A DNA stretch of 64,000 nt. Origin: Nocardioides sp. BP30. Lineage in GTDB: Bacteria; Actinomycetota; Actinomycetes; Propionibacteriales; Nocardioidaceae. Below, piece by piece: positions 1-64,000 of the stretch. The position numbers and the translations under genes are program-made. How positions within the stretch are numbered: the first letter of the stretch is position 1; every line of letters starts with the position of its first letter. Where the stretch lies: NCBI RefSeq assembly GCF_029873215.1, contig NZ_CP123620.1:1116001-1180000 (forward strand), in the 5' to 3' direction. The notes below the pieces were generated by a model, which did no database searches, had not been told where the DNA came from, and saw only the letters and a list, made by a program, of their open reading frames with translations.

Positions 1-1926
1 GTCGGCGGGCTCCTGCTCGCCGTGCGAGCGACCGCGCCCCCGGTGCTGGCGCCGCTGGTGCTGCTCGGAGCAGTCATCCTGCTCGGCGTCGACCGGACGT
101 CGTCGTTGCTCACGCACGGCACGCTGTTCGCCGTACTCGCCCTGGCCTGGGTGGCCCTGCGCGGCCAGGACGGCGCGATCGCGACCGGCCGACGACGCTC
201 GGTCGTCGCCGGCCGGGCGGGTGCCGGGCTGGTGATGCTGGTGGTCGCCGGTGCTGTCGCGCTACCGCTGGGCAGAGCGGCAGCGGGCGACGAGCGCACG
301 GTGCTGCGCAGTCACGTGGTGCCGCCGTTCGACGTCGGTCGCTACGGCTCGCCGCTGTCCTCCTTCCGTCGCTACGTCGACGAGCAGGGCAGGCCCGACC
401 CGGCGAACCTGCACGACAAGACCCTCTTCACCATCACCGGCGTCCCGGCCGGCACCCGGGTGCGTTTCGCCGCGCTCGACCGCTACGACGGCACCGTGTG
501 GGGCGCCTCGCAGCAGGCCGGCGCCGACTCGTTCCAGCGGGTGTCGAGCACGATCGACAACCCGGCCGCCGGCAAGCGCCTCGACGTCGACGTCACCCTG
601 GGGGAGGGGTACGACGGCGTCTGGCTGCCGACCGTGGGGGCGCTGCAGTCGATGCACTTCGACAACGACGATCCGGCATCGAAGGCCGACGCGTTCCGCT
701 ACGACCTGGCCACCTCCACCGGCATCGTGCCCACCGGCCTGAGGAGCGGCGACAGCTACCACTTCACCGGGGTGCTCGGCGACGACACGCTCTCGGCCGA
801 TACGCCGCCCTCTACGCGCCTGGACGACAACAGCACGGCAGCAGCGTTCCTCGACACCCAGGCGACCCAGTGGACCCAGGGCGTGAGCGAGCCGATGAAG
901 CGGGTGCTGGCGATCGCCGACTACCTGCGCACCCACGGCAAGTACTCCGACGGGGTGGCGCCCGCCGAGCGGATCTACCACGCCGGGCACTACGTCAAGC
1001 GGCTCTCGGACGACTTCGTCAACGCGCCGATCATGGTCGGTGACGACGAGCAGTACGCCGCGGTGATGGCGCTGATGGCGAACCGGGTCGGCGTCCCCGC
1101 TCGCGTGGTGATGGGCGCGATCGTCCCGGCCGGAGGCGTGGTCACCGGCGCCGACGTGCACGCCTGGGTCGAGGTCCGGGCCGCCGACGGCACGTGGCGC
1201 ACGTTGCCGACCGACCAGTTCATGTCCCACGACAAGCCGGCCGACCAGCCGCCCCAGCAGCAGGAGCAGCTCAGCGGCTCCGTGGTCCCGCCGCCGGCTC
1301 CGGTGCCGCCACCCTCCAACGCCGGGGAGTCGGCCGAGTCCCAGCTCCGGGCCCGCAGCGTGACCAAGCACCCGACCGAGCACCACGGGGGCATCCCCGG
1401 CTGGATCGAGGTCGCAGCCCTCGCGGCGGGCGTGCCGTTGCTTGCCATCGCCCTCGTCGTCGGGGGGATCCTGGCGGCGAAGGCGTTGCGCCGTCGGCGC
1501 CGCCGTGGGGCCCAGCGCACCTCGGCCCGGGTCGCCGGAGCATGGCGCGAGCTGGTCGACCACGCCCGTGACCTCGGCCACCGGCTGCCCGTGGACGGAC
1601 CCACCCGCCGCGAGCAGGCAGGCCTTCTCGGCGTACCGTCCGGCCACGACCTCGCCCAGGGCGCCGACGCCCTCGTCTTCGGACCGACGGCCCCCACCCC
1701 CGACCAGGCCGCCGAGTACTGGCGCACCGTCGATGCGGAGCGAGCCCGCCTCACGGCCGCGGCCACGCCCCTCCAGCGGCTCAAGGCAGCCCTCAGCCTC
1801 ACCACCTTCCGCCATCGCTGGACCCGGGGCGCTCCCGGACGACGCGGGGCGGGTGGTCGAGGGGGCGCCGCGAGGGGCGCTGCCGGACGACGCGCCGGCG
1901 AGGAACGAGCCGCCGCGCGGCGGTAG
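1..1926 (+). CDS. TgpA-like transglutaminase-domain membrane protein (5' truncated)
   Basis: The reading frame is open from the first base, so the N-terminus lies outside the window; the GTG at 22 is internal. The visible part begins with hydrophobic segments (about residues 1-85), followed by an extracytoplasmic region, a transglutaminase-like core (residues about 300-400, with VGVPARVV and VHAWVEV), a proline/glutamine-rich linker, one membrane segment near residues 460-490, an arginine stretch and a cytoplasmic tail resembling DUF4129. The family is usually encoded with MoxR and DUF58 proteins and is thought to act at the cell envelope. The His (HAW) and Asp (LPTDQ) positions are present, but the position expected to hold the nucleophilic Cys reads DDEQYAA, so catalysis is doubtful. 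The last 17 codons overlap a dispersed DNA repeat. Confidence 0.8.
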   Translation, partial: VGGLLLAVRATAPPVLAPLVLLGAVILLGVDRTSSLLTHGTLFAVLALAWVALRGQDGAIATGRRRSVVAGRAGAGLVMLVVAGAVALPLGRAAAGDERTVLRSHVVPPFDVGRYGSPLSSFRRYVDEQGRPDPANLHDKTLFTITGVPAGTRVRFAALDRYDGTVWGASQQAGADSFQRVSSTIDNPAAGKRLDVDVTLGEGYDGVWLPTVGALQSMHFDNDDPASKADAFRYDLATSTGIVPTGLRSGDSYHFTGVLGDDTLSADTPPSTRLDDNSTAAAFLDTQATQWTQGVSEPMKRVLAIADYLRTHGKYSDGVAPAERIYHAGHYVKRLSDDFVNAPIMVGDDEQYAAVMALMANRVGVPARVVMGAIVPAGGVVTGADVHAWVEVRAADGTWRTLPTDQFMSHDKPADQPPQQQEQLSGSVVPPPAPVPPPSNAGESAESQLRARSVTKHPTEHHGGIPGWIEVAALAAGVPLLAIALVVGGILAAKALRRRRRRGAQRTSARVAGAWRELVDHARDLGHRLPVDGPTRREQAGLLGVPSGHDLAQGADALVFGPTAPTPDQAAEYWRTVDAERARLTAAATPLQRLKAALSLTTFRHRWTRGAPGRRGAGGRGGAARGAAGRRAGEERAAARR

Positions 1927-1933
1927 GCCTGCC
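1876..1933 (+). repeat. Dispersed repeat, copy A (matches 54447-54500 inverted)
   Basis: A 23-base block (1876-1898) and a 19-base block (1915-1933) are identical to the reverse complement of 54478-54500 and 54447-54465. The spacers between blocks are similar but differ by small indels. The copy covers the 3' end and the TAG stop of the transglutaminase-like gene, so the element supplies the C-terminal residues of that protein. Confidence 0.7.
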
Positions 1934-2003
1934 CCTGGCGCCGCCCTCGGCCGTCCGGCACCGCCGCGCGGAACATCCACGCACCCCCCAGGGTTGAGTC
2001 GAT

Positions 2004-3038
2004 GTGCAGCTCTCCGTCCTCGACCTGATCCCCGTCCGCACCGACCAGTCCTCCTCCGACGCCCTCGCCGCCACCCTGTCGCTGGCGAGGACGGCCGACG
2101 AGCTGGGCTACAACCGCTTCTGGGTCGCCGAGCACCACAACATGCCCGCCGTCGGCTCGACGAACCCGCCGGTGCTGATCGCGATGATCGCCGGGGCCAC
2201 GCAGCGGATCAGGGTCGGCAGCGGCGGCGTGATGCTGCCCAACCACGCGCCCCTGGTCGTCGCGGAGCAGTTCGCACTCCTCGAGGCCGCCTTCCCGCAC
2301 CGGATCGACCTCGGGCTGGGCCGCGCGCCGGGCACCGACCCGGTGACGTCGTGGGCGCTGCGCCACGGAGGACCTGTGGAGGCCGACGCGGCCGAGCACT
2401 TCCCGGAGTACGTGAACAACATCCTCGCTATGCTCAGCCCCGAGGGTGTGGCGCTGTCGGTGGGCGGGCGCCGGCACGCGCTGCGGGCGACGCCGGCGGC
2501 GCAGTCCGAGCCGGTGGTGTGGTTGCTCGGCTCCTCCGACTTCTCGGCACGGCTCGCCGCGCAGGAGGGTCTGCCCTACGTCTTCGCGCACCACTTCTCC
2601 GGCTCCGGGACGGCGGAGGCGCTGGACCTGTACCGCTCGCAGTTCCGGCCCTCGCCCGAGCTCGAGGCGCCGCGGACCTTCCTGACCGTGAACGCCGTCG
2701 TCGCCGAGACGGAGGAGGAGGCCAGGCGCCTGGCGCGCCCGCAACTGCTCTCGATGGTGGCGCTGCGCACCGGGGCGCCGCTCTCGCAGCTGCGCCTGGT
2801 GGAGGACGCGGCCGAGGTCGAGCTCCCCGAGGCACACCGGGCCATCGCCGAGTCGATGGAGCGGCGCTGGGTGATCGGCAGCCCGGAGCAGGCGGCCCTC
2901 CAGCTCAAGGAGCTGGCCGCGACCTACGGCGTCGACGAGGTGATGGTGAACCCGATCGCCAGCGCGACCCGCGGGACCGACCCGGCGGCGGCGCCGGCGC
3001 GCGAGGAGACCCTGCGGCTGCTCGCCGCGGCGGTGTGA
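2004..3038 (+). CDS. LLM-class flavin-dependent oxidoreductase
   Basis: This 344-residue protein has the luciferase-like monooxygenase TIM-barrel pattern: an N-terminal strand (LSVLDLIPVR), the FWVAEHHN motif near residue 35, RIRVGSGGVML near residue 70 and EQFALLEAAFPHRIDLGLGRAPG near residues 90-115. Such enzymes use reduced F420 or FMN, and the substrate cannot be read from sequence. The GTG at 2004 begins the conserved N-terminus directly; the ATG at 2002 is in another frame. It lies 77 bases after the transglutaminase-like gene on the same strand, and no functional link to infA downstream is evident. Length is normal for the group annotated MsnO8-like. Confidence 0.85.
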   Translation: MQLSVLDLIPVRTDQSSSDALAATLSLARTADELGYNRFWVAEHHNMPAVGSTNPPVLIAMIAGATQRIRVGSGGVMLPNHAPLVVAEQFALLEAAFPHRIDLGLGRAPGTDPVTSWALRHGGPVEADAAEHFPEYVNNILAMLSPEGVALSVGGRRHALRATPAAQSEPVVWLLGSSDFSARLAAQEGLPYVFAHHFSGSGTAEALDLYRSQFRPSPELEAPRTFLTVNAVVAETEEEARRLARPQLLSMVALRTGAPLSQLRLVEDAAEVELPEAHRAIAESMERRWVIGSPEQAALQLKELAATYGVDEVMVNPIASATRGTDPAAAPAREETLRLLAAAV

Positions 3039-3079
3039 CCAGCACGCCGAGTGCCGCCACGGCGTGACCGACACGCGGA

Positions 3080-3110
3080 TTGGGAGATCGGTTGTGCCGC
3101 GGCATAGACT
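3080..3110 (+). promoter_or_regulatory. Candidate promoter of the infA-rplQ operon
   Basis: TTGGGA (3080-3085) and TAGACT (3105-3110) are separated by 19 bases, about 175 bases upstream of infA. The rest of the 247-base gap (3039-3285) has no convincing ORF and would form a long 5' leader. The spacer is longer than ideal, so the assignment is tentative. Confidence 0.4.
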
Positions 3111-3285
3111 GATGTGTCGGCCCAACGTGGGTCTGTCTCGTCGTGTCTCGCGGCTGTCCTCACTTCGGTGGGGGAATGGGGCGCACGAGCGGCATCACGA
3201 GGTCCACCGGCCCGGCTCCCGCCGGGCGGAGGTTCGCGGGTCGACGCACCAACCGTAAGTCACCGACCAACAGATTGCAGAGGGC

Positions 3286-3507
3286 ATGCCGAAGAAAGAA
3301 GGCGTGATCGAGATCGAGGGCACCGTCATGGAAGCCCTTCCGAATGCCATGTTCCGCGTCGAGCTGAGCAATGGCCACAAGGTTCTCGCCCACATCAGCG
3401 GCAAGATGCGTCAGCACTACATCCGGATCCTTCCCGAGGACCGTGTGGTGGTGGAGCTGTCCCCCTATGACCTGACCCGCGGTCGGATCGTCTACCGGTA
3501 CAAGTAA
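3286..3507 (+). CDS. infA: Translation initiation factor IF-1
   Basis: The 73-residue product is a complete single OB-fold (S1-like) IF-1, with [14 protein letters not shown] at the start, [20 protein letters not shown] in the middle and the usual C-terminal RGRIVYR. IF-1 binds the 30S A site and works with IF-2 and IF-3 at initiation. It opens the operon that continues with rpmJ (29 bases downstream) and the S13-S11-S4-alpha-L17 genes. In many actinobacteria adk-map precedes infA; here the gene before it is an unrelated oxidoreductase, so infA appears to have its own promoter. Confidence 0.97.
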
Positions 3508-3536
3508 CCAGCCGAAGCGATCAAGAAAGGGCTGAC

Positions 3537-3650
3537 ATGAAGGTCAACCCGAGCGTCAAGCCGATCTGTGACAAGTGCAAGGTGATCCGTCGCCACGGCC
3601 GCGTCATGGTCATCTGCGAGAACCCGCGTCACAAGCAGCGCCAGGGCTGA
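3537..3650 (+). CDS. rpmJ: 50S ribosomal protein L36
   Basis: A 37-codon gene translates to a typical bacterial L36: [19 protein letters not shown], then [13 protein letters not shown]. The C-x2-C...C-x4-H ligand set is intact, so this is the zinc-binding (C+) form rather than the zinc-independent paralogue that actinobacteria may also carry. AAGAAAGGG (3523-3531) ends five bases before the ATG and is a good ribosome binding site. The gene lies between infA and rpsM in the standard order. It is followed by a 161-base non-coding gap with GC-rich inverted repeats (about 3700-3765) before rpsM. Confidence 0.97.
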
Positions 3651-3811
3651 GCCCCGGCTCCGCTCGCGCGGCACAACTGAATCACTCATCGACGTACTAG
3701 GCCTCCTCCTGCGGGAGGGCCGAACCACCTCCGGACCAGAGGCCGGAGCCCGGGGCGCCACCCCGAGACGTACGCCGACCGACACCTCTGGCGAGAACAC
3801 GAAGGAACACC

Positions 3812-4189
3812 ATGGCACGCCTCGTTGGTGTCGACCTCCCGCGCGAGAAGCGCGTGGAGATCGCTCTCACCTACATCTACGGCATCGGCCGTACCACCTC
3901 CAAGGAGCTCCTGGCCGCGACCGGTGTTGATGGCAACACCCGCGTCCACGCTCTCTCCGAGGACGAGCTGGTCAAGCTCGCGAGGGAGATCGAGACCCGC
4001 AACCTGACGATCGAGGGCGACCTCCGTCGTGAGGTGCAGGCCGACATCCGTCGCAAGATCGAGATCGGCAGCTACCAGGGTCGCCGCCACCGCATGGGCC
4101 TTCCGGTCCGCGGGCAGCGCACCAAGACCAACGCCCGCACCCGCAAGGGTCCGAAGCGGACCGTCGCCGGCAAGAAGAAGGCCAAGTGA
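3812..4189 (+). CDS. rpsM: 30S ribosomal protein S13
   Basis: The 125-residue protein starts [14 protein letters not shown] and has the helix-two-turn-helix [11 protein letters not shown], the conserved [26 protein letters not shown] C-terminal region (here beginning [14 protein letters not shown]) and a lysine-rich tail. S13 contacts the P-site tRNA and the 50S head bridge. GAAGGAACACC precedes the ATG and contains the ribosome binding site. The 161-base gap upstream is the longest in this operon and could hold a leader or a secondary promoter. Confidence 0.97.
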
Positions 4190-4265
4190 TCCGACGCGCA
4201 TGAGCGCGTCGACCACCGCCTGCTTCTCGCAGATCTCACCGACCAGCCAACCCAGGAGTTACTGA

Positions 4266-4673
4266 ATGCCTCCGAAGAGCCGTCAGGCTGCGGCGAAGAC
4301 CAAGGTCCGCCGCAAGGAGAAGAAGAACATCGCTCAGGGCGAAGCCCACATCAAGAGCACGTTCAACAACACCATCGTCACCATCACCGACCCGACCGGA
4401 GCGGTGATCTCGTGGGCCTCCGCCGGCACCGTCGGCTTCAAGGGCTCGCGCAAGTCCACGCCGTTCGCCGCGCAGATGGCCGCCGAGGCCGCCGGCCGTC
4501 GGGCCATGGACCACGGCATGAAGAAGATCGACGTCTTCGTGAAGGGCCCGGGTTCGGGCCGCGAGACGGCGATCCGTTCGCTGGGTGCCATCGGCCTCGA
4601 GGTCGGCACCATCCAGGACGTCACGCCGACCCCGCACAACGGCTGCCGCCCGCCCAAGCGCCGCCGCGTTTGA
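4266..4673 (+). CDS. rpsK: 30S ribosomal protein S11
   Basis: The 135-residue product matches uS11: a basic N-terminus, then [39 protein letters not shown], and the C-terminal [17 protein letters not shown]11 forms part of the 30S platform and contacts S18 and 16S rRNA. CAGGAG at 4253-4258 gives a normal Shine-Dalgarno sequence ahead of the ATG. It lies 76 bases after rpsM and 32 bases before rpsD, in the order shared by all actinobacteria. Confidence 0.97.
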
Positions 4674-4705
4674 TCCCACCGAGACGATCGAAGGAGACTT
4701 AGAAC

Positions 4706-5314
4706 ATGGCCCGTTACACCGGCCCCATGACCAAGAAGTCGCGCCGTCTCGGTGTCGACCTCGTCGGTGGCGACTCGTCCTACGAGCGCCGTCCCTACCC
4801 GCCGGGCCAGCACGGCCGCGGCCGGATCAAGGAGAGCGAGTACCTGCTCCAGCTTCGTGAGAAGCAGAAGGCTCGCTTCACCTACGGCGTGCTCGAGAAG
4901 CAGTTCTCGAACTACTACGCCGAGGCACACCGTCGTGCCGGCAAGACCGGTGACAACCTGCTCCAGCTGCTCGAGGGCCGCTTGGACAACGTCGTCTACC
5001 GTGCCGGCTTCGCCCGTACCCGTCGGCACGCCCGCCAGCTCGTGGTCCACGGCCACTTCCTGGTCAACGGCAAGAAGGTCAACATCCCCTCCTACCAGGT
5101 CGAGGCGCACGACGTCATCGACGTGCGGGAGAAGTCCTGGGAGATGACCCCGTTCATCGTGGCTCGCGAGACCCACGGCGAGCGCGTCGTCCCCGCGTGG
5201 CTGGAGGCCTTCCCCAACCGCATGCGGATCCTCGTCCACCAGCTCCCCGTCCGGGCCCAGATCGACATCCCGGTCCAGGAGCAGCTCATCGTCGAGTACT
5301 ACTCGAAGCTCTGA
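4706..5314 (+). CDS. rpsD: 30S ribosomal protein S4
   Basis: The 202-residue protein has the MARYTGP start, the YPPGQHG segment, the S4 RNA-binding domain (LDNVVYRAGFARTRRHARQL, then HGHFLVNGKKVNIPSY) and the C-terminal PVQEQLIVEYYSKL signature. Its N-terminus lacks the four-cysteine zinc motif, so it is the C-minus form. S4 nucleates 30S assembly and in some bacteria represses its own operon; no known S4 target structure was identified here. GAAGGAGA precedes the start codon. Confidence 0.97.
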   Translation: MARYTGPMTKKSRRLGVDLVGGDSSYERRPYPPGQHGRGRIKESEYLLQLREKQKARFTYGVLEKQFSNYYAEAHRRAGKTGDNLLQLLEGRLDNVVYRAGFARTRRHARQLVVHGHFLVNGKKVNIPSYQVEAHDVIDVREKSWEMTPFIVARETHGERVVPAWLEAFPNRMRILVHQLPVRAQIDIPVQEQLIVEYYSKL

Positions 5315-5427
5315 TGAACCCCGCCGTCGCCCCGGAGCAGCATCCCGGGGCGGCGGCACCACCACTTCCGTCACACCTGAAGTTCGGGCCTGTCAAATAG
5401 CGGGTAGGTCCGGGAAGGAAAGAATCA

Positions 5428-6444
5428 GTGCTTATCGCACAGCGCCCCACCCTGTCGGAAGAGACCGTCGACGAGTTCCGCTCGCGCTTCGTGATCGAGC
5501 CCCTCGAGCCGGGCTTCGGTTACACGCTGGGCAACTCCCTGCGCCGTACCCTCCTCTCCTCGATCCCGGGTGCCGCCGTCACCAGCATCAAGATCGACGG
5601 CGTGCTCCACGAGTTCTCCACCGTCGAGGGGGTCAAGGAGGACGTCACCGAGATCATCCTCAACCTCAAGGGCCTGGTCGTCTCCTCCGAGCACGACGAG
5701 CCCGTCACGATGTACCTGCGCAAGTCGGGTGCCGGTGACGTGACCGCCGCCGACATCGCGCCGCCGGCCGGTGTCGAGGTGCACAACCCCGACCTGAAGA
5801 TCGCGACCCTGTCCGACAAGGGCAAGCTCGACCTCGAGCTCGTCGTCGAGCGTGGCCGCGGCTACGTCTCGGCGGTGCAGAACAAGGGCGCGGACAACGA
5901 GATCGGCCGGATCCCGGTCGACTCGATCTACAGCCCGGTGCTCAAGGTCTCCTACAAGGTCGAGGCCACCCGTGTCGAGCAGCGCACCGACTTCGACAAG
6001 CTGGTCATCGACGTCGAGACCAAGCCGTCGATCCGCCCCTCGGACGCCGTCGCCTCGGCCGGCAAGACGCTCGTGGAGCTCTTCGGCCTGGCCCGCGAGC
6101 TGAACGTCGAGGCGGAGGGCATCGACATCGGCCCCTCGCCGGTCGACGAGCAGCTCGCCGCCGACCTCGCCCTCCCGGTCGAGGACCTGCAGCTGACCGT
6201 GCGGTCGTACAACTGCCTCAAGCGCGAGGGCATCCACACCGTGGGTGAGCTCATCAGCCGCTCGGAGCAGGACCTGCTGGACATCCGCAACTTCGGCGCC
6301 AAGTCGATCGACGAGGTCAAGGCGAAGCTGCACGAGATGGGCCTCTCGCTGAAGGACAGCGCCCCCGGCTTCGACCCGTCGGCCGCCCTCGCGGCGTACG
6401 GCGACGACGACGACGACGCCTTCGTCGAGGACGAGCAGTACTGA
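5428..6444 (+). CDS. rpoA: DNA-directed RNA polymerase subunit alpha
   Basis: The 338-residue subunit has the N-terminal dimerisation domain ([28 protein letters not shown] around residues 20-45) and the alpha-CTD ([18 protein letters not shown] and [15 protein letters not shown], residues about 265-315), ending in an acidic tail rich in Asp. It starts with GTG at 5428 behind GGAAGGAAAG, and the in-frame start gives the conserved [12 protein letters not shown]-terminus. A 113-base gap separates it from rpsD. The alpha-CTD residues that contact UP elements and activators are retained. Confidence 0.97.
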
Positions 6445-6538
6445 CAGCCGTTGCGCCGGCACGCCCCGGCGCAACGTCTGACCTCAAGGACACCATCTAC
6501 TCCGGTACCTGATACGGCCGGGGAGAAATGAGAGAGCA

Positions 6539-7096
6539 ATGCCCACTCCCAAGAAGGGCGCCCGCCTCGGCGGCAGCCCGGCCCACCAGAAGCTGATCCT
6601 CTCGAACCTGGCCACCCAGCTGTTCGAGCACGGCCGGATCACCACCACCGAGACCAAGGCGCGCACGCTGCGTCCGCTCGCGGAGAAGCTGATCACCAAG
6701 GCCAAGAAGGGTGATCTGCACAACCGTCGCGAGGTCCTCAAGACCATCCGCGACAAGTCCGTCGTGCACGTCCTGTTCACCGAGATCGCCGAGACGTTCG
6801 CCGAGCGTCCGGGTGGCTACACCCGCATCACGAAGATCGGTCCCCGCAAGGGCGACAACGCACCGATGGCCGTGATCGAGCTCGTCACCGAGGCCTACCA
6901 GCCGAAGCCGGCCACCACCAAGCAGGCCCCGGCCCAGGTGGAGAAGCCCGCCGAGGAGGCGCCGGCCGAGGTCGTCGCCGCGGACGAGTCCGGTGAGACC
7001 GAGGTCGTCGCGACCGAGGCCACCGACGCCGAGACCGCTGCGGACGAGTCCACCGCCGCGGAGTCGACCGAGGTCGAGGAGACCCCGGAGGCCTGA
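6539..7096 (+). CDS. rplQ: 50S ribosomal protein L17 with acidic C-terminal extension
   Basis: The first 120 residues are a standard bL17 ([21 protein letters not shown], with [19 protein letters not shown] and [17 protein letters not shown]). L17 binds 23S rRNA near the exit tunnel. After residue 120 there is a tail of about 65 residues rich in Ala, Glu, Thr and Pro that is absent from E. coli L17 and often seen in actinobacteria. The tail is low-complexity, likely disordered and highly acidic. This is the last gene of the operon and is followed at once by a strong terminator-like hairpin. Confidence 0.96.
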
Positions 7097-7109
7097 CGCA
7101 GTCGAGCCG

Positions 7110-7139
7110 GAGCCCGTCACCCGCGAGGGTGGCGGGCTC
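7110..7139 (+). terminator. Terminator hairpin after rplQ
   Basis: A 13-base stem (7110-7122 with 7127-7139) closes on a GCGA tetraloop, with one G-T wobble and no other mismatch. It begins 14 bases after the rplQ stop. There is no U-run, which is common for actinobacterial hairpin terminators. Confidence 0.75.
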
Positions 7140-7157
7140 TCGCCGTTCTACGGCCGA

Positions 7158-7901
7158 TCATCCTGACGCCTGCGTCAGTAGCTCGCGCAGCCCGAGCGCG
7201 TCAGCGGGGGCGTGCCCGCCGCCGTCGTTGTCGAAGTAGCCCCACACCTCCCTGCCCTCGCGGCGCCACGCCTGCACCCGCTCGGCCCAGCGCCGCAGCT
7301 CGGCGGGGGAGTACTTCCCGGCGTACCGGGGCTGGTCGGTCGGTCCGTGCCAGCGGCAGTAGACGAACGGCGCGGTGGTGCGCAGCACCGTGTGCAGGCC
7401 GGTGCCGTGCGTGACGACGAACGCCGCCCGGTGGCGCTCCAGGACGGCAGCCACCTCGTCGTGGTCCCACGAGGGGTGGCGCAGCTCCATCGCCACGGGG
7501 ACGTCGCCGGGCATCCGCGCCAGGAACGCCTCCAACCGCTCGTCGTCGCGCTCGAGGTCGTCGGGCAGCTGCACCAGGACGGGACCGGCATGCGGGCGCA
7601 GCGCGTGGGCCGCCTCGACGAGCCGATGCGCCCAGGCGCCCTCGGGGTCGCGCAGTCGCCGACCGTGGCTGAGCCAGCGCGAGGCCTTCACCGCCATCCG
7701 GAACCCGTCGGGCAGGCTGCGCGACCAGCCCTGGAAGGGCTTGAGGCCGGGCCAGCGGTAGAAGCTCGCGTTGAGCTCGACGGTGTCGAACCGTGCCACG
7801 TAGTAGTCGCGCCAGTGCGCCCGGGCCAGGCCCTCGGGGTAGAAGGACCCGGCCCAGTGGTCGTAGGTCCAGCCTGAGGTGCCGAGGTGCACGCCGTCCA
7901 T
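7158..7901 (-). CDS. DUF72 family protein
   Basis: The 247-residue protein begins MDGVHLGTSGWTYDHWAG and contains FDTVELNASFYRWP, a strand with VLVQLPDD, AMELRHPSW and YCRWHGP, which are the usual landmarks of the DUF72 (YecE-like) TIM-barrel family. The biochemical activity of the family is not established. The start at 7901 was chosen because an upstream in-frame extension would run across truA and has no conserved sequence. It is transcribed divergently from truA with 37 bases between the starts and converges on the rplQ terminator. Confidence 0.85.
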   Translation of the reverse strand: MDGVHLGTSGWTYDHWAGSFYPEGLARAHWRDYYVARFDTVELNASFYRWPGLKPFQGWSRSLPDGFRMAVKASRWLSHGRRLRDPEGAWAHRLVEAAHALRPHAGPVLVQLPDDLERDDERLEAFLARMPGDVPVAMELRHPSWDHDEVAAVLERHRAAFVVTHGTGLHTVLRTTAPFVYCRWHGPTDQPRYAGKYSPAELRRWAERVQAWRREGREVWGYFDNDGGGHAPADALGLRELLTQASG

Positions 7902-7938
7902 GTGGGTCGAGGTACCCCGGGATGGGAGGATGCTCCCC

Positions 7939-8787
7939 GTGCGCATCCGGATCGACCTGTCGTACGACGGCAGCAACTTCCACGGCTGGGCCGTCCAGCC
8001 CGGTCTGCGCACGGTGCAGGGTGAGGTGCAGCGGGCCCTCGGGATGGCCCTGCGCCGCGACGAGGTCTGGGTGACGTGCGCGGGGCGCACCGACACCGGC
8101 GTCCACGCCCGTGGCCAGGTCGTCCACCTCGACGTCACCGAGAACGAGCTCGTCGCCGGAGCGGGCCGGGCTCAGGGACCGCCGGTCGAGGCACTCGTGC
8201 GCAAGCTCAACGGCATCCTGGACGACGACGTACGGGTGCACGCCGCCAGGATCGTCCCCGACGCCTTCGACGCCCGCTTCTCCGCACTGTGGCGGCGCTA
8301 CGCCTACCGCGTCGCTGACGCGCCCCCGGCGTACGACCCCCTGACCCGCAACCACGTGCTGCACTGGCCGCGTCCGCTCGATCTGGCGGCGATGAACCTG
8401 GCGGCCGTCGATCTGCTCGGCCTCAACGACTACACCAGCTTCTGCAAGGCCCGTGAGGGCGCCACCAGCATCCGCCGTGTCGAGCGGCTGGACTGGAGCC
8501 GCGACGAGCAGGGCACCGCCACCATGACGGTCCTCGCCGACGCGTTCTGCCACTCGATGGTGCGGGCGCTGGTCGGGTGCCTGCTGGCGATCGGGGAGGG
8601 CCGGCGCGACGTCGGCTGGGCCCGCGAGATGCTCGCCCGTGCGGAGCGCTCCTCCGAGATCCACATCGCCTCGGCCCGCGGGCTGACGCTGGAGGAGGTG
8701 GGCTATCCCAGCGACGAGGAGCTGGCCGCTCGGCTGTTGGTCACCAGGGCCCGGCGCGGCGAGCACGAGGTGGAGCGGCGTGGCTGA
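7939..8787 (+). CDS. truA: tRNA pseudouridine(38-40) synthase TruA
   Basis: The protein (282 residues) starts at the RIRIDLSYDGSNFHGWAVQP motif and carries the catalytic Asp in CAGRTDTGVHARGQVVHLD, followed by DAFDARFSALWRRYAYR and the C-terminal FCHSMVRALVG. TruA modifies U38-U40 in the anticodon stem of many tRNAs. GTG at 7939 is preferred because GGGAGG (7924-7929) lies nine bases before it, while the in-frame ATG at 7930 directly abuts that Shine-Dalgarno sequence. truA commonly follows rplQ in bacteria, which supports the call. The next gene overlaps by eight bases. Confidence 0.95.
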   Translation: MRIRIDLSYDGSNFHGWAVQPGLRTVQGEVQRALGMALRRDEVWVTCAGRTDTGVHARGQVVHLDVTENELVAGAGRAQGPPVEALVRKLNGILDDDVRVHAARIVPDAFDARFSALWRRYAYRVADAPPAYDPLTRNHVLHWPRPLDLAAMNLAAVDLLGLNDYTSFCKAREGATSIRRVERLDWSRDEQGTATMTVLADAFCHSMVRALVGCLLAIGEGRRDVGWAREMLARAERSSEIHIASARGLTLEEVGYPSDEELAARLLVTRARRGEHEVERRG

Positions 8788-9382
8788 GGACGAGCACTAC
8801 TTCTCCGCGGACCCGAGCGTGGCCTTCGAGCGGATCCCGCTCGAGGCATCGGTCTGGGGCACCACCCTGCGGCTGACCAGCGGTTCGGGCGTCTTCGCCA
8901 AGGGCCGCCTCGACGTCGGTACGGCGATCCTGTTCCGGGAGACGGAGCCGCCGGCGCCCGGTCGCATCCTCGACCTGGGGTGCGGCTACGGCGTGATCGG
9001 GTTGGCCGTCGCTGCGCTGGTCCCGGGTGCCGAGGTGACGGCCGTCGACGTCAACGAGCGCGCGGTGCTGCTGGCGAACGAGAACGCCGCGTCGCTGGGG
9101 GTGAGCGAGCGCTACCGCGCCGCGACGCCGGGCGACGTCGACCCGCTGGCCACGTACGACGAGATCTGGAGCAACCCGCCGATCAGGATCGGCAAGGAAG
9201 CGCTGCACGAGTTGCTGCTGACCTGGCTGCCGCGACTACGCCGCGGGGGACGGGCGGTGATGGTGGTCGGCAAGAACCTCGGCGCCGACAGCCTGCAGCG
9301 CTGGCTGGGTGAGCAGGGGTACCCGACGACGCGGCTGGCCTCCGCCAAGGGCTTCCGCGTGTTGGAGACGGTGCGGCCCTGA
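8780..9382 (+). CDS. RsmC-like class I SAM-dependent methyltransferase
   Basis: The 200-residue protein has an N-terminal HYFSADPSV segment and GVFAKGRLDVGT, then the SAM-binding GRILDLGCGYGVIGLAVA (residues about 60-78), the acidic end of strand 2 (VTAVDVNERA) and the catalytic-type NPPIRIGK. This is the small MTS-domain group related to rRNA guanine-N2 methyltransferases RsmC/RlmG, without the extra N-terminal domain. The GTG start lies inside the end of truA (8-base overlap), so translation is probably coupled. Whether it methylates rRNA in this organism is inference. Confidence 0.85.
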   Translation: MAEDEHYFSADPSVAFERIPLEASVWGTTLRLTSGSGVFAKGRLDVGTAILFRETEPPAPGRILDLGCGYGVIGLAVAALVPGAEVTAVDVNERAVLLANENAASLGVSERYRAATPGDVDPLATYDEIWSNPPIRIGKEALHELLLTWLPRLRRGGRAVMVVGKNLGADSLQRWLGEQGYPTTRLASAKGFRVLETVRP

Positions 9383-9392
9383 GAGGAGGAGG

Positions 9393-10697
9393 TCAGACGC
9401 GCTCGAGCGTGCTGTCCAGCCGCACCGGCAGCCGGTCGAGGCCGTAGACGATCGACAGGTCGCGGAAGCCGAGCTCGCCCGGGTCGTCGGTCGCCATCGC
9501 CAGGTGGGGGAAGCGCTTGGCCAGCGCGGTCAGCGCGGCGCGCAGCTCCATCCGGGCCAGCTCGGCGCCGACGCAGCGGTGCATGCCGTGGCCGAACGCG
9601 AAGTTCATCGTCGCGGTGTTGCGCAGATCGAACTGCTCGGGGTTGGGCATGACGTCGGGGTCGCGGTTGGCGCCGGCGAGCGAGACGATCACCACCGAGC
9701 CCTTGGTGACCTTCTGACCGAAGAGGTCGTGGTCCTCGCGCGCGAAGCGCGGGAAGGCGATCTGCACGGGGCACAGGTAGCGCAGCAGCTCATCGACCAC
9801 TGCGTCGACCTGCGCCTTGTCACCGGTGCGCAGGAGCTCGTAGATCTCCGGTCGCTGGAGCAGCACGTAGGTCCCCATCGACAGCATCGCCGCCGACGTC
9901 TCGTAGCCGCCCAGGAAGGCGCCGTCGGCCAGGCCGCCGAGCTCGAGGTCGCTGAACTCCTCGCCCTTCGTCCGGATGATCTCGCCGATCAGGCCGTCGC
10001 CGGGCTCGCTGCGCTGCCGGCGCACCGCCTCGATCAGGAACGTGCGGGTCTCCGCTGCCGCGCCGAAGGCACCGGCGCCACCCTCGGTGATGTCGAAGCG
10101 GGCGACGCCGAGCTCGTGGAACTCCTCGCGCACCTCCGTCGGGAGGCCGAGCAGCTCGCAGATCACCTGGAACGGGATCTCGAAGCCGAACGCGTCCACC
10201 AGGTCGACGACCGGACCCTCGGCCTCCATCCGGTCCAGCGCCTCGGTGACGATCCGCTCGATCGGCTCCTGGAGGCGCTGCAACCGCCGCATGGTGAACT
10301 CGGGCGTCAGCAGCCCGCGCAGCCGGGTGTGGTCCGGCGCGTCGGTCATGCCCAGACCGCCGATCTCCTCGGCCTCGGTGCGCGGTCGGGAGCCCAGCAG
10401 GTGGCGCATGTCGTTGCTGTAGGAGCGGGAGTCGGCGAGCACCTGCTTGGCGGCCTCGTGACCGGTCACCAGGAAGATGTCCAGGCCCAGGACGCTGCCC
10501 AGCACCGTCACCGGCTCCTTGGCGCGAGCCTCGGCCAGGGCGGGGACCGGGTCCACGCCGTCGCGGCGCAACGGGTAGGTGAGGTGCTCGGGGATCTTGC
10601 GCAGGGTGGTGATGTCGGGGACCACCGAGGTCTTGTTGCGCATCGCCCGGCGCAGGGCGAACGTGCGCACCCGGTCTCTCACCGATCTCAGAAGCAT
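9393..10697 (-). CDS. Cytochrome P450
   Basis: The 434-residue protein has the P450 landmarks: an I-helix segment FLGGYETSA, where the common AGxxT reads GGYET, an ExxR motif in DELLRYL, and the heme loop FGHGMHRCVG with the axial Cys at residue 375. The N-terminal DPVPALAEARAKEPV and the middle GMTDAPDHTRLRGLL are typical of soluble actinobacterial P450s. Redox partners are not encoded nearby. An alpha/beta hydrolase gene lies 86 bases upstream on the same strand, and two short perfect palindromes lie just before the ATG, suggesting a controlled promoter. The substrate is not predictable. Confidence 0.93.
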   Translation of the reverse strand: MLLRSVRDRVRTFALRRAMRNKTSVVPDITTLRKIPEHLTYPLRRDGVDPVPALAEARAKEPVTVLGSVLGLDIFLVTGHEAAKQVLADSRSYSNDMRHLLGSRPRTEAEEIGGLGMTDAPDHTRLRGLLTPEFTMRRLQRLQEPIERIVTEALDRMEAEGPVVDLVDAFGFEIPFQVICELLGLPTEVREEFHELGVARFDITEGGAGAFGAAAETRTFLIEAVRRQRSEPGDGLIGEIIRTKGEEFSDLELGGLADGAFLGGYETSAAMLSMGTYVLLQRPEIYELLRTGDKAQVDAVVDELLRYLCPVQIAFPRFAREDHDLFGQKVTKGSVVIVSLAGANRDPDVMPNPEQFDLRNTATMNFAFGHGMHRCVGAELARMELRAALTALAKRFPHLAMATDDPGELGFRDLSIVYGLDRLPVRLDSTLERV

Positions 10698-10732
10698 GAC
10701 ACTAGTGTCGCTTGTATCGACCGGATATATCC
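10698..10732 (-). promoter_or_regulatory. Paired palindromes upstream of the P450 gene
   Basis: A perfect 12-base palindrome (10698-10709, centre CTAG) abuts the P450 start codon and a perfect 10-base palindrome (10723-10732, centre ATAT) lies 13 bases further upstream. Their position and AT-rich centres fit an operator for a TetR- or GntR-type repressor, but no regulator gene is adjacent. Confidence 0.45.
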
Positions 10733-10783
10733 ATGCGGGGTTGCCTCGTGTCGCACCCGGACCTCCTCACCGCACCCTCCAGG

Positions 10784-11707
10784 TCACCGGTGGAGCAGGT
10801 CGGAGAAGAGGGCGAACGTCTGGGTCACGGCGTCCTGCGCGGCCTTGGAGTGCCGCCCCATGTCGACGAAGCCGTGGATGAGACTGTCGAACCGGCGCAC
10901 CGTCACGGCCACGCCGGCCGCCTCGAGCGCGGCGGCGTACGCCAGGCCCTCGTCGCGTAGCGGGTCGAAGCCGGCCACCACCACGACCGCGGGCGGTGCT
11001 CCGTCGAGCTCGCCGTACAGCGGGGAGAGGGCGGGATCGGTCGGGTCGGTGACGGTGCCGGCGTATTGCTCGAGGAACCACAGCATCGTCTTGGCGTCCA
11101 GGAAGTAGCCCTCGGCGTTCGCGACGCGCGAGGCGTACTCGCCGGGTACGTCGGTGGCGGGATAGATGAGCAGCTGGGCGCCGACGCGGTCACGGAACTC
11201 CTGGGCGAGGACCGCCGCGAGGTTGCCGCCGGCCGAGTCGCCGGCCACACCGAGCATCTGCGTGCCGCCCAGGTCGGCGAGGTGGTCGGCGATCCAGGTC
11301 GCCGCCGCGCGCGCGTCCTCGACGGCGGCGGGGAACGGGTGCTCGGGTGCGAGCCGGTAGTCGACCGAGACGACCACCGCGGCGCTCTGCTCGGCCAGTG
11401 TGCGGCAGGTCAGGTCGTGGGTGTCGAGGTCGCCGATCACCCAGCCGCCACCGTGGAAGAACGCGACGGTGGGCAGCGGTCCGTCGGCCTCGGGGCGGTA
11501 GACGCGGATCGGGATGTCGCCTGCCGGCCCCGGCACGGTGGAATCCTCCACCTGCGCCATCGGGGGCAGCAGCGACGGGTCGCGCAGGTCGACCGTGAGC
11601 GTCCGGAACCCGGCGCGCGCGTCGGCGGGGGTCTGCTCGGACATCGGCGGCGTGCCCGCGGCGGAGAGGAAGTCGAGGAGGGCGGCGAGCTCGGGATCCA
11701 GCGGCAT
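10784..11707 (-). CDS. Alpha/beta hydrolase, HSL (GDXG) family
   Basis: The 307-residue enzyme has the oxyanion-hole HGGG in FFHGGGWVIGDL (about residue 85), YRLAPEHPFPAAVED, the nucleophile motif GDSAGGN (about residue 160), the acid in AGFDPLRDEG and the His in LIHGFVDMG. These define the hormone-sensitive-lipase esterase family, which hydrolyses short to medium acyl esters. It is followed on the same strand by a P450 gene, so the two may share a catabolic or detoxification role (inference). The gene ends 86 bases before the P450 start. Confidence 0.92.
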   Translation of the reverse strand: MPLDPELAALLDFLSAAGTPPMSEQTPADARAGFRTLTVDLRDPSLLPPMAQVEDSTVPGPAGDIPIRVYRPEADGPLPTVAFFHGGGWVIGDLDTHDLTCRTLAEQSAAVVVSVDYRLAPEHPFPAAVEDARAAATWIADHLADLGGTQMLGVAGDSAGGNLAAVLAQEFRDRVGAQLLIYPATDVPGEYASRVANAEGYFLDAKTMLWFLEQYAGTVTDPTDPALSPLYGELDGAPPAVVVVAGFDPLRDEGLAYAAALEAAGVAVTVRRFDSLIHGFVDMGRHSKAAQDAVTQTFALFSDLLHR

Positions 11708-11750
11708 GTCGCCAAGTTACCAGCGAGTTCGGGAGGCGTCCGGCGAGACG

Positions 11751-11790
11751 TCCGCCGAGCTTGTCGAGGCGTCTCGACGGGCTCGGCGGA
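11751..11790. repeat. REP-like palindromic element, copy 1
   Basis: These 40 bases are almost self-complementary (three mismatched pairs, no loop), with the core GCCGAGC...GTCGAG. The same core occurs as 19-base arms at 34452-34495. It lies in the gap between the hydrolase start and the end of the SRPBCC gene. Translated, the element gives a SAEPVET-like peptide. Confidence 0.75.
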
Positions 11791-11798
11791 CGAGGCGA

Positions 11799-12770
11799 TC
11801 AGGCGGCCGTGAGCACCTGCGACTCCAGCCGCTGGTAGCTGGCCTCCATCCCGTCGGTCATGCCGGTGGCGAGCACGCTGTCGCGGACCTCGGCATCGGG
11901 GTAGGTGATCACCAGGGAGAGCAGCGTGCCGCCCTCGACCGGCGTCAGGGTGAGCTCGTTGGTGCTGCCCGGGGCGTCGAGCCCGATCATCCGCTCGCTG
12001 GTGACCGAGCGGTACGGCGCGACACTCTCCAGCAGCTCGCCCTCGAACCCGAACCGGTCCGAGCCCTTCTCCCACTCGTAGCGGTAGCTCTCGCCGACGC
12101 GGTCCGCGACCCGGCACACCGGCATCGTCCAGCCGTCGGGTCCCAGCAGCCACCGCTGCAGCAGCTCGGGCTCGTGGTGGGCGCGCCAGACCGCCTCGAC
12201 CGAACCGCTGATCACCCGGCTGATCCGCACCTGGGTGTCGCTGAGGACCTGGGTGCTGGTCGGCAGGTCGGCCGCGAAGGTGCGCAGGTCGGCCAGGACG
12301 CGGTCCATCTGGCCCATCGCCTCGCGCATGCCCTGCTCCATGCCCATCTCGACCAGCTGGGCGAGCTCCTCGGCGGTGTTGAAGTGGGTCGTGGTGGTCA
12401 CCCGCGAGCCGGCATCGGTCGGCTCGAAGGTGAAGACCATCCGCATCGAGGGCATCTCCCGGTTGGGCGCGCCACTCTCCAGCGCGAAGCCGTCCAGCAC
12501 CTCGAAGCCACGATGGGCCTCGACGCTGAGCCATTCCCAGTAGCCGCGGGAGACCTCTCCCTCCGGGCCGGTCATGGCGTAGTGCGACAGGCCTCCGGCG
12601 GCCGCGTCGTGGCGGGTGAAGCGGGCGGGATAGGTCGGAGGTCCCCAGAAGAGCTCCAACTGGCGGGGGTCGAGGTAGGCGTCCCAGAGCCGTTCGACGG
12701 GGGCGGGGAAGTCGGCGACGACGGTCATGGTCAACGCTGTCGGATCCTTGGTCACAGAGGTGACGGGCAT
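11799..12770 (-). CDS. Tandem SRPBCC (AHSA1-type) domain protein
   Basis: Two AHSA1-like START-fold domains are joined in one polypeptide of 323 residues. The first (about residues 1-165) has PAPVERLWDAYLDPRQLELFWGPP and the second (about 170-323) has SGSVEAVWRAHHEPELLQRWLLGPDGW; each has the C-terminal helix (MEQGMREAM, MTDGMEASY). Such domains bind hydrophobic ligands in a cavity; the ligand is unknown. ATG at 12770 is chosen because GAAAGG lies eight bases upstream, while the GTG at 12776 overlaps that site too closely. It is co-transcribed with the ArsR-type regulator just upstream, a pairing widespread in actinobacteria. Confidence 0.88.
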   Translation of the reverse strand: MPVTSVTKDPTALTMTVVADFPAPVERLWDAYLDPRQLELFWGPPTYPARFTRHDAAAGGLSHYAMTGPEGEVSRGYWEWLSVEAHRGFEVLDGFALESGAPNREMPSMRMVFTFEPTDAGSRVTTTTHFNTAEELAQLVEMGMEQGMREAMGQMDRVLADLRTFAADLPTSTQVLSDTQVRISRVISGSVEAVWRAHHEPELLQRWLLGPDGWTMPVCRVADRVGESYRYEWEKGSDRFGFEGELLESVAPYRSVTSERMIGLDAPGSTNELTLTPVEGGTLLSLVITYPDAEVRDSVLATGMTDGMEASYQRLESQVLTAA

Positions 12771-12772
12771 GA

Positions 12773-13120
12773 TCACTGCCTTTCGGGTTCGTCGGCGAGG
12801 AGCGCGTCGAGCCGTGCGACGCGGGCGCGCCAGATCTGTTCGTAGCGGTCGAGCAGCGCCCTGGCCTGCTCGATCGTCGCGGGGTTAGCGCGCACGACGC
12901 GTTCTCGGCCCTGCTGGTGCTTGGTCACCAGGGCGGCCCCCTCCAGGACGGCGACGTGCTTCTGCACGGCCGCGAAGGACATGTCGTACGCCGCGGCCAG
13001 CCGCGACACCGATGCCTCACCGGAGAGGGTGCGGCGGAGGATGTCGCGACGGGTCGCATCGGCGAGGGCCCGGAAGATCCGGTCCACCTCGTCTTCGCTC
13101 AGTTCGTGAAGTACAACCAT
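12773..13120 (-). CDS. ArsR-family transcriptional regulator
   Basis: The 115-residue protein is a winged-helix regulator: IFRALADATRRDILRRTLSGE, the recognition region ASVSRLAAAYDMSFAAVQKHVAVLEGAALV in two helices (no stretch of metal-binding Cys), and a C-terminal dimer helix. It resembles the group that controls adjacent SRPBCC genes. The start codon lies inside a perfect 20-base palindrome, and there is no Shine-Dalgarno sequence, so the mRNA is probably leaderless and autorepressed. Its promoter overlaps the end of the upstream histidine kinase gene. Confidence 0.9.
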   Translation of the reverse strand: MVVLHELSEDEVDRIFRALADATRRDILRRTLSGEASVSRLAAAYDMSFAAVQKHVAVLEGAALVTKHQQGRERVVRANPATIEQARALLDRYEQIWRARVARLDALLADEPERQ

Positions 13121-13130
13121 TTGGTTGTAC
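13111..13130 (-). promoter_or_regulatory. Perfect ArsR-type operator over the start codon
   Basis: Arms GTACAACCA (13111-13119) and TGGTTGTAC (13122-13130) are exact reverse complements with a two-base centre. The ATG of the regulator (13118-13120) is within it and the -10 box touches it, so binding would block the promoter and start site together. Confidence 0.8.
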
Positions 13131-13157
13131 GTTAGGCCGGCTCGGCGGAGCCGTCAA
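13129..13157 (-). promoter_or_regulatory. Promoter of the ArsR-SRPBCC operon (leaderless)
   Basis: Reading the minus strand, TTGACG (13157-13152) and TAACGT (13134-13129) are separated by exactly 17 bases, and the ATG begins eight bases after the -10 box, where transcription should start. The TAA of the -10 box is also the stop codon of the histidine kinase gene. Confidence 0.75.
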
Positions 13158-14877
13158 GGGGGCGGGGCCGAGCGCGGAGGTCGATGGTCACGGTCGTGCC
13201 CGCCCCGACCTCGCTGGTGGCCTCGACCGTGCCTCCGTGCGCCTCGACGATCTGCCGCACGATCGCCAGACCCAGTCCGCTGCCACCGGTGGCCCTGCTG
13301 CGCGAGGGATCGACCCGGCGGAAGCGATCGAAGATCAGGGGCAGCTCGGCGGCCGCGATGCCCTCGCCGGTGTCGACGACCCGGAGCGTCCCGGGGGCGC
13401 CGAGCACCAGCACGCGGCCGCCTCGAGGCGTGTGCCGGATCGCGTTGACGAGGAGGTTGCCCAGCGCTTGGCGCAGTCGCACGGGGTCGGCGTGGATCCT
13501 CGCCCCCGGCGAGGTCGAGGCAAGGAGCTCCACGCCTGCCGCATCGGCCGTCGCGCGGTGGGCATCGGCGACCTGGTCGCAGAAGGAGCCGAGGTCGATC
13601 GGCTCGGGGGAGAGTCGCAGCTCGCCGGCATCGCCCACCGACAGGTCGTGCAGATCCTCGACGAGCCGCTGCAGATGCGTGGTCTCCTCGTGCAGGCTCT
13701 CCAGGAGCCGCTCGTCGGGGACGGCGAGGCCGTCCTGAGCGGCCTCCAGCCACCCGCGGATGTTCGCCAGGGGGTTGCGCAGTTCGTGCGAGACGTCGCT
13801 GACCAGTCGGCGGCGGGCCTCCTCCAGCTGCTGGCGACGGTCGGCCATCCGGTTGAACGCGTGGGCCATCTGGCCGATCTCGTCGCGCCTGTGCTCCTCC
13901 ACCCGCACCAGCAGGTTGCCCTCGCCTGCCTCCTGGGCCGCAGCGGCGAGCCGGCGGACCGGTCGCACGACGTAGCCGGCGAGCAGCGCCGAGAGCAGGA
14001 GGGTCACCACCAGGACAGCGACGGCCAGCACGCCCACGCGGAGCCTGCCGGCGCCGGAGAGGCTCCAGGACACGTCGGCGCTGGGATCGCCCCCGCCGAT
14101 GAACAACAGCGCGCGCGGAGCGACGTACGGACGCAGCATCGCCCGGCGTGAGCTCTCCACGCAGCGGGCGACCCGGGCGTGCCGTCCGGGGTAGCCGACG
14201 ATGGCGGTGAAGTCGGTTCTGATGCCGATGACTGCCGGCACGCCGGCGCGTTCCACGCAGGCATCCACCCGCTGCTGGAGCTCCGCCCAGGACGTCCGGT
14301 CCTCGGTACTGCCGAACGGCCCCGTGACCCGCTCGTCGATGGCCGGCAGCGGTGGCACGGCGATCTCCAGGCAGCGCGTCGTGCGGCAGGCCGACGGCAC
14401 CGTCGCCACCGGGCCAGGGGTGGGCACGGGAGCGCCGCTCGCGGTGGTGGTCGCAGGGCTGCGCAGGGCGGTGTCGACCGCCAGCGCGTCCAGCGTCGCG
14501 CGGGCCTGGGAGACGGGCCGCGGCGTGGTCCCGCGGCCGGAGTCGAGGAGGACCCGACCGCTCTCGTCGGTGACCGTCACCCGCCTGCCCGACCGGTCGG
14601 CGAGGCGGTCGACCAGTCCGCTCGCACCCGTCCAGGAGCGGTGCGTCGCGGCGTAGCCGATCAGCGAGTCGTACGTCGTCGCGTCGGCGTGCAACGACTG
14701 CTGCTGCTCCTGGTGGACCGCCACCGCCGTCGAGCGGACGGTCGCCCAGGTCGCGGCGACCACGGCGACCAGGGCGACCACCGCTCCCAGCGCGAAGAGC
14801 CGCAGGAACAGGCTGTGGTGCCAGCGCACCCGATCCTCGAGCCGGGCGTCTCGGGCGCGCCGTCCCATGCCGCTCAC
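13132..14877 (-). CDS. Two-component sensor histidine kinase
   Basis: The 581-residue kinase has a membrane segment (LFLRLFALGAVVALVAVV, about residues 23-40), an extracytoplasmic domain of about 230 residues containing several cysteines, a second membrane segment, a HAMP linker (RPVRRLAAAAQEAGEG), the H box VSHELRNPL with phospho-acceptor His364, the N box GNLLVNAIRHTP, DTGEG, FDRFRRVD and GGSGLGLAIV. The GTG at 14877 overlaps the response-regulator stop as GTGA, fixing the start and implying coupling. It pairs with the OmpR-type regulator and likely controls the divergent lipoprotein-ABC exporter operon. Confidence 0.93.
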   Translation of the reverse strand: MSGMGRRARDARLEDRVRWHHSLFLRLFALGAVVALVAVVAATWATVRSTAVAVHQEQQQSLHADATTYDSLIGYAATHRSWTGASGLVDRLADRSGRRVTVTDESGRVLLDSGRGTTPRPVSQARATLDALAVDTALRSPATTTASGAPVPTPGPVATVPSACRTTRCLEIAVPPLPAIDERVTGPFGSTEDRTSWAELQQRVDACVERAGVPAVIGIRTDFTAIVGYPGRHARVARCVESSRRAMLRPYVAPRALLFIGGGDPSADVSWSLSGAGRLRVGVLAVAVLVVTLLLSALLAGYVVRPVRRLAAAAQEAGEGNLLVRVEEHRRDEIGQMAHAFNRMADRRQQLEEARRRLVSDVSHELRNPLANIRGWLEAAQDGLAVPDERLLESLHEETTHLQRLVEDLHDLSVGDAGELRLSPEPIDLGSFCDQVADAHRATADAAGVELLASTSPGARIHADPVRLRQALGNLLVNAIRHTPRGGRVLVLGAPGTLRVVDTGEGIAAAELPLIFDRFRRVDPSRSRATGGSGLGLAIVRQIVEAHGGTVEATSEVGAGTTVTIDLRARPRPLDGSAEPA

Positions 14878-15578
14878 GATGCTTCGGGTGCGGTGCCGAG
14901 GGTCGCCGGCAGGGCGTAGCCGACGCCGTAGACGGTCCGGACGATGGCCGGGTCGAGCTTCTTGCGCAGGTTGGCGACGTGGACGTCGATGGTGCGCCGC
15001 GAGACGTAGCGATCCACCCCGTGCAGGTGGCGCAGGAGTTGCTCGCGGCTGAAGACCCGGTCCGGCTCGCCGGCCAGCAGCTCGAGCAGGGCGAACTCGC
15101 CCGGCGTGCACTCCACCGACCGGCCACGGAACGACACCTCGTGGCTGGCCGGGCTCACGACGAGGTCACCGACGTGGAGCGTGCGGGGCGCACCGGCACC
15201 GCCGCCCACGGAGGCGCGGCGCAGCAGGGCGCGGGCCCGTGCCATCAGCTCGCGCGGGCTGTAGGGCTTGGTCAGGTAGTCGTCCGCGCCGAGGTCGAGG
15301 CCGAGCAGCAGATCCTCCTCGCTCGCGCGGGCGGTCAGCATGAGGATCGGCACGTCGGCGGTGGCGGGATCGGCGCGCAGCACCCGACAGACGTCGAGAC
15401 CGTCCATCGCGGGCATCATCACGTCCAGCACCACCAGGCCGACAGGCCCCCGTCGGACGCTCTCGACCGCCCGACGTCCGTCCTGCACCACCGTCACCGT
15501 GTGTCCCTCGGCCACGGCGTAGCGCCTGATCAGCTCCGCCTGCTTGGGATCGTCCTCGGCGACCAGGATCCGTGCCAC
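14874..15578 (-). CDS. OmpR/PhoB-family response regulator
   Basis: The 234-residue protein has a receiver domain with acidic pocket AEDD (residues 7-10), phospho-acceptor Asp52 in VVLDVMMPAMDG, Thr in MLTARAS and Lys in YLTKPYSPREL. A winged-helix output domain follows, with FALLELLAGEPDRVFSREQL and RRTIDVHVANLRKKL, ending in VYGVGYAL. It lies upstream of the histidine kinase with a 4-base overlap. The 80-base divergent gap contains a direct repeat that is a candidate binding site. Confidence 0.94.
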   Translation of the reverse strand: MARILVAEDDPKQAELIRRYAVAEGHTVTVVQDGRRAVESVRRGPVGLVVLDVMMPAMDGLDVCRVLRADPATADVPILMLTARASEEDLLLGLDLGADDYLTKPYSPRELMARARALLRRASVGGGAGAPRTLHVGDLVVSPASHEVSFRGRSVECTPGEFALLELLAGEPDRVFSREQLLRHLHGVDRYVSRRTIDVHVANLRKKLDPAIVRTVYGVGYALPATLGTAPEAS

Positions 15579-15620
15579 GGCAGCGAGTCTAGGAAGGCTG
15601 ACCGGCGCCGAACATCGTCC

Positions 15621-15642
15621 TGACGAGTTGCTGACAATCTGC
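15621..15642 (+). promoter_or_regulatory. 11-base direct repeat, candidate response-regulator site
   Basis: TGACGAGTTGC (15621-15631) and TGACAATCTGC (15632-15642) match at 8 of 11 positions with no gap, the geometry used by OmpR-family dimers. It lies just before a TAGCGT box (15646-15651) seven bases upstream of the lipoprotein ATG, so it would occupy the -35 region. The promoter appears to lack a good -35 box, consistent with activation. Confidence 0.5.
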
Positions 15643-15658
15643 TCCTAGCGTCCCCGGC

Positions 15659-16273
15659 ATGAGAACGACACTCCACCCGCTGATCGCCACCCTGCTGGTG
15701 GCGCCGGTCCTCGCCGCCTGTGGAAGCACCGGATCGCCTCACGTCGCCGCCCTGCCCGCGGGCGTCTCCTCCGGCACCACCACCTCAGAGTCGGCCGGAA
15801 CGGTTGAGCGGACCGGCACGAGCGACAGCGATGGTGCGGACGGCTCGCCGGGGCGCCCGCAGTTCCGGCTCGACGACACCGACGCCCGGCGCACGGCGTT
15901 GATCAACGCCTACAGCCAGTGCCTCATCGATCACGGCGCGACTCGGTTGACGGGGCGGGAGTCGTCGGCGCCGCAGATCGTGCCGGCCGGCGGCGACGGG
16001 GTGCCGTTCATCACCGTCGCCGACCCGGTGCCGACGGCTGCCAAGGCTGCCTGCGCGAGCAGGCTCCCGCTGATGCCGCCGCAGGTGGAGGCGGCGACCA
16101 ACCCGCACTTCCACGAGCAGTCCCTGGCTTACGTGGGGTGCCTGCGCAAGCACGGTGAGTGGGTCGAGCTGCTCAACAACCACGATCTGGACTGGACCTA
16201 CGCCGAGGGTCACCCCGTCCCCGAGGACAACGCCGCCATCGAGCAGGCCTGCCTGATGGAGGCGTTCAGCTGA
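15659..16273 (+). CDS. Exported lipoprotein of the ABC exporter operon
   Basis: The 204-residue protein has a lipoprotein signal peptide ending in LAAC (Cys20 would be lipidated), then a Ser/Thr/Gly-rich disordered linker to about residue 65, and a globular region with four further cysteines (SQCLIDHG, KAACASR, YVGCLRKH, EQACLMEAF), which could form two disulfides. No known domain was recognised. It starts the operon that continues with the peptidoglycan-binding adaptor, with overlapping stop and start (TGATG). A role in sensing or delivering the exporter's substrate is inference. Confidence 0.8.
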   Translation: MRTTLHPLIATLLVAPVLAACGSTGSPHVAALPAGVSSGTTTSESAGTVERTGTSDSDGADGSPGRPQFRLDDTDARRTALINAYSQCLIDHGATRLTGRESSAPQIVPAGGDGVPFITVADPVPTAAKAACASRLPLMPPQVEAATNPHFHEQSLAYVGCLRKHGEWVELLNNHDLDWTYAEGHPVPEDNAAIEQACLMEAFS

Positions 16274-17412
16274 TGCGCCGACCTCGGCTGCGCACCCTCG
16301 CCATCGGAGCCGCGGTGGGTCTGGTCGCGGTGGGCGGCACCGGCGCCGGCCTCGAGCTGGGTCACAGGCAGTCCGGCGGCACGCTCACCACGAGGTCGGC
16401 AGGCGCCACCGTGGCAGTCGCTCGCGGCCGGCTCGCCCAGGCCCAGGAGCTCACCGGCGCCCTCGGATTCGGCCAGCCCACCACCGTCACCGGCCACGGC
16501 GAGGGCACCATCACCTGGCTGCCCGCCACGGAGACGACGGTGACCCGCGGCCACCAGGTCTACCGCGTCGACGACCGGCCGGTGGTGCTGCTCTACGGAG
16601 CGCTGCCGCTCTACCGCACGCTGACATCGCATCCGGGGGCGCCCGGTGGCGGTGACAGCGGTGACGGTGCCGATAGCGGTGACAGCGGTGATGCCGCCGG
16701 CAGCGGCACCGACCAGCCGCCTCCCGTCACCCCGCTCCTGCGGGGCAGCGACGTCGACCTCGTCGCCGCCAACCTCGCCGCACTCGGCCTCTACCACGGC
16801 CCGACCAGCGAGGTGACCTACAGCTGGCCGTTGACCTACGCCGTCGAGCGCTGGCAGCGGGCGCTGGGTGAGCAACCGAGTGGGGTCATCGACCCGCGCG
16901 AGGTGGTCGTCGCACGGGGGCCGATCCGTGTCGACGGCGTGACCGCCCATCTGGGAGACGACGCCCAGCAGCCCGTCCTGACCGTCACGAGCACCGCGAA
17001 GAAGGTGACGCTGCAGGCGCCGGTCGCGCTCGCCGGCTCGATCAAGGTCGGTCACCGGGTCCGGGTCCGGCTGCCCGACGGTCGCACCGTCGGCGCGCGG
17101 GTCGAGAGCATCGGCACGGCAGCGGGCGACGGGGACGGCGGCCCGCCGTCGGTGCCCGTCGTCGTACGCCCCGTCCGGGCCGGTGCCCTGCGCCGGGTGG
17201 CGCTCGGGCCCGTCACCGCCCGCGTGGTGACCGCCTCGGTCCCGGACGCGCTGCACGTGCCGATCGCGGCACTGGTGGCACTCGCGGGCGGCGGCTACGC
17301 GGTGGAGCGCTCCGGCGGCGGGCTGGTCCGCGTCACGATCGGGATGGTCGCCGACGGCGAGGTCCAGGTCTTCGGCGTGAGTGCCGGCACCCGGGTGGTG
17401 ATCGCCCGATGA
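16273..17412 (+). CDS. Peptidoglycan-binding membrane-fusion (HlyD-like) adaptor
   Basis: The 379-residue protein begins with an Arg-rich segment and a single membrane anchor ([19 protein letters not shown]). It then has a beta-rich adaptor region ([24 protein letters not shown]), a Gly/Asp/Ser repeat linker, a peptidoglycan-binding-like helical domain ([15 protein letters not shown] ... [11 protein letters not shown]) and a C-terminal beta-barrel region with [17 protein letters not shown]. This architecture is seen in actinobacterial MacA-like proteins encoded with MacB-type ABC transporters. It overlaps the ATPase gene by four bases (ATGA). The longer in-frame reading upstream is the lipoprotein gene's shadow. 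Confidence 0.85.
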
Positions 17413-18086
17413 CCGGCCGGTGTGTCCTCGAGCTGACCGCTGTGACCAAGGAGTACGCCGGCGGCGTCGTCGCCCTGCACGAGGTCTCCCTGAGGATCGA
17501 GGCCGGGGAGGCGGTGGCGATCGTGGGTCCGTCCGGTTCGGGGAAGTCGACCCTGTTGCACCTGATGGGCACCCTCGACCGGCCCTCGGCCGGCCGGGTC
17601 GAGGTGGAGGGCTCCGACACGGCGAGGCTGACCGACGCCGAGCTGTCCCGGCTGCGTGCGCAGCGACTGGGCTTCGTCTTCCAGCACTCGCATCTCGCCG
17701 ACCGGCTCAGCGCCGAGGAGAACGTCGCGACCGGACTGCTCTATGCCCGCGTTCCGCGCTCGGAGCGCCGACCGCTGGCCCGCGCCGCGCTGGACCGGGT
17801 GGGGCTCTCCCACCGTCGCGGGCACCGCCCGCACGAGCTCTCCGGCGGCGAGCGGCAGCGGGTCGGCATCGCCCGGGCCCTGGTGAACCGACCGGCGCTC
17901 GTGCTTGCGGACGAGCCGACCGGCGCCCTGGACCAGACCACCGGGCGGCAGATCCTCGACCTGCTCGGCGAGCTCAGGGCCGAGGGCACCACGATCGCCC
18001 TGATCACCCACGACCCGGGGGTGGCGGCGTCCTTCCCGCGGCGGGTGGAGATCCGCGACGGTCGGCTCTGGGGGGAGCCCCGGTGA
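17409..18086 (+). CDS. ABC transporter ATP-binding protein (MacB/LolD type)
   Basis: The 225-residue ATPase has Walker [10 protein letters not shown] (about residues 38-46), a Q-loop in FVFQHSHL, the signature [15 protein letters not shown], Walker [13 protein letters not shown] and the switch His in ALITHD. Its length and sequence fit the LolD/MacB group that energises FtsX-like permeases by mechanotransmission rather than carrying substrate through a channel. It overlaps the adaptor by four bases and the permease by four bases (GTGA). Confidence 0.94.
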
Positions 18087-19261
18087 CCCGGCTGCTCGAT
18101 GCGCTGGCCCTGGGCTGGCTCGGCGTGCGCAACCGCCCGGCGCGGGCCGTGATGAGTGCCCTCGGGGTGGCGCTGGGGATCGGCACGCTGGTGCTCGTCA
18201 CCGGCATCCCCGCCAGCGGCCAGGCGTCCCTCGATCGGCAGCTGACGGCGCTGGGCACCGACGTGCTCCAGGCGCAGGGCGGCGATGTCTCCCAGCAGCC
18301 CGTCGAGTTGCCCACCGCGGCGGCCGCGATGGTGCGGCGGATCGGTCCGGTCGAGCGGGCCTCCGCGATCGCCAACCTCAACGTGCGGGTGCTGCGCACC
18401 GACCTCTCGGACCCCAACGACACCGCCGGCGTCTCGGCCCTGGCCGCGACACCCGACCTGCTCACCGCTGTGCACGGCTCGCTGTCCTCGGGAGTCTTCC
18501 TGACAGCGGCCAGCGAGCGCCTCCCGGCGGTGGTGCTCGGTCACACCGCCGCGCAGTGGCTCGGCATCACCTCCGTGGACGCCGCCCAGGCACCGAGGAT
18601 CCGGGTCGGCACCGGCTGGTTCACCGTCGTCGGGATCCTCGCTCCGATGCCGCTGACGCCCGAGCTGGAGCAGGCGGTCCTGGTCGGTTGGGACGCCGCC
18701 CGGAGCGAGCTCGGCTTCGGCGGCCACCCGACGGTGGTCTACCTGCGCGCCGTCGAGTCACAGCTCGAGGCGGTCCGTGACGTCCTCCCGGCCACCCTCG
18801 ACCCCGCCGCGCCGGGGCTGGTGTCGGTGAGCCGGCCCTCGGAGGCGCTCGCCGCGAAGCGAGCCACCCAGGGCACGTTCTCGGCGCTCTTCCTCGGCCT
18901 GGCGGCGGTGGCCCTGGTCGTCGGCGGCATCGGGGTCGCCAACACGATGATCGTCTCGGTGCTGGAGCGGCGACGCGAGATCGGTCTGCGACGAGCACTG
19001 GGCGCGACGCGGGGCGACGTACGGCTGCAGTTCCTCACCGAGGCGGTGCTGCTCTCCGGGCTGGGCGGCCTGGCCGGTCTCGGGGGAGGGCTGGTGGGCT
19101 CGCTCGGCTACGCGATGGTCCGCGGATGGCCGCCGGAGGTTCCGCTGCCGGCAGTGGGTGCTGGGCTGCTCGGCGCGCTGATCGTCGGCGCCGTGGCCGG
19201 TCTCTACCCCGCTGTCAGGGCCGCTCGGCTCGCGCCGACGCAGGCCCTGGCAGCGGTGTGA
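18083..19261 (+). CDS. FtsX-like ABC transporter permease (MacB type)
   Basis: The 392-residue permease begins with an amphipathic segment and a first membrane helix ([21 protein letters not shown]), followed by a large extracytoplasmic MacB-PCD-like domain (about residues 45-255). Three C-terminal helices follow ([56 protein letters not shown]) with the conserved [19 protein letters not shown] loop. The GTG at 18083 overlaps the ATPase stop, which fixes the start. With the two upstream genes it forms a three-part MacAB-like exporter regulated by the divergent two-component system (inference). Confidence 0.93.
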
Positions 19262-19295
19262 GCCGTGCCGGGAGGAGCAGCCCGGGGACCGGACC

Positions 19296-20663
19296 TCAGT
19301 CGTCGAGGTCCTGCAGGGCTGTCTCGATGGTGCGGTGGAAGGTCGGGTAGGCGTAGATCATCGTGCGCAGCGTCTCCACCGGCACCCGTGCGTGCACCGC
19401 CAGGGTCAGCACGGCCAGGATCTCGCCGCCGGCCGGGCCGACGGCTGAAGCGCCGACGAGGACACCGTCGGCCTCGACCACCTTGATGAACCCGACGGCG
19501 CCGGGGCCGTGGGTGAAGCCGCGCGAGGACGCACCCAGGTCGGCCTGGCCGACCCGCACCGGGAGCCCCTGCTTGCGGGCCGCCTCCTCGGTCAGGCCGA
19601 CACCGCCGACCTCCGGATCGGTGAACGTGGTGTGCGGGACGGCGTGGTAGTACGCCGGCGCACCGCCGGCGCCCTGCAGGTCGCGCAGCGCGATGTCGGA
19701 CTGGTACATCGAGATGTGGGTGAAGGCGCCGTGACCTGTCACGTCGCCGATGATCCACACCCCGTCGGCACCGATGGCCCTCATCCGGTCGTCGACCTCG
19801 ATCCGCGACGGGTCGAGACCGACGCTCTCCAGGCCGAGGCCGTCGAGGTTCGGGGTGCGGCCAGCGGCGACCAGCAGCCGGTCGCCGGTGACCTGCTCGC
19901 CGTCGGCGAGACGGAGCGTGAAGCGGCCCTCGGCGTACTGCACCTCGGTGGGCTCCGCGCCGGTCAGCACCCGGACGCCGTCGGCGACCAGCACCTTCTC
20001 CAGCAGGGCCCCTGCCTCCGGCTCGTCGCCGGGAAGCAGTCGGGGCCCGTGCTGGATGAGCGTGACGCGACTGCCGAAGCGGGCGAAGACCTGGGTCAGC
20101 TCGCAGCCGATCGGGCCGCCACCGACGACGATCAGCTCCGCGGGCACGGTGGTGGTCTGGAGCGCCTCCCGGTTCGTCCAGTACGGCGTCCCGTCCAGGC
20201 CGGTGATCGGCGGTGCGGCCGGCCGTGTCCCGGGATTGAGAACGACGCCGACCCTGGCGTCGATGGTGACCTCCGCGGAGCCGTCGCTGGGTGTCACGAC
20301 GACCCGTCGAGGCCCGTCGAGCCGGCCCGTTCCGCGCAGCACCGTGGCACCGGCGTCCTCCAGGCGGCGCACGGCGGCCTCGTCGTTCCAGTCGGCGGTG
20401 GCCTCCTCGGCGACCCGCTTGGCCACCGGAGCCCACGACGGCGTGATGGTGACGTCGCCGGCCAGCTGCCCGGCGCGGTGCGCCTCGGCCAGCGCGTCGG
20501 CGGCGCGCACCATCATCTTCGAGGGGATGCAGCCGTAGTAGGGGCACTCGCCCCCGACCAGGTGCTTCTCGATCGCTACCACCTTCAGCCCCGCTCGGGC
20601 TGCCTTGTTGGCCAGGGACTCGCCACCGGGACCGGTGCCGATCACCACCACGTCTGCGTCCAT
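19296..20663 (-). CDS. Flavoprotein disulfide reductase (dihydrolipoamide dehydrogenase-like)
   Basis: The 455-residue protein has the FAD-binding VVVIGTGPGGESLANKAARAG, the redox-active disulfide GGECPYYGCIPSK (C-x4-C), the NAD(P) motif LIVVGGGPIGCELTQVFARFG, the second FAD motif GVWIIGDVTGHGAFTH and a C-terminal dimer domain. The C-terminal catalytic His of lipoamide dehydrogenase (HPT..E) is replaced: the segment reads YAYPTFHRTIE. This places it among the poorly characterised MerA/Lpd-like enzymes rather than true E3 subunits. The ATG at 20663 begins the dinucleotide fold; the much longer in-frame reading upstream is the antisense of the ABC-F gene. Confidence 0.9.
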   Translation of the reverse strand: MDADVVVIGTGPGGESLANKAARAGLKVVAIEKHLVGGECPYYGCIPSKMMVRAADALAEAHRAGQLAGDVTITPSWAPVAKRVAEEATADWNDEAAVRRLEDAGATVLRGTGRLDGPRRVVVTPSDGSAEVTIDARVGVVLNPGTRPAAPPITGLDGTPYWTNREALQTTTVPAELIVVGGGPIGCELTQVFARFGSRVTLIQHGPRLLPGDEPEAGALLEKVLVADGVRVLTGAEPTEVQYAEGRFTLRLADGEQVTGDRLLVAAGRTPNLDGLGLESVGLDPSRIEVDDRMRAIGADGVWIIGDVTGHGAFTHISMYQSDIALRDLQGAGGAPAYYHAVPHTTFTDPEVGGVGLTEEAARKQGLPVRVGQADLGASSRGFTHGPGAVGFIKVVEADGVLVGASAVGPAGGEILAVLTLAVHARVPVETLRTMIYAYPTFHRTIETALQDLDD

Positions 20664-20690
20664 GGTGGCGACGGTACCCGGGTAAAGCAG

Positions 20691-22418
20691 ATGCCTGACA
20701 GGGGTGGGCTGACGCAGACTCTGCGGGTGGGCCATGTCGACGTCGCCGGAGTGCGCTACCAGCTGCCGGACGGGAGGGTGCTGCTCGAGGATGTGTCGTT
20801 CCGGGTCGGCGAGGGCGCGAAGGTGGCGCTGGTCGGCGCCAACGGCGCGGGCAAGACGACGCTGCTGCGGCTGGTGACCGGCGAGCTCGCCCCGCATGCC
20901 GGCGTCGTCACCCGGTCCGGCGGCCTGGGCGTGATGCGCCAGCAGGTCGGCCGGGGCTCGACCACCGTCGGCGAGCTGCTGCTCTCCGTCGCGCCACCGC
21001 GCGTCCGAGCCGCCGCCGAGCAGGTCGACGCCTGCGAGGTGGCGATGATGGACACCGACGACGAGCCCACCCAGCTGCGCTACGCCACGGCGCTGGCGGA
21101 GTATGCCGACGCCGGCGGCTACGACCTCGAAGTCGCCTGGGACGTGTGCACGATGGCCGGTCTCGGGGTGCCCTTCGATCGAGCGAGGAACCGCGCACTC
21201 GACACCCTCTCGGGTGGGGAGCAGAAACGGCTGGTGCTCGAGTACCTCCTGCGCGGACCCGACCAGGTGCTGCTCCTCGACGAGCCGGACAACTACCTCG
21301 ACGTACCCGGCAAGATCTGGCTCGAGCAGCGCATCCGCGAGTCCGAGAAGACGATCCTCTACGTCAGCCACGACCGGGAGCTGCTCGCCAACACCGCCAC
21401 CCGCGTCGTCACCGTCGAGCTGGGCCAGGCGGGCAACCTGGTCTGGACGCACCCCGGCGGCTTCGCGAGCTACCACCAGGCCCGACAGGACCGCTTCGCC
21501 CGCTTCGAGGAGCTTCGCAAGCGCTGGGACGAGGAGCACGCCAAGCTCCGCGCCCAGATGCTGATGTACAAGCAGAAGGCCGCCTACAACGCCGACATGG
21601 CGAGCCGCTACCAGGCCGCGCAGACCCGTCTGCGCCGGTTCGAGGAGGCCGGGCCGCCCACCGAGCAGCCGCGCGAGCAGCACGTCGTGATGCGGCTGGC
21701 CGGGGGCAGGACCGGCAAGCGCGCGGTGGTGTGCGAGAGCCTGGAGCTCACCGGCCTGATGCGCCCCTTCGACCTCGAGGTCTGGTACGGCGAGCGTGTC
21801 GCCGTGCTCGGTTCCAACGGGTCGGGGAAGTCGCACTTCCTGCGGCTGCTCGCCGCCGGCGGGACGCGTCCTGACCGCGAGCACGAGCCGGTCGGCGACA
21901 TCGTGATCGAGCCGGTGGCCCATCGCGGGACGGCCCGGTTGGGTGCGCGCGTGCGGCCGGGATGGTTCGTGCAGACCCACGCCCACCCGGAGCTGACCGG
22001 TCGGACGCTGCTCGACATCCTGCATCGCGGCGACGGTCGCACCGATGGCAGCGGACGCGACGGCATGGGCCGCGAGGCCGCCAGCCGGGTGCTCGACCGC
22101 TACGAGCTGGCCCATGCCGCCGAGCAGACCTTCGACTCGCTCTCCGGCGGCCAGCAGGCGCGCTTCCAGATCCTCCTGCTCGAGCTCTCCGGGGCGACCC
22201 TGCTGCTTCTCGACGAGCCGACGGACAATCTCGACGTGCAGTCCGCGGAGGCGCTGGAGGCAGGGCTGGCGGCGTTCGAGGGGACTGTCCTCGCCGTCAC
22301 CCACGACCGCTGGTTCGCGCGCGGCTTCGACCGGTTCGTCGTGTACGGCGCGGACGGGGGCGTCTACGAGTCGCCTGAGCCGGTCTGGGACGAGCGGCGG
22401 GTGGATCGGGCCCGCTGA
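20691..22418 (+). CDS. ABC-F family ATP-binding protein
   Basis: The 575-residue protein carries two fused ABC domains and no membrane segment. Domain 1 has ALVGANGAGKTTLLRLV, LSGGEQKRL and VLLLDEPDNYLD; domain 2 has AVLGSNGSGKSHFLRLL, LSGGQQARFQ and LLLLDEPTDNLD. The linker is charged and helical (FARFEELRKRWDEEHAKLRAQM). ABC-F proteins act on the ribosome, either as translation factors or as target-protection resistance proteins; which applies here cannot be told. ATG at 20691 is used; a GTG at 20727 is an alternative. It diverges from the flavoprotein gene with only 27 bases between them and ends at a bidirectional terminator. Confidence 0.92.
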   Translation: MPDRGGLTQTLRVGHVDVAGVRYQLPDGRVLLEDVSFRVGEGAKVALVGANGAGKTTLLRLVTGELAPHAGVVTRSGGLGVMRQQVGRGSTTVGELLLSVAPPRVRAAAEQVDACEVAMMDTDDEPTQLRYATALAEYADAGGYDLEVAWDVCTMAGLGVPFDRARNRALDTLSGGEQKRLVLEYLLRGPDQVLLLDEPDNYLDVPGKIWLEQRIRESEKTILYVSHDRELLANTATRVVTVELGQAGNLVWTHPGGFASYHQARQDRFARFEELRKRWDEEHAKLRAQMLMYKQKAAYNADMASRYQAAQTRLRRFEEAGPPTEQPREQHVVMRLAGGRTGKRAVVCESLELTGLMRPFDLEVWYGERVAVLGSNGSGKSHFLRLLAAGGTRPDREHEPVGDIVIEPVAHRGTARLGARVRPGWFVQTHAHPELTGRTLLDILHRGDGRTDGSGRDGMGREAASRVLDRYELAHAAEQTFDSLSGGQQARFQILLLELSGATLLLLDEPTDNLDVQSAEALEAGLAAFEGTVLAVTHDRWFARGFDRFVVYGADGGVYESPEPVWDERRVDRAR

Positions 22419-22440
22419 GAGTCGGCGGGGGAACGAGCAA

Positions 22441-22477
22441 GCGGCCCCGCAGCCCAAGGAGTTAGCTGCGGGGCCGC
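22441..22477. terminator. Bidirectional terminator between convergent genes
   Basis: A perfect 13-base stem (22441-22453 with 22465-22477) encloses an 11-base loop in the 73-base gap between the convergent ABC-F and HtrA-type genes. The symmetrical stem could serve both strands. Confidence 0.8.
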
Positions 22478-22491
22478 CTGAGACGGACGGC

Positions 22492-24111
<1,620 letters not shown>

Positions 24112-24323
24112 TCTGCCTGCGATCTCTGATGGTTCCCTGAAAGGGTGCTGCGTGATTCCACAATCTCACGCCGCCCGGTGCTGGACCCTGGACCACCGAT
24201 GCTTCCACCTCCTCCAAACAGGCAGGATGGGGACCGGCGGGGTACCGCGCCCGCGGCCGACACCGAGGCCGCAACCCGAGGGCCGGTCACCCTCCGTTCA
24301 CCTGATCCCGAAAGGGTCCGACT

Positions 24324-27300
24324 GTGCCTGACCCGTTGCTGCGTCATGCGGAGGCCCCCTCGCCCCGCACCCTGGTCGACGTCATCCGCGAGACGATCGC
24401 CCAGGCGGCGGACGAGCCTGCGCTCGACGCCGCCAACGGCGTGCTCACCTACGCCGAGCTCGAGGAGGCTGCCGAGAGCGTCGCGGTCGAGCTGAACGGG
24501 GCCGGTGTCGGACGCGGCGACAAGGTAGGCGTCCGGCTGGCCAGCGGCACCACCGAGCTCTATACGGCGATCCTGGGCGTGCTGCTCGCCGGCGCCGCCT
24601 ACGTCCCGGTCGACGCGGACGACCCCGACGAACGCGCCCGGACGGTCTTCGGTGAGGCCGGGGTGGCGGCGGTGATCGGCGCCGACCTGCAGATCGACGT
24701 ACGGCGACCCAGGCCCGCACGAGAGCCCGAGGACCCGGAGCCGGAGGACGACGCCTGGGTGATCTTCACCTCGGGATCGACCGGCAGGCCGAAGGGCGTC
24801 GCGGTGACGCACCGCAACGCGGCGGCGTTCGTCGATGCCGAGTCGCAGCTGTTCCTCACCGCGGAGCCGATCGGCGTGGGTGACCGGGTGATGGCCGGCC
24901 TCTCCGTCGCCTTCGACGCGAGCTGTGAGGAGATCTGGCTCGCCTGGCGGTACGGCGCCTGCCTGGTCCCGGCGCCGCGCGCCCTCGTGCGCAGCGGGGT
25001 GGACGTCGGACCGTGGCTCGTCGCCAACCGGATCACCGTCGTCTCGACGGTGCCCACCCTGGTCGCGCTGTGGCCGGCCGAGTCGCTGGCCAAGGTGCGG
25101 CTGCTCATCATGGGCGGCGAGGCCTGCCCGCCCGAGCTGGCCGCCCGGCTGCAGGCACCCGGCCGCGAGGTCTGGAACACCTACGGTCCCACCGAGGCGA
25201 CGGTGGTGGCCTGCGCTGCCCTGATGACGGGGGAGGGACCGGTGCGCATCGGTCTGCCGCTGGCCGGGTGGGACCTGGCCGTGGTGGACCCGGCGAGCGG
25301 CCGGCGGGTCGCCGAGGGGGAGACCGGCGAGCTGATCATCGGCGGCGTGGGCCTGGCTCGCTACCTGGATCCGATCAAGGACGCGGAGAAGTACGCGCCG
25401 ATGCCGACGCTGGGCTGGGACCGCGCCTACCGCTCGGGGGATCTGGTCGTCTACGACCCCGAGGGCCTGCTGTTCGGCGGTCGCACCGACGACCAGATCA
25501 AGCTCGGCGGCCGCCGCATCGAGCTCGGTGAGATCGACTCGGCGCTGCTCCAGGTCCAGGGGGTGGTCAGTGCCGCGGCGGCGGTGCGCAAGACGCAGGC
25601 CGGGAACAGCCTGCTGGTCGGGTACGTCACCGTCGACGCGAGCTTCGACCAGGCCGCCGCGCTCGCCCACCTCCGGGCCGAGATGCCGGCCGCGCTGGTG
25701 CCGCGCATCGCCGTGGTCGACACGCTGCCCACCCGGACCAGCGGCAAGGTCGACCGCGACGCGCTGCCCTGGCCGCTGCCCGCCCGGGCGGACGCGCCGG
25801 CGGGACTGAGCGAGACCGAGGCCTGGGTCGCCGAGCTGTGGAACGAGGTGCTCGGGGCAGCCGTGACCGACCCGCGGGAGGACTTCTTCGACCTGGGCGG
25901 CGGCAGCCTGAGCGCAGCCCAGATGGTCAGCCGTATCCGGGCGCGCTATCCCGAGGTCGCCATGGGCGACATCTACGACCATCCGCGGCTGGGCGAGCTG
26001 GCGGCGTACCTGGACGCGATGGGCGCCTCCGGCGCGATCTCGGACCGGGAGGTGCCGGTGGTGCCGGTCAAGACCCAGCTCGGCCAGGTCGTGGGCACGC
26101 TGCTGGTGCGCTGCCTGGCGGCGCCGCGCTGGCTGACCTGGCTCGCCGTGGGCTGCTGGTTGGCCGCGCGCGACGACGACCTGGCCGCGATCGGCCTGCC
26201 CGACCCCAGCCCGTGGCTGCTGGTGCCGGCCGTCGTGGTCTTCCTGACGCCGCCGGGTCGGATGCTGCTGGCGGCCGGGGCGGCCCGGCTGATCCTGCGC
26301 GGCATCGAGCCCGGCGATCACCCCCGCGGGGGCAAGGTGCACCTGCGCCTGTGGCTGGCCGCCCACGCGGTGGACGAGCTCGGCGCCCATGGGCTGGCCG
26401 GAGCGCCTCTGATGACGTGGTACGCCCGTCTGCTCGGCGCGCGGATCGGCGACGACGTCGACCTGCACAGCCTTCCGCCGGTCACCGGGATGCTGCGACT
26501 GGGCGCCGGGGCCTCGATCGAGCCCGAGGTCGACCTCTCGGGCTTCTGGATCGAGGGGGACGTCGTCCATCTCGGCAGGATCCGGGTGGGCGCCGGAGCA
26601 CGGGTCGGCGCGCGGTCGATGCTGCTGCCCGGTGCCGACGTGGGCGCCGACGCCGAGATCGGCGCCGGTTCCGCCGTCTTCGGTGCGGTGCCCGACGGCG
26701 AGTACTGGTCCGGCTCACCGGCCGCACGTGGCAGCCGCTCCGCCCGCGGGCCGTGGGAGGAGCGGGTGCATCGCAGCGGGCTGTGGGTGGGCCTGTACGG
26801 CGTGGCAGCGGTGGTGCTCGCCCTCTTCCCCGCCGTGGGCATCGCCGCCGGTGTCCTGGTCGATGTCGCGCTCGCCGGGCGGCCCGGCTCGCTCGGTGAC
26901 GTCGGGGCGCTGGTGGCGTGGAGCCCGGTGGCAGTGCTGGCCGGCTACCTGGGCCTCGCGCTGCTGATCCTGGTGACGGTGCGCCTGGCCGGTGCGCTGA
27001 TCAGGCCGGGCGTGCACGCGGTGCGCAGCACCGCCGGGTTGGCGGTCTGGGCGACGATGCGGGTGCTCGACGACGCCCGCACGTGGCTGTTCCCGCTCTA
27101 CTCCTCGATGCTCACCCCGCTCTGGCTGCGGGCGTTGGGCGCCCGCATCGGGCACGACGTCGAGGCCTCGACAGTGCTGATGATCCCGGGCCTGACCCAG
27201 GTCAACGATGAGGCGTTCCTCGCCGACGACACCCTGATCGGCGGCTACGAGCTGCACGGGGGCTGGGTGCGGGTGGAGCGGGTGAAGATCGGCAAGCGCG

Positions 27301-28205
27301 CGTTCGTGGGCAACTCGGGGATGGCGGCTCCCGGCCGCAAGGTGCCGAAGGCGTCGCTGGTCGCGGTGCTCAGCGCCGCACCCCGACGCAAGAAGGCCCA
27401 TGCCGGAGCCAGCTACCTGGGCTCGCCACCGGCGCCGCTGCGGCGTACGGCCGCCGAGTCCGACGCAGGCCGTACCTACCGCCCACCGCTGCGGCTCAAG
27501 CTCGCGCGGGCGGTGATCGAGATCTGCCGGCTGGTGCCCGCCACCCTGGGTGCCCTCGTGCCCGCGGCGGTGGGCTACCTGATCATCCGGTGCTGGCACG
27601 CCACGGACGTCGTCGTCGCGCTGGTGGTGGCCGGCCCGCTGCTGGCGGCCGCCGGCGCGGTCGCGGCGCTGGTCACGGTGGCGGCCAAGTGGCTGCTGGT
27701 GGGCAGGATGCGACCGGGCACGCACCCGTTGTGGAGCTCGTTCGTGTGGCGCAACGAGCTGGCCGACACCTTCGTGGAGGTCCTGGCCGCGCCATGGTTC
27801 GCTCATCCCGTCGCCGGGACCCCGGTGCTGAACCTGTGGTTCCGGCTGATGGGCGCGAGGATCGGCCGAGGCGTCTGGATCGAGACGCATTGGCTGCCCG
27901 AGACCGACCTGGTCGACCTCGGTGACGGAGCCACGGTCAACGCCGGCACGGTCGTGCAGACCCACCTGTTCCACGACCGCATGCTCGCCCTCGACACGGT
28001 CACCCTGCGCCGGGGCGCGACCCTCGGGCCGAACTCGGTGATCCTGCCGGCCGCCATCCTCGGTCGGCACAGCGTCGTCGGCCCCGTCTCGCTGGTGATG
28101 CGCGGCGAGTCGCTCCCCGACAAGACGCTGTGGATCGGAAATCCGATCGGCCCTTGGGCCGAGGAGGTCCAGGGGCCGATCGGAGGTCAGCAGCGGGTCA
28201 GATGA
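24324..28205 (+). CDS. Pls-type single-module NRPS (epsilon-poly-lysine synthetase-like)
   Basis: The 1293-residue protein has an adenylation domain (residues about 15-480: A3 IFTSGSTGRPKG, A5 NTYGPTEAT, A7 YRSGDL, A8 GGRTDDQIKLGGRRIELGEID, A10 Lys in SGKVDR), a thiolation domain with the 4'-phosphopantetheine Ser528 in DLGGGSLS, then six membrane helices interleaved with three tandem left-handed-beta-helix-like domains. Each of the three opens with a GARIG motif (about residues 700, 935 and 1175). Order and length match epsilon-poly-L-lysine synthetase Pls (about 1320 residues), in which the three C-terminal domains form isopeptide bonds without a thioesterase. GTG at 24324 follows GAAAGGG by eight bases. 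The product is unknown; the family is broad. Confidence 0.88.
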   Translation: MPDPLLRHAEAPSPRTLVDVIRETIAQAADEPALDAANGVLTYAELEEAAESVAVELNGAGVGRGDKVGVRLASGTTELYTAILGVLLAGAAYVPVDADDPDERARTVFGEAGVAAVIGADLQIDVRRPRPAREPEDPEPEDDAWVIFTSGSTGRPKGVAVTHRNAAAFVDAESQLFLTAEPIGVGDRVMAGLSVAFDASCEEIWLAWRYGACLVPAPRALVRSGVDVGPWLVANRITVVSTVPTLVALWPAESLAKVRLLIMGGEACPPELAARLQAPGREVWNTYGPTEATVVACAALMTGEGPVRIGLPLAGWDLAVVDPASGRRVAEGETGELIIGGVGLARYLDPIKDAEKYAPMPTLGWDRAYRSGDLVVYDPEGLLFGGRTDDQIKLGGRRIELGEIDSALLQVQGVVSAAAAVRKTQAGNSLLVGYVTVDASFDQAAALAHLRAEMPAALVPRIAVVDTLPTRTSGKVDRDALPWPLPARADAPAGLSETEAWVAELWNEVLGAAVTDPREDFFDLGGGSLSAAQMVSRIRARYPEVAMGDIYDHPRLGELAAYLDAMGASGAISDREVPVVPVKTQLGQVVGTLLVRCLAAPRWLTWLAVGCWLAARDDDLAAIGLPDPSPWLLVPAVVVFLTPPGRMLLAAGAARLILRGIEPGDHPRGGKVHLRLWLAAHAVDELGAHGLAGAPLMTWYARLLGARIGDDVDLHSLPPVTGMLRLGAGASIEPEVDLSGFWIEGDVVHLGRIRVGAGARVGARSMLLPGADVGADAEIGAGSAVFGAVPDGEYWSGSPAARGSRSARGPWEERVHRSGLWVGLYGVAAVVLALFPAVGIAAGVLVDVALAGRPGSLGDVGALVAWSPVAVLAGYLGLALLILVTVRLAGALIRPGVHAVRSTAGLAVWATMRVLDDARTWLFPLYSSMLTPLWLRALGARIGHDVEASTVLMIPGLTQVNDEAFLADDTLIGGYELHGGWVRVERVKIGKRAFVGNSGMAAPGRKVPKASLVAVLSAAPRRKKAHAGASYLGSPPAPLRRTAAESDAGRTYRPPLRLKLARAVIEICRLVPATLGALVPAAVGYLIIRCWHATDVVVALVVAGPLLAAAGAVAALVTVAAKWLLVGRMRPGTHPLWSSFVWRNELADTFVEVLAAPWFAHPVAGTPVLNLWFRLMGARIGRGVWIETHWLPETDLVDLGDGATVNAGTVVQTHLFHDRMLALDTVTLRRGATLGPNSVILPAAILGRHSVVGPVSLVMRGESLPDKTLWIGNPIGPWAEEVQGPIGGQQRVR

Positions 28206-28860
28206 TCCGTCCGGTGCGCACGGCTCCGGCGTAGCCGGGCGTCGCGGGCAGGATGATCTCGACCTTGGTGCCGGCCGCGCCGTGCAGGTGGGTGCTCCAC
28301 TTGCCCTTCTTGGTGGTCTTGACCTTGAACCACTTCTTGTACTTGCCGTGCGACTTCTTCTTGAAGACGAGCTTGACCTTCGCGGCGGGGGCGACCTTGC
28401 CCCACAGGTGCAGGCCCTTGGACTTCAGCGAGAAGCTGTGGGCGACCGGCACCGTGACCACGGCGCTGGTCGAGGCGGTGTAGCTCTCATTGCTGCTGGA
28501 CCGGTAGCCGCTGTAGACGATCCGGTAGCGGGTGGTGATGGTCGGCTTCACGTCGTAGAAGTCGGCGTACGTCGGCGAGGAGGCGGTGGCCACGTTGCGC
28601 CACGAGGTGAACGGGTAGGGCGCCGCCTGGAGCGTCACGGTCCCCGAGCCGCTGCCGATGTAGGACCCGTCGGCGGCCTTGACCTGGCCGGACAGGTCGA
28701 CGGTGCCGCCGTAGACGACGGTGCCGGAGACGGGCTGCAGGGAGCTGGTCGTCCCACTCGTGGTCGCTGCCTGAGCCGACCCGCCGGCGGCGAGTACGGC
28801 GGCAGGGGCCGCCAGCAGCGTCAGCGCGAGCGCGCGGGCGAGGGTGGTGCGCAGGGTCAT
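28198..28860 (-). CDS. Secreted lysine-rich beta-sandwich protein
   Basis: The 220-residue protein has a clear Sec signal peptide (RTTLARALALTLLAAPAAVLAAGGSAQA), then a region with the look of an Ig-like or bacterial surface beta-sandwich (VYGGTVDLSGQVKAADGSYIG, TRYRIVYSGYRSS). Its C-terminal half is strongly basic, with clusters such as KLVFKKKSHGKYKKW and KTTKKGKW. No enzymatic motif was seen. It converges on the Pls-type gene with an eight-base overlap of the two 3' ends and is divergent from the M1 peptidase. Any interaction with the Pls product is speculation. Confidence 0.75.
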   Translation of the reverse strand: MTLRTTLARALALTLLAAPAAVLAAGGSAQAATTSGTTSSLQPVSGTVVYGGTVDLSGQVKAADGSYIGSGSGTVTLQAAPYPFTSWRNVATASSPTYADFYDVKPTITTRYRIVYSGYRSSSNESYTASTSAVVTVPVAHSFSLKSKGLHLWGKVAPAAKVKLVFKKKSHGKYKKWFKVKTTKKGKWSTHLHGAAGTKVEIILPATPGYAGAVRTGRII

Positions 28861-28956
28861 GGGAGTCCTTGTCGTAGGGGGAGTCGTCTCTTTACTTCCC
28901 GCCCGCAACCCCCGCGAAACACGGGGTGAACGGCGGCTCGATAGCCTCGGGGAGCC

Positions 28957-30264
28957 ATGTCTTCTCTGCCGACCGCCGATCCCTACCTGCCCGGGCACGG
29001 CGACCCCTCCTGGGGTGCCACGCACTACGAGCTCGACCTCGACTACGACCTGGCCGCGAACCGGCTGGCCGGTACGGCGGTGGTCCGCGCCGTCGCCGAG
29101 CAGGACACCGACCGGGTGGTGCTGGACCTGGCCTACCTGCAGGTGCAGAAGGTCACCGTCGACGGCAGGCCGCCCGCGAAGTGGGCGCATCGCGACCATC
29201 GACTGGTGCTCACGCTCAAGCGCGCCCTCCGGGCGGGCGAGGCCTTCACCGTCCAGGTCAAGTACGCCGGTCGTCCGCGTCCGCTCGTGCTGGCTCCGCA
29301 CGGCGACGCCGGCTGGGAGGAGCTCAGCGACGGTGTGATCGTGGCCGGTCAGCCGCACGGGGCGCCGTCGTGGTTCCCGTGCAACGACCGACCCGACGAC
29401 AAGGCGCCGTACGCCATCTCGGTGACGGTCGCCCACAACTACACGGTGGTGAGCAACGGCCTCCTGGTCGGTCGGACCCGGCGGGGCAGCGGCGAGACGT
29501 GGCGCTATGAGCAGGACGAGCCGATGTCGACCTATCTCGCCACGGTGCAGATCGGCCGTTACCGGCTCGTCGAGGACGAGGGCGAGGGCACGCCGATCCT
29601 CGGTGCGGTGCCGGAGAGCGCCCTGGCCGGCTACACCCGTTCCTTCGGCCGCCAGCGGGAGATGCTCGACTACTTCACCGAGGCGTTCGGGCCCTATCCG
29701 TTCGGCCGGTACACGGCGGTGGTCACCGATGACGCACTCGAGATCCCGCTGGAGTCGCAGTCGCTGTCGACCTTCGGACGCAACTACCTCACCGGGCGCT
29801 GGGAGGAGGTCCGGCTGGTGGCGCACGAGCTCGCCCACCAGTGGTTCGGCAACGCCGTCACGCTGCGGGCGTGGAAGGACATCTGGCTGCACGAGGGTTT
29901 CGCCTGCTACGCCGAGTGGCTCTGGTCCGAGGCGGGCGGTCACGAATCGTGCGACGTGCAGGCCCGACGGCACCACGCCAGGCTCGACCGGCTGGGCAAG
30001 GATCTGCTGCTCGCCGATCCCGGTCCGGCCCTGATGTTCGACGACCGGGTCTACAAGCGCGGTGCCCTGACCCTGCACGCGCTGCGGCTGACGGTCGGGG
30101 ACGAGACGTTCTTCCGGGTGCTGCGCACCTGGGTGGCCCGGCACGAGGGAGGCACCGTCACGACCGCCGACTTCGAGGCGTTGGCCGCCGAGGTGGCGGG
30201 GCGGGACCTGGGCGAGCTGTTCGAGGCATGGCTGCACCGGCTGCCGTTGCCGGCACTGCCCTGA
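28957..30264 (+). CDS. M1-family zinc metallopeptidase
   Basis: The 435-residue protein begins with the M1 N-terminal beta-saddle domain (GATHYELDLDYDLAANRLAGTAV), has the domain-1 segment SWFPCNDRPDDKAPY, and the catalytic site HELAHQWFGN (His, Glu, His) with the third ligand in LHEGFACYAEWL 19 residues on, followed by a conserved Tyr in FDDRVYKRGAL. It lacks the large C-terminal ARM-like domain of PepN, giving the short actinobacterial form. It has no signal peptide. A TAGCCT box ends nine bases before the ATG. It sits one gene away from the Pls-type synthetase, and known epsilon-poly-lysine producers carry zinc peptidases that degrade the polymer. Confidence 0.93.
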   Translation: MSSLPTADPYLPGHGDPSWGATHYELDLDYDLAANRLAGTAVVRAVAEQDTDRVVLDLAYLQVQKVTVDGRPPAKWAHRDHRLVLTLKRALRAGEAFTVQVKYAGRPRPLVLAPHGDAGWEELSDGVIVAGQPHGAPSWFPCNDRPDDKAPYAISVTVAHNYTVVSNGLLVGRTRRGSGETWRYEQDEPMSTYLATVQIGRYRLVEDEGEGTPILGAVPESALAGYTRSFGRQREMLDYFTEAFGPYPFGRYTAVVTDDALEIPLESQSLSTFGRNYLTGRWEEVRLVAHELAHQWFGNAVTLRAWKDIWLHEGFACYAEWLWSEAGGHESCDVQARRHHARLDRLGKDLLLADPGPALMFDDRVYKRGALTLHALRLTVGDETFFRVLRTWVARHEGGTVTTADFEALAAEVAGRDLGELFEAWLHRLPLPALP

Positions 30265-30285
30265 CCGCCTCGTCGGGCGCCGCCG

Positions 30286-30750
30286 TCACGCAGCCGTGGG
30301 CGTCCCCGCGTCGGCGTCGCTCTCGGTCGAGCGGCGGGAGAGCCGGTACGTCCGCCAGGCGGTGAAGACCGTCGCGAACACGGCGATCACGCCGATCTCC
30401 TCGACCAGCAGGTGCTGAGGCGCCGCTGTCGTCACCTGGTCGGCATGGCCGGCCCACACCGAGAGCAGGGCGCCCTCGGCCGGGGTCGTGAGCCCGCACG
30501 CGTCCAGGTAGCCGGTGCGCTCGGAGCCGCCGTCGGTCCAGCGCAGCTGCACGTGGTGGTGCCGGCGGCAGGAAGCGGTCGGCGTCTCGTCGGTGACGCC
30601 GGTGACGGTGGCGTCGACCTGGTGGGTTCGCATCAGGAGGTTGTCCCGCCACACCGGGGAGGCGGCGACCAGCACCAGGTCGGCGATCACCGCGACGGCC
30701 GCGCACAGCAGCAGGAAGCCGACCCACCGCCGGATGAGTGCGCTGCTCAT
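30286..30750 (-). CDS. Two-TM membrane protein (DUF3592-like)
   Basis: The 154-residue protein has an N-terminal membrane helix (VGFLLLCAAVAVIADLVLVAA), an extracytoplasmic domain of about 75 residues with two cysteines (SCRRHHHVQLRW ... DACGL) and a second helix (IGVIAVFATVFTAWRTY), the layout of small DUF3592-type proteins. It overlaps the YbaB-like gene upstream by four bases, so it belongs to the ESX-like cassette. No function is known. Confidence 0.7.
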   Translation of the reverse strand: MSSALIRRWVGFLLLCAAVAVIADLVLVAASPVWRDNLLMRTHQVDATVTGVTDETPTASCRRHHHVQLRWTDGGSERTGYLDACGLTTPAEGALLSVWAGHADQVTTAAPQHLLVEEIGVIAVFATVFTAWRTYRLSRRSTESDADAGTPTAA

Positions 30751-31151
30751 CGCAGGACGTTGTCCGGGGGCGGCGGGGTGCTCGAGGCGAGCACCTCGGC
30801 ACGTCGATCGAGCTCGCCACGTACCCGTGCCGTCACCGGGGAGTCGGCTCCGAACGCCTCGCCGGCCGCCTGCTGGACCTTGGCCGTGACGTCCGCGTAC
30901 GCCGCCCGCGTCGCACGCAGCACCTGAGCCGCGAGGACGGTGCTGCGGCGGTGCTCGAGGCGGTCGGGGAGCGTCAACTCGGTGAGCGCCCCGCTGGCGT
31001 CGACGGTGGCGGTGACCCCGTCCACGGTGGCGGTGCCGCGCAGCTGGTCCGCGGTCTGCCGGAACCGCGTGGCCAGCGCGGCTCGCTCCTGGGCGGCCGC
31101 GACGTCCTGGTCGATGCGCCGGTGGACGTCCTCGGGCGTCAAGTGGCTCAT
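30747..31151 (-). CDS. YbaB/EbfC-like DNA-binding family protein
   Basis: The 134-residue protein follows the YbaB pattern: an N-terminal amphipathic helix, a central beta sheet (TVDGVTATVDASGALTELTLPD) and a C-terminal helix rich in Ala/Arg. YbaB-like proteins bind DNA and in mycobacteria some (EspL) sit in ESX-1-associated operons. The ATG at 31151 overlaps nothing upstream but is 59 bases after the EspA-like gene on the same strand; its stop overlaps the next gene (ATGA). Confidence 0.75.
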   Translation of the reverse strand: MSHLTPEDVHRRIDQDVAAAQERAALATRFRQTADQLRGTATVDGVTATVDASGALTELTLPDRLEHRRSTVLAAQVLRATRAAYADVTAKVQQAAGEAFGADSPVTARVRGELDRRAEVLASSTPPPPDNVLR

Positions 31152-31210
31152 GGGCGTCACGCTACCCGGCCGGATCGGCGCCGAAACCGCTCGATGCCGC
31201 GCGCCGGCGC

Positions 31211-32263
31211 TCAGCCGAGCCCGTACTGGTCGCGGTGGGAGTCGACGTACTTGGCCACGGCGTACGCGCCCTCGGCGACCACCCAGGTGGGCAGGTGCTC
31301 CTTCATGATGTCCACGGTCTTGTCGCCGACGTGGACGACGAACTTCCTGCCCTGCTCGGTGGCCGACATCGCGTGCCGCGGGTCGTGGGTGCTCGGGGTG
31401 CTGCTCGGCTCCTCCTCCGACCGGTGCTTCCCGGTGCCGTCCTTGGGGTGCCAGGGCGCCTTGGCGTCGTGCAGGTTCTGCGCCGTGCGGTCCAGGGCGT
31501 GCTCGAGCCGGCCCATCTGGCCGGCGGCCCGGTCGAGCGCGCGGGAGAGCGTCGCACCGGCGCGACCGAGCTCCTTGACGGCCGTGGACAGCTCGTGCAG
31601 CACGCTCACCAGGCCGTGCACGGCACCCGACAGCTTCGCCACCCACTTGCCGACCTGGGTGCTGACCTGCTCGACCACCCAGCCGGTGGCCAGCCCGAGG
31701 CTGAAGACCTCCTCGCCGAGCCAGGTCAGGATGTGTCCCACGAGGTCGGCGAGGGCGTCGCGGACCAGCCCGTGCACGACCTCGACCACCGCGGCGGCCT
31801 TCTCCACCGCCGAGGCCATCGCCTCCTGCGCGCCCCCGGCCGCCTCCAGTGCTTCCAGCAGCGTCTCGCGGGCGAAGTCGCGGTAGGCGTCCAACAGCTC
31901 GGCGGTCTCCCCGGAGAGGTCACCGCTCACCCAGCTGCTCACGTCGGCGCGGATGTCGCCGAGCTTGCCGCCCACGTCCTCGTAGCGCCCGGCCATCGCC
32001 TCGACGGCCGCGGCGTCGCCGGTGAGGTCGTTGAGCCAGCTCTTGAGCGGGTCGAGGTGGTCCATCAGCCAGCCGGCGCCGGCCGAGAGCAGGGTGCCGA
32101 TCGGGTCGGAGACAGCGGCGATCGTGTCAGCGGCCGCGCCCGTGGCGGCGATCAGCGCGGCGGTCGGGTCCTGGTGCAGCAGGGTCTCGCCCAGGAGCGC
32201 GTAGTCGCTGATGACGCCGGTGCCCGAGAGGGCGTTGTTGACGTCGGCGCTGGTGACGGTCAT
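31211..32263 (-). CDS. EspA-like (ESX-associated) alpha-helical protein
   Basis: The 350-residue protein is predicted largely helical. It starts with a short tail, then IAATGAAADTIAAVSDPIGTLL, a WLMDHLDPLKSWLNDLTGD segment reminiscent of long WXG100 proteins, an Ala-rich helical core to about residue 270, a charged Pro/Ser/Lys linker and a conserved-looking C-terminal block (FVVHVGDKTVDIMKEHLPTW). The N-terminus is fixed by the ATGA overlap with the 107-residue gene upstream. The pairing of a small and a large helical protein resembles EspC-EspA. No EccC, EccD or MycP gene lies in the window. Confidence 0.6.
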   Translation of the reverse strand: MTVTSADVNNALSGTGVISDYALLGETLLHQDPTAALIAATGAAADTIAAVSDPIGTLLSAGAGWLMDHLDPLKSWLNDLTGDAAAVEAMAGRYEDVGGKLGDIRADVSSWVSGDLSGETAELLDAYRDFARETLLEALEAAGGAQEAMASAVEKAAAVVEVVHGLVRDALADLVGHILTWLGEEVFSLGLATGWVVEQVSTQVGKWVAKLSGAVHGLVSVLHELSTAVKELGRAGATLSRALDRAAGQMGRLEHALDRTAQNLHDAKAPWHPKDGTGKHRSEEEPSSTPSTHDPRHAMSATEQGRKFVVHVGDKTVDIMKEHLPTWVVAEGAYAVAKYVDSHRDQYGLG

Positions 32264-32583
32264 GACGCACCGCCCAGGCGCGACTCGATCCGGTTCATGG
32301 TGGTGGCGACCTGCTCGTCGGTGGCGCCCACCTCGTCGAGAGCCGCCTCGAGCGCGTCCGCGGTGGCCGAGAGGAGCCCGGCCGCCGAGCTGATCACGCC
32401 GAGGTGGTCGGGATGGCAGGCGTTGATGATGGGCGGCAGGAAGCTGCACATCAGGCCGAAGCTGCCGTCGCCGAGGTTGATGCCGGCGGCCGTCGCGTGG
32501 GCGTCGTACGTCTGCGACGACGCCGTGCGCAGGTGTGCCGCATGGCGCTCGATCGCGCTGCGGTCCAGCTTGATGTCGGTCAT
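32260..32583 (-). CDS. EspC-like / type VII secretion target small protein
   Basis: The 107-residue protein has two helices joined by a glycine-containing turn (INLGDGSFGLMC), a length and shape typical of WXG100/EspC-type ESX substrates, although the WXG tripeptide itself is absent (GSFG instead). It begins MTDIKLDRSAIERHA and has the C-terminal ATDEQVATTMNRIE helix. It is the first gene of the cassette and overlaps the next by four bases. A Shine-Dalgarno-like AGGAGA lies just upstream of the ATG. Confidence 0.65.
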   Translation of the reverse strand: MTDIKLDRSAIERHAAHLRTASSQTYDAHATAAGINLGDGSFGLMCSFLPPIINACHPDHLGVISSAAGLLSATADALEAALDEVGATDEQVATTMNRIESRLGGAS

Positions 32584-32669
32584 GGCGTCTCCTCCTGGTG
32601 AGCCTCCAGACGCGTCCTACCCGCCGTCGGCGCGGTTTACACAGGCGGATCGCCGGGAACGCTGGGGTC

Positions 32670-33239
32670 ATGGTCCCGGCGCCGGAGGAGGTCGTGGTCG
32701 TCCGCAACGACCTCCTGCCCAAGACCCCGGCCCTGATCGCCCTGTTGTTCCTCGACGTCGGCTTCGCGTATGGGATCGCAGCGGCGATCGTCTCCGGTGA
32801 CCCCGGCTGGCAGATCCGCAGCACGCTGGATCCGGGCACCCGCGGCGAGATCGTGTTCTGGGTGGTGATGGGGCCGGTCCAGTTCGCCTTCTTCTACCTC
32901 AGCGCCCTGGTCTTCCGGCTGCGGATGGACTTCGCCCGGGACCGGGTCCGAACGCGGCGGGTGCTGCGCTGGCACACCATCGGTCTGGAGGACATGACCG
33001 AGATCGTGTTCCGCGATGCCACCGTTCACCGCGGCCGGATGGGCACGAGCACGATCCCGCGACTGGTCATCCGCAGCAGCTCCGGTCGGCAGGCGTTCCT
33101 GCAGCCGGGGCTGACCCACGCGGGGACGGCCCTGCGCATCGTGGACGGGTGGGTGCGCCGCCGGCCCGAGCTGGTCCGGGGCAAGGACACCGAGCAGTGG
33201 TACGTCGATCGCGGCGCGCTCAGCGACGCGATCACCTGA
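32670..33239 (+). CDS. Two-TM membrane protein of unknown function
   Basis: The 189-residue protein has two hydrophobic segments (PALIALLFLDVGFAYGIAAAIV near residue 20 and IVFWVVMGPVQFAFFYLSALVF near residue 70) and a cytoplasmic C-terminal domain with a beta-rich, PH-like look (TIGLEDMTEIVFRDATVHRG). The ATG at 32670 is chosen because the earlier GTG at 32598 adds only a basic, unconserved stretch. It is divergent from the EspC-like gene and convergent with the TPMT-like gene, and no function is assigned. Confidence 0.65.
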   Translation: MVPAPEEVVVVRNDLLPKTPALIALLFLDVGFAYGIAAAIVSGDPGWQIRSTLDPGTRGEIVFWVVMGPVQFAFFYLSALVFRLRMDFARDRVRTRRVLRWHTIGLEDMTEIVFRDATVHRGRMGTSTIPRLVIRSSSGRQAFLQPGLTHAGTALRIVDGWVRRRPELVRGKDTEQWYVDRGALSDAIT

Positions 33240-33243
33240 GGCG

Positions 33244-33834
33244 TCAGCCGCGCCGCCAGATCACCAGCCGGTGGTGGTAGGAGAACGACGGGTTGAGGTG
33301 GACCGGCTCGCCGGTGTGCACCCGCTCGAAGCCCTCGAGCAGGCTCTCGAGGTCCTCGGGGGCGTAGGACCACGGGGGACCCTCCTCCTCGCGCGGCTTG
33401 TCGATCGGGAAGACGCCACTGGCCAGGAGACCGCCCGGCCGCACCACGGCAGCAGCGACGGCGGCCAGGCGCGGCCGCACCTGCGGCGGCAGGGCACAGA
33501 AGAACGTGTGGTCCCACCAGAGGTCGACCGGGCCGCCGGTCTGGGCGAGCACGAAGGCGGGGTCGAGTGCGTCCCCGAGCACGACGCGTACGTCGGGATA
33601 GTGCTCGGTGGCGTAGTCGACGGCGGTGGCGGAGATGTCGACGACGGTGGTGTCCCAGCCCGCTGCGGCCAGGGCACCGGCGTCGTGGCCCCGGCCGGCG
33701 CCGGGGGCGAACACCGTGCCAGGCTCACCGAGCAGGCCGGTGGCCAACGCATCGCTCAGCAGCGGCAGCGGGCCGCCCAGGTCCCACGGCGTGAAGCCGG
33801 CGACGTACCAGGCGTCCCAGTCGACGTCGCTCAT
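33244..33834 (-). CDS. TPMT-family SAM-dependent methyltransferase
   Basis: The 196-residue protein begins with the WDAWYVAGFTPWDLGGP signature of thiopurine S-methyltransferase-like proteins, followed by a modified SAM loop (VFAPGAGRGHDAGALAAAG), the strand-2 acid (VVDISATAVDYA) and HTFFCALPP. These enzymes methylate small thiols, selenium compounds or halides; the substrate here is unknown. The start overlaps the HAD hydrolase stop by four bases, so the two are probably co-translated. Confidence 0.88.
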   Translation of the reverse strand: MSDVDWDAWYVAGFTPWDLGGPLPLLSDALATGLLGEPGTVFAPGAGRGHDAGALAAAGWDTTVVDISATAVDYATEHYPDVRVVLGDALDPAFVLAQTGGPVDLWWDHTFFCALPPQVRPRLAAVAAAVVRPGGLLASGVFPIDKPREEEGPPWSYAPEDLESLLEGFERVHTGEPVHLNPSFSYHHRLVIWRRG

Positions 33835-34505
33835 GACGGCGGCCGGAGCAGTCCGAGGTCGGCCAGGGCGGTGCGGAGCGTCTCTGCGTCGGTGAAGACG
33901 ATGCCGTGCATCCCGAGAGCTCGGGCGGTGGCGACGTTCTCGGCGCGGTCGTCGATGAAGACCAGCTGGCCGGCCGGTAGCCCGATGCGCTCGACCGCGA
34001 GGCGGTAGATGGCCGGATCGGGCTTGGCCAGGCCCTCGGTCCCGGAGACGACGATGTCCTCGAAGAGCGCGAGGAAGTCGAAGCGCTGGGGTGCGAAGCC
34101 GTGGAACAGCTCGTCGGACCAGTTCGTCAGCCCGAGGAGCGGTACGCCGGCCGTGTGCAGGTCGCGCAGGACCTGCGCCGTACCGGGGACCTCACCGCGC
34201 AGGGCGTGGTCGAAGTTCGCCCGGTAGGCGCGGCCATGCGCCAGGAAGTGGGGATGGGTGGCCTCGAGCTCGAGCAGGGCGTCGTCCCAGCTTCGACCGG
34301 CGTCCTGGGCGTGGTTCCAACTCCCGAAGTCGAACTCGGCGAAGAACCGGCGGGCCTCCTCGGGTCCGACGCCGGCGGCCACCGCCGGCTCCGGATCCCA
34401 GTCGATGAGGACTCCGCCGAAGTCGAAGACGACCCCGACGGGGCCGGCCGACGCCTCGACGGGCTCGGCGCTCGTCCGCCGAGCCCGTCGAGGCGCCTCG
34501 TTCAT
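33831..34505 (-). CDS. HAD-family hydrolase with repeat-encoded N-terminus
   Basis: The 224-residue protein has motif I FDFGGVLIDWD (about residues 28-38), motif II LGLTNWS, motif III Lys in GLAKPDPAIYRL and motif IV FIDDRAENV, the pattern of subfamily IA phosphatases (YihX-like). The first residue of the fold is reached only after about 24 residues encoded by a palindromic repeat (SAEPVEAS-type); no start codon exists between the repeat and motif I, so the repeat is translated. It lies eight bases after citrate synthase on the same strand. Confidence 0.88.
   Translation of the reverse strand: MNEAPRRARRTSAEPVEASAGPVGVVFDFGGVLIDWDPEPAVAAGVGPEEARRFFAEFDFGSWNHAQDAGRSWDDALLELEATHPHFLAHGRAYRANFDHALRGEVPGTAQVLRDLHTAGVPLLGLTNWSDELFHGFAPQRFDFLALFEDIVVSGTEGLAKPDPAIYRLAVERIGLPAGQLVFIDDRAENVATARALGMHGIVFTDAETLRTALADLGLLRPPS
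34452..34495. repeat. REP-like palindromic element, copy 2 (inside a CDS)
   Basis: Perfect 19-base arms (34452-34470 and 34477-34495) flank a six-base loop. The arm sequence shares its core (GCCGAGCCCGTCGAG) with the 40-base palindrome at 11751-11790. It encodes the N-terminal leader of the HAD hydrolase. Confidence 0.8.
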
Positions 34506-34513
34506 CCGGACGC

Positions 34514-35803
34514 TCAGGCCCAGCGCTGCGAGGCGGGCGTGAAGGTCAGCTGGCGCGCGCCGGTGTAGATCTGCTTGGGACGAGCGATCTTCTGCTCCTT
34601 GTCCGTGGTCAGCTCCAGCCACTGCGCGAGCCAGCCGGGGGTGCGGCCGATCGCGAACAGCACGGTGAACATCTCCGGCGGGAACTGCAGAGCCTCGTAG
34701 ATGAGACCGGAGTAGAAGTCGACGTTCGGGTAGAGCCGGCGCTTGACGAAGTACTCGTCCTCGAGCGCGATCTTCTCCAGCTCCTGCGCGATCTTGAGCA
34801 GCGGGTTGACCCCGGTGACCTCGAACACGTCGTCGCAGGCCTTCTTGATCAGCTTCGCGCGCGGGTCGTAGTTCTTGTAGACGCGGTGACCGAAGCCCAT
34901 CAGGCGCTCGTTGCCGTTCTTGACACCCTCGATGAACGCCGGGATGTTCTCCACCGAGCCGATCCGCTTGAGCATCCGCAGGACCGCCTCGTTGGCGCCA
35001 CCGTGCAGCGGGCCGTAGAGGGCGCCGATGCCGGCCGCGACGGCCGAGTAGGGGTCGACCTGGGTCGAGCCGACGGCGCGCACGGCGTTGGCCGAGGCGT
35101 TCTGCTCGTGGTCGGCGTGCAGGATGAACAGCGTGTCCAGCGCCTTCTCGATGCGCTCGTCGGCGGCGTAGCGCGGCTCGCTCATCTTGAACAGCATGGA
35201 GAGGAAGTTGCCGGTGTAGGACAGCTCGTTGTCGGGGTAGACGTACGGCTTGCCCTGGGCGTGCCGGAAGGCCCAGGCACCCAGCGTCGGCATCTTGGCG
35301 ATCATCCGGATGATCTGCAGACGGCGGTTGTCCGGGTCGCCGATGAGGCTGGCGTCGGGATAGAACGTCGACATGGCTCCGACGGAGGCCATCAGCATGC
35401 CCATGGGGTGCGCGTCGTAGCGGAACCCCTGCATGAAGCCCTTGATGTTCTCGTGGACGAAGGTGTGGTAGGTGATCTCGTGCACCCACCGCTCGAACTG
35501 CTCCTTGCTGGGCAGCTCGCCGTGGACGAGGAGGTAGGCCACCTCGAGGAAGCTGGAGTTCTCCGCCAGCTGCTCGATCGGGTAGCCCCGATACTCCAGG
35601 ATGCCGCGGTCGCCATCGATGTAGGTGATGGAGGAGCGGCACGAAGCGGTGTTCACGAACCCGGGGTCGTAGACGGCCAGGCCGGGTGCGTCATCGGCGG
35701 CCTTGATCTTCCCGATATCGGCGGCGCGGATGGTGCCGTCGATGATCGGGACGTCGTACTCCACCCCGGTGCGGTTGTCACGCACGGTGAGAGAATCAGT
35801 CAC
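34514..35803 (-). CDS. gltA: Citrate synthase (type II)
   Basis: The 429-residue enzyme has all the family landmarks: the N-terminal DGDRGILEYRGYPIEQLAE, HADHEQNASANAVR with the first active-site His, PLHGGANEAVL with the second, FGHRVYKNYDPRA and NVDFYSGLIYEA with the catalytic Asp. It condenses acetyl-CoA and oxaloacetate at entry to the TCA cycle. GTG at 35803 gives the conserved TDSLTVRDNRTG start; it has no Shine-Dalgarno sequence and a TAACGT box eight bases upstream (35812-35817 on this strand), which suggests a leaderless mRNA. Confidence 0.97.
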   Translation of the reverse strand: MTDSLTVRDNRTGVEYDVPIIDGTIRAADIGKIKAADDAPGLAVYDPGFVNTASCRSSITYIDGDRGILEYRGYPIEQLAENSSFLEVAYLLVHGELPSKEQFERWVHEITYHTFVHENIKGFMQGFRYDAHPMGMLMASVGAMSTFYPDASLIGDPDNRRLQIIRMIAKMPTLGAWAFRHAQGKPYVYPDNELSYTGNFLSMLFKMSEPRYAADERIEKALDTLFILHADHEQNASANAVRAVGSTQVDPYSAVAAGIGALYGPLHGGANEAVLRMLKRIGSVENIPAFIEGVKNGNERLMGFGHRVYKNYDPRAKLIKKACDDVFEVTGVNPLLKIAQELEKIALEDEYFVKRRLYPNVDFYSGLIYEALQFPPEMFTVLFAIGRTPGWLAQWLELTTDKEQKIARPKQIYTGARQLTFTPASQRWA

Positions 35804-35908
35804 GGAAGTCAACGTTAACCTGACCGGTTGACAACCTGTAAGCGGGTGTCCCAAGACGTGGCGCGTTCCACACCCCGCTCGACGGTGCGGCGGCGGTGGT
35901 ACGGCGTT

Positions 35909-35937
35909 TTGACCGCCTCGTGGTGCCCGCGTAGCCT
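35909..35937 (+). promoter_or_regulatory. Promoter of rplM-rpsI
   Basis: TTGACC (35909-35914) and TAGCCT (35932-35937) are separated by 17 bases. Transcription from about 35944 would give a leader of roughly 147 bases before rplM; the leader contains GC-rich inverted repeats that could fold, but no known L13-binding structure was recognised. Confidence 0.65.
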
Positions 35938-36090
35938 TGTCCGGTCGTGATTCCTGCCGCTCCCGCGAGGGGGCAGCCCGGTCCCGTTCCCTTCAGGAGC
36001 GGGGGAGCCGGCCGTGTTCGTCAGATTCACGATGAGGCACCACCTCCGCGGCGACCGTCCCGGAGGCCGAACGAACGAAGAGGCACACCC

Positions 36091-36534
36091 GTGCGCACTT
36101 ACGCTCCCAAGCCCGGCGACATCGAGCGCGCCTGGCACGTGATCGACGCGACCGACGTCCGCCTGGGCCGTCTGTCGGTCCAGATCGCGAACCTGCTCCG
36201 CGGCAAGCACAAGGCGATCTACGCCCCCAACGCCGACACCGGCGACTTCGTCATCGTCATCAACGCCGAGAAGGTCTCCCTCTCCGGCGACAAGGCGACC
36301 ACCAAGGTCGCCTACCGCCACTCGGGCTACCCGGGCGGTCTGACGGCGACCCCGATCGGCGAGATCCTCGAGAAGGACGCTCGCAAGGCGATCGAGAAGG
36401 CCGTGTGGGGCATGCTCCCGAAGAACAAGCTCGGTCGCCAGCAGCTGAAGAAGCTGAAGGTCTACTCGGGCCCGACGCACCCGCACCAGGCCCAGAAGGC
36501 CGTTCCGTTCGAGATCAAGCAGATCGCCCAGTGA
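36091..36534 (+). CDS. rplM: 50S ribosomal protein L13
   Basis: The 147-residue product begins [20 protein letters not shown] and has [21 protein letters not shown], the [16 protein letters not shown] region and [22 protein letters not shown], all standard for uL13. L13 binds 23S rRNA early in 50S assembly. GTG at 36091 follows GAAGAGG and gives the family's usual length; upstream in-frame codons belong to the leader. rpsI follows 14 bases downstream, as in nearly all bacteria. Confidence 0.96.
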
Positions 36535-36548
36535 GCCAGGACCAGGAC

Positions 36549-37049
36549 ATGACTGAGAACACCACCGAGGTCGAGGAGACCTTCGAGACCAACGCCGAGG
36601 GCGTTGCGTACACCTCCGAGTCCGACGCTTCGCTCGAGACCCCGGCCCGGCCGGCCACCATCGCCCCGGCCCGCGCCACGGGTCGTCGCAAGGAGGCCGT
36701 CGCCCGCGTCCGCATCGTGCCGGGCACCGGCAACTGGACCATCAACGGCCGCTCGTTCGAGGACTACTTCCCGAACGCGCTGCACCGCCAGATCGCCAGC
36801 GAGCCCTTCACCGCCCTGCAGCTCGAGGGTCGCTTCGACGTCATCGCACGCATCCACGGTGGCGGCATCGCCGGCCAGGCCGGCGCGCTGCGCCTCGGCG
36901 TGGCCCGCTCGCTCAACGACGTCGACGTCGAGACGAACCGCCCGGTCCTGAAGAAGGCCGGCCTGCTCACCCGCGACGCCCGCGTCGTCGAGCGCAAGAA
37001 GGCTGGTCTGAAGAAGGCCCGCAAGGCGTCGCAGTTCAGCAAGCGCTGA
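36549..37049 (+). CDS. rpsI: 30S ribosomal protein S9 with acidic N-terminal extension
   Basis: The C-terminal 130 residues of this 166-residue protein are standard uS9 ([17 protein letters not shown], then [12 protein letters not shown], the [17 protein letters not shown] loop and the tail KASQFSKR that reaches the P site). The first about 38 residues are an acidic extension rich in Glu and Thr, frequent in actinobacterial S9. Start ATG 36549 follows CCAGGAC. glmM begins 17 bases after the stop, so it may be co-transcribed. Confidence 0.96.
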
Positions 37050-37066
37050 TCCGGCACCCTGCCTCT

Positions 37067-38425
37067 ATGGCACGCCTCTTCGGCACGGACGGGGTCCGGG
37101 GCCTGGCGAACGGTGAGCTCCTCACCGCCTCGCTGGCCCTGGACCTCTCCTTTTCTGCGGCCCGGGTCCTGCTCAACCACCGCGAGTACCAGTCCCAGCG
37201 GCCGGGCCGCCCGATGGCGGTGGTCGGTCGGGACACCCGCATCTCCGGCGAGTTCCTCCAGTCCGCCGTGATGGCCGGCCTGGCCTCCGCCGGCGTCGAC
37301 GTGGTCGACCTGGGCGTGATCCCCACGCCCGGGATCGCGCACCTCACCGACGCGATGGACGCCGACCTCGGTGTCGTCATCACCGCGTCGCACAACCCCA
37401 TGCCCGACAACGGCATCAAGTTCCTCCAGCGTGGCGGGGTCAAGCTCGACGATGCCCTCGAGGACGAGATCCAGGCGCTGCTCGGCCGGCAGGACGACCG
37501 CCCCACCGGCGCCGACGTCGGCCGGATCCGGCAACACCCCACGGCGGTCGCCGAGTACGCCGCCCACCTCGACGGCACCCTCACCAAGCCGCTCGCGGGC
37601 CTCACGGTGGTCATCGACTGCGCCCAGGGCGCGGCCTCGACGTCGGCGCCGCTGGCGTTCGAGAACGCCGGGGCGAAGGTGATCGCCATCCACCACACCC
37701 CGACCGGCCTCGACATCAACGACGGCTCCGGCGCCACCCACGTCGAGGCGCTGCAGCGCGCGGTCGTGGAGCACGGCGCCGACTGCGGCTTCGCCTTCGA
37801 CGGCGACGCGGACCGCTGCATCGGCGTCGATCACCGGGGCGCGATCGTCGACGGCGACCAGCTGATCGCGATCATGGCCGAGGCGCTCCAGGAGCAGGGC
37901 AGGCTGCCGCACGACACCGTCGTCGTCACCGTGATGAGCAACCTGGGCTTCCTGCGCGCCATGCAGCAGCGCGGCATCGCGGTGCGGCAGACGGCCGTCG
38001 GCGACCGCTACGTGTGCGAGGAGATGCGCGCCGGCGGCTTCGGGCTGGGCGGCGAGCAGTCCGGCCACATCATCCTCTCCGAGCACGCCACCACCGGCGA
38101 CGGCACCCTGACGGCGCTGCAGGTGCTGCAGCGGATGATCGAGACCGGTCGCTCACTCGCCGAGCTGGCGAGCGTGATGACCCGGTTCCCGCAGGTGCTG
38201 ATCAACGTTCCGGGCGTGGACAAGTCGCGCACCGACGACGCCGAGCTCGTCGCGGCCGTGGCGGCGGAGGAGCGGGACCTCGGCGACGCGGGCAGGATCC
38301 TGCTGCGCGCCTCGGGCACCGAGCCGCTGGTACGGGTGATGGTCGAGGCGGAGACGCAGCAGCGTGCCCACGATGTCGCCGACCGGCTGGCGGGCGTGGT
38401 CCGCCGTAGGCTGTCGCTCGGTTAG
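37067..38425 (+). CDS. glmM: Phosphoglucosamine mutase
   Basis: The 452-residue enzyme has the phospho-serine loop TASHNPMPDNG (Ser about residue 104), the metal loop DGDADRC (about 245), the substrate loop GGEQSGHI and the phosphate-binding RASGTEPLVRVMVE. It interconverts glucosamine-6-P and glucosamine-1-P for UDP-GlcNAc and peptidoglycan synthesis. The partner glmS, which makes glucosamine-6-P, is 6 kb downstream. Location directly after rpsI is typical of actinobacteria. A small GC-rich hairpin follows the stop at about 38429-38445. Confidence 0.97.
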   Translation: MARLFGTDGVRGLANGELLTASLALDLSFSAARVLLNHREYQSQRPGRPMAVVGRDTRISGEFLQSAVMAGLASAGVDVVDLGVIPTPGIAHLTDAMDADLGVVITASHNPMPDNGIKFLQRGGVKLDDALEDEIQALLGRQDDRPTGADVGRIRQHPTAVAEYAAHLDGTLTKPLAGLTVVIDCAQGAASTSAPLAFENAGAKVIAIHHTPTGLDINDGSGATHVEALQRAVVEHGADCGFAFDGDADRCIGVDHRGAIVDGDQLIAIMAEALQEQGRLPHDTVVVTVMSNLGFLRAMQQRGIAVRQTAVGDRYVCEEMRAGGFGLGGEQSGHIILSEHATTGDGTLTALQVLQRMIETGRSLAELASVMTRFPQVLINVPGVDKSRTDDAELVAAVAAEERDLGDAGRILLRASGTEPLVRVMVEAETQQRAHDVADRLAGVVRRRLSLG

Positions 38426-38471
38426 TCACCCGGCCCCGCGCCGGGATGCCGTCGAACGATCGGGGGGTCGG

Positions 38472-39092
38472 ATGCGGCGCATCGCCTGGGTACTCGGCGT
38501 CCTCGCCGTGCTCGCGGTCATGGCGAGCGCGACGCTGGCGATCACCGTCCGGTCCTCCCCGCCGGCGTCCGCGGCGCGGCAGTGGCTGCATGCGTACGGC
38601 GTCGAGGTCGCGGTCCCGGCGTCGCGCTGGCAGCGGGAGCCGCCGTCGTCGGCGATCAGGTACTCCGCTGACGCGGTGGTGCGTTCCCCGGCCGTGCTCG
38701 ACGCCGGCTTCTGCCCCTCCTCGCAGAGCAGCAGCCGCGCCTTCGTCGGCATCCTGCCCCCGGCCGGCGGCAGCGTCCCGCAGGTGCTCGGGCATGAGCT
38801 GGCGACCTGGACGAACGCCATCTCCGGGCGCGCCTACGGCATCAGCGGGCGGGTCGGCTCGCGCGTGGACGTCGACGTACCCGTCCCGGCGGGGCCCTGT
38901 GCGCCCACGACCGCTCACCTGACGCTGGTCGGGCGCTCGACCCGGGCCGGGCTGGTGGTGCTCGTGCTGGTGCGCGACGTCGGCCAGCCCGGTGATCTGT
39001 CCGCCGCCACGGCCGAGGAGATCGTCCGCTCCATAAGGACCGACCCGCAGAGCTTTCCCCAAGGTGCCACGTGGTTGGGGGGACCGGTTTAG
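38472..39092 (+). CDS. Membrane-anchored or exported protein of unknown function
   Basis: The 206-residue protein has an N-terminal signal or anchor (IAWVLGVLAVLAVMASATLAI) and an extracytoplasmic domain with two cysteines (AGFCPSS and AGPCAPT). The domain looks like a mixed alpha/beta fold (LVVLVLVRDVGQPGDL, TAEEIVRSIRT). No family was recognised. The ATG at 38472 follows a G-rich stretch that can act as a ribosome binding site. The next gene starts ten bases after its stop but has its own TAGGGT box, so the two may be transcribed separately. Confidence 0.7.
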   Translation: MRRIAWVLGVLAVLAVMASATLAITVRSSPPASAARQWLHAYGVEVAVPASRWQREPPSSAIRYSADAVVRSPAVLDAGFCPSSQSSSRAFVGILPPAGGSVPQVLGHELATWTNAISGRAYGISGRVGSRVDVDVPVPAGPCAPTTAHLTLVGRSTRAGLVVLVLVRDVGQPGDLSAATAEEIVRSIRTDPQSFPQGATWLGGPV

Positions 39093-39095
39093 GGT
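39090..39095 (+). promoter_or_regulatory. -10 box for a leaderless transcript
   Basis: TAGGGT ends six bases before the ATG at 39102, and no Shine-Dalgarno sequence fits in between. No good -35 box was found. Confidence 0.4.
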
Positions 39096-39101
39096 GCACC
39101 C

Positions 39102-40235
39102 ATGAACCTGTCTCGGACCTGGCTGCGACCTGTCGCCGCGGCCGTCTTCGTCTCCGGCCTCGTGGCCGGGATCGCCTCCGGCCAGATCCCGACGGCCCGA
39201 GCGGACACGCCCGCCACCAGCGTCGACCCCGCCGCTCTGCCGAGCGGGGGCAAGCCGATGGTCGCCTGGATGCGCGGCACGACGCTGCTCCAGCCCGCCA
39301 ACGGCCTCAAGACGGAGCTGGGCGGCACGAGCCCGTCGGCGCTGCTGCACGTCAAGGGAGGGTACGTCGTCGAGAGCGTCGTGAACGGCGATCACTACAC
39401 GCTGGTATTCGTCAGCTACGGGGGCAGGAAGCGGGTTCTGGCCAAGAACTCTGCGTACGGCGCCGACGTGGCGTCCAGCGACGGGCGCTGGGTCGTGTTG
39501 AGCAGCGACCCTTACGGTACCGGAGTCACGCGACGCCAGCATGTCCGTGTGATGCGCGTCAGTGATGGCCACATCATCGCCGCACACGGCTTCTCCAGGG
39601 GGGCGGGAGTGATGGCGGCCGGACGAGGGCGCGTCGTGGTGCACGAGGCCGGAGGCGAGTCGACGTGGCAGGTCACCGGCCATCCACTCAAGGCCGTCCG
39701 TACCCTGGGCCTGGACCGTGCGGCCGCCACGGACGATGTCGCGATCACTCCGCCGGCCAGCATCGGCGCGAAGCGGTTCGTGGCGCGGATCGGCGACCAG
39801 GACCAGGTCCGCACCATGGCCGACGCGCATCTGCGGCCTCATCAGCGCAAGCGGCTCTGGACCACCGACCCGGGCGAATACGTGCTGTCCTTCTCGCCCG
39901 ATGACAAGCGGGTGGTCACTATCTCCGAGATCGCCCCGGCCGACCAGGACGCTCCCTGGGCCATGGCGGGCGAGCTTCGAGTGCGCCACGCGCGCACGGG
40001 CCGGATCGAGCACACCTTCTCGGGGCACTTCGGCTACGACACCGACGTGGAGCCGGTGTGGGAGAGCGACGACACCCTGCTCGTGCACGCTGCCGGCGAC
40101 GAGGTGACGGTCGATGAGGACGGCGACGGTGCCTATCGCGCCCAGGCGATTGTGCGCTGCAGCGTGTCCGGCAGCTGCCGGGTGACGCAGACCTTGCCGT
40201 CGGCCGCCGTGTTGATGCGGCACAAGAGCAACTGA
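39102..40235 (+). CDS. Secreted beta-propeller-like protein
   Basis: The 377-residue protein has a signal peptide (PVAAAVFVSGLVAGIASGQIPTARA) and repeated blade-like stretches: VESVVNGDHYTLVFVSYGG, DVASSDGRWVVLSSD, YVLSFSPDDKRVVTISE and AGDEVTVDEDGDGAYRA. The SPDDKRVV pattern is typical of WD40/TolB-like propellers. It contains no catalytic motif, and two cysteines lie near the C-terminus. A TAGGGT box (39090-39095) ends six bases before the ATG, so its mRNA may be leaderless and independent of the preceding gene. Function unknown. Confidence 0.7.
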   Translation: MNLSRTWLRPVAAAVFVSGLVAGIASGQIPTARADTPATSVDPAALPSGGKPMVAWMRGTTLLQPANGLKTELGGTSPSALLHVKGGYVVESVVNGDHYTLVFVSYGGRKRVLAKNSAYGADVASSDGRWVVLSSDPYGTGVTRRQHVRVMRVSDGHIIAAHGFSRGAGVMAAGRGRVVVHEAGGESTWQVTGHPLKAVRTLGLDRAAATDDVAITPPASIGAKRFVARIGDQDQVRTMADAHLRPHQRKRLWTTDPGEYVLSFSPDDKRVVTISEIAPADQDAPWAMAGELRVRHARTGRIEHTFSGHFGYDTDVEPVWESDDTLLVHAAGDEVTVDEDGDGAYRAQAIVRCSVSGSCRVTQTLPSAAVLMRHKSN

Positions 40236-40256
40236 GCCGCACCGAAGGGCCACCTC

Positions 40257-40289
40257 GGCAGGAGGCCGCACGCGGCGCGGCCCTCTGCC
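40257..40289 (+). terminator. Putative terminator hairpin after the propeller-like gene
   Basis: Thirteen-base arms (40257-40269 and 40277-40289) pair with two adjacent mismatches around a seven-base loop, 21 bases after the stop codon. The next gene's -10 box begins directly afterwards. Confidence 0.5.
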
Positions 40290-40295
40290 GGACGC

Positions 40296-40301
40296 TAGGG
40301 T
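40296..40301 (+). promoter_or_regulatory. -10 box for the sulfotransferase-like gene
   Basis: TAGGGT ends seven bases before the ATG at 40309, which favours this ATG over the GTG at 40303 as the true start of a leaderless mRNA. Confidence 0.45.
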
Positions 40302-40308
40302 CGTGGCC

Positions 40309-41991
40309 ATGTCCGGGACCGACGACCTGCTGCTGCCCGAGGGCAGCCGGATCGTCCACATCGGGCCCCACAAGACCGGTACCACCGCCATCCAGGGCGC
40401 CTTCGCCGACGCCCGCGCCCGGCTCGGCGAGTACGGCGTGCACTATCCCGGTGATCAGTGGCAGGTCTACCGCCCCGCCCTCGCGCTGACGGGGACGGCC
40501 GGCCACCGTGGCACCGGCGCGGTCGATCCGGAGGCGTGGCCGCGCCTGGTCCGGGAGATCGAGCGGTACGGCGAGGATCGGGTGTTGATCAGCTCGGAAT
40601 CGTTCAGTCGCGCCGAGCCCGACCGGATCGCGCGGCTGCGCGACGACCTCGGCCCCGAGCGCGTGCAGATCGTCCGGATGATCCGCCGCTACGACACCCT
40701 GCTCCCGTCGCTGTGGCAGCAGCGCATCGTCGACGGCTACGACCGGCACTGGCAGCGGTACGTCGGGCGACCGCTGAATGCTCCCGAGGGCCAGTTCTGG
40801 GAGCGGTTCGGCTTCGCCACCATCACCCGCAGGTGGGCGGAGGTCGTCGGTCCCGAGCGGGTCACGGTGGTGGTGGTCAACGAGCGGGACCAGGGCTGGC
40901 TTCTGCGCGTGATGGAGCGCCTGGTGGGTCTGCCCGAGGGCTTCCTCCGGGTGGGCGACGACCCGCGCTACCGGAACCGCTCGCTGTCGTGGGCCGAGGC
41001 TGAGATGGTGCGGCACCTCAACCTCGCCTTCAACGAGCGCGGCTGGAGCGACACGGCGCTGCGGCACTACGTCCGCTTCGGGCTCAAGGTGGCGCTGAAG
41101 CCGTTCCCGACCGATCCGGCGGAGGGCAAGCCGCGGGTCTCTCCCGCGCGCTACGGGCAGGTCGAGGAGCTGACCCGGCAGCACTGGGCCGACCTCCACT
41201 CGCTCGGGGTGCGGGTGGTCGGAGAGCTCGACTGGCTGCTGCCGCCGCGGAACGGGCAGGCCGTCGGCGAGGGGAGAGGGACCGCCGCCGACCCCAGCTC
41301 TGAGGGACCGCTCCTGCTCGGAGCGGCCAAGGTCGTCGCCGCGGCGACATCGGTCGTGGAGCGCGGTGCGCTGCGGGACGCGCCCTCGCTGGGCGACGAC
41401 GCGGTCGTCCTCGCCGCCCCGCGGGCAGCAGCATCGCCCGCCGCGCCCGCGGTGGATCGGGACGCCGGTGCGGCGCCGCCCCCGTCGTCGCGCCGGTGGT
41501 GGCGGCGCGGCCCGAGCGCCGAGGCGCCTCGCGTCACTGTGGTGCCGCCGCTGGATCAGGCGCTGGCCGCGTGGCAGGAGCGGCTCGCCGCCGGCGACGC
41601 CGTCGAGCTGACCGACGTGCTGTCCGCCGTCCGGATCGAGCTTCCGCCGGCGGGCCCGGTCGAGATCCGGGCGGGCACGGTGCGCCCGTACGAGGAGTTG
41701 GCCGTGTTGCGACAGGTCGTCACGCTGCGCCCGGAGGTCGCCGGCTCGGCGCTGGCCTGGCTGGACGGGGAGTCGCCCGAACCGACGCGCGCCGTACCGC
41801 AGGAGGTGGCGCAGTGGGCGCGCGCGAGAGCCGAGGAGCTGCGGGCCGCTCTCGCGGGTCGCGAGGTGCGCGGAGACCTCGGACTGCTCGAACCGCCGGA
41901 CGGCACCGACCAGCTGATCGAGGCGGCCAGCGCCGGGCGGCTTCTGGCCGGCCTGGTCGCAGCGAGTCAGAGCTTGCGCAAGCGCACGTAG
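40309..41991 (+). CDS. Sulfotransferase-like protein with long C-terminal extension
   Basis: The first about 310 residues of this 560-residue protein look like a PAPS sulfotransferase fold: the 5'-phosphosulfate loop [16 protein letters not shown] near the N-terminus, an ISSESFSR segment and [27 protein letters not shown] near the 3'-phosphate region. A Pro/Ala/Arg-rich linker (about residues 320-410) leads to a C-terminal part of 150 residues rich in Ala, Arg and Glu with no known domain. The substrate could be a glycan or cell-surface polymer (inference). Its 3' end overlaps the convergent coaA gene by 25 bases. Confidence 0.75.
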
Positions 41992-43058
41992 CGCACCGAG
42001 TGGTCGCGGTCCTTGCGCAGCACCAGCGTGGCGCGCGACCGGGTCGGCAGCACGTTCTCCAGCAGGTTCGGGCCGTTGATCGTGTCCCAGATCCGGGAGG
42101 CTTCGGCAACGGCCTCGTCGCGGGTGAGCGAGGCGTACTTGGCGAAGTAGGAGGAGGGATCGCGGAACGCCGTCTCGCGCAGCCGCAGGAAGCGCTCGAC
42201 GTACCACTCCTTGATGCAGCTGGTGCCGGCGTCGACGTAGACGGAGAAGTCGAAGAAGTCCGAGAGGCCGAGGCCGGTCCGGCCGTCCTCGCGGGCGCGA
42301 GCGGGCTGCAGCACGTTGAGACCCTCGACGATCACGATGTCGGGCCGCTTGACCACGATCCGCTCGTCCGGGACGACGTCGTAGACCAGGTGGGAGTAGA
42401 TCGGCGCCTCGACCTCCTCCTTGCCCGACTTGATGTCGACGACGAACTTCAGCAGCGCGCGCCGATCGTAGGACTCCGGGAAGCCCTTGCGCTGCATCAG
42501 TCCGCGGCGCTCCAGCTCCGCGTTCGGGTAGAGGAAGCCGTCGGTGGTGACCAGCGCGACGTTGGGGTGCTCGGGCCAGTGCGCCAGCATCTGCTGCAGC
42601 ACGCGGGCGGTCGTGGACTTGCCGACCGCGACCGAGCCGGCCAGCCCGATCACGAACGGCGTGCGGGCCGGGATCTCGCGGTGGAGGAACTCCTCCTGCT
42701 CGCGGTGCAGCCGCCCGGCCGCCTCGACCCGCAGGCTCAGCAGCCGCGACAGCGGCAGGTAGACCTCCTGCACCTCGTGCAGGTCGATGGAGTCGCCGAG
42801 GCCCTGCAGTCGGGCGATCTCCTCGGCCGAGAGCGGGTTCGGCGTCTCCGCGGCGAGGGTGGCCCAGGTCGCACGGTCCACCTCGAGGTACGGCGAGGAC
42901 TCCTGCGTGCCGTGGTGCCCGTGGTGATGATCGGCGGGGTGGTCCGCGTGCTGATCGGCAGGGTGAGCGGCAGGCTGGTCGGCAGGCTGATCGGCGTCGC
43001 CGTGGTCCTCGGTGGTCGACCCGGGTGCGGGGCGCGGGGTGGACCCTGTCCTCGACAT
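41967..43058 (-). CDS. coaA: Type I pantothenate kinase with His-rich N-terminus
   Basis: The 363-residue enzyme carries out the first step of CoA synthesis. The P-loop [59 protein letters not shown] and the C-terminal [12 protein letters not shown] and [10 protein letters not shown] are all present. About 55 extra residues at the N-terminus are rich in Asp, Gln, Pro and His (for example DHHHGHHG) and absent from usual CoaA (about 310 residues). ATG 43058 is the furthest plausible start; an internal start nearer the YLEVDR segment cannot be excluded. Divergent from glmS. Confidence 0.93.
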
Positions 43059-43110
43059 GCCTCGATTCTGGCAGCCTGCGAGGTGGGCCACGCCGTGGGG
43101 TCCACGACGG

Positions 43111-43116
43111 TAGACT
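43111..43116 (+). promoter_or_regulatory. -10 box for glmS, leaderless
   Basis: TAGACT ends eight bases before the ATG at 43125. The ATG is fixed because the catalytic Cys must be residue 2, and no Shine-Dalgarno sequence precedes it. A clear -35 box was not found. Confidence 0.5.
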
Positions 43117-43124
43117 CGGCGTCC

Positions 43125-44978
43125 ATGTGCGGGATCGTGGGTTACGTCGGCAAGCGCTCTGCTCAAGACGTCGTCGTCGAGGGCCTGCGCCGGATGGAGT
43201 ATCGGGGCTACGACTCCGCCGGGATCGCGCTGCTCGACGCCGACACCGAGCGCCTCGCCGTACGCAAGAGGTCCGGCAAGCTGGCCAATCTGGAGAAGCT
43301 GATCGGCGAGGAGCCGCTCCCCGAGACGACCATCGGCATCGGCCACACCCGCTGGGCCACCCATGGCGGCCCGACCGACGCCAACGCGCACCCGCATCTG
43401 GGTCGCAGCGGCCGGCTCGCGGTCGTGCACAACGGCATCATCGAGAACTTCGCCGAGCTGCGTGCCGAGCTGGAGGCCGCCGGTCACGAGCTGCTCTCCC
43501 AGACCGACACCGAGGTCGCCGCGCACCTGCTGGAGGTCGAGCTGGACCTCGGCGCCGACCTGACCGAGGCCATGCAGCGCGTCTGCGGGCGACTGGAGGG
43601 CGCCTTCACCTTCGTCGCCATCGACGCGCACGACCCCGACCGCATCGTCGGCGCGCGCCGCAACAGCCCGCTGGTGGTCGGCCTGGGCGAGGGCGAGAAC
43701 TTCCTCGGCTCCGACGTGGCCGCCTTCATCGAGCACACCACCGAGGCGATGGAGCTCGACCAGGACCAGGTCGTCACCATCACCCGCGACGGGGTCAGCG
43801 TCAGCGGCTTCGACGGCTCGCCGGGCGAGGGCCGGCGCTACCACGTCGACTGGGACCTCTCGGCCGCGCAGAAGGACGGCTACGACTGGTACATGCGCAA
43901 GGAGATCCATGAGCAGCCGCGTGCCGTCGCGGATGCCCTGCTGGGCCGGCGCGACGCCGAGGGGCAGCTCCAGCTCGATGAGATGCGGCTCTCCGACGAC
44001 GAGCTGCGCGGGATCACCAAGATCATCATCATCGCCGCCGGCACGTCGTCGTACGCCGGCCTGGTCGCCAAGTACGCGATCGAGCACTGGTGCCGCATCG
44101 CCGTCGAGGTCGAGCTCTCCTCGGAGTTCCGCTACCGAGACCCGATCCTCGACCACTCCACCCTGGTGGTGGCGATCTCGCAGTCGGGGGAGACGGCCGA
44201 CACGCTGCAGGCGATCCGGCACGCGCGCACCCAGCGCTCGAAGGTGCTGGCGATCTGCAACACCAACGGCTCGACCATCCCGCGCGAGTCCGACGCGGTG
44301 ATCTACACCCATGCCGGCCCGGAGATCGCCGTCGCCTCGACCAAGGGCTTCCTGACCCAGCTGGTCGCCTGCTACCTGCTGGCGCTCTACCTGGCGCAGG
44401 TCAAGGGCACCCGCTACGGCGAGGAGATCACCGCCGTGGTCGAGCAGCTGGAGGAGGCGCCGGCCCAGATCGCTGCCGTGCTGGAGAGCTCGGCGGCGAC
44501 GATGAAGCGACTGGCCCTGGAGTACCTGGACACCCCGACCTTCCTCTTCCTGGGCCGCCATGCCGGCTACCCGGTCGCGCTGGAGGGGGCGCTCAAGCTC
44601 AAGGAGCTCGCCTACCGGCACGCCGAGGGCTTCGCCGCCGGTGAGCTCAAGCACGGCCCGATCGCCCTGGTAGCCGACGGGCTCCCGGTGTTCTGCGTCG
44701 TGCCGCCCGAAGGCCGGGACTTCCTGCACGACAAGATGGTCTCGGGGATCCAGGAGGTCCGCGCCCGCGGCGCCCGCACCATCTGTCTGGTCGAGGAGGG
44801 CGACGCCTCGATCGCGCCGTACGCCGACGAGATCATCGCGCTGCCGAAGGTCCCGGTGCTGCTGCAGCCCCTGGTCGCCACGGTGCCGCTGCAGCTGTTC
44901 GCCTGCGAGTTGGCGACAGCGCTGGGCCACGACGTCGACCAGCCGCGCAACCTGGCCAAGTCGGTCACCGTCGAATGA
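43125..44978 (+). CDS. glmS: Glutamine-fructose-6-phosphate aminotransferase (isomerizing)
   Basis: The 617-residue enzyme begins MCGIVGYVG, with nucleophile Cys2 of the class II glutamine amidotransferase domain, and has [19 protein letters not shown]. The C-terminal half holds two SIS domains ([47 protein letters not shown]) and ends [15 protein letters not shown], the conserved C-tail. It makes glucosamine-6-P for cell wall synthesis and supplies GlmM. The start is fixed by Cys2; the long open frame upstream is antisense to coaA. Three 22-base repeats follow the stop. Confidence 0.98.
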
Positions 44979-45044
44979 GGCCTCCGTCCGGGTCGAGTCG
45001 GGCCTGCGTCCGGGTCGAGTCGGGCCTGCGTCCGGGTCGAGTCG
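44979..45044 (+). repeat. Three tandem 22-base repeats between glmS and acpS
   Basis: Copies at 44979-45000, 45001-45022 and 45023-45044 follow the pattern GGCCTGCGTCCGGGTCGAGT plus CG; the second and third are identical, the first differs by one base. Almost the same unit (with TTGAG for TCGAG) is repeated after tsaD at 54357-54410. Confidence 0.85.
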
Positions 45045-45051
45045 GGGCTCC

Positions 45052-45405
45052 GTGAGCGTCCTGGGGATCGGCATCGACGTGTGCGACATCGAGCGGTTCG
45101 GAGCGTCGCTGCAGCGCACGCCGGCTCTGGCGGCCAAGCTCTTCGTCGGTGACGAGCTGGGTCGCCCGGTCTCGTCGCTGGCCGCGCGGTTCGCCGCCAA
45201 GGAGGCCCTCGCCAAGGCGCTCGGCGCTCCCGCGGGCCTGGAGTGGCACGATGCCGAGGTCGTCTGCGAGGAGTCCGGCCGACCCCGGTTCGAGCTGCGG
45301 GGGACGGTCGCCGCGGCGGCCGACGCCGCCGGCGTACGGTCGGTGCACCTGTCGCTGTCGCACGATGCGGGGGTGGCCTCCGCCATGGTGGTGCTGGAGG
45401 ACTGA
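45052..45405 (+). CDS. acpS: Holo-[acyl-carrier-protein] synthase
   Basis: The 117-residue protein starts [15 protein letters not shown], with the Mg-binding Asp, and has the second signature [14 protein letters not shown] with the catalytic Glu/Lys. AcpS transfers 4'-phosphopantetheine from CoA to ACP for fatty acid synthesis. The GTG at 45052 lies right after the 22-base repeats, with no clear Shine-Dalgarno sequence. Whether AcpS or a separate Sfp-type transferase activates the thiolation domain of the Pls-type protein is not known from this window. Confidence 0.95.
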
Positions 45406-45432
45406 GGCCCCGGGTGCCGTGGGTCGCGCCGC

Positions 45433-45438
45433 TAGCGT
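45433..45438 (+). promoter_or_regulatory. -10 box for nnr, leaderless
   Basis: TAGCGT ends six bases before the GTG at 45445 in the 39-base gap after acpS. No -35 box of good quality is visible, so this is tentative. Confidence 0.35.
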
Positions 45439-45444
45439 GGGCAC

Positions 45445-46890
45445 GTGAGGTCAGCACACACCGTCGCCCAGGTCCGTACGGCGGAGGCAGCGCTCCTGGC
45501 GACGCTGCCGGAGGGGACGCTCATGCAGCGGGCGGCCACGGGGCTGGCCTACGCCGTCCTCGACCTGCTCGGCGGCGGCTACGGCCGCCGGGTGCTGCTG
45601 CTGGTCGGTAGCGGCGACAACGGCGGCGACGCCCTCCACGCGGGGGCACTGCTGGCCCGTCGGGGCGTTCAGGTGAGCGCCTGGCTGCTCGGCGATCGTG
45701 CTCATGCGGGTGGGTTGGCGGCGCTGCGGAACGCGGGCGGCGGGGTAGTCCGGGGCGCAGATCAGGCCGCGGCGGCCGCTGGGCCTGATTTCCGCCCCGG
45801 ACTACCCCGCCACGTCGATCTGGTCATCGACGGCATCACCGGGATCGGTGGCCGGGGCCCGTTGCGACCGGACGCCGCCGCGCTCCTGAAGCGCCTGGCC
45901 GGCATCCCGGTGGTCGCTGTCGACGTGCCGAGCGGCATCGAGGTCGACAGTGGCGAGGTCGGCGGTCCGCACGTGGAGGCCACGCTGACGGTCACGTTCG
46001 GCACCCACAAGGTCGCGCACCTGGTCGATCCCGCGGCGCGTGCCTGCGGGGTGGTGGAGCTGGTCGACATCGGACTGGACCTGCCCACGGCGCCGGTCGA
46101 GAGCCTGCAGGCGGCCGACGTCGCGGCCCTGCTGCCGCGGCCCACGCCGGAGGCGCAGAAGTACAGCCGCGGCGTCGTCGGCGTGCGGGCCGGCAGCACG
46201 CGCTACCCGGGTGCAGCGCTGCTGAGCGTCAGCGGAGCCGCCTGCGGGCTGGCCGGCATGGTCCGCTACGTCGGCTCGGCGGCCGAGGTGGTCAAGCAGC
46301 ATCACCCCGAGGTGGTGGGGGAGGGTCGCGTCCAGGCATGGGTGGTCGGCTCGGGCACCGATGCCGACGCCGCCGATCACCTCCAGCGGGCGCTGGCGGA
46401 CGAGGTGCCGGTGGTGATCGACGCGGACGCTCTTGCTGTGCCGGACCTGCAGGAGCGCCTCGACAAGTCCGGGGCACGCGACGGCGAGCACGCCGTGCTC
46501 ACCCCGCACGCGGGCGAGCTGGCAGCGATGCTGGAGGTCGAGCGGGCCGAGATCGAGGCACGTCCGCTGGAGCACGCCCGCGCCGCGGCTTCGACGTACG
46601 GCGCCGTGGTGCTGCTCAAGGGACGGCGCACGCTGGTCGCGCGGCCCGACGGGCGGGTCCGGGTCAACACCACCGGTACGCCGTGGCTGGCCACGGCGGG
46701 CGCCGGCGACGTCCTGGGCGGCCTCGTCGGTGCCCTGCTCGCGGCCGGCCTCGCGCCGTTCGACGCGGCCAGCGTCGGGGCCTGGCTGCACGGCGCGGCG
46801 GCCCAGGCGGCCAGCGAGGGCGGCCCGATCGTGGCCGGTGACATCGCCCACCACGTGCCACCGGTGCTACGGGACCTCCTGCGGGGATGA
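45445..46890 (+). CDS. nnr: Bifunctional NAD(P)H-hydrate epimerase / ADP-dependent dehydratase
   Basis: The 481-residue protein fuses the NnrE epimerase domain (residues about 1-215, with LLLVGSGDNGGDALHAG and VDVPSGIEVDSG) to the NnrD dehydratase domain (about 225-481, with LTPHAGELAAML, LLKGRRTLVA and the catalytic TGTPWLATAGAGDVLGGL). It repairs damaged NAD(P)H hydrates. Codons 99-123 are formed by a 73-base imperfect inverted repeat that encodes a poorly conserved Ala/Gly-rich loop. It starts with GTG; alr follows after 12 bases. Confidence 0.95.
   Translation: MRSAHTVAQVRTAEAALLATLPEGTLMQRAATGLAYAVLDLLGGGYGRRVLLLVGSGDNGGDALHAGALLARRGVQVSAWLLGDRAHAGGLAALRNAGGGVVRGADQAAAAAGPDFRPGLPRHVDLVIDGITGIGGRGPLRPDAAALLKRLAGIPVVAVDVPSGIEVDSGEVGGPHVEATLTVTFGTHKVAHLVDPAARACGVVELVDIGLDLPTAPVESLQAADVAALLPRPTPEAQKYSRGVVGVRAGSTRYPGAALLSVSGAACGLAGMVRYVGSAAEVVKQHHPEVVGEGRVQAWVVGSGTDADAADHLQRALADEVPVVIDADALAVPDLQERLDKSGARDGEHAVLTPHAGELAAMLEVERAEIEARPLEHARAAASTYGAVVLLKGRRTLVARPDGRVRVNTTGTPWLATAGAGDVLGGLVGALLAAGLAPFDAASVGAWLHGAAAQAASEGGPIVAGDIAHHVPPVLRDLLRG
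45739..45811. repeat. Large inverted repeat inside nnr
   Basis: Arms of 30 bases (45739-45768 and 45782-45811) are reverse complements with only two mismatches, around a 13-base loop that itself contains GCGGCCGC. It would form a very stable hairpin in DNA or mRNA within the epimerase coding region. Confidence 0.85.
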
Positions 46891-46902
46891 AACACTGAGC
46901 GC

Positions 46903-48114
46903 ATGAGCCGGGCCGAGATCGTCGTCGACCTCGCCGCCATCCGGCGCAACGTCCGCGCCCTGCGCGAGCGCACCGGCGTCGCGATGATGACGGTCGTCAA
47001 GGCCGACGGCTACGGGCACGGCATGCTCGCCAGCGCCCGCGCGGCGCGCGAGGCCGGCTCGGAGTGGCTCGGCGTCGCCACCATCGATGAGGCCCTCGCG
47101 TTGCGCGCGGGCGGCGACAGCGGCCGGCTGCTGTGCTGGCTCACCGTCCCCGCCGACGATCTCGCGCCGGTGCTGGCGGCGGACGTCGACGTCACCGCCT
47201 ACACCGTCGAGGGGCTCGAGCGCGTGGCCGCGGCCGCCGTCCGCGCCGGGCGGGGCGCCACCGGCCGGCCGGCCCGCGTCCAGCTCAAGGTCGACACCGG
47301 GCTCTCCCGCGGCGGTGCGACAGCGGCGCAGTGGCCCGAGGTGGTCGCCCGGGCCCGCGCCGGCGAGCGCGACGGCACCTGGCGGATCACCGGCATCTGG
47401 TCGCACTTCTCCACCAGCGAGATCCCCGAGGACCCGGCCAACGCCGAGCAGGAGGCGGCCTTCGAGGAGGCGCTCGCCGTTGCGGCAGCAGCCGGCCTCC
47501 AGCCCGAGGTCCGGCACCTGGCGAACTCGGCGGCCGCGCTGCTGCGGCCCAGCAGCCGCTACGACCTGGTCCGCTGCGGCCTGGCGTCGTACGGCCTCGA
47601 TCCCGCCCCCGGCCGGCACGACCTCGCGCTCGTCCCGGCGATGACCGTGCGCGCGGACCTGGCGCTGGTCAAGCAGATCGACGCCGGTGCCTCGGTCTCC
47701 TACGGCCACACCTGGACCGCCACCGCCCCGACCACCCTCGGCCTGGTCCCGATCGGATACGCCGAGGGCATCTCCCGCCACGCCGCCGCCGGTGGTGGTG
47801 ATGGCGGCGCCGAGGTGCTCGTCGGGAAGCGCCGCCGGCCGATCCGGGGAGCGATCTGCATGGACCAGTTCGTGGTCGACCTCGACGGCGACACCCCTCC
47901 GGAGGGCGACGAGGTGCTCCTGTGGGGACCGGGGACCCGCGGCGAGCCGACGGCCGAGGACTGGGCCCGGGTCTGCGACACGATCAGCTACGAGATCGTG
48001 ACGAGGGTCGGCGGCCGGCTGACCCGGCGGTACGTCGACGGTGTCGCCGACCAGCACGCGCACGACGACCGGCACGACGACCGGCACGATGCCCCGGGGG
48101 AGCGGAAGCGATGA
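46903..48114 (+). CDS. alr: Alanine racemase with His/Asp-rich C-terminal tail
   Basis: The 403-residue PLP enzyme has VVKADGYGHG with the Schiff-base Lys, LKVDTGLSRGG, GIWSHFSTSE, VRCGLASYGLDP and SVSYGHTW with the catalytic Tyr, plus the C-terminal ICMDQFVVDL. It provides D-Ala for peptidoglycan. After the barrel and beta domain ends at YVDGVA a tail with DQHAHDDRHDDRHDA follows, encoded by short CGGCACGACGAC repeats. It is the first gene of a run in which each gene overlaps the next by four bases. Confidence 0.96.
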   Translation: MSRAEIVVDLAAIRRNVRALRERTGVAMMTVVKADGYGHGMLASARAAREAGSEWLGVATIDEALALRAGGDSGRLLCWLTVPADDLAPVLAADVDVTAYTVEGLERVAAAAVRAGRGATGRPARVQLKVDTGLSRGGATAAQWPEVVARARAGERDGTWRITGIWSHFSTSEIPEDPANAEQEAAFEEALAVAAAAGLQPEVRHLANSAAALLRPSSRYDLVRCGLASYGLDPAPGRHDLALVPAMTVRADLALVKQIDAGASVSYGHTWTATAPTTLGLVPIGYAEGISRHAAAGGGDGGAEVLVGKRRRPIRGAICMDQFVVDLDGDTPPEGDEVLLWGPGTRGEPTAEDWARVCDTISYEIVTRVGGRLTRRYVDGVADQHAHDDRHDDRHDAPGERKR

Positions 48115-49166
48115 GCATGACCAAGAAGATCGCGGCGGTGGCCGCCGGGGCCGCGGGTGCGGCAGCGGTGGGCGGCGTGCTCGACGTGACCCGTCGGCGC
48201 CGCAACCTCGTGCACCGCAACGGGAAGGCGGCGGGTCGATCCACGCCGTTCGGCAGCCTCAACACCCCCGCCCGCACCCTGATCACCGAGGACGGCGTCG
48301 ACCTGCACGTCGAGATCGACGAGGCCGACTCCGAGGTCACGCTGGTCTTCGTGCACGGCTACACGCTCAACCTGGACTGCTGGCACTTCCAGCGTGCCGC
48401 GTTCCGCGGCCTGGTACGCAGCGTCTACTACGACCAGCGCTCGCACGGCCGCAGTGGACGCTCCCCGCACGAGAACGCCACCATCGACCAGCTCGGCCGG
48501 GACCTGCTGCACGTCATGGACGCCTTCGTCCCCGAGGGGCCGATCGTGCTCGTCGGACACTCCATGGGTGGCATGACCATCGTCGCGCTGGCCGAGCAGC
48601 ACCCGGAGCTGTTCGCGCCGCGGAGCCAGGGTGGGCGGATCATCGGCGTCTCGCTCATCAGCACCACCGCGGGCGGCCTGGATCCGGCCCGCGTCCTGAT
48701 GCCGATGGTGCCGGTGAAGCTCGGCGCGGGGCTGGCCGACGGCGCGATCAGGACGCTCGCCCGCGGTCACCGCGCCGTCGACGGTGTGCGCCGCCTCGGC
48801 GCCGGCTTCGCCACCGTGGTGACGGACGCCTTCGCCTTCGGCGACAAGGTGCCCGCGCACTACGTCGACTTCGTGGACGCCATGATCGCCCAGACGCCGT
48901 TCCAGGTCGTCGCGGAGTTCTTCCCCGGCTTCCGGGACATGGACAAGTTCGAGGCGGTCGGCGTGCTGGGCGCGATCCCGACCACGATCATCTGCGGCAC
49001 CTCCGACAAGCTCACCTCGGTCGGCCACAGTCGCAAGCTGCACAGCCGGATCCCGGGCTCGACGCTGATCGAGTGCGAGGGCGCCGGTCACATGGTCATC
49101 CTGGAGCGGCACGGTCAGGTCGACGCCGCCCTCGACCAGCTCATCTCCGCGGCGGTGCGGGCATGA
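48111..49166 (+). CDS. Alpha/beta hydrolase with N-terminal membrane anchor
   Basis: The 351-residue protein has an N-terminal hydrophobic anchor (IAAVAAGAAGAAAVGGVLDV), then an alpha/beta-hydrolase fold with FVHGYTLNLDCWHFQ, YYDQRSHGRSGRS, the nucleophile in LVGHSMGGMTI, the acid in ICGTSDKLTS and the His in EGAGHMVILE. The gene is regularly found between alr and tsaE in actinobacteria, but its substrate is not established. ATG at 48111 overlaps the alr stop (ATGA). Confidence 0.9.
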   Translation: MSMTKKIAAVAAGAAGAAAVGGVLDVTRRRRNLVHRNGKAAGRSTPFGSLNTPARTLITEDGVDLHVEIDEADSEVTLVFVHGYTLNLDCWHFQRAAFRGLVRSVYYDQRSHGRSGRSPHENATIDQLGRDLLHVMDAFVPEGPIVLVGHSMGGMTIVALAEQHPELFAPRSQGGRIIGVSLISTTAGGLDPARVLMPMVPVKLGAGLADGAIRTLARGHRAVDGVRRLGAGFATVVTDAFAFGDKVPAHYVDFVDAMIAQTPFQVVAEFFPGFRDMDKFEAVGVLGAIPTTIICGTSDKLTSVGHSRKLHSRIPGSTLIECEGAGHMVILERHGQVDAALDQLISAAVRA

Positions 49167-50149
49167 CCCCACGACCTCCTCGCTCCGCACCGAACGCCGC
49201 GGGGACCCCGGAAGGCATGGCCAGCACAGCGGTCGAGGTGCGCCGCGTCGGGCCGGAGGCCGCCGGCGACGTCCTGCGCATCGTGCTGGCCGCCTTCGGT
49301 GCCCGGCCGACGCTCGACCCGCCGGCCGACGCGCTGCACGAGACGGTCGAGTCGATCGGCATCCAGCTCGCCGAGGGCGGTGGCCTGCTGGCGTACGCCG
49401 CCGGTGAGCCGGTCGGTGCGCTGATCCTGGACCCGGTCGGACGCTCGGTGTTCCTGCGTCGCTTCGCGGTGCTGCCCGATCGGCAGGGGCACGGCATCGC
49501 CCACGCCATGGTCGCTGCGGCCGTGGCGGAGTCGGCCGGCTTCGAGGACCTGACGGTCGTCGCCCGCGAGGAGCTGCCCCGCACGATGCGGTTCTGGCGG
49601 CGGCAGGGCTTCCGCGAGATCGGCCGGCGCTCGCCGTACGTCGAGATGCGCCGCCCGCTGCGCACCTTGGTCACCGAGGTGCCCGACGCCGAGACGATGC
49701 GGGGGCTCGGCCGGTCGCTGGCCGGCCAGCTGCGGCGCGGCGACCTGCTGGTGCTCACCGGCGACCTGGGGGCGGGCAAGACGACGTTCACCCAGGGACT
49801 GGGCGAGGGCCTCGGCGTGCGTGGCCAGGTCACCTCGCCGACGTTCGTGATCGCCCGGGTGCATCCCTCGCAGGCCGACGGGCCTTCCCTGGTGCACGTG
49901 GACGCCTACCGGCTGGGTGGGATGGCCGAGCTCGACGACCTCGACCTCGACACCGATCTCGAGGATGCTGTCACGGTGGTGGAGTGGGGCGAGGGGCTGG
50001 CCGAGGGCCTGGCCGAGTCGCGGCTGGAGATCCGGATCGTGCGTGCCCTGACCGTCGAGGAGCTCGAGGGCGACGCGGACCCGCGGCGTGTCGAGCTCAC
50101 GCCCGTCGGCCCCCGCTGGCACGCGCTCTCCTTCGAGGCGATCTCATGA
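49163..50149 (+). CDS. tsaE: GNAT acetyltransferase fused to TsaE (t6A ATPase)
   Basis: The 328-residue protein joins an N-terminal GNAT domain (residues about 18-170: VFLRRFAVLPDRQGHGIAHAMV and MRFWRRQGFREIGRRS) to a C-terminal TsaE ATPase (about 175-328: LTGDLGAGKTTFTQGLG, SPTFVIARVH, HVDAYRLGGMAEL, VVEWGEGL). TsaE supports the TsaB-TsaD complex in making threonylcarbamoyl-A37 on tRNA. No stop or ribosome binding site separates the domains, and the ATGA overlap with the hydrolase fixes the start. The GNAT target is unknown and is distinct from the RimI encoded two genes downstream. Confidence 0.9.
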   Translation: MTPRPPRSAPNAAGTPEGMASTAVEVRRVGPEAAGDVLRIVLAAFGARPTLDPPADALHETVESIGIQLAEGGGLLAYAAGEPVGALILDPVGRSVFLRRFAVLPDRQGHGIAHAMVAAAVAESAGFEDLTVVAREELPRTMRFWRRQGFREIGRRSPYVEMRRPLRTLVTEVPDAETMRGLGRSLAGQLRRGDLLVLTGDLGAGKTTFTQGLGEGLGVRGQVTSPTFVIARVHPSQADGPSLVHVDAYRLGGMAELDDLDLDTDLEDAVTVVEWGEGLAEGLAESRLEIRIVRALTVEELEGDADPRRVELTPVGPRWHALSFEAIS

Positions 50150-50781
50150 CGCTCCTGCTCGCCTTCGACACCGCCACCCCGCAGGTGAGCGTCGCCCTGC
50201 ACGACGGCGAGCGCACCGTCGTCGAGCTGGCCTCCGACCGCGCGATGAAGCACGGCGAGCAGCTCGCCCCGCTCATCGCCGCCGCGCTGGAGCAGGCCGG
50301 TGCGGTCCGGCAGGACCTCACGGCCGTCGCTGTCGGCGCCGGACCGGGCCCCTTCACCGGCCTGCGGGTCGGTCTGGTCACGGCCCGCACCCTGGCCTAC
50401 GCCCTGGACATCCCCGTGTACGCCGCCTGCTCGCTGGACGTGATCGCCGTCGAGGCGGCTGCCCGGGCCGGCACGACCGGGGTGCCCTTCACGGTCGCCA
50501 CCGACGCCCGGCGCAAGGAGGTCTACCTGGCCACCTACACGGCCGACGGCCGCCGGCTCGAGGGCCCGATCGTGGTTCGGCCGGCCGACGCGGCCACCGA
50601 GCAGCCGACGGCGGGGGAGGGCGCGCTGCTCTATCCCGACGCCTTCCCGCACGCGTTCGGTCCGACCCGGCCCGGTGCCGGATGGCTGGCGCACGCGGTC
50701 GGGGAGGAGCTGGTCGAGCTGATGGACCCCGAGCCGCTCTACCTGCGTCGGCCCGACGCGGTGGCCAGCGCCCAGCGATGA
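50146..50781 (+). CDS. tsaB: tRNA t6A biosynthesis protein TsaB
   Basis: The 211-residue protein has the ASKHA-fold start LLLAFDTATPQVSVAL, KHGEQLAPLIAAALEQAG and VGAGPGPFTGLRVGLVTARTLAYAL, all standard for TsaB (YeaZ), the inactive paralogue that dimerises with TsaD. Length is close to the usual 220. It overlaps the tsaE fusion by four bases and rimI by four bases. Confidence 0.95.
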   Translation: MTLLLAFDTATPQVSVALHDGERTVVELASDRAMKHGEQLAPLIAAALEQAGAVRQDLTAVAVGAGPGPFTGLRVGLVTARTLAYALDIPVYAACSLDVIAVEAAARAGTTGVPFTVATDARRKEVYLATYTADGRRLEGPIVVRPADAATEQPTAGEGALLYPDAFPHAFGPTRPGAGWLAHAVGEELVELMDPEPLYLRRPDAVASAQR

Positions 50782-51233
50782 GGGGTGCGGCGGTGGTCGT
50801 GCGGCCCGCGCGGGCTGCCGACATCGACGCGATCGCCGACCTGGAGGCGGAGTCCTTCCCGCAGGACCCCTGGCCGGCCGGCTACCTCACCGAGGCCGTC
50901 GCCGGGTTGTTGCACAGTGTCGTGGTGCTGGTGGCCGAGGACGCGGGCGTCGTGGTAGGTCATGCGATCGCCTCGGTCGTCTACGAGATCGCCGAGCTGC
51001 AGCGGATCGCGGTGACCCGGCAGCAGCGCCGCCGGGGCCTCGCCGGGGCGCTGCTGTCCGCCGTACGGGAGGACGCGCGCGGCAAGGGGGCCGAGCGGCT
51101 GCTGCTCGAGGTCAGGGAGACGAACGCCGGCGCGCTCGCGTTCTACGAGCGCGCCGGCTTCGTCGAGATCGACCGGCGGTCCCGCTACTACCGGGACGGG
51201 ACCACCGCGATCATCCTGCAGCTGTCACTGTGA
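50778..51233 (+). CDS. rimI: Ribosomal protein S18 alanine N-acetyltransferase-like
   Basis: The 151-residue GNAT protein has IADLEAESFPQDPWPAGYL, LQRIAVTRQQRRRGLAGALL (acetyl-CoA loop RxxGxA) and LEVRETNAGALAFYERAGFVEIDRRSRYY, which are RimI features. It acetylates N-terminal residues of ribosomal proteins in other bacteria. Position after tsaB and before tsaD is conserved; here a convergent acid phosphatase gene is inserted between rimI and tsaD. Confidence 0.92.
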   Translation: MRGAAVVVRPARAADIDAIADLEAESFPQDPWPAGYLTEAVAGLLHSVVVLVAEDAGVVVGHAIASVVYEIAELQRIAVTRQQRRRGLAGALLSAVREDARGKGAERLLLEVRETNAGALAFYERAGFVEIDRRSRYYRDGTTAIILQLSL

Positions 51234-51245
51234 CCCGTGCCTGCC

Positions 51246-53165
51246 TCACGGCAGGTAGTAGGTCGGGTTCGGGATCTTGTACGTCGCGTCGGCGTACCCG
51301 CCGTGCAGGTCGGAGAACTGGTCACCCAGGTTGGCCACGATGTCGAGGCCCTTCTGGGTCTCCAGGTACTCCCGCGTCCCGGACTTGTACTCGATCGTGG
51401 AGCACACCTTGTCGTCCCCACAGTCCATGTAGGCCGGCGGCTGCGCGCCGCTGGTCCACTTCGTGTAGTAGTTGGCAGCGGTGAACAGGGGCGTGCCGGA
51501 GGCGTCGACGTAGCCGTCCTTGGTGAGGTTGGCGATGGTGTCGGCCTGCTGGTCGGAGGTCCGGCCGGTCAGTCCGACGATCGTGCAGCCGGCGTCCTTG
51601 GCGGCCTTGGCGAGGGCGACCATCCCGGGAACCGCCGGGAACTTCTGCTGCTGGATCCAGGTCGCAGCGGTGGCCGGCGAGTACGTGAAGCCCATCGCGC
51701 CGTCCTCGAGGTCGTAGTTCCACAGCGTCGTGTCATCGGCGTCGAAGACGACGGCCGGGGACTTCGGGATGGTGATGCCCGCGCCGGTGGTCTTGTCGTG
51801 GGCGATGGCCGCGATCGCGGAGGCGTAGGCCTTCTTGGCAGCCTTGAGCTCCTTCTTGGCCACCTTCTTGGCGTGGCCGTGGGCCCTTTTGACCTTCTTC
51901 TTCGCCCGGGTGACGGCCTTCTTCGCCTTGGCGGCGTTCTTGGTGTCCAGGCCGAGGGTGGTGCCGGTGGCGGCGATCGCCGCCTTCGCCGCTGCGACCT
52001 TGGCGGCCTGCTGCTGGCAGGAGGTCACGATCTGCGGCGTCCAGGTGGACTCCAGCGAGGAGAGCTCGGTGATGTAGGGCGAGCTGGTCTTGTCCGCGAC
52101 GCCGCCGGTGGCCTTGTAGTAGGCCCGGATGAGCGAGACCACGTTGCCCTCGTTGGGAATCGTGTCACCGTCGGTGACGCTGGCGCCGGTGGAGCCGTCC
52201 GGATTCATCGTGTACGACGTCGGCGGCACCATGGTCGGGTCGCTGACGCCCGGCAGGTCGGCGGAGCCGAGGAAGTACGTCGGGTTCGGGATCTTGGTGT
52301 GGCCGTCCGCGTAGCCGCCCTCGAGGTCGCTCCACTGGTCGCCCACGTTCATCACGATGTCGACGCCGTCGTCGGCGGCGATGTGAGCGCGCGTCTGCGC
52401 CTTGTACTGGACGGTGGTGCACTTGCTGAGCGTGGCTGTGGCCACGATCGCGCAGCCGGTGATGTAGCCCGGCTGGTCCGCGTTGGTCTCCGGCTTGGTG
52501 TAGAGGTTGTCGGTGTCGAACAGCGGGGTGCCGCCGGGGGTGCCGTCCGTCGTGAACCCGACCTTGGTCAGGTTGCCGATCGTGGCGGCCTCCTGGTGGG
52601 CCGGTCGGCCGGTGATGCCGTAGAGGGCGTAGCCCTCGGACGCGAGGGTCTCGAGCGCCTGGACCATGCCGGGGACGGCCGGCATGAGCTCGTTGTCGAC
52701 CCAGTTGTTGTTCAGCGCGACCGAGTAGTTGTAGTTCATCTCCTCCTCGTTGGCGTAGTCCGAGAGGAGGGTGGAGTCGACGTCGAAGACGACCGCCTTG
52801 CCGGCGCCGGTGGTCGGCAGCCCGTCGATCAGCGACTGGGCCACGGCCTCGGTGTTCTTCGCGTAGGCGGAGGAGACGAGGTTGGGCAGGTAGATCGTCG
52901 CGGGTGCGGTGCTGTCGAACGCGTGGGCGGGGTTGGCGCCCTTGGCGGCGCCGTAGTAGGCCCTGATGGTGGACTTCACCGAGTCGATGTTCGGGATGTT
53001 CGCACCGCTGGTGGGGGCGACGACGCTGCCGTCCTGGTTGACGGTGTAGGTGAAGGTGGTGGCCGGGTTGAGCTGGCCGGCGGCGTGCGCCGGGGCGCCG
53101 CTGACCAGGGCCGTTGCGGTCACCGCACAGGCGGCGATGGCGACGGTGGAACGGGTGAGTCTCAT
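51246..53165 (-). CDS. Secreted tandem HAD acid phosphatase (two catalytic domains)
   Basis: The 639-residue protein has a Sec signal peptide ([23 protein letters not shown]) and two homologous class B/VSP-like acid phosphatase domains. Domain 1 (about residues 30-315) has motif [14 protein letters not shown] and [14 protein letters not shown]; domain 2 (about 345-639) has [14 protein letters not shown] and [14 protein letters not shown]. Each ends with KIPNPTY. Between them lies a Lys/Ala-rich helical linker ([19 protein letters not shown]). The ATG at 53165 follows CCGGAGG. The upstream PhoP-box-like repeat suggests phosphate-starvation control. The gene is inserted between rimI and tsaD on the opposite strand. 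Confidence 0.9.
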
Positions 53166-53182
53166 GGTGCCTCCGGAATGGG

Positions 53183-53204
53183 ACAAGATGAACATGAGGT
53201 GAAC
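53183..53204 (-). promoter_or_regulatory. Candidate PhoP (PHO) box
   Basis: On the minus strand two 11-base units, GTTCACCTCAT (53204-53194) and GTTCATCTTGT (53193-53183), follow each other without gap. The first matches the actinobacterial PHO-box core GTTCACC exactly and the second at six of seven positions. The site is 18-39 bases before the acid phosphatase ATG. Confidence 0.6.
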
Positions 53205-53306
53205 GGACTGACGGTAAAGACACCATGTGTCGGGGATGCGTCGCAAGGGTCACGATCGGAAGCAGTCCGTTGCAGGGCGGCGCGCACCGACCGGCACAAT
53301 AGGCAC

Positions 53307-54356
53307 ATGACGTCGTCTGAGCCTCTTGTCCTCGGCATCGAGACGTCCTGCGACGAGACCGGCGTCGGCATCGTGCGGGGGCACACGCTCCTCGCCGACG
53401 CGGTGGCCAGCAGCGTCGAGGAGCACGCCCGGTTCGGTGGCGTCGTCCCGGAGGTCGCCTCGCGCGCCCACCTGGAGGCGATGGTGCCGACCATCGAGCG
53501 CGCCTGCGAGAGCGCCGGGATCGCGCTGCGCGACGTCGATGCGATAGCCGTCACCGCCGGCCCCGGCCTGGCCGGGGCGCTGCTGGTCGGCGTCGCCGCG
53601 GCCAAGGCGCTCGCGATCGGGCTGGACAAGCCGCTGTACGGCGTCAACCACCTGGCGGCTCACGTGGCCGTCGACCAGCTCCAGCACGGCGCCCTGCCCG
53701 AGCCCTGCCTGGCGATGCTGGTCTCGGGAGGTCACTCCTCGCTGCTCCGCGTCGGCGACGTCACCGGCGACATCGAGCCGCTCGGGGCCACCATCGACGA
53801 CGCCGCTGGGGAAGCCTTCGACAAGGTCGCCCGCCTGCTCGGCCTGGGGTTCCCCGGGGGCCCGGTGATCGACCGGACGGCCACCTCCGGCTCGAGCATC
53901 GCCATCGACTTCCCGCGCGGGCTCAGCTCGCGCCGCGACCTGGAGCGGCACCGGTTCGACTTCTCCTTCTCCGGGCTGAAGACAGCCGTCGCTCGCTGGG
54001 TGGAGGCCAGGGAACGCTCCGGTGAGCCCGTGCCGGTCGCCGACGTGGCGGCATCGTTCCAGGAGGCTGTCTGCGACGTACTCGTCCGCAAGGCGCTCGA
54101 CGCCGCCTCCTCGCAGGGCATCGAGGACATCGTGATCGGCGGCGGCGTGGCAGCGAACAGCCGGCTGCGCGTGCTGGCCGAGGAGCGGGCCGCCGCGCTG
54201 GGCATCCGGGTGCGGGTTCCGCGGCCGGGGCTGTGCACCGACAACGGCGCGATGGTGGCGGCGCTGGGGGCCGAGATGGTCGCCCGCGGCCGTACCCCCT
54301 CCGCGCTCGACCTGCCCGCGGACTCCTCCCAGCCGGTCACCGAGGTCCTGGCCTGA
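53307..54356 (+). CDS. tsaD: tRNA N6-adenosine threonylcarbamoyltransferase TsaD
   Basis: The 349-residue protein has [17 protein letters not shown], the metal-binding [44 protein letters not shown] and [11 protein letters not shown] with the C-terminal [11 protein letters not shown]. It transfers the threonylcarbamoyl group onto A37 of ANN-decoding tRNAs together with TsaB and TsaE. ATG 53307 starts the fold directly; the long frame upstream is antisense to the phosphatase gene. The start has no Shine-Dalgarno sequence and a weak CACAAT box six bases upstream. Confidence 0.97.
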
Positions 54357-54410
54357 GGTTGAGTCGGGCCTGCGTCCGGGTTGAGTCGGGCCTGCGTCCG
54401 GGTTGAGTCG
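54357..54410 (+). repeat. 22-base tandem repeats after tsaD
   Basis: One partial (54357-54366) and two complete units (54367-54388 and 54389-54410) of GGCCTGCGTCCGGGTTGAGT plus CG begin right after the tsaD stop. The unit differs from that at 44979-45044 by a single C to T change. Confidence 0.85.
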
Positions 54411-54446
54411 GCCTATGTCGCCTCCAGCGTCCGAGGGCACTCTCGA

Positions 54447-54500
54447 GGCAGGCCTACCGCCGCGCGACGCTCCTCGTCCGGCGCGTCGTCCGGCAGCGCC
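54447..54500 (-). repeat. Dispersed repeat, copy B
   Basis: Blocks 54447-54465 (19 bases) and 54478-54500 (23 bases) are identical, in reverse complement, to blocks in copy A at 1876-1933. Here the element lies in a non-coding gap, whereas copy A ends a gene. Confidence 0.7.
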
Positions 54501-54682
54501 TCTTCGCATCCCCTCGGCCGGCGGGCGGCGACATGGGCCGAGGCGCCACCCGAAAGTGACGCCTCGACCCGCGGAAGGTGACTCCTCGCAGCGCCTCTTC
54601 GCATCCCCTCGGCCGGCGGGCGGCGACATGGGTCGAGGCGCCACCCGAAAGTGACGCCTCGACCCGCGGAAGGTGACTACTC
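54493..54682 (-). repeat. 95-base tandem duplication at the end of the MMPL gene
   Basis: Copies 54493-54587 and 54588-54682 are identical except for two substitutions (54537 C/54632 region T, and one base near the end). The second copy contains the last codons and TAG stop of the MMPL gene; the first lies beyond the stop. The whole 320-base gap 54357-54676 is repeat-derived and no gene was found in it. Confidence 0.85.
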
Positions 54683-56821
54683 GGCGGCGCCGACCAGTTC
54701 CTTGTCCTCGTCGTGCTTCGCGTCGGCGTGGCCGGGCCACCAGGCGGCGTGGCCGATCAGGGCGGTCAGCGCCGGCGTGAAGAACATCGCCATCACGAAC
54801 GCGGCCATCACGATGCCGAAGGCGACCGAGAAGCCGAGCGTCAGCAGGAAGCTGTTGCCACCCAGCATCAGCGAGGCGAAGGTGCCGGCCAGGATCAGGC
54901 CCGCCACGGCGATGGTCGGGCCGGCGTGCTTGACCGCCTCAGCGGCCGCCTCGCGGGGTTCGCGGCCCTCGCGCGCCTCCTCCCGCAATCGGGTGAGCAT
55001 CAAGATGTTGTAGTCGGTGCCGAGCGCGACGACGAACAGGTAGATCAGGATCGGCAGCATGAACACCAGGCCCTCGTCGCCCTTGATCCGCTGGAAGACG
55101 ATGACCGCGGAGCCCAGGGTCGCACCGAAGCCGAGCGCGACCGAGAGCATGAGGTACCACGGCGCGACCAGCGAGCGGAGCACCAGCCCGAGGATGATCA
55201 TGATGATGATCGCCGCGACGGGGAAGACGACCGAGTAGTCCCTGTTCATCGCGGCCTGGAAGTCGACGTAGACGCCGGTCAGGCCCCCGACGTACGCCGT
55301 CGAGCCCTTCGGTGCCGCGTCGTGCGCCGCCGGGCGCAGGTCGTCCTTCACCGTGCTGATCGCTGCGTCGGAGGAGGGATCGTTCTTCAACGTGACCATG
55401 AACAACGCGGTCTTGCCGTCGGAGGACCCGATCGCCTGGGGCGAGACCTGGGCGACTCCCGGCACCTTCGACAGCGTCGCCTGGAAGTCGGTGAAGTCGG
55501 CCTTGTCCAGCGGAGTGCCGCTGTCGGAGGTCAGCACGATCGGTGTCGGCTGGGTGGCGCCGGCGGAGAGGCCGCCGTCCTCCATCGTCTGGGTGGCCTG
55601 GGCCGACTCGACGTTCGATGCGGAGTTGGACGAGCTGAGGTCGAAGGTGGGGTTGTAGCCGCCGCCGACGAAGATGAACAGGGTCAGGATGACCAGCAGG
55701 CCGCCGGAGACCGCGGCGAAGCGGGTGGGGTGCTTGCCGAGCGCGCTGCCGATCGCGCCGAAGCCGCGGCTGTCCTTCGGCGCCTGGTCCCACTTCTTCG
55801 AGGGCCAGAACAGCGCACGGCCGAGCACGTTGACCACCGCCGGAACCAGGGTGAGGGCGGCGACGAGCATGACGGCGACAGCGATCGCCAGCGCCGGGCC
55901 CATCGAGCGGAACAGTCCGAGCGAGGACAGCGACAGGGTCAGGAAGGCGACGATCACCGCGCCGCCGGCGGACGCGATCGCCTCGCCAGCGCGCTCCACG
56001 GCTCCCATGACGGCGGTCTTGTGATCGGCGCCCTTGCGCCGCAGCTCGCGGAAGCGGAACAGGTAGAAGAGGAAGTAGTCGGTGCCGATGCCGAACAGCA
56101 CCACGCCCAGGATCACGTTGAGGGAGCTGTCGGCCTTGAGGTCGAAGACCTTGGCGGCGATGCCGATGAAGCCGTCGGCGACCAGGAAGGCGACGATGAC
56201 CATGAGGATCGGCGAGAGCGCCGCCATCACGCTGCGGAAGATGATGCCGAGCAGGACCAGGATCAGCACGATGGTGGCGAGCATGACGATCGCCTCGGCG
56301 TTCTTGCCCGACTGCGACTGATCGTAGGACTGCGGCAGGGTGCCGGTGGTCTGCGCCTCGAGGTCGGTGCCGTGGGTGGCCTGGGTGAGCTGGTGACGCA
56401 TGTCGGTGACCTGGTCGAAGTCCTTCTGGTCCTGACCGGTGACGTTGTCGGCCATGCCGACGTTGACGATCGCCACCTGCCGGGAGTCCGAGGCGGTGAC
56501 CTCCCCGACCGAGGTGTAGTCCGAGCCCAGCTTGAGGCCCTTCGCGATGTCGCCGGCCTTCGTCAGGTCAGCCGTCGACAGCGGGGAGCCGTCGGTGCGG
56601 GAGAAGACGATGGTGGCGCCCGAGTCGTCCTGCTGCGGGAACGCCGAGGACATCAGGTTGCTGGCCTTGATGGACTCGTAGTGCTGGGGCAGGAAGTCGG
56701 ACTGGTCGGTGGTCGACTTGAGCTTGGGGGCGAACGCCACCACCAGCACGGTCAGGACCAGCCAGGCTGCGATGATGTACCAAGGACGACGGGCCGCGGT
56801 GCGGCCTAGGGCGCGGAACAT
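54677..56821 (-). CDS. MMPL-family RND transporter
   Basis: The 714-residue protein has the MMPL layout: membrane helix 1 (YIIAAWLVLTVLVVAFAP), an extracytoplasmic domain with SDFLPQHYESIKA, five helices including the GTDYFLFYLFRFRELRRKG motif, a second extracytoplasmic domain (about 385-530) and a second set with GTDYNILMLTRLREEAREG. These proteins export lipids or drugs using the proton gradient. ATG 56821 is preferred over GTG 56827, as a TAGGTT box lies six bases before it. Its 3' end is inside the 95-base duplication. Confidence 0.95.
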   Translation of the reverse strand: MFRALGRTAARRPWYIIAAWLVLTVLVVAFAPKLKSTTDQSDFLPQHYESIKASNLMSSAFPQQDDSGATIVFSRTDGSPLSTADLTKAGDIAKGLKLGSDYTSVGEVTASDSRQVAIVNVGMADNVTGQDQKDFDQVTDMRHQLTQATHGTDLEAQTTGTLPQSYDQSQSGKNAEAIVMLATIVLILVLLGIIFRSVMAALSPILMVIVAFLVADGFIGIAAKVFDLKADSSLNVILGVVLFGIGTDYFLFYLFRFRELRRKGADHKTAVMGAVERAGEAIASAGGAVIVAFLTLSLSSLGLFRSMGPALAIAVAVMLVAALTLVPAVVNVLGRALFWPSKKWDQAPKDSRGFGAIGSALGKHPTRFAAVSGGLLVILTLFIFVGGGYNPTFDLSSSNSASNVESAQATQTMEDGGLSAGATQPTPIVLTSDSGTPLDKADFTDFQATLSKVPGVAQVSPQAIGSSDGKTALFMVTLKNDPSSDAAISTVKDDLRPAAHDAAPKGSTAYVGGLTGVYVDFQAAMNRDYSVVFPVAAIIIMIILGLVLRSLVAPWYLMLSVALGFGATLGSAVIVFQRIKGDEGLVFMLPILIYLFVVALGTDYNILMLTRLREEAREGREPREAAAEAVKHAGPTIAVAGLILAGTFASLMLGGNSFLLTLGFSVAFGIVMAAFVMAMFFTPALTALIGHAAWWPGHADAKHDEDKELVGAAE

Positions 56822-56943
56822 GACCACAACCTAATCGAGCCCGGTGACATTTCCGCCCCGCTCAGGGGCATCTCAGGGGTGCGCCAGGGTGATTCACGAC
56901 CAACCTCACGGGCCGCCCCTGACATGTGTCACGGACGGCGGCC

Positions 56944-58137
56944 TCAGAAGGGCTGCACGAGCAGACAGGTGCCCTCATCGGCCACCCGGGTCAGCACGAT
57001 CGTCGCCTCGTTGGGACCCTGGGGGGCGAGCCGCCGGCGCAGCTCCTCGGGCACCACGGCGACGCCGCGCTTCTTGATCGTGAGCCGGCCGACGCCGCGC
57101 TCGCGCAGCGCCGCGCGCAACGCGCGCTCGCGATAGGGCAGCACCTCCAGCACCCGGTAGCCGCGTGCGAACGGCGTGCGGAAGGACTGGTCGCTGGTGA
57201 CGTAGGCGATCCGGTCGTCGAGCAGGCCGCCGCCCACGCCTGCCGCCACCGCCGTGACCAGGCCGGCCCGGATGACGGCACCGTCGGGCTCGTAGAGGAA
57301 CTCGCCGACGGCCCGTACGTCGACGCCGCCCTCACCCAGCGGCGGAGCGTCCTCGTCGGTCAGCGTCGCCAGGCCGCCGTCAGCGATCACTGTCGCGCGG
57401 CGGTGCACGGTGGCCAGCCGGCCCGACCAGAGCGCGGCCTCCTTGACCTCGCCACGGTCGCTGACGAACTCCGCCTCGACCCCGTCGGGGACGAGCTCGT
57501 GCGGAATGCCCGGCGCGACCTTCACGCAGGCGTCGCGCGCCAGCAGGCTGAGGACGAACGGCCACGGCGGCGTCCAGCCCTCGGTGTCCAGCAACCGCCC
57601 GCGCGAGCGGTTGTTGGTGCGCCGGGCGGGGTCGGCGAAGGCCACCTCGAAGGCGGTGTGGTCGAGCTCGGTCGCGTCCGCCACGGACACGGCACCGGGC
57701 AGGCCGAGTGCGTCGAGGTTGGCCCGCGCCACCGCGACCCGCTCGGGGTCCAGGTCGACGCCGGCGGAGGTGATGCCGGCGCGCGCCATCGCGATCAGGT
57801 CACCTCCGATGCCACAGCCCAGGTCGATGGCCGAGCCGGCGCCGAAGGCCACGAGCCGGGCGGCGCGGTGCTCGGCCACGGCCTGCCGGGTGGCCTGCTC
57901 GAGGCCGTCGGGGGTGAAGTACATCGCCGCGGCCGCCGCGCCGAACTTCGGCACCGCGCGCCGACGCAGCTCGGCCTGGCTCATCGCCACGGCGACGTAC
58001 GGCGCGGCGACACCCGCGAACTCCCGTCGCAGCACCGACTGCGCCTGCAGCGGATCCTCCCCACCGAGTGCGACCGCCCGGGCGAGCAGCGTCTGGCCGG
58101 GGTCGGTGAGCAGCCAGGCGAAGGCGTCGAGGTCCAC
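56944..58137 (-). CDS. THUMP-like-domain SAM-dependent methyltransferase
   Basis: The 397-residue protein has an N-terminal helical part with ALGGEDPLQAQSVLRREF and KFGAAAAAMYFTPDGLEQAT, a SAM-binding AIDLGCGIGGDLIAMARAG (about residue 102) and VDLDPERVAVARANL, a FADPARRTNNRSRGRLLD motif at the active-site position, and a C-terminal THUMP-like region with RRLTIKKRG-type motif (here VGRLTIKKRGVAV). The family is predicted to methylate nucleic acid, but the substrate is not proven. It is divergent from groES and lies downstream of the CIRCE-bearing gap. Confidence 0.85.
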   Translation of the reverse strand: MDLDAFAWLLTDPGQTLLARAVALGGEDPLQAQSVLRREFAGVAAPYVAVAMSQAELRRRAVPKFGAAAAAMYFTPDGLEQATRQAVAEHRAARLVAFGAGSAIDLGCGIGGDLIAMARAGITSAGVDLDPERVAVARANLDALGLPGAVSVADATELDHTAFEVAFADPARRTNNRSRGRLLDTEGWTPPWPFVLSLLARDACVKVAPGIPHELVPDGVEAEFVSDRGEVKEAALWSGRLATVHRRATVIADGGLATLTDEDAPPLGEGGVDVRAVGEFLYEPDGAVIRAGLVTAVAAGVGGGLLDDRIAYVTSDQSFRTPFARGYRVLEVLPYRERALRAALRERGVGRLTIKKRGVAVVPEELRRRLAPQGPNEATIVLTRVADEGTCLLVQPF

Positions 58138-58162
58138 CCGTCCATCCTCTCAGCGACCGGCC

Positions 58163-58189
58163 CTGGCACTCGTTGTGGCTGAGTGCTAA
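58163..58189 (+). promoter_or_regulatory. CIRCE element 1 (HrcA operator)
   Basis: CTGGCACTC, nine bases, then GAGTGCTAA closely matches the CIRCE consensus TTAGCACTC-N9-GAGTGCTAA. It overlaps a likely promoter: TGGCAC (58164-58169) and TAACGT (58187-58192) are 17 bases apart. Confidence 0.9.
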
Positions 58190-58197
58190 CGTCTGAC

Positions 58198-58224
58198 TTG
58201 GCACTCTCGCATCGAGTGTGCCAA
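58198..58224 (+). promoter_or_regulatory. CIRCE-like element 2
   Basis: TTGGCACTC (58198-58206), seven bases, then GAGTGTGCCAA (58214-58224) forms an imperfect inverted repeat of the same type, at or just after the expected transcription start. Two operators before groES are known in Streptomyces. Confidence 0.7.
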
Positions 58225-58326
58225 CGCCTGCGACACGAGCACGACCCCCGCGACGGCGTGCTCGCGGCGCCAGGCATCCACGTTCATCACCCAACAGCAG
58301 ATCAGTGTGAAGGGGAGGTCGACACC

Positions 58327-58620
58327 GTGTCGATCAACATCAAGCCTCTCGAGGACCGCATCGTCATCAAGCAGGTCGAGGCTGAGCAGACCACCGCGTC
58401 CGGCCTGGTCATCCCGGACACCGCCAAGGAGAAGCCCCAGGAGGGCGAGGTCCTGGCCGTCGGTCCGGGTCGTGTCGACGACAACGGCAACCGCATCCCG
58501 CTCGACGTGGCCGTCGGCGACAAGGTCATCTACAGCAAGTACGGCGGCACCGAGGTCAAGTACGCCGGCGAGGAGTTCCTCATCCTCAGCGCCCGCGACA
58601 TCCTCGCTGTGATCGCCTGA
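58327..58620 (+). CDS. groES: Co-chaperonin GroES
   Basis: The 97-residue protein has [19 protein letters not shown], the mobile-loop region [18 protein letters not shown], the dome [16 protein letters not shown] and the C-terminal [20 protein letters not shown]. It caps the GroEL ring. GTG at 58327 follows AAGGGGAGG and gives the family's usual length; the open frame upstream is the regulatory region. groEL follows after a 99-base gap that contains a strong hairpin. Confidence 0.97.
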
Positions 58621-58632
58621 CGCAGCGCCTGA

Positions 58633-60342
<1,710 letters not shown>

Positions 60343-60359
60343 TCCTCGGATCGCACCGC

Positions 60360-60398
60360 CGAGTCGGCGCTCGTTCACAGCGAACGGGCGCCGACTCG
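60360..60398 (+). terminator. Terminator after groEL
   Basis: A stem of 17 base pairs including one G-T pair (60360-60376 with 60382-60398) closes on the loop ACAGC, 17 bases after the groEL stop. It is followed by GTGCATTTCC rather than a long U-run. Confidence 0.75.
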
Positions 60399-60648
60399 GT
60401 GCATTTCCGGCGCGAGCCCGCGCTGACGCGGCGGCGCGCCCGCGGGACCCGCATGGACGGGTCGTGTCGTCCTCGACGTGACTCGACCGCGACCGTCGGG
60501 TTCGCAACACCGTCGGGGTGGACGTGCCGGATCGGCGGTGGGGAGTAGCGGTCTGCCGGGTCACCGGCCGCCATCTGGACCGGGGTACTAGCATCTGTCG
60601 TGTAAGTGCATAATATCCATCGACTTTATGTTTTACCGAGGAGGCAGC
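60399..60648 (+). promoter_or_regulatory. Gap with AT-rich promoter region of the amino-acid transporter
   Basis: Most of this 250-base gap is GC-rich and holds no convincing gene. Bases 60585-60640 are unusually AT-rich for this genome and include CATAAT/TAATAT (60609-60616) as likely -10 sequences, with a possible -35 (CTAGCA, 60588-60593) 17 bases before TAATAT. GAGGAGG (60639-60645) is the Shine-Dalgarno sequence for the permease. Confidence 0.5.
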
Positions 60649-61620
60649 GTGAGCCTTGTGGCCGGGCCCGTGGAGACGGGCGCCCTCGACCGACGCTCGG
60701 GCGACGACGAGCTCGTCGCCGCTCGGCTGGTCCCCCGACGTAGGCCCGGACAGTGGATCTCCGCGGCCATCGCGCTCGTGGCCGTCGCGGCGTTGCTGCG
60801 CAGCGTCTTCACCAATCCGCACTTCCAGTGGGACGTGGTGCGTTACTTCTTCCTGCGTCCCTCCATCCTCGACGGCCTCCTGCTCACCTTGTGGCTCACG
60901 GCGGCGGTGGTGATCTCGGGCTACCTGCTGGGCATCGTGGTCGCGGTGATGCGGCTCTCGGGCAACCCGGTGCTGTCGACGGTCAGCTTCGCCTTCACCT
61001 GGTTCTTCCGCTCGGTCCCACCGCTGGTGCAGCTGCTGCTGTGGTTCAACCTGGCCTCGCTCTACCCGACGCTCTCCTTCGGCATCCCGTTCCTGCCGCC
61101 CTTCGGGAGCGTCCACACCGCGCACCTCTTCACCGCGCTGCTGGCCGCCTACGTCGGCCTGACGCTGGACGTCGCGGCGTTCTCCGGCGAGATCGTCCGT
61201 GGCGGCCTGCTGTCGGTCGAGCACGGTCAGACCGAGGCGGCCAAGTCGCTGGGGCTGGGCAAGGGCCGCATCTTCCGGCGGATCGTGCTGCCGCAGGCGA
61301 TGCCCGCGATCGTCCCGGCCAGCGGCAACATGGTGATCGGGATGCTCAAGGCGACCTCGATCATCAGCATGCTCGGTGCCGACGACCTGCTGCACAAGGC
61401 ACAGCTCATCTACGGCCAGAACTACCTGATCATCCCGCTGCTGCTGGTAGCGACGATCTGGTACATCATCCTGACCACGATCCTCTCGATCGGTCAGTAC
61501 TTCGTGGAGCGCTACTACGCCCGCGGCAAGGGCGAGCAGCGCGAGAGCCTCTGGCGGGTGGCGCGCGGCAACCTTCCGTTCGCAGGCCTCCGGCGCCGTG
61601 ACCTGGCGGCCCTGTCGTGA
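60649..61620 (+). CDS. Amino-acid ABC transporter permease
   Basis: The 323-residue permease has an N-terminal cytoplasmic tail, a first helix (QWISAAIALVAVAALLRSVF), and the HisMQ-type core: ILDGLLLTLWLTAAVVISGYLLG, WFFRSVPPLVQLLLWF, YVGLTLDVAAFSGEIVRGGLLSV and the EAA loop (TEAAKSLGLGKGRIFRRIVLPQA). A single permease gene is present, implying a homodimer. GTG at 60649 is chosen because GAGGAGG lies before it and after the alternative ATG at 60628. It overlaps the ATPase gene as GTGA. Confidence 0.92.
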   Translation: MSLVAGPVETGALDRRSGDDELVAARLVPRRRPGQWISAAIALVAVAALLRSVFTNPHFQWDVVRYFFLRPSILDGLLLTLWLTAAVVISGYLLGIVVAVMRLSGNPVLSTVSFAFTWFFRSVPPLVQLLLWFNLASLYPTLSFGIPFLPPFGSVHTAHLFTALLAAYVGLTLDVAAFSGEIVRGGLLSVEHGQTEAAKSLGLGKGRIFRRIVLPQAMPAIVPASGNMVIGMLKATSIISMLGADDLLHKAQLIYGQNYLIIPLLLVATIWYIILTTILSIGQYFVERYYARGKGEQRESLWRVARGNLPFAGLRRRDLAALS

Positions 61621-62429
61621 ACGCGCCGGTCGAGCAGGCCGTCGGTCGCTCTCGCGAGGACATGGCCGGCCAGCGCCCGCTGGTGCGCGTACGCGGCCTG
61701 CGCAAGCACTTCGGTCGCCACGAGGTGCTGCGCAGCATCGACCTGGACGTGCCGGCCGGCTCGGTGAGCGTCCTGCTCGGGCCGTCAGGGTCGGGCAAGT
61801 CCACGTTGCTGCGCTGCATCAACCACCTCGAGAAGCCGGACGCCGGCTTCGTCGAGGTGGGCGGGGAGATCATCGGCTACCGGCGCGACGGCGACCGGCT
61901 GCGCGAGCTGCCCGACCGGGCCGTGACCCGGCAGCGGGCCCGCATCGGCATGGTCTTCCAGCAGTTCAACCTCTTCCCCCACAAGACGGTGCTGGAGAAC
62001 ATCATCGAGGGCCAGCTCGCCGCCGGCGTACGCCGCAAGGCAGCGGAGTCGCGCGCCAGCGAGCTGCTGGTCCGGGTCGGTCTGGCCGGCCGCGAGACGT
62101 CGTACCCCCGCCAGCTCAGCGGGGGTCAGCAGCAGCGGGTCGCCATCGCTCGGGCGCTGGCGAACGAGGTCGAGCTGATCCTCTTCGACGAGCCGACCAG
62201 TGCCCTCGACCCGGAGATGGTCGGCGAGGTGCTCGGTGTCATGAAGGACCTCGCCGCCGAGGGTCTGACGATGATCGTCGTCACCCACGAGATCGGCTTC
62301 GCCCGGGAGGCGGCCGACCAGGTCGTCTTCCTCGACGGGGGGCGGATCGTGGAGTCCGGCCCTCCGGGCGAGGTGCTCGCCAACCCCAGGAACGAGCGCG
62401 CCCGCGCCTTCCTCTCCGCCGTGCTGTGA
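61617..62429 (+). CDS. Amino-acid ABC transporter ATP-binding protein
   Basis: The 270-residue ATPase has Walker [16 protein letters not shown] (about residue 52), the Q-loop MVFQQFNLFPHKTVLENI, the signature LSGGQQQRVAIARAL, Walker B LILFDEPTSALDPEMV and switch THEIGFAREAADQVVFLDGG, all typical of GlnQ/HisP-type polar amino acid importers. About 24 extra residues precede the conserved LVRVRGLRKHFG start. GTG 61617 overlaps the permease stop. Confidence 0.94.
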   Translation: MNAPVEQAVGRSREDMAGQRPLVRVRGLRKHFGRHEVLRSIDLDVPAGSVSVLLGPSGSGKSTLLRCINHLEKPDAGFVEVGGEIIGYRRDGDRLRELPDRAVTRQRARIGMVFQQFNLFPHKTVLENIIEGQLAAGVRRKAAESRASELLVRVGLAGRETSYPRQLSGGQQQRVAIARALANEVELILFDEPTSALDPEMVGEVLGVMKDLAAEGLTMIVVTHEIGFAREAADQVVFLDGGRIVESGPPGEVLANPRNERARAFLSAVL

Positions 62430-62469
62430 CGACGGCGGCGTACCACCCCACCCGAGAGAAGGAACATCC

Positions 62470-63435
62470 GTGAAGATCCTCAAGCCGACCGCCCTGGCCG
62501 GGCTCGCCGTGACCCTGGTCGCTCTCGCGGGCTGCGGCAGCTCGTCCGACACGCTCAGCGCGGCGGACAAGAAGGTCGGAGCGCAGACGAGCACCTCGGC
62601 CTCCGCCGACGCCATCCCCACCGAGGACGTCGTCTCGTCGGTGCAGACCGTGACGGCGCTGCACGACAAGCTGCCGGCGGCGGTGAGGTCCAGCGGCGTG
62701 CTGACGCTCGGGACCACTCTGGCCACCGGTGAGGCCGGCCTGCCGCACGTCGGCTCCGACAGCGCGAACAAGCAGGTCGGACTCGACGTCGACCTGCGCG
62801 ACGCGGTCGCCAAGGTGCTCGGCGTGAGCTGGAAGATCTCCGACGGCTCGTTCGAGACCATCGTGCCCGGCGTCCAGTCCGGCAAGTACGACGTCGGCCA
62901 GGACAACTTCGCCGTCACCTCGGCCCGGCTGCCAGTGGTCGACTTCGCCACCTACCTCAAGGACGGCCAGGGCTTCGTGGCCGCCAAGAACAGCTCGCTG
63001 GGCGCCGTCACCAAGCTCACCGACGTCTGCGGCCACACGGTCTCCACGGGCACCGGCTCCAGCTTCCAGCAGATCCTGGATGCCGGCGTGAAGGAGTGCA
63101 GCGCGGCCGGCCTGAAGCCGTACACCCCGAAGTACTACAGCGACAACGCCTCGATCCTGCTCGGTCTGCAGAACGGACAGACCGACCTGTACTTCGGACC
63201 GACCCTCGGCGACAAGTACCTGGTCGCCCACCAGCCGAACCTGAAGTTCCTCGGCGAGGTCAGCTCCACCGACGTCGGCTTCGTCACCGCGAAGGGCTCG
63301 CCCCTCGCGCACGTCCTGGTCGACGCGGTCAACGAGCTCATCCACGACGGCACCTACGAGAAGATCTTCGCCAAGTGGGGCGTCGCCGGCTCCGGCATCA
63401 GCCAGTCCGAGTTCAACCCCAAGCCCGCCTTCTAG
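62470..63435 (+). CDS. Amino-acid ABC transporter substrate-binding lipoprotein
   Basis: The 321-residue protein has a lipoprotein signal with lipobox LAGC (Cys22), then a Ser/Thr/Asp linker and a type II (SBP_bac_3) fold: VLTLGTTLATGEAGLPHVG, VGLDVDLRDAVAKVLGVSWK, DFATYLKDGQGFVAAKNSS, HTVSTGTGSSFQQIL and the C-terminal YEKIFAKWGV. Two cysteines in the second domain (VCGH and ECSA) may form a disulfide. The ligand is a polar amino acid or related compound, not further defined. It is the third gene of the importer operon, behind a GAGAAGGAA site. Confidence 0.93.
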   Translation: MKILKPTALAGLAVTLVALAGCGSSSDTLSAADKKVGAQTSTSASADAIPTEDVVSSVQTVTALHDKLPAAVRSSGVLTLGTTLATGEAGLPHVGSDSANKQVGLDVDLRDAVAKVLGVSWKISDGSFETIVPGVQSGKYDVGQDNFAVTSARLPVVDFATYLKDGQGFVAAKNSSLGAVTKLTDVCGHTVSTGTGSSFQQILDAGVKECSAAGLKPYTPKYYSDNASILLGLQNGQTDLYFGPTLGDKYLVAHQPNLKFLGEVSSTDVGFVTAKGSPLAHVLVDAVNELIHDGTYEKIFAKWGVAGSGISQSEFNPKPAF

Positions 63436-63462
63436 AGCGGCGCTCGAGCAGAGGAGCAGCAC

Positions 63463-64000
63463 ATGACGATCCAGGAGACCGACGCCTTCACCGAGGAGTG
63501 GCAGGCCTGGCACCGGGCCAAGGACGAGCGTCTCGCCTCGCCGCACGGCTTCCTCGCCGTGACCGGCCTGCACTGGCTGACAGCGCAGGCGCAGCGCTGG
63601 GAGGACGCGCCGGGCGCCTGGTCGACGGGTCCCGAGGGTGTCTCGGTCGAGCTCGCCGACGGGGAGTCGCTGGTGGTCGACGGCGTACCCGTGACGGGCC
63701 GCCATGCCTTCGGCGTCATCCCGGAGCGCGGGGGCGTCGAGGCCGCGTTCGGCGATGCGGTCGTGGAGGTCGCCAAGCGCGGTGGCAACGACCTGATCCG
63801 GCCTCGCCATCCGGACAACCCGCTGCGGCTGTCCTTCGCGGGCACGCCGGCCTTCGCGCCGAGCCCGCAGTGGGCCCTCGCCGCGCGCTACGTCGCCTTC
63901 GACGAGCCCGTGCCGACCACTGTCGGCTCGGTCGTGGACGGACTCGAGCACGTGTACGGCGCCGTCGGGCGGCTGGAGTTCGAGCATGCCGGCGAGCGCC
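63463..64000 (+). CDS. DUF1684 family protein (3' truncated by window end)
   Basis: About 179 codons are visible and the frame is open to the last base. The protein begins MTIQETDAFTEEWQAWHRAKDERLASPHGFL and continues VTGLHWL, then a beta-rich stretch, which is the start of DUF1684 proteins (usually about 250-280 residues). Function of the family is not established. GAGGAG (63451-63456) provides the ribosome binding site 6 bases before the ATG. It may be co-transcribed with the amino-acid importer, 27 bases upstream. Confidence 0.8.
   Translation, partial: MTIQETDAFTEEWQAWHRAKDERLASPHGFLAVTGLHWLTAQAQRWEDAPGAWSTGPEGVSVELADGESLVVDGVPVTGRHAFGVIPERGGVEAAFGDAVVEVAKRGGNDLIRPRHPDNPLRLSFAGTPAFAPSPQWALAARYVAFDEPVPTTVGSVVDGLEHVYGAVGRLEFEHAGER

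Follow-up and report, generated by a model that had tools for sequence, protein, structure and literature searches.

The closest described relatives of the locus studied here are the epsilon-poly-L-lysine (epsilon-PL) synthetases (Pls) of Streptomyces albulus and Corynebacterium variabile and the poly-ornithine synthetase PosA. In S. albulus the gene right after pls encodes PldII, an aminopeptidase that degrades epsilon-PL. PldII affects self-tolerance and chain length in this organism, and self-protection and chain-length control have been proposed as its roles (PMC9223678). In C. variabile a peptidase gene forms an operon with pls (PMC8117764). As reported there, epsilon-PL was undetectable under the conditions tried, both in C. 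variabile and in C. glutamicum with its gene (PMC8117764).

The anatomy discussed below is described for PosA and its homologues (PMC10522769). The same source gives the specificity pockets as DMEHNGTVSK for PosA and DGESISVVNK for epsilon-poly-beta-lysine, with Phe at pocket position 2 of the diaminopropionate enzyme and Ala in the lysine activators. Sequences with unknown pockets are reported for three of its four groups and, in that account, for none of group 2, the epsilon-PL homologues. The pockets of the diaminopropionate enzyme and of two diaminobutyrate enzymes are described as substantially different from that of Pls (PMC8117764).

Here we describe a pls gene in a window of 64,000 nucleotides from Nocardioides sp. 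BP30, which is the whole stretch of DNA that was analysed. With high confidence, we assign the locus from its sequence as the Nocardioides orthologue of Pls, predicted to make epsilon-poly-L-lysine. The find is very probably an epsilon-poly-lysine synthetase gene and not a new polymer locus.

Reading frame and domain anatomy

The gene and its domains are as follows.

24324..28205, plus strand: pls, predicted epsilon-poly-L-lysine synthetase (adenylation-thiolation-membrane polymerase), GTG start, 1293 aa
24387..25772, plus strand: adenylation domain, residues about 22-483, from Pfam and pocket mapping
25824..26012, plus strand: thiolation domain, residues 501-563, from Pfam PP-binding, with S528 in LGGGSL
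26097..28148, plus strand: TIGR02353 membrane polymerase domain, residues 592-1275, containing three pairs of membrane helices and as many beta-helix units

The 1293 codons of 24324..28205 are translated without an internal stop. Pfam finds AMP-binding (22-346), the AMP-binding C-terminal part (403-475), PP-binding (501-563) and, after it, a single hexapeptide-repeat match. The NCBIfam model TIGR02353 ('Pls/PosA family non-ribosomal peptide synthetase') scores 674.8 bits with a cut-off of 423.1. The features of the family are present, namely adenylation and thiolation domains followed by six membrane helices that alternate in pairs with three tandem beta-helix units, and there is no canonical condensation or thioesterase domain in the protein.

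The AlphaFold2 model of residues 490-1293, made with an alignment of 33 rows, has a mean pLDDT of 87.5 and a pTM of 0.88. Pairs of long helices appear at about 582-657, 819-891 and 1056-1125, and coils of short strands follow each of them. All six helices are resolved by the model and not by the plain hydropathy scan, where the second pair is clear, the first is weak and the third is a single run. Foldseek against the PDB gives 42 matches at E <= 0.001. Acyltransferases with a left-handed beta-helix lead the list, most of them serine acetyltransferases; the best E is 3.3e-5, and whole-model TM-scores are low (0.08-0.13). The three tandem units are mutually homologous by BLASTP, with E of 1e-17 for C1-C3, 7e-10 for C1-C2 and 5e-7 for C2-C3.

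Hence, the adenylation-thiolation-six helices order with three tandem beta-helix domains in 1293 residues, which the first-pass annotation had read from the letters, is borne out by Pfam, TIGR02353, AlphaFold2 and BLASTP, and the alignment of the three domains that it had proposed returns homologous units. The match of the anatomy to the Pls type is confirmed and goes far beyond chance. This is the one full-length copy in the genome, which is a single contig of 4,278,108 bases; the three further matches there are weak and cover adenylation-domain positions only. Several large overlapping ORFs around pls gave no match in the Pfam scan and are probably antisense frames.

Adenylation pocket and phylogenetic position

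The ten specificity positions were assigned by motif mapping, in a frame that we take to be PheA numbering. They are D198, A199, E202, S241, I262, G264, T286, V294, V295 and K475, which read DAESIGTVVK. The best solved relative of the adenylation domain is 7WEW (E 3.9e-182, 63.6% identity over 492 columns), which we take to be the adenylation domain of S. albulus Pls. The two codes are the same residue for residue.

The code recurs in all 120 homologues inspected (the best 120 of 7986 matches), among which the organisms named are Nocardioides, and in 79 of the 80 named loci retrieved with 7WEW as query (Kocuria L047 has DAESIGTVIK). Of 20 Nocardioides loci, 19 carry it as well; the last one, L089, is a split match without a readable code. 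Such agreement is expected, because these proteins were retrieved by similarity to lysine-type enzymes. We take the informative pocket evidence to be the identity with 7WEW together with the contrast with the paralogues. A family search over 12 genomes supplied the latter. Those of three Streptomyces genomes (L131-L133) are about 35% identical to the window Pls and carry DFECLSAVTK, one from Crossiella (L118) carries DFECLSVVTK, and L124, from the same genome as L005, aligns only partially and reads EYMGTVTK.

The maximum-likelihood tree comprises 59 rows picked from 260 (quick search, SH-aLRT support only); the five paralogues whose pockets differ were chosen as its root. Its rows are pocket-typed proteins from genomes, accession-numbered characterised enzymes being left out. 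Within this row set, the tree placement called for by the first-pass annotation puts the window Pls among the lysine-pocket enzymes. It groups with the full-length P0002, to which it is 90% identical, and next with P0006. The group around it, which consists of Nocardioides rows, relatives and one Brachybacterium, is starred, as are 40 of the 56 inner branches, and lies deep inside the lysine-pocket rows. The paralogues L131-L133 fall outside these rows. Branches are long and placement is uncertain for L118, L145, L047 and L124. Identity of the window Pls to three Streptomyces and Kitasatospora proteins is 51.8-53.6%.

These data bear on the possibility that the enzyme makes another non-alpha poly(amino acid), built of ornithine, diaminobutyrate, diaminopropionate, beta-lysine or an unknown residue. 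Family members do make such polymers (PMC10522769, PMC8117764), and the pocket is not always the full dictator of the substrate. However, the pocket is that of 7WEW and of nearly all named loci, and the protein stands in the tree among lysine-pocket enzymes. DAESIGTVVK differs at four positions from the published pocket for poly-ornithine and at four from that for poly-beta-lysine, DGESISVVNK. At position 2 the window Pls has Ala199 in place of the Met of PosA and of the Phe of the beta-poly-diaminopropionate synthetase, so that the diaminopropionate pocket differs at least there. The diaminobutyrate pockets are, according to PMC8117764, substantially different from that of Pls. No dat or ask gene, both of which the legend of Fig. 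1C in PMC8117764 names with gamma-poly-diaminobutyrate loci, turned up in the subset of neighbouring ORFs that was scanned. We consider a product of this kind very unlikely.

The assignment to the epsilon-poly-lysine-synthetase-like type, made in the first-pass annotation, thus stands. Its further proposal of an undescribed product finds no support: the 7WEW-identical pocket, the position in the tree and the PldII-type peptidase gene nearby speak against a new polymer.

Polymerase part and candidate condensation site

We call a column near-invariant if it is at least 98.5% conserved among 248 other lysine-pocket rows, some of which share a genome, counting from residue 491 on. The window Pls keeps 125 of 125 such columns in the polymerase part. 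Loss of the residues needed for bond formation had been named in the first-pass annotation as a refuting finding, and at the sequence level there is none in these columns. The carrier serine S528 is kept, and the LGGGSL serine is near-invariant in the row set. Among the polar residues that the nine paralogue rows likewise all retain are S528, E1193, Q1212, H1214 and D1218.

The conserved QTHLFHDR (1212-1219) belongs to the third beta-helix unit. Every one of the 246 lysine rows that has a residue at this position carries H1214, as do 9 of 9 paralogue rows. In the unit alignment its counterparts in the other two units of the window Pls are F741 and Y975. The first-unit counterpart is variable: Tyr, Trp or Phe occur there as well as His, which 72 of 249 lysine rows have. 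We infer from these patterns that the single-chain pseudo-trimer may retain a single acyltransferase-like site under strict conservation, in which H1214 is the candidate base.

Downstream peptidase and inserted convergent gene

Two genes follow pls.

28198..28860, minus strand: gene of a 220-aa protein between pls and the peptidase gene, sub-cut-off Pfam match (E 0.1)
28957..30264, plus strand: PldII-type M1 metallopeptidase, 435 aa, from Pfam, with the zinc motif HELAH at residue 290 and LHEGF downstream

The peptidase gene lies 751 nt from pls on the same strand; the usual distance is a few tens. Of the 80 named loci, 69 have an M1 peptidase gene downstream in the same orientation. The match is absent in 11, at least three of which (L007, L048, L054) stand at a contig end; for Kitasatospora aureofaciens L014 none was found within its 17.4 kb. 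The automatic gap estimate is distorted by a split or trimmed pls match in L027, L028 and L050.

Judged by eye, the 220-aa protein starts with what resembles a signal peptide, and its C-terminal part is rich in lysine. Its gene is convergent with pls and overlaps the last 8 bases of it, and thus breaks here the compact pls-peptidase arrangement of the relatives. An opposite-strand gene splits pls and the peptidase gene in three genomes, that of the window, G111 and G076, and the counterparts in the latter two are 58% and 50% identical, respectively. In the other Pls-bearing Nocardioides genomes the gap is too short for this gene. Relatives of the 220-aa protein occur in 92 of 195 Nocardioides genomes (E <= 0.001, the three split genomes included). 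One might imagine that in this small lineage the gene of a secreted lysine-rich protein uncouples the synthetase from the degrading peptidase. Synthesis and trimming would then be controlled separately, and the outcome would be either an unusual chain length of the epsilon-poly-lysine or its retention at the cell surface, bound with the new protein. We regard this scenario as unlikely.

Distribution in Nocardioides

The survey covered 195 Nocardioides genomes with a completeness of 90% or more, and 14 control genomes. At E <= 0.001 weak TIGR02353 matches appear in 188 of 195 Nocardioides and 13 of 14 controls. Because they are nearly everywhere, controls included, only matches over the curated cut-off were counted; these are present in 94 of 195 Nocardioides genomes and one control. 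All 94 have an M1 peptidase match above 480 bits. In 91 the two are adjacent: the M1 match lies on the strand of the polymerase match and starts no more than 400 bases past its end. G128 is listed at 307 because its peptidase match begins only at residue 68, and is counted as adjacent. Two genomes have such an M1 match without an over-cut-off Pls, G054, with the pls match in pieces beside the M1 gene, and G168. The latter is a draft of 890 contigs.

In NCBI naming many Nocardioides copies are already 'Pls/PosA family'. Among titles and abstract starts in open-access PMC we found no report on a Nocardioides epsilon-PL synthetase. In the work of PMC11294650 the polylysine-type cluster is assigned to the Rathayibacter strain and not to the Nocardioides strain. 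With the family gene and the peptidase in about half of the sampled genomes (94 of 195), Nocardioides is a source of further natural Pls variants. The survey suggests that many actinobacteria beyond Streptomyces make epsilon-poly-lysine and that this is seldom noticed.

The same data allow weighing whether the window holds an inactive or silent relic of Pls. The convergent gene separates pls and the peptidase gene here, 101 of 195 Nocardioides genomes have no over-cut-off match, so that many have lost the gene or simply lack it, and there is the precedent of a related enzyme that stays silent in the host it comes from under the conditions described (PMC8117764). Since neither C. variabile nor C. 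glutamicum with its gene gave detectable epsilon-PL, the window locus may be silent as well. Against a relic stand the uninterrupted frame, the intact S528 and near-invariant polymerase columns, the zinc motif of the peptidase and the existence of a full-length protein, P0002, at 90% identity. A relic is set aside, with no residue lost among the 125 columns, and we give it hardly any weight.

Proposed mechanism

We return to the reading of the locus as a Pls orthologue. Because a standard enzyme lies near the usual peptidase, the product is very probably the known epsilon-poly-lysine. The following steps are suggested.

Step 1: The adenylation domain would activate L-lysine with ATP, as is established for the family.

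Step 2: The lysine would be loaded onto the phosphopantetheine arm at S528. The genome has two ACPS-family (phosphopantetheinyl-transferase) matches. The one in the window, at 45064-45321, adjoins a glmS-like ORF and by eye looks like AcpS; the other, elsewhere in the genome in a frame of 209 residues, looks by eye like the Sfp type. The motifs used to tell the two types apart are those we assume to be diagnostic.

Step 3: The trimer-like membrane beta-helix domain would join the loaded carboxyl to the epsilon-amino group of a free lysine or of the chain, and this would be repeated.

Step 4: The polymer would end up outside the cell, presumably by secretion. Its trimming or degradation would most likely fall to the downstream M1 peptidase, which would also guard the producer in the manner of PldII in S. 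albulus.

Comparison with known systems

S. albulus Pls has in common with the window Pls the domain order, the length, the code DAESIGTVVK, the TIGR02353 domain and the M1 peptidase that follows. Identity is about 52% to L005, the nearest Streptomyces stand-in, which matches 7WEW at 92% identity in the adenylation domain. In S. albulus the peptidase comes directly after pls, whereas in the window it is 751 bases off with an opposite-strand gene between.

Pls of C. variabile, compared by its description in PMC8117764, diverges from the Streptomyces Pls to an extent comparable to the window Pls. Its product was shown by heterologous expression, with Streptomyces coelicolor M145 as host (PMC8117764), whereas that of the window Pls is predicted from sequence.

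PosA, the delta-poly-L-ornithine synthetase of Acinetobacter baumannii, has the same architecture and, by the models of PMC10522769, the same polymerase fold; over the adenylation core it is 36% identical to 7WEW (PMC10522769). PosA is described as having no obvious neighbouring cotranscribed genes (PMC10522769). Its pocket, DMEHNGTVSK, differs from the DAESIGTVVK of the window Pls.

Genes flanking pls

The synthetase gene pls is flanked in the window by two minus-strand genes.

22492-24111, minus strand: HtrA/DegP-type serine protease with a PDZ domain, divergent from pls
28198-28860, minus strand: small lysine-rich, secreted-looking protein, convergent, between pls and its peptidase gene

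An HtrA/DegP-type gene like that of the window is present in 4 of the 14 wider Nocardioides loci shown (L135, L142, L143 and L146). On the other side, the order pls, convergent gene, peptidase recurs in genomes G111 and G076 (loci L154 and L155), and the split pls-peptidase arrangement is found in three of the 94 Pls-bearing Nocardioides genomes, the window genome included.

Additional copies and a fragmented match

Nocardioides genome G148 encodes two Pls-type proteins, the usual copy at L146 and a divergent one at L145. The L145 protein is 44% identical and has the same lysine pocket as the usual copies, DAESIGTVVK, and no M1 peptidase match occurs in the 17 kb stretch around it. The pls polymerase match of another Nocardioides genome (G054:C1:1623540-1626931) is in pieces, and the adjoining peptidase match is unbroken. 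Three lysine-pocket synthetases (L107, L120 and L130) are present in the Kitasatospora aureofaciens CPD02 genome (G200), where an M1 peptidase match adjoins L107 alone. L120 and L130 are short stretches, but no such match is seen in the longer loci L014 and L033 from the same species and strain either.

Departures from the usual synthetase

Strong matches to the Pls/PosA polymerase-domain family TIGR02353 (727-847 bits) are given by ORFs of 876-1015 residues from Streptomyces (L105, L106, L109) and Kibdelosporangium (L117) genomes, none of which aligns to an adenylation domain. Upstream of the polymerase domain in L105, L109 and L117 only carrier-like sequence is seen by eye. Such ORFs might be polymerases supplied by a separate adenylation enzyme.

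The Streptomyces genome G195 carries L005, the Pls nearest to the solved adenylation domain 7WEW among the 80 loci, and a paralogue, L124, whose pocket is unusual, aligns only in part and ends in EYMGTVTK.
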